Part shown: piece after piece, positions 1 through 22,993 of the stretch
Layout of the letters: each line of letters starts with the position of its first letter
Numbering within the stretch: position 1 is the stretch's first letter
IMG/VR virus record: IMGVR_UViG_3300037427_001592
Location: 1 to 22,993 of that record
Reading direction: 5' to 3' (one strand)
DNA from: a virus
DNA: 22,993 bases
The notes under the pieces: model-generated
Databases searched by the model: none
Told to the model about the DNA's origin: nothing
Seen by the model: only the letters and a program-made list of their open reading frames with translations
Translations under genes and position numbers: made by a program

Positions 1-796
1 ATACAACATTTGTTGATGGAAGTGCTGTTGTTGAATTGTTTGAAACCGCTTTTGAACCCGAAGCATCTGCACCACCCGATGCGTATGTTCCTTGCCATTT
101 ACAATTTCTTGCATATAAGTTTGTAGTACTGTCAATTGACAATCCTACTTTTGCTGTACCTTGTTTGAAAGTAATTCCTTCTATTGAAATATTCTTTGGT
201 GTAACTGCACTACCTGATCCAATACTTCCGTGTCCGTTGCCTGCATTGTCAACTGTGACTGCTAGGTTATCACCTGAACCAGTTCTGTATAATATTGTTT
301 TGTCTTGTCCTTCACCAACTAAATGTGCGTAAGGTGGAATTTTTATTTCAGCAGTGATGTTGTATTGTCCTGCAGGAAAAAATAAAACTCTTCTTGCTCT
401 TGGATCTGTTTTATCAGTGTTTCTGTAAAGTTTTTCTAATGCTTTGTTAATTGCAGATGCATCGTCTGTTGATCCATCTCCTTTTGCATTAAAGTCTTTT
501 ACTGAAACTCTTTCGTCTAATTTTGTTTGTAATGTTCTTTGTGTTGCATCACCTGATATTCCAGGATCGCCTAAGTAACCGTGATATAGATATTTTAATG
601 CGGCACCAAATGCAGATGAACCTGTTGTAACAATCTCTGTGTTTCCTATTGCAGGTGCTCCGTCTGCCAGTGTACCGTTACCTATGTATAATTTTTGATC
701 ATCTATTACCCAACCTAATTCGCCGGCCGCTAACTGTGGCAGATCCGTTGATTTTCCACGTCTGTGTTGTATTCTAGATATCTGTACTATTGGCAT
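1..796 (-). CDS. Tail fibre/tailspike protein, C-terminus cut by window edge
   Basis: The frame is open from an ATG at 796 to the window edge, about 265 residues, so the C-terminus is missing. Residues 6-41 (RIQHRRG, GELGW, LYIGNG) match the N-terminal domain seen in major-tropism-determinant and other phage fibre proteins, which usually joins the fibre to the particle. Residues 97-147 carry VSVKDFNAKGDGSTDD and a following FFPAGQYNI. This is the start of the pectate-lyase-like beta-helix of many tailspikes. By family knowledge it would sit at the tail tip or baseplate and bind or cut a surface glycan; the substrate cannot be read from what is here. AAAGGA precedes the start, and a TAAATA-type late promoter lies 19 nt upstream, inside the end of the nuclease gene. 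Confidence 0.85.
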   Translation of the reverse strand, partial: MPIVQISRIQHRRGKSTDLPQLAAGELGWVIDDQKLYIGNGTLADGAPAIGNTEIVTTGSSAFGAALKYLYHGYLGDPGISGDATQRTLQTKLDERVSVKDFNAKGDGSTDDASAINKALEKLYRNTDKTDPRARRVLFFPAGQYNITAEIKIPPYAHLVGEGQDKTILYRTGSGDNLAVTVDNAGNGHGSIGSGSAVTPKNISIEGITFKQGTAKVGLSIDSTTNLYARNCKWQGTYASGGADASGSKAVSNNSTTALPSTNVV

Positions 797-815
797 ATAA
801 ATTCCTTTGTAACGT

Positions 816-823
816 TATTTATT
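816..823 (-). promoter_or_regulatory. T4-like late promoter box (AATAAATA)
   Basis: AATAAATA on the minus strand, 19 nt before the tail-fibre ATG and overlapping the nuclease stop codon. It resembles the T4 late consensus TATAAATA, read by the gp55-type sigma factor with the sliding clamp. The assignment rests on the motif and on its recurrence before other left-arm genes. Confidence 0.5.
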
Positions 824-1526
824 AAAGGATTGCCTTGTAGTATTGTTCCAATTTAGCATACCACTGGCCAACCCAATGGTCGTAGTTGTCGATTTCAAAT
901 GTTTGATATTCGTTAGCCTGTGTGCATATAAAAATTTTACCTGTACGTATTTTAGTACCATATTGAATGTTATGTGCTTCGGAGTATGCACACAGTTGAA
1001 GGAAGTAATCTTCAACCCATTCTTTTTTCTTTAGTCTACGTGCTTGTTTGAAATCCATTATAGCAGGTTCACCTTTAAACACACCAACAAGGTCTGTCGT
1101 TCCTGCATATAATTCAGGATAATAAAGATTAACTTCTGATCCCCAAACTTCTGATACATCTGTCAGTCCATTATCTATAATAACATTGGCCATTGTGTGT
1201 GCTTTTTGTTGTATTAGATTTGATCCTGGAGTACGATCCTCACCTTTTACGTGTTTCTCTAAACTCCTGTGCATCACAGTTCCAATGTTTGCTGATTCTG
1301 TTGTGATCTGTTGTGCTTTTTGTACGCCAATTCTTTTACGCCATGCGTGTAGATGAGTCATGTCCTTGGTTGCTGACAGAACTGTTGTTACTGATGGAAC
1401 AACTCTACCATCTGGTGTTTCGTAATGTCTTTTTTTATCTCGTGTCGTTCTTGCAATCTCTCCATATGGAAATTTCTGTACGTAACGAATTCCTCGAGAT
1501 TTCAATACATCATTAGGTATCATCAT
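822..1526 (-). CDS. PD-(D/E)XK (RecB/Cas4-like) nuclease
   Basis: A 234-aa protein with the residue series of the RecB/YqaJ-like branch of PD-(D/E)XK nucleases. It has GTVMH at 82-86, Glu131 in a beta-strand context, Asp145 in AGTTDLVG, the core D158-F-K160, and QLCAY at 177-181 (the QxxxY signature). Such enzymes cut DNA with metal ions bound by the Asp/Glu/Lys set. In T4-like marine phages they are usually annotated as exonucleases acting in recombination or host DNA degradation. It lies in the late, minus-strand arm between the tail fibre and unrecognised genes. Two adjacent ATG codons are available; the first is used here. The fold is well supported, the biological substrate is not. Confidence 0.85.
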   Translation of the reverse strand: MMIPNDVLKSRGIRYVQKFPYGEIARTTRDKKRHYETPDGRVVPSVTTVLSATKDMTHLHAWRKRIGVQKAQQITTESANIGTVMHRSLEKHVKGEDRTPGSNLIQQKAHTMANVIIDNGLTDVSEVWGSEVNLYYPELYAGTTDLVGVFKGEPAIMDFKQARRLKKKEWVEDYFLQLCAYSEAHNIQYGTKIRTGKIFICTQANEYQTFEIDNYDHWVGQWYAKLEQYYKAIL

Positions 1527-1544
1527 TTACTCAGTATAGTAGGT

Positions 1545-1552
1545 TATTTAAA
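1545..1552 (-). promoter_or_regulatory. T4-like late promoter box (TTTAAATA)
   Basis: TTTAAATA on the minus strand, 18 nt upstream of the nuclease start, in the short gap after the 118-aa gene. It keeps the TAAATA core shared by the other left-arm boxes but departs from TATAAATA in the first two bases. Confidence 0.35.
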
Positions 1553-1578
1553 ATTATGCAAGTGTTTTGTAGATATTA

Positions 1579-1935
1579 TTATTTTCTTCTATTCATGGCA
1601 GATTTTGCCATCTGCTTAACTTTGTCTGTAGAACCTTGGTTATCAAAATCCATCTGAGGATCATCTTCTGCATCTTTTTCTGTTTTAATAACTATTTTTT
1701 CTCTGTCAAAATCTTTTACTACTTGTTTTAGAGAGTCTCCTTGATCATACATCTGTTTGAATAGATCATAATTGAAAGTTGGAAAGCCTGTATTTTTCAT
1801 AATGCTTGTTACAGCATCAAAACTTATTTGTGATGATTGATCTTTTTCGTCTGCTTCTCCTCTTAATTGATTAAGAGTGTTCATTAATGCACTTTCAAGT
1901 TCTTTATTGGAATTTTGAAATTCAAGGAATCTCAT
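1579..1935 (-). CDS. Unrecognised 118-aa late protein
   Basis: Not recognised. The protein is charged and mostly helical. A first helical stretch (residues 8-25) is followed by a Phe/Tyr-rich middle (FPTFNYDLFKQMYDQG, about 51-66), and the last 40 residues are an Asp/Lys-rich tail ending NRRK. It starts 5 nt after the stop of the 293-aa gene, so the two are probably co-transcribed and perhaps translationally linked. The acidic C-terminus of the neighbour and the basic end of this one could reflect interaction, but that is inference. Position in the late arm suggests a virion or assembly role. Confidence 0.75.
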   Translation of the reverse strand: MRFLEFQNSNKELESALMNTLNQLRGEADEKDQSSQISFDAVTSIMKNTGFPTFNYDLFKQMYDQGDSLKQVVKDFDREKIVIKTEKDAEDDPQMDFDNQGSTDKVKQMAKSAMNRRK

Positions 1936-1940
1936 CAGGT

Positions 1941-2822
1941 TTACTTTCCTGCTAGTTTACTATACAGTCTGCTTGACGATTCGAATACTTCTTTGGATTC
2001 TCTTTGTTCTCTGCCTTCAGGCTCTGTTCCACCTGCTTCTGCATCAGTGGCTCCAAACTCATCTGATACTTCATCTTCTGGACCTTCTAAATCATCTAAT
2101 CCTGTTTCAGCATCAGTGTTCATAGTATCGTCATTGCCCATTGGTTCTGACATAGTTTCTTCGCCTGTTAATATTCTAACACCGTTGTCTAGTTCTTGTC
2201 TTGTTGTACCAAGTGTTGCTTCTGCTTGTTCAATAGCAGGTTGAATTTTTTGTAAGAAAGCATCTGCCTTTTCTGCTCCCATTTCATCTCTGATTCTATC
2301 AGCAAGTTCTAACATACCTTCTGTTTTCATTGATGCTAAATCTTCTAAGAATGACGTAACTTTATCCATCATGTCCTTAGCCGCTAAAATTAATTCTGAT
2401 TGTTCTTCTACGCCTTCTTTAACTTCTTTACTTGCCATAAGTTTTGCCGCCGCTGATCTTTCATCTGGACTTAATGCTTGTCCTTTTTTAAGTTTTTGTT
2501 TAATTGGATCAGTTGCTTTTTGTATGATTGGATTGTCATCACCATATTCTTTAATTCCCATTCCTTTATACTCATATTCTCTAATTGCTTGGTTAACAAT
2601 ATCAAGCATCATTTGACTTTTTTGGTAGTCATGATTTTTTAGTTCTTGACCGAAATGCTCGTTTTGAGTAATATTGTGAATTTTAGTTCTAACTTTGTTT
2701 GCAGTATCTTCTAGTTCTTCTTTTGTAAATTTGCTCAAGTCCATTGTTTGATTGAATCTTGATTCAAACTGCGTTAAAAGTGATTCAGTAGTAATCGGTT
2801 TTGTAAGTTCGTTGCTGTGCAT
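1941..2822 (-). CDS. Unrecognised 293-aa helical late protein with acidic tail
   Basis: Not recognised with certainty. Residues 1-220 are predicted to be nearly all helix and include ELEDTANKVRTKIHNITQNE (32-51) and long Glu/Lys-rich heptad-like stretches. Residues 220-275 are very acidic and low in complexity (EETMSEPMGNDDTMNTDAET and onward). A helical body with an acidic tail fits an assembly, scaffold or internal head protein, but there is no diagnostic motif. The start codon lies only 6 nt from a CATAAATA box, so its late transcript would begin at or near the ATG. The 118-aa gene follows after 5 nt. Confidence 0.8.
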   Translation of the reverse strand: MHSNELTKPITTESLLTQFESRFNQTMDLSKFTKEELEDTANKVRTKIHNITQNEHFGQELKNHDYQKSQMMLDIVNQAIREYEYKGMGIKEYGDDNPIIQKATDPIKQKLKKGQALSPDERSAAAKLMASKEVKEGVEEQSELILAAKDMMDKVTSFLEDLASMKTEGMLELADRIRDEMGAEKADAFLQKIQPAIEQAEATLGTTRQELDNGVRILTGEETMSEPMGNDDTMNTDAETGLDDLEGPEDEVSDEFGATDAEAGGTEPEGREQRESKEVFESSSRLYSKLAGK

Positions 2823-2828
2823 ATGATA

Positions 2829-2836
2829 TATTTATG
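2829..2836 (-). promoter_or_regulatory. T4-like late promoter box (CATAAATA)
   Basis: CATAAATA on the minus strand, 6 nt before the ATG at 2822. With T4-like spacing, transcription would start within a few bases of the start codon. No Shine-Dalgarno sequence fits in that space. Confidence 0.55.
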
Positions 2837-2849
2837 AAGTAAAACTACA

Positions 2850-3353
2850 TTATGTAGAAAAGGTATCTGCGAATATGTCCATTATTTTCTGCTTGTATTG
2901 GTCTGCAAGGCGGTTTGCGTCTTCAAATTTCTGTGTTTGTATCTCCATTCCCACTTCGTTCTTTTCTTTTTTAGCCATTTTAAACATTCTTCTAGAGTTA
3001 GTAATAGCAAATAGATGTGATGAAAATTGCTCGTCTAACTTTAACACCTGTGTTGGTTCACCCTTGCCATCTGCTAGATTGTGTGCGACTAATATGGCTG
3101 TTTGTTTTAGATGTATGTCATCATACATTATAGTTGCTTTAACCATGTCAGCAATTACATAGATGTATCGAGTACCATCAGAACGTTTAGGTACAATGGC
3201 AATATTGCCTATCAATATTCCTTTGGAAAACTGTTTGGGTAGATGCCTAAAAGGTCTACGTTCTTCGTCTTTTTTTGCCAAGTCGGCAAGTTTAGATTTA
3301 AGGCCGTAAGCCTCAATCTGCTTTACCAGTTCGTATCTATTTTTTATTCCCAT
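2850..3353 (-). CDS. Unrecognised 167-aa protein
   Basis: Not recognised. The N-terminal 40 residues are Lys/Arg-rich and helical. The middle (about 45-80) is beta-rich, with KGILIGNIAIVPKRSDGTRY and YVIADMVKATIMYDDI, suggesting a small mixed domain. The C-terminal 60 residues form one or two long helices (MAKKEKNEVGMEIQTQKFED). The gene overlaps the 78-aa gene upstream by 17 nt, which suggests coupled translation, and is followed by a 27-nt gap with the next late promoter. Late position suggests a structural or assembly role; nothing in the sequence fixes it. Confidence 0.8.
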   Translation of the reverse strand: MGIKNRYELVKQIEAYGLKSKLADLAKKDEERRPFRHLPKQFSKGILIGNIAIVPKRSDGTRYIYVIADMVKATIMYDDIHLKQTAILVAHNLADGKGEPTQVLKLDEQFSSHLFAITNSRRMFKMAKKEKNEVGMEIQTQKFEDANRLADQYKQKIMDIFADTFST

Positions 3354-3573
3354 GGTGTGATATCCGTATAGTTCTATTTACTGCATATTGAGTGTCGGTT
3401 GTAAGTTTTTTTCTTACAAGTACACTTTTGTCTGCTAGAAGTTTTGCAATTTGAACTTCTTCAACAGACAGTTCACTTTGCTTAAAATACGGTTTGCTCG
3501 AGTATTTTCTTAGGAATGATAGTTGGTCTCCTGAAATCCATACTCGCACCTTTGCGGAAATATTAATAAACAT
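3337..3573 (-). CDS. Unrecognised 78-aa basic protein
   Basis: Not recognised. This small basic protein starts MFINISAKVRVWISGDQ and contains the helix-like segment LSVEEVQIAKLLADKSVLVRKK (about 36-57), followed by a possible strand. The pattern would suit a small winged-helix-like unit, but that is only an impression. Its last 17 nt overlap the start of the 167-aa gene. No clear ribosome site is visible; the upstream sequence is AT-rich with a weak TTTAAATT. Confidence 0.65.
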   Translation of the reverse strand: MFINISAKVRVWISGDQLSFLRKYSSKPYFKQSELSVEEVQIAKLLADKSVLVRKKLTTDTQYAVNRTIRISHHGNKK

Positions 3574-3600
3574 AAAATTGGTAATTTAAAGTTAGTTATA

Positions 3601-3903
3601 CTAGCCTGGCATTTTCATAAGGATAACCACCACTGTTGATAGTAATCCTGCTATGACTGTGCCTGCTGTCGCTATAATTGTTTTAGAATGAGATTTTTGT
3701 CCTGTCTTCATATCTTCATTGATATGATTCAAGGTTGTTTCGATCGCACTTAATCTGTCGTGTAGACCTTTATATCTTTCAGCACATAGGTCAACGTGTG
3801 CTTCTAGGTTTTGTTTTTCTAATTCTGTTGTGCTCATAATTCTCAATTCCTTTTTTACATCGGTTAGATGGTTGTAGATTGCCTGGAATTGTGCCTGTGT
3901 CAT
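3601..3903 (-). CDS. Coiled-coil protein with C-terminal membrane anchor (XhlA/holin-like)
   Basis: A 100-aa protein with a long helical, heptad-like region (about 10-68, including LSAIETTLNHINEDMKTG). One hydrophobic segment follows at about 74-97 (TIIATAGTVIAGLLSTVVVILM), with a very short tail. This layout, soluble coiled coil then a single C-terminal membrane span, is that of XhlA-type lysis-associated proteins and some spanin or holin accessories. The resemblance is in architecture only. A GATAAATA late box lies 58 nt upstream, giving this gene a longer leader than its neighbours. Other possible roles are a membrane-tethered baseplate or superinfection factor. Confidence 0.75.
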   Translation of the reverse strand: MTQAQFQAIYNHLTDVKKELRIMSTTELEKQNLEAHVDLCAERYKGLHDRLSAIETTLNHINEDMKTGQKSHSKTIIATAGTVIAGLLSTVVVILMKMPG

Positions 3904-3961
3904 TGCCTAGAATGCCTATTAATGTTGTTGTTTAGTTGCCTAAATGTGCCGTAATCAATGA

Positions 3962-3969
3962 TATTTATC
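3962..3969 (-). promoter_or_regulatory. T4-like late promoter box (GATAAATA)
   Basis: GATAAATA on the minus strand, 58 nt upstream of the ATG at 3903, in the intergenic gap after the 173-aa gene. Confidence 0.5.
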
Positions 3970-4001
3970 GCAGAACGTAAAATAAGAAATGTATGTCTTT
4001 T

Positions 4002-4523
4002 TTAATTTTCGTATTCGGATAGTACTTCGTTAACGATATCTCTGTATTGAACTTCCTCTTCGTCAGACTTTACCTTTAATACGAATGTATTTCTAGTATC
4101 GTCGTCCTGTGTTAGGAAAGCATTTTGAGGGAAAGTAGCAGTCTCTTTACAAAAGGATATAATTGGTATCAAATCTAGGTCTTTTTCTACTGCACCTGTC
4201 TGACCGTCTGTGTCAGCATATACATCGTTCTGGTCTGTGTAAAATATAAATGTCCATAGTTTGTGTTTGCCTTCATACACTTTACCAAATTTAGTATTGC
4301 CAGTCACTATGTCAGTCATCATAGGATGTTGGTCCCATGTTATGTTGGCTCTTAATTGTAGTGATTGAACAAGTGTATTAAAATTTTGTTTTTGATTCTT
4401 TGCCAGTGCCAGTGTTTCTTTGTCATGCACAAGATGGCCACTCTTTGTGGTGAACGGAAATGTTTTGTTTAGGTTTCCTGAATCTGATATGTCTACTAGG
4501 GTTTGTACACAATATATTGTCAT
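4002..4523 (-). CDS. Unrecognised 173-aa late protein
   Basis: Not recognised. The protein appears to be a compact mixed alpha/beta domain with no membrane segment. It starts MTIYCVQTLVDISDSGN. The middle contains WDQHPMMTDIVTGN and KLWTFIFYTDQNDVYADTD, and the acidic C-terminus ends NEVLSEYEN. It lies just downstream of a terminator hairpin (4541-4576) that closes the 108-aa gene, with no clear late box of its own. It may depend on read-through or on a promoter I cannot see. Position suggests a virion component. Confidence 0.8.
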   Translation of the reverse strand: MTIYCVQTLVDISDSGNLNKTFPFTTKSGHLVHDKETLALAKNQKQNFNTLVQSLQLRANITWDQHPMMTDIVTGNTKFGKVYEGKHKLWTFIFYTDQNDVYADTDGQTGAVEKDLDLIPIISFCKETATFPQNAFLTQDDDTRNTFVLKVKSDEEEVQYRDIVNEVLSEYEN

Positions 4524-4540
4524 TGTTATTACTTAACACT

Positions 4541-4576
4541 CAAGACAAAAGGGCAAACAATTTCTTGCCTGCCCTT
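4541..4576 (-). terminator. Intrinsic terminator after the 108-aa gene
   Basis: On the minus strand AAGGGCA (4576-4570) pairs with TGCCCTT (4555-4549) around a 14-nt loop, followed directly by TTGTCTTG. A second pairing (GGCAA with TTGCC) is possible inside the loop. It lies 27 nt after the stop of the gene at 4603-4929. The U-tract is interrupted, so termination may be partial. A T-run also follows on the plus strand, but no plus-strand gene uses it. Confidence 0.6.
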
Positions 4577-4602
4577 CTGAATATTTTTTTTCTACTGTGA
4601 TA

Positions 4603-4929
4603 TTATAGTATGTCTGCTAGTAACGATGAAGTTACACCAGTTGAACCAATACCAAAGTCTGAAGCCGCCGTAAATGCGCCTGTACCTTGGATCACGATTT
4701 GTACATTATCAGTTGTTCCTGCTGTGAATACACCTGATTCTGTTAAACAAGAAACGCCTGCAACTGTGTGTGCATCGTTAGTTCCTGCTACGTCACCTGC
4801 CGCTAGATATCTTAATGCCGCATCTAGTTCGTCTTGAGTGATGTTTGTCTTTGCAAGGTTGATGATTCTAGTTCTTGGACCTAGACCATTACTCGCTTTT
4901 GCCGCCTTAGTTGATGTTATACCTGCCAT
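4603..4929 (-). CDS. Small Ala/Gly/Thr-rich protein, probably virion structural
   Basis: No family recognised. The 108-aa protein is rich in Ala, Thr and Gly, low in charge and contains one Cys (SCLTES). It begins MAGITSTKAAKASNGLGPRT and has a helix near 33-46 (TQDELDAALRYLAA); the rest looks beta-rich. Expression signals are unusually complete. There is a TAAATA-type late box at 4996-5003 and a 7-bp stem-loop at the expected transcript start. A perfect AGGAGG (4943-4938) lies 8 nt from the ATG, and a terminator follows. A small, abundant, solitary late gene suggests a capsid decoration or other high-copy virion protein (inference). Confidence 0.85.
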   Translation of the reverse strand: MAGITSTKAAKASNGLGPRTRIINLAKTNITQDELDAALRYLAAGDVAGTNDAHTVAGVSCLTESGVFTAGTTDNVQIVIQGTGAFTAASDFGIGSTGVTSSLLADIL

Positions 4930-4968
4930 TGTAATATCCTCCTTTTTTTCTCTGATTTACATGACTGC

Positions 4969-4985
4969 GTCATCGCTCCGATGAC
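4969..4985 (-). other. Stem-loop at the predicted 5' end of the 108-aa gene's mRNA
   Basis: GTCATCG and CGATGAC form a perfect 7-bp stem with a 3-nt loop, about 40 nt upstream of the ATG at 4929. It begins about 10 nt after the ACTAAATA box, at or near the expected transcription start. No T-run follows on the minus strand, so it is not a terminator. A 5'-terminal stem that shields an abundant mRNA from decay is a plausible role (inference). Confidence 0.5.
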
Positions 4986-4995
4986 ACATTGTAAG

Positions 4996-5003
4996 TATTT
5001 AGT
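4996..5003 (-). promoter_or_regulatory. T4-like late promoter box (ACTAAATA)
   Basis: ACTAAATA on the minus strand, 66 nt upstream of the 108-aa gene and directly before its 5' stem-loop. It shares the TAAATA core with the other late boxes. Confidence 0.45.
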
Positions 5004-5031
5004 AAGTTGGTTGGTAAATTCTGTGGATATA

Positions 5032-5886
5032 TTACCGTTTTTGGTTCTTTTTTGCTCTTTCGTGTATAGATTGTAATAATCTAACGAATGCAAAGCCACC
5101 GTTGGCAATATCATCTACCATTCTCATGATAGGAACATAAGCACTGACTACATTTGCTGGAATTGACTTTCCATCTTTTGCAAGTTCAACTGCCATCTTT
5201 GCTCTTCTAATATTTGCAGGTCCTACTAGTATTCTGTAAGCATTTAATTCATCTCCGGACATTTTTTTAGTGTCTGTGCCTGTTTCAGCATCTAACACAT
5301 TGTCTAGTTCAAACTTTTGTTTCTTAGAAAACTCTTCAACTTTTCTAGAAATATCCGTGCCTGGTAGTTTGGCTCTTACTGCCTGAAGTAATCTAGTAAC
5401 TGTAATTTTTTTTCTTCTAGTGTCTAATGAATCAAAGTCTGCTATCGCTCTTCTTAAGTTTTTGTAGTCTCCGTTAGTGATTCCTAAGGCAGTTTCCATG
5501 GCAGTTAAAAATCCATAATCATCTTGCATCATTCTAAGATATCTTTTAACAATAAGAGTAGGTACACTCTGTCTTTGTCTTAGAGCCTGTGCGGCGTTGC
5601 TATTAGACAACTTTAATGCAATAGCAGGATCTCCGTCTACTACTGCTAACATATTGTGAAGATCGTTCGCTGAATATCTTACTTTATCAAAGCCACCGTA
5701 TGTCATTGTTTCACGACCATATTGTCTTGCCCATCTAGATGTTTGTGAGAAACGTTTCAACAAAGACAAACTTAGGAAACTGATGTAGATCTTTTCACAT
5801 ATCTCTTGGAATGTATATCTAGATAGTTCTCCTGGACGTCTAACTACTCTACCTTCTGCTACGAATTTTAAAAATGGTGCTTTCAT
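5032..5886 (-). CDS. Unrecognised 284-aa basic helical protein
   Basis: Not recognised. It is basic and mostly helical with no membrane span. A notable stretch is RWARQYGRETMTYGGFDKVR (51-70). Several helices carry Arg/Lys clusters (KNLRRAIADFDSLDTRRKKI and others). The C-terminus ends in a helix plus HERAKKNQKR. The ATG lies 5 nt after an AATAAATA box that sits inside the end of the 404-aa gene, so its late mRNA would be nearly leaderless. It is separated from the 404-aa gene by only 8 nt. A structural or nucleic-acid-binding virion role is possible but unsupported. Confidence 0.8.
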   Translation of the reverse strand: MKAPFLKFVAEGRVVRRPGELSRYTFQEICEKIYISFLSLSLLKRFSQTSRWARQYGRETMTYGGFDKVRYSANDLHNMLAVVDGDPAIALKLSNSNAAQALRQRQSVPTLIVKRYLRMMQDDYGFLTAMETALGITNGDYKNLRRAIADFDSLDTRRKKITVTRLLQAVRAKLPGTDISRKVEEFSKKQKFELDNVLDAETGTDTKKMSGDELNAYRILVGPANIRRAKMAVELAKDGKSIPANVVSAYVPIMRMVDDIANGGFAFVRLLQSIHERAKKNQKR

Positions 5887-5891
5887 ATCAG

Positions 5892-5899
5892 TATTTATT
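5892..5899 (-). promoter_or_regulatory. T4-like late promoter box (AATAAATA)
   Basis: AATAAATA on the minus strand with only 5 nt between the box and the ATG at 5886. It overlaps the stop-codon region of the upstream 404-aa gene. Confidence 0.55.
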
Positions 5900-7109
5900 T
5901 TTTAAATTTGTTGACTGCTGTGAGGTTACGTCTTGAGAACCCTAATCTATCTACCAGTTTGACTGCATTACCCATTCTGTCAACGGCAACAAATCCTTCG
6001 GGATCGGTAACTTCTAACCCATTATCAGTTTGTGCAAATGATCCAATAGTCATTGCTTGATTCATTTTCTTCAACACAAAACCTTTCATGGTTTGTACTG
6101 CTTTGTAGAATGTCAGCATCGCTTGTAATGGTTTTCTGACTCTTGCAATAAACTGTGGCATCTGTTTCATTTTATCTTGTCTTAACGTTAGAGCCTTCTG
6201 TGCTTTCAGTCCTGCCATCTGTTGTTGCATTCTGTCTGCGTAAAACTTTTTAAATCCTAACAGGAATTGATTTATGTTGTTAGGTAATTGACCTTCTTTA
6301 ACCATTGCATTGATATACATCTGAAAGTATCCTACGAAGTCATTGTTCTGTCCAAGTTGTCCTGATAGGTCTCTTGGTACGTTTGCTAATAATGATTCTA
6401 GTTTGTCTAGGCCACTCATAAACTGTGCTGTTTCATCTGCTGTAAATTTAGCAGACCCTGATACATCTTTGTAAACTGCGTTATCAAAAAATACATCTGG
6501 GTTTTTACTCAACGACTGAACATTGGCTCCACCTTTAGCATTCATGTCGGCAAGTGTCTCACCAACATAAGTTGTATGAAATATGATTCCTAGTTTTGCG
6601 GCGTCTATTTGTTTGCCTAGTTCTGATTGTTCTTCTACTGCATATGTTATTGTGTTTGGTGTAAATGTTATGTGTGGCTTACCTTTGACATTTTTTCTTG
6701 TGATATCATTGTCAGTAAACAGTAAGTCTCCTTGTAGTACTTCTCTGATATCTAATTTTTGTAAATGTACAAGACATTTCAAAAGTTTTTGTCCAAGATC
6801 ATCTGTGCCGTGATTTTTTGCTATATCTTTCTTTGTGTAATTTATTTTGGCATTCTGAGCAAATACTGATTTAGTACCTACAAAAAATTTACCATTGTCT
6901 GGATTGGTACCACAAATGACAGCAGGAGCACCGTCCCATTTTACAGACACTTCCATTGACTCTGCTGATGATCCTTGTAGTGTTACTAATAGTCCACGGA
7001 AGTATTCAACAACAGACTTGCCGCCTTCGTATCCGTTTGTTACTACAAGATCTTCGATGTGTTCTAAATGTGTTCTCTTAAACTCGTTAAGGACGTCTTC
7101 TATTAACAT
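5895..7109 (-). CDS. Nucleotidyltransferase-like protein (DUF6267-like), possible ligase-fold enzyme
   Basis: This 404-aa protein resembles a family conserved in T4-like marine phages that I recall as DUF6267. It carries, in order, motifs matching covalent nucleotidyltransferases (DNA/RNA ligases and capping enzymes). Motif I-like VKWDGAPA has Lys57 and the KxDG form. A motif Ia-like FVGTKS lies at 76-81 and a motif III-like QGDLLF at 126-131. LGIIFHTTYVG at 173-183 fits motif IIIa. Motif IV-like EGFV is at 371-374 and motif V-like VKLVD at 383-387. Motifs III and IV are separated by an unusually long helical, Lys/Gln-rich insert (about 225-360). The start overlaps the stop of the 100-aa gene by one base (TAATG). 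Family membership is from memory; the enzyme reading is inference from motif order. Confidence 0.8.
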   Translation of the reverse strand: MLIEDVLNEFKRTHLEHIEDLVVTNGYEGGKSVVEYFRGLLVTLQGSSAESMEVSVKWDGAPAVICGTNPDNGKFFVGTKSVFAQNAKINYTKKDIAKNHGTDDLGQKLLKCLVHLQKLDIREVLQGDLLFTDNDITRKNVKGKPHITFTPNTITYAVEEQSELGKQIDAAKLGIIFHTTYVGETLADMNAKGGANVQSLSKNPDVFFDNAVYKDVSGSAKFTADETAQFMSGLDKLESLLANVPRDLSGQLGQNNDFVGYFQMYINAMVKEGQLPNNINQFLLGFKKFYADRMQQQMAGLKAQKALTLRQDKMKQMPQFIARVRKPLQAMLTFYKAVQTMKGFVLKKMNQAMTIGSFAQTDNGLEVTDPEGFVAVDRMGNAVKLVDRLGFSRRNLTAVNKFKK

Positions 7110-7411
7110 TACTCATCCTCTTCTCTGTATTCACCCTCTTTAATGACTAACGATTCTTTTATTCTTTTTAATTCTTTTATTCTTGAAACACCATTATTGA
7201 ATTTGGTTGGGTCCATTTGTTTTACCGCAGTTAAGAACTTCTTCTCTAATTTATATGCAGTTTCTTGATCAAAATTCTCTCGTATAAAACCAAATAGGTT
7301 AATAGATGAGTCAATGATGTGACTGGCTCTGCTTAACACAAGATTTTCTTTGTCCTGTGTTTTATTGACCGCTGTTAGTTCTTCTAATATACTACGAGTT
7401 TTGTTTTGCAT
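7109..7411 (-). CDS. Unrecognised 100-aa charged helical protein
   Basis: Not recognised. It is helical and highly charged, with a central hydrophobic patch (SSINLFGFIRENFDQETAYK, about 35-54) and a C-terminal Lys/Glu-rich stretch (RIKELKRIKESLVIKEGE). The stop codon overlaps the start of the nucleotidyltransferase-like gene by one base, so the two form a translationally coupled pair and may work together. A GTTAAATA box ends 5 nt before the ATG, making this the first gene of the pair's late transcript. Confidence 0.75.
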   Translation of the reverse strand: MQNKTRSILEELTAVNKTQDKENLVLSRASHIIDSSINLFGFIRENFDQETAYKLEKKFLTAVKQMDPTKFNNGVSRIKELKRIKESLVIKEGEYREEDE

Positions 7412-7416
7412 AATGG

Positions 7417-7424
7417 TATTTAAC
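7417..7424 (-). promoter_or_regulatory. T4-like late promoter box (GTTAAATA)
   Basis: GTTAAATA on the minus strand with 5 nt (CCATT) between it and the ATG at 7411. The spacing matches the boxes before 5886 and 11394. Confidence 0.5.
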
Positions 7425-7466
7425 TCATATTATAGCAGAATTATATTAATTGTCTATGGGTAAAAC

Positions 7467-7474
7467 TATAAATA
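7467..7474 (+). promoter_or_regulatory. T4 late promoter box (TATAAATA, exact consensus)
   Basis: TATAAATA on the plus strand matches the T4 late consensus exactly. The first downstream ATG (7483) is 8 nt away and opens a 15-codon frame. The ATG of the longer membrane-protein frame is at 7493. It marks this isolated plus-strand gene as late. Confidence 0.65.
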
Positions 7475-7482
7475 TCTTTAAT

Positions 7483-7530
7483 ATGGGCCGTTATGACATT
7501 ACTTTTATTAAAAACATCGTCAAAAAATAA
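7483..7530 (+). CDS. Possible 15-codon leader or frameshifted start (MGRYDITFIKNIVKK)
   Basis: The ATG at 7483 stands 8 nt after the TATAAATA box, the spacing seen for other late genes here. Its frame ends after 15 codons at an A-rich run (GTCAAAAAATAAAAATAAAA). A +1 shift in that run would fuse it to the membrane-protein frame. It could be a leader peptide, the true N-terminus reached by frameshifting, a sequencing or indel artefact, or chance. Confidence 0.25.
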   Translation: MGRYDITFIKNIVKK

Positions 7531-7984
7531 AAATAAAAACCTACTACGAAACAATCCAACAATATACACTTTTAGAAATTCCTCCAATTACGATATGGGA
7601 GATGACGGCGAAGATGGCTGGGTAGTACTAGGTATCCTAGGAGCAGTAATTGGTTTGTGGTGGGGGTTTATACATTTAATAGATGCTTTTACATTCGACT
7701 TCATGGTATGGTGGGTTGAGCCGTTCACTGTATTACCTATGTTTGCTTATCTATTAATGATCGAATTCACACAACGTAAAAATCCAATACACTGGTGGCC
7801 TTTGGTTTGGGGATATAAAATTCAAATGGCCAACAATGATAGAATACCATCACATTTGATAGATGAAGAAATACTTTACAAAGAGTATGGTGGTCCTTTA
7901 AATGTTTATGTTGATGGTAACTGTATTAAATTTCGTAAACAAAAAGATGCAGTGATCTATAGTCTAACTAAAAGATACTCATAA
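7493..7984 (+). CDS. Small membrane protein with two predicted spans
   Basis: No family recognised. After a Lys/Asn-rich N-terminus come the acidic MGDDGEDGW (35-43) and two hydrophobic segments, at about 43-62 (VVLGILGAVIGLWWGFIHLI) and 75-92 (around VLPMFAYLLMIEF). The C-terminal 70 residues are soluble (about 100-163). The start is uncertain. An ATG at 7493 and another at 7595 (MGDDGEDG) are in frame, neither has a good ribosome site, and the late box favours the ATG at 7483 in another frame. The gene converges on the terminator of the 104-aa gene. A late membrane protein could act in lysis or superinfection exclusion (inference). Confidence 0.7.
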   Translation: MTLLLLKTSSKNKNKNLLRNNPTIYTFRNSSNYDMGDDGEDGWVVLGILGAVIGLWWGFIHLIDAFTFDFMVWWVEPFTVLPMFAYLLMIEFTQRKNPIHWWPLVWGYKIQMANNDRIPSHLIDEEILYKEYGGPLNVYVDGNCIKFRKQKDAVIYSLTKRYS

Positions 7985-8012
7985 AAAAAGGGCGATAGTT
8001 TCCTACCGCCCT
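7983..8012 (-). terminator. Strong intrinsic terminator of the 104-aa gene
   Basis: On the minus strand AGGGCG-G-TAG pairs with CTA-T-CGCCCT around a GAAA-type loop, with one mismatch, and is followed by six to seven T residues. It lies 17 nt past the stop at 8029. It sits between two convergent genes; the plus-strand side lacks a T-run. Confidence 0.85.
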
Positions 8013-8028
8013 AATATTGTCTCAATTA

Positions 8029-8343
8029 TTATGCAGAGTAGTTAATTACTTTTCTACCTGATTTTTTAAGCAATGAAATAACATTTGATTTCATTGTTAA
8101 TGCAGAAGCCTTAGGTGCAGTACCTAGTACTTCTACTGTAAAGTCGATACCTTTTGCAAGTAACTTGTTAGTTGCAGTTTTTCTTGCAGTACCTTTTACA
8201 GCCAAGTTTTTAAACTTGATTTTGCCACCGTGTACTTCACCATTTACTTTGTATGAAGATGCCGGCTCCGCAAATACACCAATCTGCTTCGCTCTTGTTT
8301 TGAAGTTTCTTGTGTAGATAACGTATTGTGTTGAGTTTGCCAT
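8029..8343 (-). CDS. Unrecognised 104-aa basic protein, strongly expressed single gene
   Basis: No family recognised. The protein begins MANSTQYVIYTRNFKTRAKQ and is basic (many Lys/Arg, few acidic residues) and Ala/Thr/Lys-rich. It looks like a small beta-strand and helix domain ending GRKVINYSA. I chose the ATG at 8343, preceded by AAAGGA at 9-nt spacing. An in-frame ATG at 8400 with AGAGG close by would add 19 residues (MLSTMFKTLFPNHEKGKNN) and is a real alternative. It has a consensus sigma-70 promoter (8476-8503) and a strong terminator of its own. That points to heavy early expression as a monocistronic gene, perhaps a host-takeover or DNA-binding protein (inference). Confidence 0.8.
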   Translation of the reverse strand: MANSTQYVIYTRNFKTRAKQIGVFAEPASSYKVNGEVHGGKIKFKNLAVKGTARKTATNKLLAKGIDFTVEVLGTAPKASALTMKSNVISLLKKSGRKVINYSA

Positions 8344-8475
8344 GTTGTTTTTTCCTTTTTCATGATTAGGAAATAAAGTCTTAAACATTGTTGATAACAT
8401 TTTTCCTCTTTCTTTCCTTGGTTAAAAGTTATAATCGGAATTTCAATCTCTTTTATCCTTACAACTTATAAACAC

Positions 8476-8503
8476 ATTATACACAATTATAGTCTAATGT
8501 CAA
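8476..8503 (-). promoter_or_regulatory. Consensus sigma-70 promoter (TTGACA-16-TATAAT)
   Basis: TTGACA (8503-8498) and TATAAT (8481-8476) on the minus strand, both perfect hexamers, 16 nt apart. The expected start near 8469 leaves a 5' leader of about 70-125 nt before the 104-aa gene. This is the best host-type promoter in the window. Confidence 0.85.
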
Positions 8504-8526
8504 CCGTATGGGCAAACTTTTTTTGG

Positions 8527-8979
8527 TTAGTTGTCTTTAATCTCGGGAACATGAAATAAATCAATGCCTTCGTCCAGTAATTCTTCTGCTTCGTTGTTGG
8601 TAGCACTACCATAAAAGTCTTCGTTTCTTTCACCTTTGTGTGCTTTTCTGGCCTCTTTAGCAAAGTCTTTACCAACGTTCTCAAAGTTTTTCTTAACATG
8701 ATCTTCTAATTGTTTTAATAATGTTCTTGCTCTGCCACCCATTACCAACTGTTCACTGGTCTTGCTTTCAACTGTTTTCTTACTGCGTGTTTTAGATTTT
8801 GCTGTAGATTTTTTCTTAATGTTCGGAGCCATTATGTCTCTTCGTACTTTACCGTCACACATTGGACACACCAATTGTCCTGATGCTACCTGATCCTCAA
8901 AGTCTTGTATGCTAGGAAACCAGCCTTCGAACTTGTGTTTGTCATCGTCTTCACAAATAAGTTTATATTTTATGCTCAT
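8527..8979 (-). CDS. DUF1178 family protein
   Basis: A 150-aa protein with the features of DUF1178, a family found widely in alphaproteobacteria. It has an N-terminal strand with Cys9 and His15 followed by FEGWF, then CPMCDGKVRRDIMAP (38-52). The linker is Lys/Ser/Thr-rich. The conserved C-terminal block follows, with ENVGKDFAKEARKAHKGE (100-117), DFYGSAT and EELLDEGI. Cys9/His15/Cys38/Cys41 could bind a metal as a zinc ribbon. Biochemical function of the family is unknown to me. The ATG overlaps the stop of the upstream EEP-like gene (ATGA), so the two are translated from one message. A host-derived auxiliary gene is the likely origin (inference). Confidence 0.85.
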   Translation of the reverse strand: MSIKYKLICEDDDKHKFEGWFPSIQDFEDQVASGQLVCPMCDGKVRRDIMAPNIKKKSTAKSKTRSKKTVESKTSEQLVMGGRARTLLKQLEDHVKKNFENVGKDFAKEARKAHKGERNEDFYGSATNNEAEELLDEGIDLFHVPEIKDN

Positions 8980-9686
8980 ATCGTTTCATTTATATTAAAT
9001 GTTATAGGCCAATGACCAAATTTTCTTGTACTCGAGTATTTAATAACTTTGATGTTGGAAACTTCTATCCTACTATTCTTTGTTGTTATAATTTTATCTA
9101 TACTTCTTAAAGATTGTCTTTCTTGTATCGATGGTACGGTGTATGCTGGTATTTCTGCTAAATGATTTATCATTCCATTTCCTGTTAGGTTTATATCATA
9201 ATCTATTAGTTGGTCATCTTCTACATGGAGGTCTGTGCAGAGTATTGTTCTGTCGTCTACCATGTCTAGTATTTCTTTTGCTTGTTGTTGAAAGATAAAT
9301 TTGTTGACATCGTTGCCAGGATCATGAGTTTTTGACAAGTCACTTGGGTAACTTGTGAAGCCACTTATTATATTGTAATTTTTATAGCATAGTTTTTGCC
9401 AAACCTTGCATTGGTTTTCGTTTGCTCCTTCTACAAAAAAATTATAGTTGGAAAACTCAATGTCTTCTGGTGCCTTATTAAAGATAACACAGTTTCCTTT
9501 TGCCCATTCTTCTCCGTCCTTAGGACTGATGTAGTTTCTTTTATAACTGTATCTGCTTTTAATACTGCTTTTAAGATGTTCTGGATATCTATTGATCACA
9601 CAAAGATCAAACTCTTGCTCGTTTATATCAAACTCAGGAGTTTTACCAGGATTAAGTTGATTGTGATTGACGTATAGGATTTTCAT
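8976..9686 (-). CDS. Endonuclease/exonuclease/phosphatase (EEP)-like protein
   Basis: A 236-aa protein that resembles the EEP superfamily in outline. It starts MKILYVNHNQLNPG, which fits the first core strand. TILCTDLHVED (147-157) matches the position of the GDxN motif, SIDKII (195-200) fits the IDxI strand, and FGHWPITF (223-230) matches the SDHxPV end motif. Key positions differ from the canonical set (TDLH for GDFN, GHWP for SDHxP), so activity may be altered. Nearest-known members act as nucleases or phosphodiesterases. The gene overlaps the DUF1178 gene by 4 nt. A TATAAT with extended TG lies just upstream, so the mRNA would start almost at the ATG. Confidence 0.6.
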   Translation of the reverse strand: MKILYVNHNQLNPGKTPEFDINEQEFDLCVINRYPEHLKSSIKSRYSYKRNYISPKDGEEWAKGNCVIFNKAPEDIEFSNYNFFVEGANENQCKVWQKLCYKNYNIISGFTSYPSDLSKTHDPGNDVNKFIFQQQAKEILDMVDDRTILCTDLHVEDDQLIDYDINLTGNGMINHLAEIPAYTVPSIQERQSLRSIDKIITTKNSRIEVSNIKVIKYSSTRKFGHWPITFNINETI

Positions 9687-9694
9687 TTAAAGTA

Positions 9695-9723
9695 ATTATA
9701 ACATTGACTTTAAAAATTGTCTA
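9695..9723 (-). promoter_or_regulatory. Sigma-70 promoter, extended -10 (TAGACA-17-TATAAT)
   Basis: On the minus strand TAGACA (9723-9718), a 17-nt spacer and TATAAT (9700-9695), preceded by TGT as an extended -10. The expected start is near 9688, next to the ATG at 9686. It overlaps the plus-strand promoter at 9704-9732. Confidence 0.65.
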
Positions 9724-9732
9724 TCGTAATAT
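9704..9732 (+). promoter_or_regulatory. Sigma-70 promoter (TTGACT-17-TAATAT)
   Basis: TTGACT (9704-9709) and TAATAT (9727-9732) with a 17-nt spacer. The expected start is near 9739, just before the ATG at 9742. It shares bases with the divergent minus-strand promoter, so the two may exclude each other. Confidence 0.55.
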
Positions 9733-9741
9733 ATAATTACA

Positions 9742-9924
9742 ATGCCAACTATTACAGACATATATTCTAGAGAAGACATAGAGAACAAAGATAAAAAAAT
9801 ACAAGAACTTGAAAGAGATATTGGCAATTTACAATTTCAAGTATCTGAATATCAGCAGATAGTCAAAGAACTATCAGATAAACTTACTGATTACTCTCGT
9901 ACTAAATCACAGAACAGTGAATGA
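9742..9924 (+). CDS. Small 60-aa coiled-coil protein
   Basis: No family recognised. From about residue 10 to 52 it is a continuous charged helix with hydrophobic heptad spacing (NKDKKIQELERDIGNLQFQV), likely a coiled-coil dimer, ending in a Ser/Asn/Lys tail. It has its own sigma-70-like promoter with almost no leader. Its last 34 nt run antisense over the 3' end of the amidinotransferase gene. Its small size leaves some doubt, but promoter and coding pattern both support it. Confidence 0.65.
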   Translation: MPTITDIYSREDIENKDKKIQELERDIGNLQFQVSEYQQIVKELSDKLTDYSRTKSQNSE

Positions 9925-10901
9925 TATCCATACGCAAATGTTTGTGTGTGCAGTAGGTTAGATTCTATTATTTCAAATCCGTGTGCGTTTAATAATTTAC
10001 ATAGTTCAGGTTGATCACTGTTGACCATCTTGTGTCTTTCATCTATGTTAAGCACTTGTAGATTAACATACTTTGATCCTAGAGGATGTTTGTATGCACC
10101 TTTGTCTTTTAAAGTTTCTACCCATATCTTTTTATAGTCTTTAAATATTTTTGGTATTGCTTCTCCAGACAATCTATCAGCATTACACAACAAAGTATTT
10201 TCATCCAGGGGCATCATATTATTACACAGTGATTCGTAATGATAAAATCTACCTGTTATTTCTACTTTGTATTCGTCACCTAGAACTTGTTGCAACCATT
10301 CAGCACCCAGTCTATTAGACCTAGCACTTGTGAAATACAATATAGTTTTGCCAAATTTTAATATGTCTGTTCCAACAAACAATGGTTCGTTGTTTCTTGC
10401 GTAAAGTTTATTATCCTTCTGTGCTATAGATCCTGCTTCTAATTTTGATCTAGGAGCAACAACGTATGCTCCACCATTCTCTTGAATGTATTTTTTTATT
10501 GGTCCATACACTTGTGATTCATAATGTTTAGATCTATAAGGGTGTGGACATTCAATTACTTTGTTACCGATAGTTACTAGTGTTTCTCTCATATTGAGAG
10601 TGTTCATTCCTGTACACACCCAGTCGTGTGTTGCAACTGCTGTCTTCCAGTTGGCTCTAGTAGGTCTAACTATCTCTATATCAAAATCTAATTTTAATCT
10701 ATCAATCAATAGATATATGTTTTCGTTTACACTTTCAATAACATCTTCTGGTATCTTATAAGGAAAGTGTCCGCCTTGGTCTCCAGGATACTTCAACCAA
10801 GTTTTAAACATAGGATCTTCGATAGGCCAATTGGCACCATCTGGTCTACCAACAACTATTGACTTGAGTTTACCATATTCACTGTTAGATTGTATATTCA
10901 T
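9891..10901 (-). CDS. Glycine/inosamine-type amidinotransferase homologue with Ser at the catalytic Cys position
   Basis: A 336-aa protein that aligns in outline with arginine:glycine amidinotransferases of the guanidine-modifying superfamily. It has SEYGKLKSIVVGRPDGANWP (7-26), THDW (91-94) with NKVIECPHPYRSKHYE (113-128), and EPLFVGTDILKFG (172-184, Asp179). RFYHYE (218-223, His221) and a C-terminal GSKYVNLQVLN with FAYGYHSLFCDLVRE follow. Known members move an amidino group from arginine through a Cys intermediate. The family's GGFHCWTCD-type end reads GYHSLFCD here, so the aligned catalytic Cys is Ser328 and the remaining Cys331 matches the non-catalytic one. The protein ends right after this motif. 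Activity is therefore doubtful. An ATTAAATA box precedes the start by 8 nt. Confidence 0.85.
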   Translation of the reverse strand: MNIQSNSEYGKLKSIVVGRPDGANWPIEDPMFKTWLKYPGDQGGHFPYKIPEDVIESVNENIYLLIDRLKLDFDIEIVRPTRANWKTAVATHDWVCTGMNTLNMRETLVTIGNKVIECPHPYRSKHYESQVYGPIKKYIQENGGAYVVAPRSKLEAGSIAQKDNKLYARNNEPLFVGTDILKFGKTILYFTSARSNRLGAEWLQQVLGDEYKVEITGRFYHYESLCNNMMPLDENTLLCNADRLSGEAIPKIFKDYKKIWVETLKDKGAYKHPLGSKYVNLQVLNIDERHKMVNSDQPELCKLLNAHGFEIIESNLLHTQTFAYGYHSLFCDLVRE

Positions 10902-10909
10902 TGTAATAG

Positions 10910-10917
10910 TATTTAAT
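10910..10917 (-). promoter_or_regulatory. T4-like late promoter box (ATTAAATA)
   Basis: ATTAAATA on the minus strand with 8 nt between it and the amidinotransferase ATG at 10901. Confidence 0.45.
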
Positions 10918-10938
10918 GGCTCGCTATTGGCTCGCTAT
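10917..10938. repeat. Perfect 11-bp tandem duplication (TGGCTCGCTAT x2)
   Basis: TGGCTCGCTAT occurs twice head to tail in the gap between the amidinotransferase and the 76-aa gene. It touches the late promoter box. Recent replication slippage is the simplest explanation. Confidence 0.8.
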
Positions 10939-10962
10939 TAGGTCTTGAAAAAGTGAGGATTA

Positions 10963-11193
10963 TTATGAATAGTCAGGCGTTGGTCCGCCGTACTTCTTGC
11001 CTTTGATTCTTTTGCCGGCAACTTTCTGCGTTCTTCCGCCAATCTTTTCATTACGACTGCCGGTTCTTTTCTTTTTGCCTTGTGATTTACAACTTGATAC
11101 CCACGATGCAGGTAAGTCTGATGCTGGTCTAGAACAAGCACTTGCCGGAGCAGGGCCTATGTTTTCAGTGTTTAGTACTTCGTTTATCTTCAT
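10963..11193 (-). CDS. Small basic phage protein (MKINEV start, KGKKYGGPTPDYS end)
   Basis: A 76-aa protein starting MKINEVLNTENIGPA, with an Ala/Pro/Ser-rich stretch and a basic half (CKSQGKKKRTGSRNEKIGG) ending KGKKYGGPTPDYS. I recall similar small proteins in T4-like marine phages, of unknown role. The MKI(N/T)E start is shared with the divergent basic gene at 11394. I chose the ATG at 11193. An in-frame TTG at 11211 lies inside the late box (GCTAAATA, 11209-11202) and would not be on a transcript made from it. A basic late protein could bind packaged DNA (inference). Confidence 0.75.
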   Translation of the reverse strand: MKINEVLNTENIGPAPASACSRPASDLPASWVSSCKSQGKKKRTGSRNEKIGGRTQKVAGKRIKGKKYGGPTPDYS

Positions 11194-11201
11194 GTTGTAG
11201 A

Positions 11202-11209
11202 TATTTAGC
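11202..11209 (-). promoter_or_regulatory. T4-like late promoter box (GCTAAATA)
   Basis: GCTAAATA on the minus strand, 8 nt upstream of the MKINEV start at 11193. It decides against the longer TTG start. Confidence 0.45.
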
Positions 11210-11288
11210 AACTGTTATGTTCGCAGTTGATCTTAAAAATTTGTAACAATCTGTGTATAACAATGTACTATTATTATGAAATTATTAT

Positions 11289-11370
11289 AAGATGTTTAGG
11301 TATAAGATGTTTAGGTGTTTAAGGTGTTTAGGTACTGTAAGGTGTTTAGGTGACGCTTTTAGGTGACCGC
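11289..11370. repeat. Iteron-like direct repeats in a divergent intergenic region
   Basis: AAGRTGTTTAGGT occurs at 11289, 11304, 11321 and 11339 (starts 15, 17 and 18 nt apart), the first two with A and the last two with G at the fourth base. A shorter fifth unit, TTTAGGTGACC, starts at 11358; with TTTAGGTGACG at 11345 it makes a second direct repeat. The cluster lies between the divergent genes at 11193 and 11394 in AT-rich DNA. Spacing near one and a half helical turns and the same orientation suit cooperative protein binding, as in replication iterons or a regulator array. Confidence 0.7.
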
Positions 11371-11380
11371 ATGATCAAAC

Positions 11381-11388
11381 AATAAATA
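11381..11388 (+). promoter_or_regulatory. T4-like late promoter box (AATAAATA)
   Basis: AATAAATA on the plus strand with 5 nt (CTCAT) before the ATG at 11394, marking this basic-protein gene as late. Confidence 0.6.
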
Positions 11389-11393
11389 CTCAT

Positions 11394-11924
11394 ATGAAGA
11401 TCACAGAAATTATCCTAGTGCCATCAAAATCACAAGATACTACATCTTGTGGCACTACATCTAGTATCACACCGGCCGAGTCGGCACAGGATATAGTATC
11501 GCAAGATATTGTGGAAAAAAATAGGTTGACCACAATGGATGAACATGACGACCATTCAGCCATTGCAGAAGGCGTGAGTCAAATTTTGAGAAGAAATCCT
11601 AAAAAAGGATTGAGCAAGGGATTTAGATGTACCACCGGACCGAGAAAAGGTCGTATCGTGGCCAAACCGGCAACCTGTTTCGCGAAAAGAGATCCTGTCA
11701 AGGGTGCAAAGATCAAAAAGAAAAGACAGATGAAGGCAAGACAGGCAGGAAAGAAAATGGCCATTACCAAACGATCAAGACCGTCATCAAGAAGATTGAA
11801 GACAATTCAGACAAAAAAGAAATCATCGACTCTACCATCATTTGGAGCAATTTCATCTAGAAAGCCGTTGCAAAGATCAGGTGGCAAAAGAGCGAAATCT
11901 AAAATAGTCAAACCTAAAAAGTAG
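11394..11924 (+). CDS. Highly basic phage protein (MKITEI start, Lys/Arg-rich C-terminal half)
   Basis: A 176-aa protein. After MKITEIILV comes a low-complexity Ser/Thr/Asp region (10-50) whose DNA is made of the dispersed ACTACATCTWGT-type repeats. The C-terminal 110 residues are very basic and include GFRCTTGPRKGRIVAKPATC (77-96), KRDPVKGAKIKKKRQMKARQ and several Lys/Arg clusters. I recall this RC(T/A)xGPRKGRxV block from other T4-like marine phages, where it is uncharacterised. The composition suits a DNA-condensing or internal head protein (inference). The late box 5 nt upstream and divergent pairing with another basic MKI(N/T)E gene support a joint late role. Confidence 0.8.
   Translation: MKITEIILVPSKSQDTTSCGTTSSITPAESAQDIVSQDIVEKNRLTTMDEHDDHSAIAEGVSQILRRNPKKGLSKGFRCTTGPRKGRIVAKPATCFAKRDPVKGAKIKKKRQMKARQAGKKMAITKRSRPSSRRLKTIQTKKKSSTLPSFGAISSRKPLQRSGGKRAKSKIVKPKK
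11436..11468. repeat. Two overlapping copies of the ACTACAT dyad repeat inside a coding region
   Basis: GATACTACATCTTGTGGC (11436-11453) and GGCACTACATCTAGTATC (11451-11468) share three bases. CACAAGAT (11431) and ATCTTGTG (11444) also form an 8-bp inverted repeat. Related partial copies are ATATAGTATC at 11491 and CAAGATATTGTG at 11502. The same motif recurs at 11930, 11961, 17235 and 17266. Confidence 0.65.
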
Positions 11925-11929
11925 TTCTC

Positions 11930-11974
11930 CTACATATAGTACCATAGAAAATTTCCAATACAAGATATAGTGCC
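11930..11974. repeat. Two further ACTACAT-type repeat copies upstream of early promoter 1
   Basis: CTACATATAGTACC (11930-11943) and CAAGATATAGTGCC (11961-11974) are same-orientation partial copies of the dyad repeat. They lie in the 177-nt gap before the first early gene, about 80-120 nt upstream of the TTGACG at 12051. The rest of this gap holds a weak bulged hairpin (12016-12039) and no gene. Confidence 0.55.
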
Positions 11975-12050
11975 GTTCAAAGGCGTTGTAAGTCATTGAT
12001 ATCATTAGACTTTTTTGCCTACATTATATATAGGCCAAATTTGACCCAGG

Positions 12051-12078
12051 TTGACGCTTACCAAATCCATGCTATGCT
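12051..12078 (+). promoter_or_regulatory. Early promoter 1 (TTGACG-16-TATGCT, extended -10)
   Basis: TTGACG (12051-12056), a 16-nt spacer ending AAATCCATGC and TATGCT (12073-12078). It is the first of six copies and opens the early arm. The TG of ATGC supplies an extended -10. A TTG in this -35 box can be read as a start codon but lies upstream of the transcript. Confidence 0.75.
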
Positions 12079-12101
12079 CTATTATGAATCAAGGAGTTGA
12101 T

Positions 12102-12398
12102 ATGTATAAAGAAAAAGCAAGAAAGAAAAAAGATGTAAATCCTTTCATGATTAAAAAAGGATTTTATATTACTGAAATGAATATGGGTCATGTACCAGGT
12201 GATGGATATGAACTTATTTCTACTTCAGATGTCGCAGGTCCATTTAAGACTTTGGATAGAGCGAGAAAAATATTTAAAAAAATAGTATGTGAAGTTGATT
12301 ATCGGAATCATTGGGATTTTGGTATTGTTGGTCCAAAGCATAGACCAAGCGGATATGAGACTCCATGGTATAGTTTTAAAGAAAGAGAAAATTATTAA
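12102..12398 (+). CDS. Unrecognised 98-aa early protein
   Basis: Not recognised. It starts MYKEKARKKKDVNPFMIKKG and has an apparent beta-rich middle (GFYITEMN, YELISTSDVAGPFKTLDRAR). The end is Trp/Tyr-rich (HWDFGIVGPKHRPSG). The segment VAGPFKTLDRARKIFK looks like the small surface seen in many short phage proteins that act on a field of residues, but no family is claimed. The start at 12102 is fixed by AAGGAG five bases upstream. The longer in-frame reading from 12051 begins inside the promoter and is rejected. The stop overlaps the next start (TAATG). Confidence 0.8.
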   Translation: MYKEKARKKKDVNPFMIKKGFYITEMNMGHVPGDGYELISTSDVAGPFKTLDRARKIFKKIVCEVDYRNHWDFGIVGPKHRPSGYETPWYSFKERENY

Positions 12399-12658
12399 TG
12401 ATAACTGATCTTCATATTTCAACATTAGATGATCTGTATGATAATTTCATTGAAGAATATGAAAACGGTAATTTCACAGAAGGTGTCTGTTCTTGGAACG
12501 GTGATGATGCTTTAATGCCTCCCACATCCTTTGCTCACAAGTTTAAAAAGATGGCAATTGAAATGGGATTTACATTTAAAGAATATAAACCATATGCAGA
12601 CGAACTAGAAGAATGGTGCCAAGACCATTTATTACATTTGGAGAACAAATTTAGATGA
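12398..12658 (+). CDS. Unrecognised 86-aa acidic early protein
   Basis: Not recognised. The protein is acidic and helical with several aromatic residues, and has no membrane segment. It begins MITDLHISTLDDLYDNFIEE and contains CSWNGDDALMPPTSFAHKFK and DELEEWCQDHLLHLEN. Start and stop overlap the neighbours (TAATG and ATGA), so it is made by coupled translation within the promoter-1 operon. Confidence 0.8.
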   Translation: MITDLHISTLDDLYDNFIEEYENGNFTEGVCSWNGDDALMPPTSFAHKFKKMAIEMGFTFKEYKPYADELEEWCQDHLLHLENKFR

Positions 12659-12861
12659 GTATAACAGGATTGATAACAAGTGTTTTCATGCTTATTGCTC
12701 CAGCCGAGGAAGTCAATATCGCAGGCCAAATCTATAAAGGTGTGATATTGACTGACAAGGTTATACAGAAAACAGAAGAAGGCAGTTGGGGAGCATCGGC
12801 ACACGAAGAAGGATATCAAATAACAAAAGATTCAATATTAAAATTAGGAGGATTAAAATAA
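12655..12861 (+). CDS. Small 68-aa protein with hydrophobic N-terminus
   Basis: Not recognised. The first 16 residues (MSITGLITSVFMLIAP) are hydrophobic, followed by acidic AEEV, which could be a short signal peptide or membrane anchor without a clear positive N-terminus. The rest is soluble and contains GQIYKGVILTDKVIQK. It overlaps the previous gene by ATGA and the next by TAATG. An envelope-facing early protein is possible (inference). Confidence 0.75.
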   Translation: MSITGLITSVFMLIAPAEEVNIAGQIYKGVILTDKVIQKTEEGSWGASAHEEGYQITKDSILKLGGLK

Positions 12862-13097
12862 TGACAATATATGAAAACCATATGCACACCTTTCAGGTAG
12901 ATGATTTGGGTGACTCGGATAACGATATAGATAGAAGCATTGTTCCAGACATTGAAAAGGCATTGAAATATGAAGGTATTGATGCTGTCGTAGATGGTGA
13001 TGAAATGAATGCTTCTGTATTCTATGTTCACACAAGATCACCGAGATTTGTAATAGAGCAGGCCTTAAAAAACCAAGAGATTTACTTGGAAAATTAG
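12861..13097 (+). CDS. Unrecognised 78-aa acidic early protein
   Basis: Not recognised. It is a compact acidic protein with DDLGDSDNDIDRSIVPDIEK near the start and a C-terminal helix (FVIEQALKNQEIYLEN). The pattern of strand, helix, strand (ALKYEGIDAVVDGDEMNASVFYV) could be a small ferredoxin-like fold. Its ATG overlaps the previous stop, and AGGAGG sits 10-15 nt upstream. An in-frame upstream ATG (12786) lies deep in the preceding gene and is rejected. It is the last gene before promoter 2. Confidence 0.8.
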   Translation: MTIYENHMHTFQVDDLGDSDNDIDRSIVPDIEKALKYEGIDAVVDGDEMNASVFYVHTRSPRFVIEQALKNQEIYLEN

Positions 13098-13101
13098 GGG
13101 G

Positions 13102-13129
13102 TTGACGGTATTACCATTCATGCTATACT
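13102..13129 (+). promoter_or_regulatory. Early promoter 2 (TTGACG-16-TATACT, extended -10)
   Basis: TTGACG (13102-13107), spacer GTATTACCATTCATGC and TATACT (13124-13129). GGTATTACC at the start of the spacer is a short palindrome shared with promoter 3. Confidence 0.8.
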
Positions 13130-13156
13130 GAATTAATAATAACAAGGGAGGATAAG

Positions 13157-13447
13157 TTGAATAATAAAATAAAAAACATAATATCAGAAATATACAAATT
13201 GGAATCAGAAGATTTGAATTCAGTGGTTGATGCTGTCAAGTTGAGAAGAAACCAATTACACTATCAAGACGCTCAATCTTTTAGGATTGGTGATAGAGTA
13301 TCTTTTAAAGGCAGACATAATGTTATTGAAAAAGGTACTATTGATAAAATTAAAATCAAATATATTTTGGTTAGAACAGATAGAGGCCAAAGATGGAATG
13401 TTCCAGGATCTCATCTAACACCTATCAAAGATAAGGTAGGTGCATAA
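13157..13447 (+). CDS. Small SH3-like early protein, TTG start
   Basis: A 96-aa protein. The N-terminal helix (IKNIISEIYKLESEDLNSVV) is followed by a beta-barrel-like segment, FRIGDRVSFKGRHNVIEKGT, then ILVRTDRGQRWNVPGSHLTP. This GDxVxF...GTIxxI...V pattern is typical of SH3/KOW-like small barrels that bind nucleic acid or protein; the family is not named with confidence. No ATG is available. TTG at 13157 has GGGAGG at 5-nt spacing and replaces the ATG that follows the same leader (AGTTGATATG) at the other early promoters. The stop overlaps the next start. Confidence 0.75.
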   Translation: MNNKIKNIISEIYKLESEDLNSVVDAVKLRRNQLHYQDAQSFRIGDRVSFKGRHNVIEKGTIDKIKIKYILVRTDRGQRWNVPGSHLTPIKDKVGA

Positions 13448-14106
13448 TGCCAAATTGGTGCGATAATCAAATTACTATCACAGGGCCAAACTCTGTGATA
13501 GACAAGATAGAGAAAATTGTAAAAGAAGAAAAAGACACAGACGGACTTCTTAATTTTTTCCATCCAATGCCCAAGCAATTAGACGACACGACATCACCCA
13601 GTTCATCAGCAGACAAGCCACAGCCGATGATTGAAGGCTTTGATAACTGGTATGATTGGAGAGTAGAAAATTGGGGTACCAAGTGGGATTGCAACGAGTT
13701 CTATGGTGTGGACAGACAGTATAATGAAGCAGGCAAGACTAAGATGAGCCTGACATCTACTATATCATTCGGATTCAGTTCAGCCTGGTCACCACCAATT
13801 AATGCTTATGAACAATTCATAATCAGTAGTTCAGAGAAGAAGCAGGATGTATCAATCAAGGCCTACTACTACGAAGGTGGATGTGATTTCATGGGTGAGT
13901 GGGATAACGGTTCAGATGATTGTTATGCTCCAAGCGATTACAAATCAACAGATGACTTTTGGCAGGACGGCATAGGTTCTACCCTAGATGAGATGTTCAA
14001 CATCACGGAATCAATGGCGGAGTACGAAGCGGAACAAGAAGCAGAAAAAGAAGATGTCCATGAGTATGTTAAAGGTCAAGCAATGAATATAGGGGAGGAA
14101 GTATAA
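13447..14106 (+). CDS. Api92/YubB-like ferredoxin-fold protein (DUF1281-like)
   Basis: A 219-aa protein that starts MPNWCDNQITITGPNSVIDK and has NFFHPMPKQL (36-45) followed by WYDWRVENWGTKWD (68-81). These are the signature blocks of the Api92/YubB (DUF1281) family found on plasmids and phages. The family has a ferredoxin-like fold; its role is not known to me. Residues 100-150 hold strands with FGFSSAWSPPINAYEQF. The C-terminus adds an acidic tail (EYEAEQEAEKEDVHEYVKGQ). The last codons belong to a GGGGAGGAAGTATAATG junction that also gives the next gene its ribosome site. Confidence 0.85.
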   Translation: MPNWCDNQITITGPNSVIDKIEKIVKEEKDTDGLLNFFHPMPKQLDDTTSPSSSADKPQPMIEGFDNWYDWRVENWGTKWDCNEFYGVDRQYNEAGKTKMSLTSTISFGFSSAWSPPINAYEQFIISSSEKKQDVSIKAYYYEGGCDFMGEWDNGSDDCYAPSDYKSTDDFWQDGIGSTLDEMFNITESMAEYEAEQEAEKEDVHEYVKGQAMNIGEEV

Positions 14107-14276
14107 TGTCAGGTAAAAAACAATTCTCAGTCGTTCTGAGTTATGATGTTCAAAAGACTTTCATAGTAGAAGCCAAGGACGAGGATGAGGCTTATGACAT
14201 AGCCTACAACGGTGAGGGCGAAGTTGACAACGAAGATTGGGAATATAGAGAACATATTGAAACGGAGGAAGTATAA
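14106..14276 (+). CDS. Small 56-aa protein, paralogue of the gene at 22809
   Basis: A 56-aa protein starting MSGKKQFSVVLSYDVQK with FIVEAKDEDEAYDIAYNGEG. The strand followed by (A/V)xAxDxDEA and a helix is the pattern of small DpnD/PcfM-type or similar phage proteins. The partial gene at 22809 has the same pattern (YEVVADSKDEAEDVV). Function is unknown. It is held between two TAATG junctions, ends in TEEV, and uses the repeated GGAGGAAGTATAATG cassette at both ends. Confidence 0.8.
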   Translation: MSGKKQFSVVLSYDVQKTFIVEAKDEDEAYDIAYNGEGEVDNEDWEYREHIETEEV

Positions 14277-14611
14277 TGGGAACTAGATTATTAGAAATCG
14301 TATTTGATAAGCAGGACGATCTTTTATATGAAGATGATAGAGCAATGAAGTTGAGTCATTATGTTATGGCAGAGAGATGCCTACAGGCAGAGATGAAAGG
14401 TATCTTTACTGACTACGGACAAGGCGATTATGATACTCTAACTTATATCTTAGAAGGTGGGTTCAAAGGTTTTCATAACATGGAACCATCGGAACTGATA
14501 GAAGAATATAAAACAATAGAAGACAAGTGGTACGAGTTAGAAGCAGACAACGAGTTGCCAATGGAACCATATGAAGATGATCCTATCCATACACTCAAGG
14601 AGAAAATATAA
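14276..14611 (+). CDS. Unrecognised 111-aa acidic early protein
   Basis: Not recognised. It is acidic and mostly helical (YEDDRAMKLSHYVMAERCLQ, then NMEPSELIEEYKTIEDKWYE), ending in an acidic tail (EPYEDDPIHTLKEKI). FTDYGQGDYDTLTYILEGGF is a noticeable middle block. Its ribosome site is the repeated GGAGGAAGTATAATG junction. The next gene starts at TAATG over its stop. Confidence 0.8.
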   Translation: MGTRLLEIVFDKQDDLLYEDDRAMKLSHYVMAERCLQAEMKGIFTDYGQGDYDTLTYILEGGFKGFHNMEPSELIEEYKTIEDKWYELEADNELPMEPYEDDPIHTLKEKI

Positions 14612-14862
14612 TGCCAAAGGTAAAAGAAACTTGGGAAGATGAATTGTTTGATGAGATCCAAATAGGTGATACAATCTATTATGAAAACGAGAGAGGTCAA
14701 ACATATAAAGGCAAAGCAAAGATTCAAGGACCAATGGGTTGGGTTATTGACATAGGACAAGGTATTCCAAAGGTAGTGAATGAAGGATACAATTACCTAG
14801 GTCACACACCTGCAAAGAAGGATAGACGACCAGATTTCCTAGGAAAGTGGTTAAATTCATAA
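14611..14862 (+). CDS. Small 83-aa SH3-like early protein
   Basis: A small protein with IQIGDTIYYENERGQTYKGK (17-36) followed by AKIQGPMGWVIDIGQGIPKV (37-56). The GDxIxY...GxAxIxG...VxD pattern suggests an SH3-like barrel similar in style to the gene at 13157. The C-terminus is Lys/Arg-rich (AKKDRRPDFLGKW). Family and partner are unknown. It ends the promoter-2 operon 24 nt before promoter 3. Confidence 0.75.
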   Translation: MPKVKETWEDELFDEIQIGDTIYYENERGQTYKGKAKIQGPMGWVIDIGQGIPKVVNEGYNYLGHTPAKKDRRPDFLGKWLNS

Positions 14863-14886
14863 GTGATTACGGGGGTTTTTTGTAGG

Positions 14887-14914
14887 TTGACGGTATTACC
14901 ATCCATGTTATACT
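14887..14914 (+). promoter_or_regulatory. Early promoter 3 (TTGACG-16-TATACT, extended -10)
   Basis: TTGACG (14887-14892), spacer GTATTACCATCCATGT and TATACT (14909-14914), with the TG of ATGT as extended -10. Upstream GGTTTTTTGTAGG resembles the region before promoter 5 (GGTTTTTCGTAGG), so the copied unit extends beyond the -35 box. Confidence 0.85.
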
Positions 14915-14941
14915 GAAACTATACAAAGGAGAAAGTTGAAT

Positions 14942-15322
14942 ATGATAGAAGAAAATAAAGACCTACTTAAATTTAATGCAGAAGGCATTCATCCAGCAGA
15001 TATGTTCTTGAATGCTAAAAAGAAGGCAGTTGAAGCCGTTGACGCCTTTACAAAAAAACACGGTGAACCAATGTATTGTGGTTTCGCTAGTATTTCAATC
15101 CATCCTGCAAGAGGCAGATTTGTTTCTTTCATGAAGAAAGCAGGAGTTGGAGACAGTGGATTCAGAGGCGGATACAGAATATCTTATTATGATATCATGC
15201 CACAAGATCACCAATACAGCCACACTCAATCGATGAGCATCAAAGAAGAAGCCTGTGAGGCATTCAGAGATGAACTTAGAAAATATGGTTTGACTGTATA
15301 TGCAGAAAGCAGAGCAGACTAG
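14942..15322 (+). CDS. Unrecognised 126-aa early protein
   Basis: Not recognised. A helical N-terminus (HPADMFLNAKKKAVEAVDAF) precedes a Gly/Arg/Ser-rich middle (GFASISIHPARGRFVSFMKK, SGFRGGYRISYYDIM). It ends in a helix (SIKEEACEAFRDELRKYGLT). I use the ATG at 14942, matching the ATG position after the same leader at promoters 1, 4 and 6. An in-frame TTG at 14936 is a weaker option. The next gene begins immediately after the stop. Confidence 0.8.
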   Translation: MIEENKDLLKFNAEGIHPADMFLNAKKKAVEAVDAFTKKHGEPMYCGFASISIHPARGRFVSFMKKAGVGDSGFRGGYRISYYDIMPQDHQYSHTQSMSIKEEACEAFRDELRKYGLTVYAESRAD

Positions 15323-15532
15323 ATGTCAGATAAATTTAGATACAATTTAACAGACCATCTTACTGGTAGAGAAGTTAAGAAATTATTGGACTTGTTCAAC
15401 AAGATAAAGTTGGACCTGTCCGATGATAGTTTTCCAACAAGAACAAATAGGTTGGAGGCTGTGGAGAATATGAAAAAAGTTTTAGAAATCCACAATTATC
15501 AAATCAACGAATATACAGGGGAGGAAGTATAA
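15323..15532 (+). CDS. Unrecognised 69-aa helical early protein
   Basis: Not recognised. A small helical protein (LTGREVKKLLDLFNKIKLDL, then LEAVENMKKVLEIHNYQINE) with no membrane span. Its ATG follows the previous stop with no gap. It ends in GEEV within an exact 17-nt copy of the GGGGAGGAAGTATAATG junction. Confidence 0.8.
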   Translation: MSDKFRYNLTDHLTGREVKKLLDLFNKIKLDLSDDSFPTRTNRLEAVENMKKVLEIHNYQINEYTGEEV

Positions 15533-16071
15533 TGGCGACTAGAGCAAGAATAGGAATTAAACAGAAGAGCGGTAGGATCATAGCATCATACCAACATTGG
15601 GACGGTTATCCAGGTGGACTAGGATATACCCTTTGTGAGCATTGGGAAGACTCTAAGAAGGTCACAGAAGCAATCAAATTGGGTGACGCATCATCATGGA
15701 AATACATGGTAGGTCAGCAGATTGATTTTGATGATAGATCAAATCCTTTGCATGAAGTTCAAAATTGTTATTATGGCAGAGACAGAGGCGAGAAGGATTG
15801 TGGATACAAGGTCTACAAAAATGAGGCCGAATACATTGAGAACGGTTTCCGTTCAGGAGAACAATATGTGTACCTAATGAAAGAAGCAGGTGAGACTGAC
15901 TACCTAGGCAAACCCAAGTTGAGTTGGTTCTATGTTGAAAGCAGATACACAGATGCTGGCAAGGAAGTATTTGACAAGGAGTTCAAACCTTTAGAAAATT
16001 ATGCTATCCTTGAACACATCGACATCTTGAAAAGAATGTTAGAACAGAAAAAAGAAAGAAAGGCGGCCTAG
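15532..16071 (+). CDS. Conserved phage protein with HWDGYP motif
   Basis: A 179-aa protein starting MATRARIGIKQKSGRIIASY and continuing QHWDGYPGGLGYTL (21-34). I recall this N-terminal block (a beta-hairpin with S-x-Y-x-HWDGYPxxLG) from many T4-like marine phages, where the protein has no assigned function. Downstream are EVQNCYYGRDRGEKDCGYKV and GEQYVYLMKEAGETDYLGKP, with a C-terminal Lys/Glu-rich helix ending KKERKAA. The stop overlaps a GTG start for the next gene (TAGTG). Confidence 0.8.
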   Translation: MATRARIGIKQKSGRIIASYQHWDGYPGGLGYTLCEHWEDSKKVTEAIKLGDASSWKYMVGQQIDFDDRSNPLHEVQNCYYGRDRGEKDCGYKVYKNEAEYIENGFRSGEQYVYLMKEAGETDYLGKPKLSWFYVESRYTDAGKEVFDKEFKPLENYAILEHIDILKRMLEQKKERKAA

Positions 16072-16259
16072 TGTCAGACAAAGAAAATAGTTTCAAATTG
16101 ATACTATCAGATCAATATCCAGAGTATCAAAAACCCTGGAGCGAGGCGGTTTATGATGGTGCGATCATATGTTCATTAGAAGAATATATTGAAGATGTTT
16201 TCAATGGCATTTATCCTAGCCTGGATGGAATAGATTATGGATATGGAGGAGACGAATAA
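16071..16259 (+). CDS. Unrecognised 62-aa early protein, GTG start
   Basis: Not recognised. It is acidic and Tyr-rich with no membrane span, including ILSDQYPEYQKPWSEAVYDG and ending DGIDYGYGGDE. The start is GTG at 16071, one base inside the previous stop (TAGTG), consistent with the tight coupling of this arm. The next gene starts at TAATG. Confidence 0.7.
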   Translation: MSDKENSFKLILSDQYPEYQKPWSEAVYDGAIICSLEEYIEDVFNGIYPSLDGIDYGYGGDE

Positions 16260-16444
16260 TGGTAAGGATAGATTGGAGATACACCAAAGAGAGAGGTGAC
16301 TACAAGGACGACAATTCTAAGAATAGAGGATTCAGTCTTGTAGAAGTAGACACAGAATATGATGTCAAGACAGTTCTCAAGGAGTTCTATGACAGCATGA
16401 AGGAGCCAGTTCAAATTATTAACATAAGAAGGGAGACAATATGA
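16259..16444 (+). CDS. Unrecognised 61-aa early protein
   Basis: Not recognised. The N-terminal third is basic (MVRIDWRYTKERGDYKDDNS), followed by FSLVEVDTEYDVKTVLKEFY and a basic end. A small strand-helix-strand fold is likely. Start and stop overlap the neighbours (TAATG and ATGA). GGAGGAGACGAATAATG provides the ribosome site. Confidence 0.75.
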   Translation: MVRIDWRYTKERGDYKDDNSKNRGFSLVEVDTEYDVKTVLKEFYDSMKEPVQIINIRRETI

Positions 16445-16734
16445 AGACAGAGTACGATGAAGTGAAAACAATATTAGACAGACACGATGTTTCATCATTA
16501 GATGATATCGAGTATGGTTCAGAAGTCTATGAAGACTTGTTTGGATACTATATGGATTCAGGAGAGATGCCATATGGTGTTATGAAGGCGAGAACAGGTA
16601 TGCCAGATGAATGGATCGTAGATAGAATCTATGATTTAGGTTTGTTAAATGATGAGAAGGACAAGGATGTTAAGATGCCTTTTCCGGATGCTTTAGATCA
16701 ACATCAAATAATGAAGAAAGGGATTGTAAGATAA
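16441..16734 (+). CDS. Unrecognised 97-aa early protein
   Basis: Not recognised. It is acidic and helical (YDEVKTILDRHDVSSLDDIE), with a Tyr/Met-rich middle (GYYMDSGEMPYGVMKARTGM) and a short helix-turn-helix-like stretch (MPDEWIVDRIYDLGLLND). That stretch could resemble a small DNA-binding unit, but this is not established. It overlaps its neighbours by ATGA and TAATG. Confidence 0.75.
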   Translation: MKTEYDEVKTILDRHDVSSLDDIEYGSEVYEDLFGYYMDSGEMPYGVMKARTGMPDEWIVDRIYDLGLLNDEKDKDVKMPFPDALDQHQIMKKGIVR

Positions 16735-16958
16735 TGAAAGAACCTAACCCACCATTTGAAGTTGAGATTATTGATACTGAACCTGTAGAAATAAAAAACC
16801 CTTACTCAGGTCAGAAAGCAACCTTACAGCCAACGGCGATTGCGGTTTATGATTGTATCAAAGGGGCAGAAGCATTAGGAGAGATGGACACGGTCAGACA
16901 AGGTGTTGATTGGTTCATAGAGCATTATCCAGATGCCTATATGAAATTATTAGATTAA
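16734..16958 (+). CDS. Unrecognised 74-aa early protein
   Basis: Not recognised. The N-terminal half is Pro/Glu-rich and beta-like (NPPFEVEIIDTEPVEIKNPY), followed by GQKATLQPTAIAVYDCIKGA and a helix ending HYPDAYMKLLD. I recall small phage proteins with this TAxAVYDxIxGAE block near the C-terminus, but their function is not known. AAGGAGG after the stop serves the next tiny gene. Confidence 0.75.
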   Translation: MKEPNPPFEVEIIDTEPVEIKNPYSGQKATLQPTAIAVYDCIKGAEALGEMDTVRQGVDWFIEHYPDAYMKLLD

Positions 16959-16966
16959 GGAGGATG

Positions 16967-17086
16967 ATGGATAAAGCGATTGCAATTGGTAAATCATTTT
17001 ATGATGGTATGATATTTGGTTCATGGACCGTAGGTTCAGTATTAGGTATCATGACTATCACAGGATTTATTCAGTGGAACATATAA
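16967..17086 (+). CDS. Tiny 39-aa single-span membrane protein
   Basis: ATG at 16967 follows AAGGAGG at 3-nt spacing; an in-frame ATG at 16964 is an alternative. The protein MDKAIAIGKSFYDGMIFGSW continues TVGSVLGIMTITGFIQWNI, with one hydrophobic segment at about residues 15-36. Function is unknown. It is one of a set of very small membrane proteins in this arm. Confidence 0.65.
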   Translation: MDKAIAIGKSFYDGMIFGSWTVGSVLGIMTITGFIQWNI

Positions 17087-17232
17087 AAAAATATAACGGA
17101 CCGCCATATATGTGGAAGGTCCTAGTAAACGGTAAATGGCGAAAGATGAGTGGATTTGACGAAGAACATATTCACAATATTTTATCGCCAAAAAAACCAA
17201 AAAAAATCGTAAGAATTAAGGAGAAAATTTGA
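17074..17232 (+). CDS. Small 52-aa basic protein, GTG start likely
   Basis: Not recognised. It is basic, with WKVLVNGKWRKMSGFDEEHI as a small beta-hairpin and a Lys-rich tail (SPKKPKKIVRIKEKI). I favour the GTG at 17074, which has AGGA eight bases upstream. An ATG at 17023 in the same frame would give 69 residues but would overlap half of the tiny membrane gene. It ends the promoter-3 operon and is followed directly by the long hairpin at 17232. Confidence 0.6.
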   Translation: MEHIKKYNGPPYMWKVLVNGKWRKMSGFDEEHIHNILSPKKPKKIVRIKEKI

Positions 17233-17286
17233 ATGGTACTACATCTTGTGTCGAAGAAAATGGTCGATACTACATATAGTGCCATT
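17232..17286 (+). repeat. Long hairpin built from two ACTACAT dyad repeats, before early promoter 4
   Basis: AATGGTACTACAT (17232) pairs with ATATAGTGCCATT (17274-17286) at 12 of 13 positions, counting one G-U. A 3x3 internal loop and a second 7-bp stem (GTGTCGA with TCGATAC, one G-U) follow inside, around a 9-nt loop. The arms are two copies of the repeat (17235-17252 and 17266-17283). It starts at the stop codon of the promoter-3 operon and ends in TTTTGAG, 16 nt before TTGACG. It could be a 3' structure or weak terminator, a protein site, or both. Confidence 0.6.
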
Positions 17287-17302
17287 TTGAGATTATCCTA
17301 GG

Positions 17303-17330
17303 TTGACGGATACCCTATCCGTGTTATTGT
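17303..17330 (+). promoter_or_regulatory. Early promoter 4 (TTGACG-16-TATTGT, extended -10)
   Basis: TTGACG (17303-17308), spacer GATACCCTATCCGTGT and TATTGT (17325-17330). GGATACCCTATCC is a perfect 5+3+5 inverted repeat covering the -35/spacer junction. Confidence 0.8.
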
Positions 17331-17357
17331 TAATAATAATAAAAGGGAGAAGTTGAT

Positions 17358-17723
17358 ATGCAAAAAATAGACTATACAAATAAAAACGATATCATGGTAG
17401 GATACATTGATAGAAGTGATAATGTGGTTGCCGTAGAAACAAGTTGGAAATCTAGTTATTCAGCAATGGCTCAGATCCTATTAAACAAATATCCAACTAA
17501 AGAAGATGCCATTAAGGCAGTTGATTCACCTGCATTGGTTCCAAGTTTTAGAAAAGAAGATTATGAATATGTAGATGGATTTGGTGATGTTATTGAATCT
17601 AATTTATCTTGGCACAAGGACAATATGAGAAAAAATGTTGGTCATTTGTTTTTATTCATGAAAGGTACTTGGCAATATTCAGACAATGGTATTGATTGGG
17701 AACCTGCAAAGGAAATCATATAA
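17358..17723 (+). CDS. Unrecognised 121-aa early protein
   Basis: Not recognised. It is a soluble mixed protein with DIMVGYIDRSDNVVAVETSW near the N-terminus, a helix (SYSAMAQILLNKYPTKEDAI), and a C-terminal stretch with HLFLFMKGTWQYSDNGIDWE. AGGGAG lies 8 nt upstream of the ATG. Its stop overlaps the start of the SleB-type hydrolase, so the two are coupled; it could be a partner or modulator (inference). Confidence 0.8.
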   Translation: MQKIDYTNKNDIMVGYIDRSDNVVAVETSWKSSYSAMAQILLNKYPTKEDAIKAVDSPALVPSFRKEDYEYVDGFGDVIESNLSWHKDNMRKNVGHLFLFMKGTWQYSDNGIDWEPAKEII

Positions 17724-18310
17724 TGCAAGGGACATTGGAATTCGTATTACAATCAGCGAGGGCGGTTATGGCCTCCCTTGCTATGTCCTATGAAGTTGAA
17801 ACAGGCGTGAGTGTAAACGAAACAGAATTAAAATGTATGGCAGAGAACATCTACTTTGAAGGTAGAGCAGAACCAATGGTGGGCAAGATTGCGATAGGCC
17901 ATGTGGTCATGAACAGAATTGAAGATAAGAGATTTCCAGATACTATATGTGGAGTGGTGCATCAAGGACCAGTTAGGGAAAGTTGGAAGACAAAGAAAGA
18001 TCCAACCCTAGCAGATGAAGATAGAATTTACTATCCAAGAAAAAACAGATGCCAATTCAGTTGGTGGTGTGATGGACAGAAGGATATAATTTGGGCAACC
18101 TATATGAACGGTGAAGTGATACCAGAGAATATGACGGCTTGGAGAGATTCAATCCATGTCGCTCTGTTTATAATGAACGGAGACTATGGCAATGATCCAA
18201 CTCACGGTGCGGTGTTCTATTACAACCCACACATCGCGAATCCAAATTGGGGTAAGATCTACAACGAAACCGCTATGATAGGTAATCATAGATTTATGAA
18301 GGACAAATAA
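17723..18310 (+). CDS. SleB-type cell-wall hydrolase (Hydrolase_2 family)
   Basis: A 195-aa protein with the SleB/CwlJ catalytic domain. It has ENIYFEGRAEPMVGKIAIGH (41-60, Glu46 the likely catalytic acid), VVMNRIEDKRFPDTICGVVHQ (61-81), and CQFSWWCDG (110-118). DPTHGAVFYYN and the closing IGNHRF (186-191) complete it. Family members cleave the glycan strand of peptidoglycan. Residues 1-30 are weakly hydrophobic (FVLQSARAVMASLAMSYEVE) and could be an export or anchor segment. The start is the ATG at 17723, overlapping the previous stop; an in-frame ATG at 17696 lies inside that gene. Finding a lysin-like enzyme in the early arm, not beside late lysis genes, is notable. Confidence 0.9.
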   Translation: MQGTLEFVLQSARAVMASLAMSYEVETGVSVNETELKCMAENIYFEGRAEPMVGKIAIGHVVMNRIEDKRFPDTICGVVHQGPVRESWKTKKDPTLADEDRIYYPRKNRCQFSWWCDGQKDIIWATYMNGEVIPENMTAWRDSIHVALFIMNGDYGNDPTHGAVFYYNPHIANPNWGKIYNETAMIGNHRFMKDK

Positions 18311-18311
18311 T

Positions 18312-18440
18312 ATGAAAAAGAAAAGAAACAAACTAGAAAGAAAACTTGATGAATATAACCACACAATGGAATTGGTAAGAACAATCCTACCGGTTGCTAT
18401 ATTAGTGATTCAAGTTATAATCTTAATGAAGGTGATATAA
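18312..18440 (+). CDS. Tiny 42-aa single-span membrane protein
   Basis: ATG at 18312, one base after the hydrolase stop. A basic N-terminus (MKKKRNKLERKLDEYNHTME) is followed by one hydrophobic span (LVRTILPVAILVIQVIILMK) that nearly reaches the C-terminus. A cytoplasmic basic head on a C-terminal anchor is the predicted topology. It lies directly after the cell-wall hydrolase, so a holin-like or release role is conceivable but unproven. Confidence 0.65.
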   Translation: MKKKRNKLERKLDEYNHTMELVRTILPVAILVIQVIILMKVI

Positions 18441-18441
18441 T

Positions 18442-19728
18442 ATGCAACCATGGAAAGTGATACAAGAACTAGAAGCAGACAATTCTAGACTGAAGAAAGA
18501 AGCAATTATTAAAAGAGAGTCCGATGCAGAAAATATTAGATTCTTTAACGGCATAGGAGCGGCCTTAGACGGCTTTAGAACATTTGGTGTTCAAAAGGTT
18601 CCAGTTGCTAAAAAAGATGGTCCAGGCATAACCCAATCAGACTTTGATGATATTCTTAGAAGTTTGGAGTCTAGGTCTTTAACAGGCAATGCCATGAAGG
18701 ATACCATACAGGTATTGTGTGATAGTTCTAAAATGGAAGAATGGAATGATTGGTACAGAAGAATTTTAATCAAAGATCTAAGATGTGGAATGACCCACAA
18801 GACTGTGAACAAATTTTCTACAATGAAGGTTCCTGTGTTTGATTGTATGTTGGCCACAGACTCTGCCAAACACGAGAAGAAAATGGTAGGAGAGATGCTG
18901 ATAGAACCCAAACTTGACGGAGTTAGAGTCATTGTCATATGTGATGTAGACAAAGATGAAGTGAAATTATTCAGTAGGAACGGAAAAGAGTTGTCTAACT
19001 TTCCTGAAATCAATAAGCAATTTGATGAGATGTTAGACCAGATGTCAGAGTCTATGGTATTTGATGGTGAGGTCATGAGTGATGACTTCCAAACTCTTAT
19101 GAGAGAGATACACAGAAAAGGTGGAGCAAAGACAAAAGATGCCAAACTTAATTTATTTGATTGTATGCCACTCTATAATTTTATGGACGGCAGTTGTGTT
19201 GATCCCATCACTGAAAGAAAGAAATGGTTAGACAAATACGAGTTTGGTCCAAACATTAATGTGGTTGAGTCTGTGAGGATCAATTTAAGTGATGCAGATG
19301 GACAGAAACAATTCGCAGACTATAACAAGATGTGTATAGATAGAGGATTCGAAGGCATAATGGTTAAACCCATAGGCGGTATCTATGAATGTAAGAGAAG
19401 CACAGGATGGTTGAAGGTTAAACCTTTTATAGAAGTATCATTGACAGTCGTAGACACAGAAGAGGGCACAGGTCGTAATGTAGGCAAACTAGGTGCTCTT
19501 ATAGTTGAGGGCACAGACGATGGCAAGTTTATTAAAACGAATGTAGGATCCGGTCTTACAGATACAGATAGAGAAACATATTGGACAGCCAAAGACAAAT
19601 TGATAGGGCAAGTTGTAGAAGTTAGAGCAGATGCCATAACACAGAATCAAAATGCTAAAGATGAATGGAGTCTTAGATTTCCTAGGTTCCTTAGATTTAG
19701 AGGATTTGAAATAGGAGAAAAATTATAA
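18442..19728 (+). CDS. ATP-dependent DNA ligase (T4 gp30-like)
   Basis: A 428-aa protein with all nucleotidyltransferase motifs of ATP-dependent DNA ligases. Motif I is EPKLDGVR (Lys157 the AMP-accepting residue) and RNGKEL lies in motif Ia position. FDGE is at 207-210, followed by LFDCMPL. Motif IV is EGIMVKP (304-310) and motif V is WLKVKP (323-328). The C-terminal OB-like domain has GKLGALIVEGTDDGKF and ends LRFPRFLRFRGFEIGE. An N-terminal helical DNA-binding region (1-140) completes the normal layout. It seals nicks during phage replication and repair. The ATG at 18442 is one base past the previous stop, and the next gene starts at TAATG. Confidence 0.95.
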   Translation: MQPWKVIQELEADNSRLKKEAIIKRESDAENIRFFNGIGAALDGFRTFGVQKVPVAKKDGPGITQSDFDDILRSLESRSLTGNAMKDTIQVLCDSSKMEEWNDWYRRILIKDLRCGMTHKTVNKFSTMKVPVFDCMLATDSAKHEKKMVGEMLIEPKLDGVRVIVICDVDKDEVKLFSRNGKELSNFPEINKQFDEMLDQMSESMVFDGEVMSDDFQTLMREIHRKGGAKTKDAKLNLFDCMPLYNFMDGSCVDPITERKKWLDKYEFGPNINVVESVRINLSDADGQKQFADYNKMCIDRGFEGIMVKPIGGIYECKRSTGWLKVKPFIEVSLTVVDTEEGTGRNVGKLGALIVEGTDDGKFIKTNVGSGLTDTDRETYWTAKDKLIGQVVEVRADAITQNQNAKDEWSLRFPRFLRFRGFEIGEKL

Positions 19729-19967
19729 TGGATATTTGGTTAAGTGATAAACAGGAAAACGATATGAGACAAGATGGTTGGACTATTCCTAAAAAGCCTG
19801 AGACTGGTCCTGTGTTCTTTAAAGATAAAGAAGTCGGGTTCATAGATAATTTTGTGGGATTGCGGGTAGGAGATGATCAGACAGAAGCAATCCATTACCT
19901 GGTAGATAATGAAACTAGGATTGGTTATGCTTTATGGAATGTACCAAAGACAGAGAGGATGTGGTAA
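19728..19967 (+). CDS. Unrecognised 79-aa early protein
   Basis: Not recognised. It is Trp/Asp-rich and appears beta-structured (MDIWLSDKQENDMRQDGWTI; VFFKDKEVGFIDNFVGLRVG; IHYLVDNETRIGYALWNVPK). No metal site or membrane span is visible. It follows the DNA ligase with a one-base overlap and is coupled to the next gene in the same way, so a link to DNA metabolism is possible. Confidence 0.75.
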   Translation: MDIWLSDKQENDMRQDGWTIPKKPETGPVFFKDKEVGFIDNFVGLRVGDDQTEAIHYLVDNETRIGYALWNVPKTERMW

Positions 19968-20242
19968 TGAAAAAAATATCTAAACAAGGATTGCCGTTAA
20001 AAATTACAGCCGAATGGACAGACAATGATTATTGGGATAGGATACTACCTTATGAAGATCAATTGACTTGTACCAATGTCGCAGGTTGGTTGGTGAGAGT
20101 TAATGGTAAAAAGTTTCCTAGAGGTCATTATGCAGATGATGACACACTGGATTGGACTTATAGGTACACACCAGAAGAAGGAAAGACTGAAGAAGGAAAA
20201 CAAATAGCAATTCAAAGAGCAATAACCGAAGGAGGATTTTAA
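19967..20242 (+). CDS. Unrecognised 91-aa early protein
   Basis: Not recognised. It is a soluble protein with LPLKITAEWTDNDYWDRILP (9-28), GWLVRVNGKKFPRGHYADDD and a C-terminal Glu/Lys-rich helix (EEGKTEEGKQIAIQRAITEG). The start is the ATG at 19967, which overlaps the preceding stop. The longer in-frame reading from 19934 lies inside that gene. AGGAGG at its 3' end serves the zinc-ribbon gene. Confidence 0.75.
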   Translation: MKKISKQGLPLKITAEWTDNDYWDRILPYEDQLTCTNVAGWLVRVNGKKFPRGHYADDDTLDWTYRYTPEEGKTEEGKQIAIQRAITEGGF

Positions 20243-20243
20243 T

Positions 20244-20483
20244 ATGCCAGATTATGACTTTGATGATATGTTGGAGACACTAGAAGACGAAGAACAAAGA
20301 CAACCATGGGAAGACGAGTGGATGTGTCCATCTTGTGAACACGGTCCAATGGATGCTGACTCTACAAAATGTGGTAGGTGCGGATGTAAGAAAGATCAAA
20401 AATTCAAATTGTTTGGAGATGATGATGACGGTTGGGGTGAGGAGACCGAAGAAGTGGAGGAAATAAATTATGACTATTATTAA
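20244..20483 (+). CDS. Small zinc-ribbon protein
   Basis: A 79-aa acidic protein with a CPSC...CGRC arrangement (Cys28, Cys31, Cys43, Cys46, plus Cys48). It is flanked by Asp/Glu-rich tails (MPDYDFDDMLETLEDEEQRQ at the start, WGEETEEVEEINYDYY at the end). The four Cys form a short zinc ribbon or rubredoxin-like knuckle. Such proteins may bind nucleic acid or a polymerase subunit; the acidic tails might mimic DNA. None of this is shown by sequence alone. The last 14 nt overlap the coiled-coil gene that follows. Confidence 0.8.
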   Translation: MPDYDFDDMLETLEDEEQRQPWEDEWMCPSCEHGPMDADSTKCGRCGCKKDQKFKLFGDDDDGWGEETEEVEEINYDYY

Positions 20484-20643
20484 AACAATGTCGAAAGACA
20501 CCAAAGATAAAATAAGATCTTTGGAGCAAGAAAAGATTCTTCTAGAAGATATGCTAGAATTTGAGCAAAGACCTGTTCAAATGGTGAAAATAGAAGAAGA
20601 AATCTACGAAATAGAAGACTCTATTGCGAAATTAACCGCATAG
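20470..20643 (+). CDS. Small 57-aa coiled-coil protein
   Basis: ATG at 20470 has GGAGG about 10 nt upstream and overlaps the zinc-ribbon gene by 14 nt. The protein (MTIIKTMSKDTKDKIRSLEQ...) is almost wholly helical with heptads (EKILLEDMLEFE; KIEEEIYEIEDSIAKL), likely two helices joined near QRPVQ. No family is recognised. It closes the promoter-4 operon 19 nt before promoter 5. Confidence 0.7.
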   Translation: MTIIKTMSKDTKDKIRSLEQEKILLEDMLEFEQRPVQMVKIEEEIYEIEDSIAKLTA

Positions 20644-20662
20644 AATATAGGTTTTTCGTAGG

Positions 20663-20690
20663 TTGACGGATTGGTAATCCATGTTATTAT
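20663..20690 (+). promoter_or_regulatory. Early promoter 5 (TTGACG-16-TATTAT, extended -10)
   Basis: TTGACG (20663-20668), spacer GATTGGTAATCCATGT and TATTAT (20685-20690). GGATTGGTAATCC is a perfect 5+3+5 inverted repeat, at the same position as the one in promoter 4 but with a different sequence. Confidence 0.85.
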
Positions 20691-20712
20691 GAATAATAAC
20701 AAAGGAAATGAT

Positions 20713-21018
20713 ATGATATACAAAATAGAAAAACAAATATTAGATTTCGTTAAAACGGATTCTAGAGTTAAAAGAGCAGAAATGGTTCATGGTAGTCTTT
20801 TCGTAGTATTTGAGGACGAGAGAGACACAGATGCTTTCCACATTCTTTTAAGAAGTTTCTTCAATTCTATTGATAGAGATGGTGGAGTTAATATGAACGG
20901 TCCAATAGGCGATGAATATGCCTTTGATTTTGTTCCGCTAGAAGACGAAAGAGAACCTTTATATTCTCAAATTGATACCGCTTTAGAAATTGAAGCAGAT
21001 ATAACGAGGGGGAAATAA
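20713..21018 (+). CDS. Unrecognised 101-aa early protein
   Basis: Not recognised. It has a ferredoxin-like order of elements: a helix (EKQILDFVKTDSRVKRAEMV), a strand (GSLFVVFED), a helix (TDAFHILLRSFFNSI) and a strand (YAFDFVPLED), with an acidic C-terminus. The ATG at 20713 has AAAGGAAA upstream. An in-frame reading from 20671 starts inside the promoter and is rejected. The next gene begins at TAATG. Confidence 0.8.
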   Translation: MIYKIEKQILDFVKTDSRVKRAEMVHGSLFVVFEDERDTDAFHILLRSFFNSIDRDGGVNMNGPIGDEYAFDFVPLEDEREPLYSQIDTALEIEADITRGK

Positions 21019-21197
21019 TGCAGACATTTTTTGGAACGGCATTTATATTTTCAATGATATTCGCGGTTGGTTGTATTGATGGTGGATACGATGGTATTCC
21101 GATGAACGACAATTGGTTAGGATTTTTTATATTCACAGCCATAGGTCTGTTTAGTGGATTCATTACAATCTATATTCAAGCAAAGGAAGGAGAATAA
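21018..21197 (+). CDS. Small 59-aa membrane protein, two spans
   Basis: ATG at 21018 overlaps the previous stop. Two hydrophobic segments (FGTAFIFSMIFAVGC at 5-19, and WLGFFIFTAIGLFSGFITIY at 34-53) are joined by a short loop GGYDGIPMNDN. The C-terminus is charged (QAKEGE). Cys19 sits at the end of span one, but a lipobox is not convincing. The role is unknown; the topology fits a hairpin membrane protein. Confidence 0.7.
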   Translation: MQTFFGTAFIFSMIFAVGCIDGGYDGIPMNDNWLGFFIFTAIGLFSGFITIYIQAKEGE

Positions 21198-21400
21198 TGA
21201 CAAATAAGATTAATTTGGTAATCAACTTATCCATCTTGGCTCTGTTGATCTACCTGTCAGTATCTGTGAAGCAGTTGCAGGACAAGGTATTTCCTGATCC
21301 AAATGTGATGATACCATTATCAGAAAAGACTATCACTGATGATGAATTCAAAGATGCTATTAAGAATCTATTGATACAAAAATTATCGGAGATAGAATAA
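21197..21400 (+). CDS. Small 67-aa protein with N-terminal membrane span
   Basis: The sequence MTNKINLVINLSILALLIYLSVSV gives one span (7-24), followed by a soluble helix region (KQLQDKVFPDPN...FKDAIKNLLIQKLSEIE). The topology would be a short cytoplasmic start and a soluble tail outside. It overlaps its neighbours at TAATG on both sides. No family is recognised. Confidence 0.75.
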   Translation: MTNKINLVINLSILALLIYLSVSVKQLQDKVFPDPNVMIPLSEKTITDDEFKDAIKNLLIQKLSEIE

Positions 21401-21756
21401 TGTCAACTTTGGTTAAGGAGAGAAAATTGAAACCATGGTTTATTAAAATGGCGTTAGAAACCGAACTGAAACATCATGACTGGACATATGAGTATTCAGA
21501 TGATCATGGTGTTTGGAGAAGTGGGTCTGCCCATCAAGATAAGATTAAAAAGATAGTTGGTGATTGTTATGCCGAAGGAGTAGATCCAGCAGATTTATTC
21601 TACAAGTATTGGCCAGGACAACCACCGGCGAACGGTCCTTATATGTATGGAATCAAAAGGACTTGGGAAGAACAATTAGATAAAAGAGCAAAGGAAATAT
21701 CAGAAGAAGATATTGAATTGACCTACAACGAAGAACACAAGGAGCAAGATGAATAG
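21400..21756 (+). CDS. Unrecognised 118-aa early protein
   Basis: Not recognised. It is a soluble, Trp/Tyr-rich protein with LKPWFIKMALETELKHHDWT, HQDKIKKIVGDCYAEGVDPA and YKYWPGQPPANGPYMYGIKR. The C-terminus is helical and acidic (KRAKEISEEDIELTYNEEHK). The last 8 nt overlap the next gene, whose ATG lies within its end. AAGGAG upstream of that ATG is part of this coding sequence. Confidence 0.75.
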   Translation: MSTLVKERKLKPWFIKMALETELKHHDWTYEYSDDHGVWRSGSAHQDKIKKIVGDCYAEGVDPADLFYKYWPGQPPANGPYMYGIKRTWEEQLDKRAKEISEEDIELTYNEEHKEQDE

Positions 21757-22012
21757 ATTGAATTGGATATTGAAAGAGATATACAAAGACGGCAAGAAAA
21801 ACTTCAAATGGGTTTTGAAAGGTGCAGGTCTTGTAGTGGCGATGATATTTGTAATAAAAATATTCATCTATTTTGATATGAAAGAACTCTTTTTACCAAT
21901 ACTAGGTCTATTAATTCCAATCGGAATGTTATATCATTGGTATTCTATGAGTTATGATAATGAACAGAAAAAAATAGTTGATAAATTGAAGGAGACAAAT
22001 GACAGAATATAG
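21749..22012 (+). CDS. 87-aa membrane protein, two spans
   Basis: A basic N-terminus (MNRLNWILKEIYKDGKKNFK) is followed by two hydrophobic segments (VLKGAGLVVAMIFVIKIFIY at 22-41, and ELFLPILGLLIPIGMLYHWY at 46-65). The C-terminal tail is charged (NEQKKIVDKLKETNDRI). A hairpin with both ends in the cytoplasm is predicted from the positive residues. The end overlaps the next gene by 14 nt. The role is unknown. Confidence 0.75.
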   Translation: MNRLNWILKEIYKDGKKNFKWVLKGAGLVVAMIFVIKIFIYFDMKELFLPILGLLIPIGMLYHWYSMSYDNEQKKIVDKLKETNDRI

Positions 22013-22205
22013 TTCACACGATTGGAGAAAGAACACAGACGACGCAGTTGTGGTAGACGATAAAGGTGACAATGTTTTGAAAGTAAATTCTAGCAGAGTC
22101 ATTTTCACTAATCCTAAAACATTAAAAGAAGAATCAGTAGATGTTTCAAGATTGGTTAGAGTGTTTGTTAATAATAGAGATGACCTAAAAAGGAGTGTCA
22201 AATAA
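21999..22205 (+). CDS. Unrecognised 68-aa early protein
   Basis: Not recognised. It looks like a small beta-rich domain (DDAVVVDDKGDNVLKVNSSR, VIFTNPKTLKEESVDVSRLV) with a short basic end. The ATG lies inside the end of the membrane-protein gene, with GGAG upstream, and the stop overlaps the next start. Confidence 0.7.
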   Translation: MTEYSSHDWRKNTDDAVVVDDKGDNVLKVNSSRVIFTNPKTLKEESVDVSRLVRVFVNNRDDLKRSVK

Positions 22206-22573
22206 TGGCAATTACAATTAAAAGATCATTCAAAAATATCAAGTCAGATAAGAAGCCTGTTCAGACCAAGTTCAGCAGATCAGAATACCTAGATGGACAG
22301 GTTGAACATCAGAAATATTATGCCCAAATGCTCAATACAGATATTATCAAAGCAGTTGTATCATCAGTGGGTGTTGATAAGATTCTAAACTCTACAGATG
22401 AACATATGAATGATATACCATTAGGAAAGTGGGATCAAGCGACAAGAAAATTTCATATAAACAAATGGCCAGAAGGTGATTCACCATCACAAGCAGGTCG
22501 AGTATGTGTGGCAAAGGCAGGAGCAAAGGAATTCCTAAGAATTTATCAAGACGGTGACGTGGAGATGTATTAA
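22205..22573 (+). CDS. Unrecognised 122-aa early protein
   Basis: Not recognised. It is basic at the start (MAITIKRSFKNIKSDKKPVQ), then helical (YYAQMLNTDIIKAVVSSVGV), and ends GRVCVAKAGAKEFLRIYQDG. No membrane span or metal motif is seen. AGGAG lies upstream of the ATG within the previous gene. The stop overlaps the next start (TAATG). Confidence 0.75.
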   Translation: MAITIKRSFKNIKSDKKPVQTKFSRSEYLDGQVEHQKYYAQMLNTDIIKAVVSSVGVDKILNSTDEHMNDIPLGKWDQATRKFHINKWPEGDSPSQAGRVCVAKAGAKEFLRIYQDGDVEMY

Positions 22574-22743
22574 TGCAACCAAAGGAATCTAAATCTAACA
22601 GGCATTTCATGTTCTCGATAATGAAGAGCATATTGAGATTTGGTGCTTGTTATGGGTTATGGATCACAGGAGATATGGTATTACAGGCTGTTGGAGTATT
22701 CTTTGGATTGGCAGAAATACTAGGAATTGCGGAAGAATTATAG
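22573..22743 (+). CDS. Tiny 56-aa membrane-associated protein
   Basis: ATG at 22573 overlaps the previous stop. After a basic start (MQPKESKSNRHFMFSIMKSI) come hydrophobic residues from about 18 to 55 (LRFGACYGLWITGDMVLQAV, GVFFGLAEILGIAEEL). This may be one or two short spans, or a helical hairpin. No family is recognised. It is the last gene before promoter 6. Confidence 0.65.
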   Translation: MQPKESKSNRHFMFSIMKSILRFGACYGLWITGDMVLQAVGVFFGLAEILGIAEEL

Positions 22744-22748
22744 GCCGG

Positions 22749-22776
22749 TTGACGATATGGTAATCCGTGCTATTAT
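22749..22776 (+). promoter_or_regulatory. Early promoter 6 (TTGACG-16-TATTAT, extended -10)
   Basis: TTGACG (22749-22754), spacer ATATGGTAATCCGTGC and TATTAT (22771-22776). It shares GGTAATCC with promoter 5 but lacks the perfect inverted repeat. Confidence 0.8.
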
Positions 22777-22808
22777 TAAGAATAAAGAAAATAAAGGAGA
22801 AAGTTGAT

Positions 22809-22993
22809 ATGTCAGAAGAAATAAAAATCATAGATGGAACTTACAAAAAAGATGATCCACACAAGGATATCGGTAAGCAAAAATTTAGAGTCAAAAGATT
22901 CTATACGGTAGAAGTAGATTATGAAGTGGTCGCTGATTCTAAAGATGAAGCAGAAGATGTCGTGTTAGAACACGGCGGAATTGAAAAGATTGA
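22809..22993 (+). CDS. Partial early protein, paralogue of the 56-aa gene at 14106
   Basis: The frame is open from ATG 22809 (AAGGAG nine bases upstream) to the window edge, so the C-terminus is missing. It begins MSEEIKIIDGTYKKDDPHKD. FYTVEVDYEVVADSKDEAED (31-50) matches the strand plus DxDEA helix of the gene at 14106. Function is unknown. It is the first gene of the promoter-6 block. Confidence 0.75.
   Translation, partial: MSEEIKIIDGTYKKDDPHKDIGKQKFRVKRFYTVEVDYEVVADSKDEAEDVVLEHGGIEKI

What the first reader, a model, noticed from the sequence alone, without database searches (positions are those of the whole stretch)
5895..7109. Conserved late phage protein with a complete ligase/capping-type motif series
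Seen: KWDG (57-60), FVGTKS (76-81), QGDLLF (126-131), LGIIFHTTYVG (173-183), EGFV (371-374) and VKLVD (383-387), in the order of motifs I, Ia, III, IIIa, IV and V of covalent nucleotidyltransferases. The family has, to my knowledge, no assigned enzyme activity. The phage also has a normal DNA ligase at 18442, so this would be a second, late-expressed member. A helical insert of over 100 residues between motifs IIIa and IV is unusual. A virion-associated or late RNA/DNA ligase or capping-like enzyme would be new.
Basis: partly seen in the sequence, partly recalled or inferred. Interest (0 to 1): 0.65.

Follow-up and report, generated by a model that had tools for sequence, protein, structure and literature searches.

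The report
Phage head-targeted ligase-like enzyme family
A gene of unknown function that is widespread in ocean T4-type phages appears to encode a stripped-down, ligase-like enzyme, and in several lineages it carries the kind of short tag that phage T4 uses to load proteins into its head and inject them into the host, so it may be an enzyme delivered together with the phage DNA.

Summary
Observation confirmed: the 404-aa ORF lies at 5895-7109 on the MINUS strand, with all six motifs at the stated residues. It belongs to Pfam DUF6267 / PHROG_455, function unknown. Across 91 representatives Lys57, Asp59, Gly60, Gln126-Gly127-Asp128, His178-Thr179, Tyr181, Glu371, Gly372, Lys384 and Arg388 never vary, even in ~300-aa members. 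The 14 best PDB matches of a confident short-member model are all DNA/RNA ligases or a capping enzyme, but E-values (0.06-0.6) and TM-scores (below 0.32) are weak, and no sequence profile links it to a ligase. A divergent covalent nucleotidyltransferase without OB domain or motif VI is likely (about 0.85); the substrate is unknown, RNA-ligase-like being the best guess.

New point: four lineages carry an N-terminal extension ending in (L/I)-x-E just before the conserved core (307/307); two of them show the full T4 capsid-targeting pattern; short members lack it (0/80). The downstream window gene carries the strict T4 pattern. The adjacent NMNAT-like enzyme, found by published MS in four cyanophage virions, has that tag in 4/4. 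I infer head packaging and injection; DUF6267 itself has not been seen in a virion in the data I could read.

The parts
5895..7109 (-). DUF6267 protein, 404 aa, predicted minimal covalent nucleotidyltransferase
   Evidence: ORF; PF19782 E = 1.3e-102; PHROG_455
7083..7109 (-). N-terminal extension MLIEDVLNE (residues 1-9), capsid-targeting-like; predicted prohead protease cut after L-x-E
   Evidence: L-x-E at fixed distance from the core in 80/80 close relatives, x variable; hydrophobic residues instead of the T4 aromatics, so weaker than in other clades
7050..7070 (-). Conserved start of the mature core, H14-x-x-H17-x-E19-D20
   Evidence: near-invariant in the family
6930..6941 (-). Motif I, K57-W-D-G60 (predicted nucleotidyl-lysine)
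   Evidence: K57, D59, G60 invariant in 91/91
6867..6884 (-). Motif Ia, FVGTKS 76-81
   Evidence: F76 and K80 invariant
6717..6734 (-). Motif III, QGDLLF 126-131
   Evidence: Q126-G127-D128 invariant in 91/91
6561..6593 (-). Motif IIIa, LGIIFHTTYVG 173-183
   Evidence: H178, T179, Y181 invariant
6060..6440 (-). Helical subdomain between motifs IIIa and IV (residues 224-350)
   Evidence: AlphaFold2 model
5988..5999 (-). Motif IV, EGFV 371-374
   Evidence: E371, G372, V374 invariant
5949..5963 (-). Motif V, VKLVD 383-387
   Evidence: K384 and R388 invariant
5032..5886 (-). Directly downstream gene, 284 aa, function unknown, strict T4-type capsid-targeting N-terminus MKAPFLKFVAE
   Evidence: only 1 of 45 window ORFs with the pattern; 43 of 68 relatives at this place
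7109..7411 (-). Directly upstream gene, 100 aa, PHROG_11854 (virion structural protein), start codon overlap; starts MQNKTRSILEEL
   Evidence: at this place in 69 of 75 relatives of the cluster

Best explanation
DUF6267 is a divergent, minimal covalent nucleotidyltransferase. Lys57 attacks the alpha phosphate of an NTP (or NAD+) to form a Lys-NMP intermediate, helped by the acidic and Lys residues of motifs III, IV and V, and the NMP is passed to an acceptor, most likely a 5'-phosphate of RNA (RNA-ligase-like). In lineages with the N-terminal extension, the window's included, the protein is made as a head precursor: the extension acts like a T4 capsid targeting sequence, the prohead protease cuts after (L/I)-x-E, and the mature enzyme, starting at the conserved core, is packaged and injected with the genome to act in the first minutes of infection, for example in end repair. 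Shown here: motif series and invariance, modular extension and its match to the T4 determinants, conserved gene linkage. Shown in the literature: neighbours present in virions. Inferred: fold, chemistry, acceptor, and packaging and injection of DUF6267 itself.
For: Invariant motif series in 91/91 representatives in both size classes. Short-member model: PDB ranks 1-14 all covalent nucleotidyltransferases; ligases also recur in the long-model list. Secondary structure fits: motifs I, III, IIIa, IV and V lie in or at strands. No C-terminal OB domain, as in Rnl-type RNA ligases. Tag: (L/I)-x-E just before the core in 307/307 long members with extension, 0/80 short members; conserved positions equal residues 4, 7, 8 and 10 of the T4 IPIII tag; the pattern finds only ipII and ipIII in T4. 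The T4-type prohead protease family PF03420 is present in 7/7 large records of the other clades. The neighbouring NMNAT-like enzyme is in four virion proteomes and tagged in 4/4.
Against: No Foldseek match below E = 0.001 and TM-scores below 0.32; no sequence-profile link to ligases; motif III Asp instead of Glu. The window's own extension lacks the T4 aromatics. No T4 prohead protease or gp23 found in window-clade fragments, though these are incomplete. DUF6267 has not been reported in a virion in the papers read; the untagged S-SZBM1 protein was not detected.
Confidence: 0.55

Rival explanations
1. The same kind of nucleotidyltransferase, but not packaged: it acts inside the cell during infection (RNA or DNA repair), and the N-terminal extension is a folding or binding element.
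For: Cyanophage and short members lack the extension altogether, so the enzyme can work without packaging; in HTVC008M and S-SZBM1 the gene lies near replication genes; DUF6267 was not among proteins detected in S-SZBM1 virions; the window clade lacks the aromatic targeting residues.
Against: The extension is exactly removable at a prohead-protease-type site, with the four T4 determinants conserved and everything else variable in the DLP6-like clade; linked genes share the pattern and some are virion proteins.
Confidence: 0.3
2. A catalytically dead relative or a structural head protein: the nucleotidyltransferase core is kept as a binding module without transfer chemistry.
For: Motif III Asp and a single motif V Lys differ from the canonical series; no activity known; weak structural scores.
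Against: Strict invariance of the whole active-site-like series in divergent members, which a dead copy would not need to keep.
Confidence: 0.07
3. Not a covalent nucleotidyltransferase: an unrelated fold with a chance resemblance of short motifs.
For: No profile-level similarity to ligases; no Foldseek match below E = 0.001.
Against: Strict invariance of the residue series and the exclusive run of nucleotidyltransferases at the top of the short-model search.
Confidence: 0.08

Closest known systems
DUF6267 (PF19782) / PHROG_455 / T4-GC 71
   Same: The window protein is a full-length member
   Different: The family has no assigned activity or localisation; the ligase-like motif series and the capsid-type tag are proposed here
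Rnl2- and Trl1-type RNA ligases (T4 RnlB, Naegleria RNA ligase, trypanosome REL1, fungal tRNA ligase)
   Same: Motif order I, Ia, III, IIIa, IV, V; no OB domain after motif V; among the best structural matches
   Different: No sequence-profile similarity; Asp in motif III; helical subdomain between IIIa and IV; no C-terminal domain; N-terminal HxxHxED element
ATP- and NAD+-dependent DNA ligases and mRNA capping enzymes
   Same: KxDG and EGxV motifs; recur among structural matches
   Different: OB domain and motif VI absent
T4 internal head proteins (IPI-III, Alt)
   Same: N-terminal removable tag with (L/I)-x-E and, in two clades, the aromatic targeting positions
   Different: T4 IPs are small basic proteins and Alt an ADP-ribosyltransferase; none is a ligase-like enzyme; virion presence not shown for DUF6267
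Cyanophage NMNAT-like 'cytidylyltransferase' (T4-GC 190)
   Same: Adjacent gene, in S-PM2 fused to DUF6267; same kind of tag; found in virions of four phages
   Different: HIGH-superfamily nucleotidyltransferase (PF01467), a different fold and a non-covalent mechanism; no relative found next to the window gene

Membership tests
DUF6267 (PF19782) | Profile score above the curated cut-off over most of the protein | tested here: met
   344 bits against a cut-off of 27, profile positions 2-374 of 376
Covalent nucleotidyltransferase superfamily | Motif I K-x-D-G with invariant Lys | tested here: met
   91/91 representatives
Covalent nucleotidyltransferase superfamily | Motif III acidic residue (usually Glu) | tested here: inconclusive
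   Invariant Asp128 in Q-G-D, not Glu
Covalent nucleotidyltransferase superfamily | Motif IV E-G-x-V and motif V Lys | tested here: met
   E371, G372, V374, K384 in 91/91; only one motif V Lys, with R388 four residues on
Covalent nucleotidyltransferase superfamily | Nucleotidyltransferase core fold | tested here: inconclusive
   Short model: ranks 1-14 all superfamily members, but best E = 0.058 and TM below 0.32
Covalent nucleotidyltransferase superfamily | Significant sequence-profile similarity to a known member | tested here: not met
   hhalign, PDB, Pfam and PHROG searches
Covalent nucleotidyltransferase superfamily | Covalent Lys-NMP intermediate | not testable with these tools
   Needs an assay with a Lys57 mutant
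DNA ligases and mRNA capping enzymes | C-terminal OB domain with motif VI | tested here: not met
   The chain ends 20 residues after K384 with one short helix
T4-type capsid-targeted internal head proteins | Prohead protease site (L/I)-x-E at the end of a short N-terminal extension | tested here: met
   V-L-N-E in the window, 80/80 in its clade, 307/307 in four clades
T4-type capsid-targeted internal head proteins | Targeting residues of the T4 tag (aromatic at positions 4 and 7) | tested here: not met
   Window DUF6267 has Ile and Val there; aromatics are the rule in DLP6-like and common in Melnitz-like members and in the downstream window gene
T4-type capsid-targeted internal head proteins | T4-type prohead protease in the same phage | tested here: inconclusive
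   PF03420 in 7/7 large records of other clades, none in five window-clade fragments of 40-93 kb
T4-type capsid-targeted internal head proteins | Processed protein present in the mature virion | not testable with these tools
   Published lists show neighbours, not DUF6267; the untagged S-SZBM1 DUF6267 was not detected; supplementary tables could not be read

The most novel reading that the evidence does not exclude
A head-packaged, injected nucleic-acid processing set: a nuclease-like protein, a minimal covalent ligase (DUF6267) and an NMNAT-like enzyme, each with a T4-type capsid tag, acting as the DNA enters the cell. DUF6267 might even be an NAD+-dependent ligase whose released NMN is recycled to NAD+ by the adjacent (in S-PM2 fused) NMNAT-like domain.
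Probability: 0.12. Interest if true: 0.9.

Novelty: new variant of a known kind. Interest (0 to 1): 0.62.

Why it matters
DUF6267 occurs in at least 466 sequenced phage records and in hundreds of marine viral contigs without an assigned function. If it is a ligase-like enzyme loaded into the head, these phages would deliver a covalent nucleic-acid-modifying enzyme together with their DNA. T4 injects an ADP-ribosyltransferase and a restriction inhibitor (PMC9026906); I know of no injected ligase. The tag also offers a reason why NMNAT-like enzymes keep turning up in cyanophage virion proteomes, which their authors could not tell from carry-over, and gives a simple N-terminal pattern for finding other injected proteins of T4-type phages.

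Tried and rejected
Sequence-profile links to ligases: hhalign of the long and short family alignments against RNA ligase, NAD+ ligase and ATP ligase alignments gave nothing above unrelated controls; the ligase-ligase positive controls were clear for RNA against ATP ligases but weak against NAD+ ligases, so the test has limited reach. PDB, Pfam and PHROG searches likewise gave no link. Fold search with the full-length window model was dominated by coiled-coil and BAR proteins because of the helical subdomain, so a short member was modelled. Capping enzyme or DNA ligase as sub-family: rejected, no OB domain or motif VI. T4-type late promoter on the gene's strand: none. T4 capsid and prohead protease in the window's clade: not found in the fragments at hand. 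Literature naming DUF6267, T4-GC71, PHROG_455 or PF19782: none found; passages of the jumbo-phage survey PMC7824862 on RNA ligases discuss Rnl1, Rnl2 and RtcB and do not mention this family. Alignment A2 starts one residue late, so its numbering is window minus 1.

Full report
OBSERVATION. The ORF is real but lies on the minus strand. It is a DUF6267 protein (PF19782, E = 1.3e-102; PHROG_455), a family found by tblastn in 466 phage records, nearly all T4-type cyanophages and relatives. All six quoted motifs are at the quoted residues. The DNA ligase at 18442 is confirmed. The window is a 22,993-base virus record. Its close relatives are marine viral fragments of up to 93 kb with ribonucleotide reductase and virion genes; the host is unknown.

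CONSERVATION. Relatives were collected from viral contigs and phage records. Among 91 representatives clustered at 80% identity (23 clusters at 60%), K57, D59, G60, P62, K80, Q126, G127, D128, P151, Y156, H178, T179, Y181, N267, E371, G372, V374, K384, R388, F391 and N395 never differ. The family has two size classes, 400-420 aa and about 300 aa, and the short class keeps the motif residues. Motif III is not absolute outside this set: S-SM1 has QAD in place of QGD.

FOLD. AlphaFold2 models of the window protein (pLDDT 87.9, pTM 0.84) and of a short member (pLDDT 89.8, pTM 0.85) are confident. Against PDB the long model gives no clear match because its helices attract coiled coils, though ligases recur. 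For the short model ranks 1-14 are all covalent nucleotidyltransferases (archaeal, human and NAD+ DNA ligases, Naegleria RNA ligase, fungal tRNA ligase, capping enzyme RNGTT), and 29 of the best 50 are, by my count; the rest are mostly carbonic anhydrases. The E-values are 0.06 and higher and the TM-scores below 0.32, so this is suggestive, not proof. Sequence profiles add nothing. Together with the invariant motif series I put the superfamily assignment at about 0.85. Only 20 residues follow the motif V lysine, so there is no OB domain; this argues against capping enzymes and DNA ligases and leaves RNA-ligase-like chemistry as the best guess, about 0.5 given the fold.

N-TERMINUS. In four long clades an extension precedes the conserved core H-x-x-H-x-E-D and ends in (L/I)-x-E at a nearly fixed distance from it: 76/76, 75/75, 80/80 and 76/76 sequences with a recognisable core. 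The short class starts at the core (0/80), and so do cyanophage proteins that begin MAKNTH or MSKNTH. In the DLP6-like clade the extension reads M-x-x-F-x-x-(F/Y)-(L/I)-x-E, with the other positions free. The T4 internal proteins IPII and IPIII start MKTYQEFIAEA. Amber-suppressor work reviewed in PMC9026906 assigns targeting mainly to residues 4 and 7 and processing by gp21, which cuts after L/I-x-E, to residues 8 and 10. A regular expression for this pattern finds only ipII and ipIII in T4 (2 of 252 ORFs), 7 of 288 ORFs in a 195-kb DLP6-like record (DUF6267 and its upstream gene among them) and 1 of 45 in the window. It is absent from 305 bacterial ORFs and follows 5 of 9,817 internal Met positions. 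Within the loci it concentrates in DUF6267 and adjacent genes. The clade members are related, so these counts are not independent events; the weight lies in four diverged clades keeping L-x-E while x varies. In the window's clade DUF6267 has Ile and Val in place of the aromatics, so the case for the window's own protein is weaker. The next gene, 5032-5886, has the full pattern.

NEIGHBOURS AND VIRION DATA. Directly upstream in other clades are several protein clusters with conserved D-x(n)-(E/S)-x-K residues, as in PD-(D/E)XK nucleases, many with the same tag; no Pfam match confirms the nuclease reading. Downstream is an NMNAT-like HIGH nucleotidyltransferase (PF01467), fused to DUF6267 in S-PM2. 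It has been detected by mass spectrometry in virions of S-SM1 (T4-GC190, PMC3037559), S-SZBM1 (PMC9146016), S-SCSM1 (PMC9602691) and S-CREM2 (PMC10665884). Its N-termini there are MKKFSAFLNEAE, MRFRQFIIEA, MKSFLQFLKEAA and MKNFSSFLTEAD: the tag in four of four. The S-SCSM1 gene in the upstream slot (SSCSM1_90) is recorded as a virion protein too. S-SZBM1 DUF6267 (SSZBM1_141) starts MAKNTHLEHLED without tag and is not among the 30 proteins detected. That is one data point, consistent with the tag deciding packaging; low abundance would explain it as well.

INTERPRETATION. The best-supported account is a minimal covalent nucleotidyltransferase which in some lineages is made with a removable T4-type capsid tag, packaged and injected. 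Shown: motifs, invariance, tag pattern, linkage. From the literature: virion presence of neighbours. Inferred: fold, catalysis, acceptor, and packaging and delivery of DUF6267. The acceptor may be broken tRNA or other RNA ends early in infection; DNA ends and protein nucleotidylation remain possible. The NMNAT-like partner raises the possibility of an NAD+-dependent ligase with NMN recycling, which is speculation.

Noticed in passing
L445:7188-8276, L564:4417-5580, L565:28820-30049, L566:4609-5469: NMNAT-like 'cytidylyltransferases' detected in cyanophage virions by published MS all start with a strict T4-type capsid-targeting pattern (4 of 4), which suggests that they are true internal head proteins and not carry-over.
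   Followed up: yes
L081:6950-8008, L085:4881-5966, L194:3211-3999, L236:2452-3228, L225:2622-4004: The gene directly upstream of DUF6267 belongs to several unrelated clusters with PD-(D/E)XK-nuclease-like conserved residues, many with the same N-terminal tag; no Pfam match supports the nuclease reading.
   Followed up: partly
L082:4983-6762 (AJ630128, S-PM2): In the older S-PM2 record DUF6267 is split over two ORFs, the second named cytidyltransferase; the structure library holds a 591-aa S-PM2 fusion, so the split is probably a sequence error or a later mutation.
   Followed up: partly
L088:3998-4885 (P-SSM2): The annotated start of the P-SSM2 member (270 aa) is too far downstream: the conserved core MKNTHIEHPED lies in frame upstream, giving 296 aa.
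   Followed up: yes
L546-L555 (G012), record positions 37314-38805 and 180396-181010: Three further proteins of a 195-kb DLP6-like virus carry the strict tag pattern and are candidates for other injected proteins.
   Followed up: no
window 9891-10901 (-): 336-aa protein matching PHROG_25854 (unknown function); by eye its start resembles amidinotransferase-type proteins, untested.
   Followed up: no

Follow-up and report, generated by a model that had tools for sequence, protein, structure and literature searches.

The gene at positions 9891 to 10901 on the minus strand of the window, which is the whole stretch of 22,993 nucleotides of viral DNA analyzed here, very likely encodes a catalytically dead amidinotransferase, a pseudoenzyme that a marine T4-like phage has retained for another task. 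Judged from the sequence comparisons, the dead status by itself can be stated with even greater confidence. All three residues of the catalytic triad are replaced, and the gene is under purifying selection.

9891 to 10901, minus strand: gene of the predicted amidinotransferase-fold pseudoenzyme, 336 amino acids, with an ATG start and the stop codon at 9893 to 9891.

The open reading frame reported in the preliminary description is genuine and starts at position 10901 on the minus strand. Its product is a full-length amidinotransferase homolog, as indicated by phmmer matches in the PDB to StrB1 (1bwd, 2.6e-35), GATM (about 1e-24), HsvA, and SxtG, each spanning nearly the full length. Searches of Pfam, NCBIfam, and PHROGs yielded no named family; the matches were limited to phrog_25854, whose function is unknown, and one short, weak hit. 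An AlphaFold2 model, calculated from 63 window and locus sequences with both rows from the phage record collection left out, had a pLDDT of 90.1 and a pTM of 0.90. The best Foldseek match of this model was StrB1 (1bwd, TM 0.93), and VIA-align also placed StrB1 on top (Z 45.3, rmsd 1.9 over 334 residues), followed by HsvA, SxtG, and GATM with Z values of about 41 to 42. According to the model, the protein keeps the complete amidinotransferase fold; homology to the GATM/StrB1 family and the amidinotransferase-type pentein fold were found by phmmer and structure search, respectively. Matches in BFVD were CP20, one amidinotransferase of an uncultured phage, and one unnamed protein. The DDAH-fold pseudoenzyme RESC5 (8dpk) was also matched (TM 0.55, Z 20) and was the only non-catalytic relative among the matches listed in the structure searches.

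The family carries an Asp-His-Cys triad. The positions of the active-site residues of GATM and StrB1 were counted in the phmmer alignment. The corresponding codons in the window are as follows.

9918 to 9920, minus strand: codon TCA of Ser328, where the family has its nucleophile Cys (phmmer and multiple alignments).
10230 to 10232, minus strand: codon of Ser224, which stands in place of the catalytic His; two residues on, Cys226 takes the place of the guanidino-binding Asp (alignments).
10374 to 10376, minus strand: codon of Val176, which stands in place of the catalytic Asp (phmmer and multiple alignments).

In the C-terminal motif YHSLFCD, Ser328 aligns with the nucleophile Cys (GATM C407, StrB1 C332), as had been proposed, and Cys331 with the second Cys (GATM C410), so that the alignment with GATM and StrB1 upholds the register of Ser328. 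In phmmer, in the family alignments, and in the relatives, the catalytic Asp (GATM D254, StrB1 D179) falls on Val176 in “EPLFVGTD” and the catalytic His (GATM H303, StrB1 H227) on Ser224 in “FYHYESLCNN”. The earlier impression that Asp179 and His221 of the triad are kept was not confirmed: Asp179 aligns with the non-catalytic residues StrB1 N182 and GATM D257 and His221 with StrB1 A224, and the number 179 shared by StrB1 D179 and Asp179 of the window protein is a coincidence. The guanidino-binding Asp (StrB1 D229, GATM D305) falls on Cys226. As aligned, the loss of the triad is a replacement of all three residues (Val-Ser-Ser) and not a single change from Cys to Ser, and none of the nucleophile, base, and acid of the known chemistry is left in its place.

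The suggestion that transferase activity was lost is therefore supported more strongly than it had been made, since the whole triad is changed, as are the Asp positions that contact the guanidino group. The suggestion that substrate binding was kept is weakened. The guanidino side is altered (D170 to E106, which is still acidic, D254 to V176, and D305 to C226), while the arginine-carboxylate residues GATM R322 and S355 remain as R243 and S276.

The extent of this loss is seen in a tally of 216 aligned sequences from phages and bacteria and of StrB1, of which 165 possess DHC and 37 EHC at the triad positions. Loss of the whole triad was confined to the window clade, with VSS in four and SGS in one sequence. 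The remaining exceptions were DHG (four) and DHS (one) in Streptomyces, QHC in two distant paralogs, and two single rows, of which one was truncated and the other misaligned. On the basis of this tally, the V/S/S or S/G/S substitution pattern is far beyond what chance would produce. At 42 positions that are at least 90% identical in the intact members, the window protein deviates 21 times and its relative with 59% identity, encoded on contig L313, 19 times; for intact members, the median is 1 and the maximum 14. The family-conserved residues altered in the window protein include P104, D106, N179, H224, D226, T228, N282, R320, G324, C328, and T330, and those retained are R105, N240, R243, S276, H327, D332, R335, and several glycines and prolines, which look mostly like scaffold residues. 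FastTree placed the window clade (support 1.0) among intact phage enzymes, from which a long branch (1.12) separates it, and the nodes just beneath it had moderate support (0.64 to 0.77).

YHSLFCD with the TCA codon is also present in the IMG/VR contigs L001 and L003 (100% identity), L002 (93%), and L004 (88%, partial). A scan of bacterial genomes yielded the more distant relative with 58% to 59% identity on two contigs, L176 and L177, of the metagenome-assembled genome (MAG) “Rickettsiales MED657”. The gene neighborhood of L176 and L177 matches that of the window and the IMG/VR viral contig L313 carries the same gene, which identifies the source of this gene as a related phage. L176 and L177 hold the same phage stretch, as phage DNA binned into this MAG. 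The 59% relative contains Ser176, Gly224, Asn226, Ser328, Thr331, and Phe221 and should be likewise dead. The Ser328 codon is sound because TCA occurs in four other viral contigs and Ser in the 59% relative; identical contigs and relatives with 93%, 88%, and 59% identity exclude an assembly error. The dead clade is sampled from few phage contigs only. Comparison of these proteins shows that the putatively dead state persisted through divergence down to 59% identity.

Within the clade, dN/dS was 0.06 (window and L002), 0.09 (window and L004), and 0.04 (L002 and L004) at dS values of 0.57 to 1.07. The neighboring genes yielded 0.06 to 0.08, not considering the neighbor at 3601 to 3903, which gave a meaningless value, most likely from a mis-set frame. 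Purifying selection on the dead gene equals that on its neighbors.

The long branch of 1.12 leading to the clade might be taken as a sign of a decaying pseudogene or of an assembly or sequencing error. The frame is open and Ser is present at position 328 in every copy found, however, and the low dN/dS values together with the independent contigs rule out an origin of this kind, to which hardly any probability can be given. The least probable explanation of all is an active amidinotransferase in which Cys331, Asp179, and His221 stand in for the lost triad. All three do exist in the window protein, and Cys331 had been considered as the nucleophile before. Thr331 and Phe221 in the 59% relative indicate that Cys331 and His221 are not substitutes, the intact relatives at the same site hold the second Cys alongside the catalytic one (HCVTCD), and Asp179 and His221 are out of register with the catalytic residues.

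A neofunctionalized enzyme with a pocket rebuilt for another reaction, in which Ser328, His327, Asp179, Glu223, and Glu106 would form the new catalytic set, deserves more attention but is still quite unlikely. It would agree with the strong purifying selection and with S328, D179, E223, E106, Q282, Q320, and H327 being common to the window protein and the 59% relative despite loss of the canonical residues. Along with R243 and S276, these residues are shared across the dead clade in the pocket region, and a new active site could account for them as well, which counts against a pseudoenzyme. The dead branches differ, however, at the triad (V/S and S/G) and at the guanidino-binding Asp (C/N), leaving only position 328 constant. 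Because the other triad positions are not conserved between these branches, nothing there replaces the base, and H327, though conserved throughout the intact enzymes, is not their catalytic His. A sensor, decoy, or sink that binds arginine or guanidino compounds without turnover would agree with the retention of R243 and S276 (GATM R322 and S355) on the carboxylate side. This is very unlikely, as both guanidino-holding carboxylates are lost (V176 and C226) and D170 is replaced by E106. Moreover, RESC5 kept several pocket residues and yet bound neither citrulline nor dimethylarginine (PMC9980740).

The biological meaning of a dead but retained amidinotransferase can be approached by considering the site occupied by its gene.

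8029 to 8400, minus strand: 123-amino-acid protein, right neighbor of the cargo site, fixed across sister phages.
8527 to 8979, minus strand: DUF1178 protein, right neighbor (Pfam PF06676, 1.2e-39; synteny).
8976 to 9686, minus strand: 236-amino-acid protein, cargo in the window beside the dead gene, without a Pfam or PHROG match.
10918 to 10941, minus strand: 24-bp element CTAATAGCGAGCCAATAGCGAGCC, with two copies of the 11-bp direct repeat AATAGCGAGCC, bounding the cargo site on the left.
10963 to 11193 (approximate bounds), minus strand: small basic MKINEV protein, the fixed left neighbor of the cargo site.

The order in related phage contigs is a small basic MKITEI protein, the MKINEV protein, the 24-bp element, a variable cargo, the 123-amino-acid protein, and DUF1178. 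The cargo of the window consists of the dead gene and the 236-amino-acid protein, that of L313 of the dead gene alone before the 123-amino-acid protein. The gene downstream of the dead gene thus differs between both, and there is no conserved partner gene that would hint at a function. Eight other element-bearing contigs contain an intact DHC amidinotransferase in their cargo. One of these contigs, L317 (the same contig as L335), adds genes for a DegT aminotransferase, for a protein of the UDP-glucose-dehydrogenase type, and for a second amidinotransferase-like protein; two more open reading frames in L317 without a Pfam match are, by reading alone, presumably a glycosyltransferase and a 2OG-oxygenase. 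Other intact phage enzymes adjoin glycosyltransferase, 2OG-oxygenase, DegT, or radical-SAM genes. This gene context is consistent with synthesis of a guanidino-sugar by the intact enzyme, a product proposed from the neighborhood.

The phrog_455 protein of L317 is 81% identical to that of the window and the one of L313 68%, so that the L317 backbone is nearer to the window than that of L313. Either the dead gene predates the split between the window and L317, or cargo was exchanged; exchange of cargo at this site is likely. Judged by the phrog_455 protein (43%), Pelagibacter phage HTVC008M is the nearest cultured phage, and no amidinotransferase turned up there in a search with the window protein.

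The element CTAATAGCGAGCCAATAGCGAGCC was found in 37 stretches of viral contigs, nearly always in the same place before a cargo that varies between phages, about 22 to 26 bp past the MKINEV gene. The scan was for exact matches, which makes the exactness of these copies a matter of construction; the 22-nucleotide flanks are 59% and 36% identical. The element may anchor recombination in cargo exchange, or it may be regulatory. In L317 (2069 to 3040, minus strand), CTAATAGCGAGCCAATAGCGAGCC encodes on the other strand the last codons and the stop (GSLLARY-stop) of the second amidinotransferase-like gene, meaning that this cargo gene ends within the element.

Compared with sister phages that have this cargo site, the window clade carries the DUF1178/123-amino-acid pair (8029 to 9686 in the window, minus strand) in an inverted arrangement, and a phage-borne DUF1178 protein is kept beside this site in many related contigs. 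The 236-amino-acid protein, which ends with ...SIDKIITT...GHWPITF, gives the impression of a faint likeness to a divergent endonuclease/exonuclease/phosphatase domain. Two small lysine-rich proteins start with MKINE (10963 to 11193, minus strand) and MKITE (11394 to 11924, plus strand). Their IxE start resembles a T4-type prohead-protease signal, and they may be internal head proteins.

A late-type promoter in front of the dead gene had been suggested before. There was no exact match to TATAAATA upstream of the gene, but a TTAAATA motif makes the suggestion plausible.

10910 to 10916, minus strand: TTAAATA late-promoter-like motif, which starts 14 to 15 bp ahead of the ATG and is conserved in both the 93% and the 59% relative.

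The shorter TAAATA is over-represented on this strand, with occurrences between −20 and −6 of five of 16 minus-strand starts, compared to a mean of 0.43 at random ATGs (5,000 samples, none of which reached five). It precedes the start codon of five genes by 11 to 14 bp (2834, 5897, 7422, 10915, and 11207 in the window, minus strand), and several of these motifs are conserved in relatives. If TTAAATA is a −10 element, transcripts would start near the ATG, and the spacing suggests very short or leaderless late transcripts. The local RNA fold upstream of the dead gene was unremarkable (z of −1.4).

Taken together, the most probable course of events begins with an ancestor that may have transferred an amidino group onto an amino sugar. 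A pathway of the guanidino-sugar type would have been lost in the window lineage, while the protein was retained for a non-catalytic task. With the promoter-like motif, the dead protein would probably be made late. A non-catalytic binding role is likely, exerted through the remodeled pocket or the surface and directed to a protein partner or a non-guanidino ligand; a macromolecule instead of a small ligand is no more than a tentative preference. It is rather unlikely that the rebuilt pocket is a new selected site for a ligand or a chemistry, or that the protein is a phage binder manipulating an arginine or guanidino enzyme of host or phage. Herpesviruses are known to have pseudoenzymes that recruit their active counterparts in the cell, and a phage-specific binder would be a parallel to such hijacking.

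Phage “auxiliary metabolic genes” are usually given a metabolic role by homology alone. Structure or distant homology would name the window protein an amidinotransferase despite the change of every catalytic position. Intact and dead versions at the same site of sister phages provide a clean natural case for asking why a dead metabolic enzyme is kept.

Compared to known systems, StrB1, the inosamine-phosphate amidinotransferase of Streptomyces griseus (PDB 1bwd), is similar by full-length homology with about 25% identity and an end-to-end fold, but its D179/H227/C332 triad corresponds to V176/S224/S328 and its D229 to C226. GATM, the L-arginine:glycine amidinotransferase (1jdw), shares the fold, the family, the carboxylate-side residues, and C410 (C331), but differs at D170 (E106), D254 (V176), H303 (S224), D305 (C226), S354 (G275), and C407 (S328). 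The StrB2-type proteins of Streptomyces (L200, L202, L203, L205, and L217) are also family members without the nucleophile Cys, having Gly or Ser instead. They kept Asp and His, however, both of which are gone from the phage clade. L200 shares 71% identity with an intact enzyme of the StrB1 type and adjoins dTDP-glucose/dTDP-sugar genes, a context that fits StrB2, the second amidinotransferase of streptomycin-type clusters. The amidinotransferases of Campylobacter phage CP220 and Synechococcus phage S-SCSM2R are likewise phage-encoded, but they possess an intact Asp-His-Cys triad and reside in radical-SAM or glycosyltransferase/2OG-oxygenase clusters. A phage pseudoenzyme of the amidinotransferase family was not found in the open-licence papers searched. 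Pseudoenzymes of the amidinotransferase/pentein superfamily as such are already known, and a phage-borne member with a completely replaced triad is what is new here. A functional parallel is RESC5 of Trypanosoma brucei, which has the pentein fold without the catalytic Cys and His and is a component of an RNA-editing complex (PMC9980740). RESC5 belongs to the DDAH branch and not to the amidinotransferases, is eukaryotic, and kept several residues of the substrate pocket. Like RESC5, the window protein combines a kept fold with the absence of the catalytic Cys and His, and its gene is under purifying selection; by analogy, RESC5 shows that a pentein fold can serve in a protein complex after these residues have been lost.
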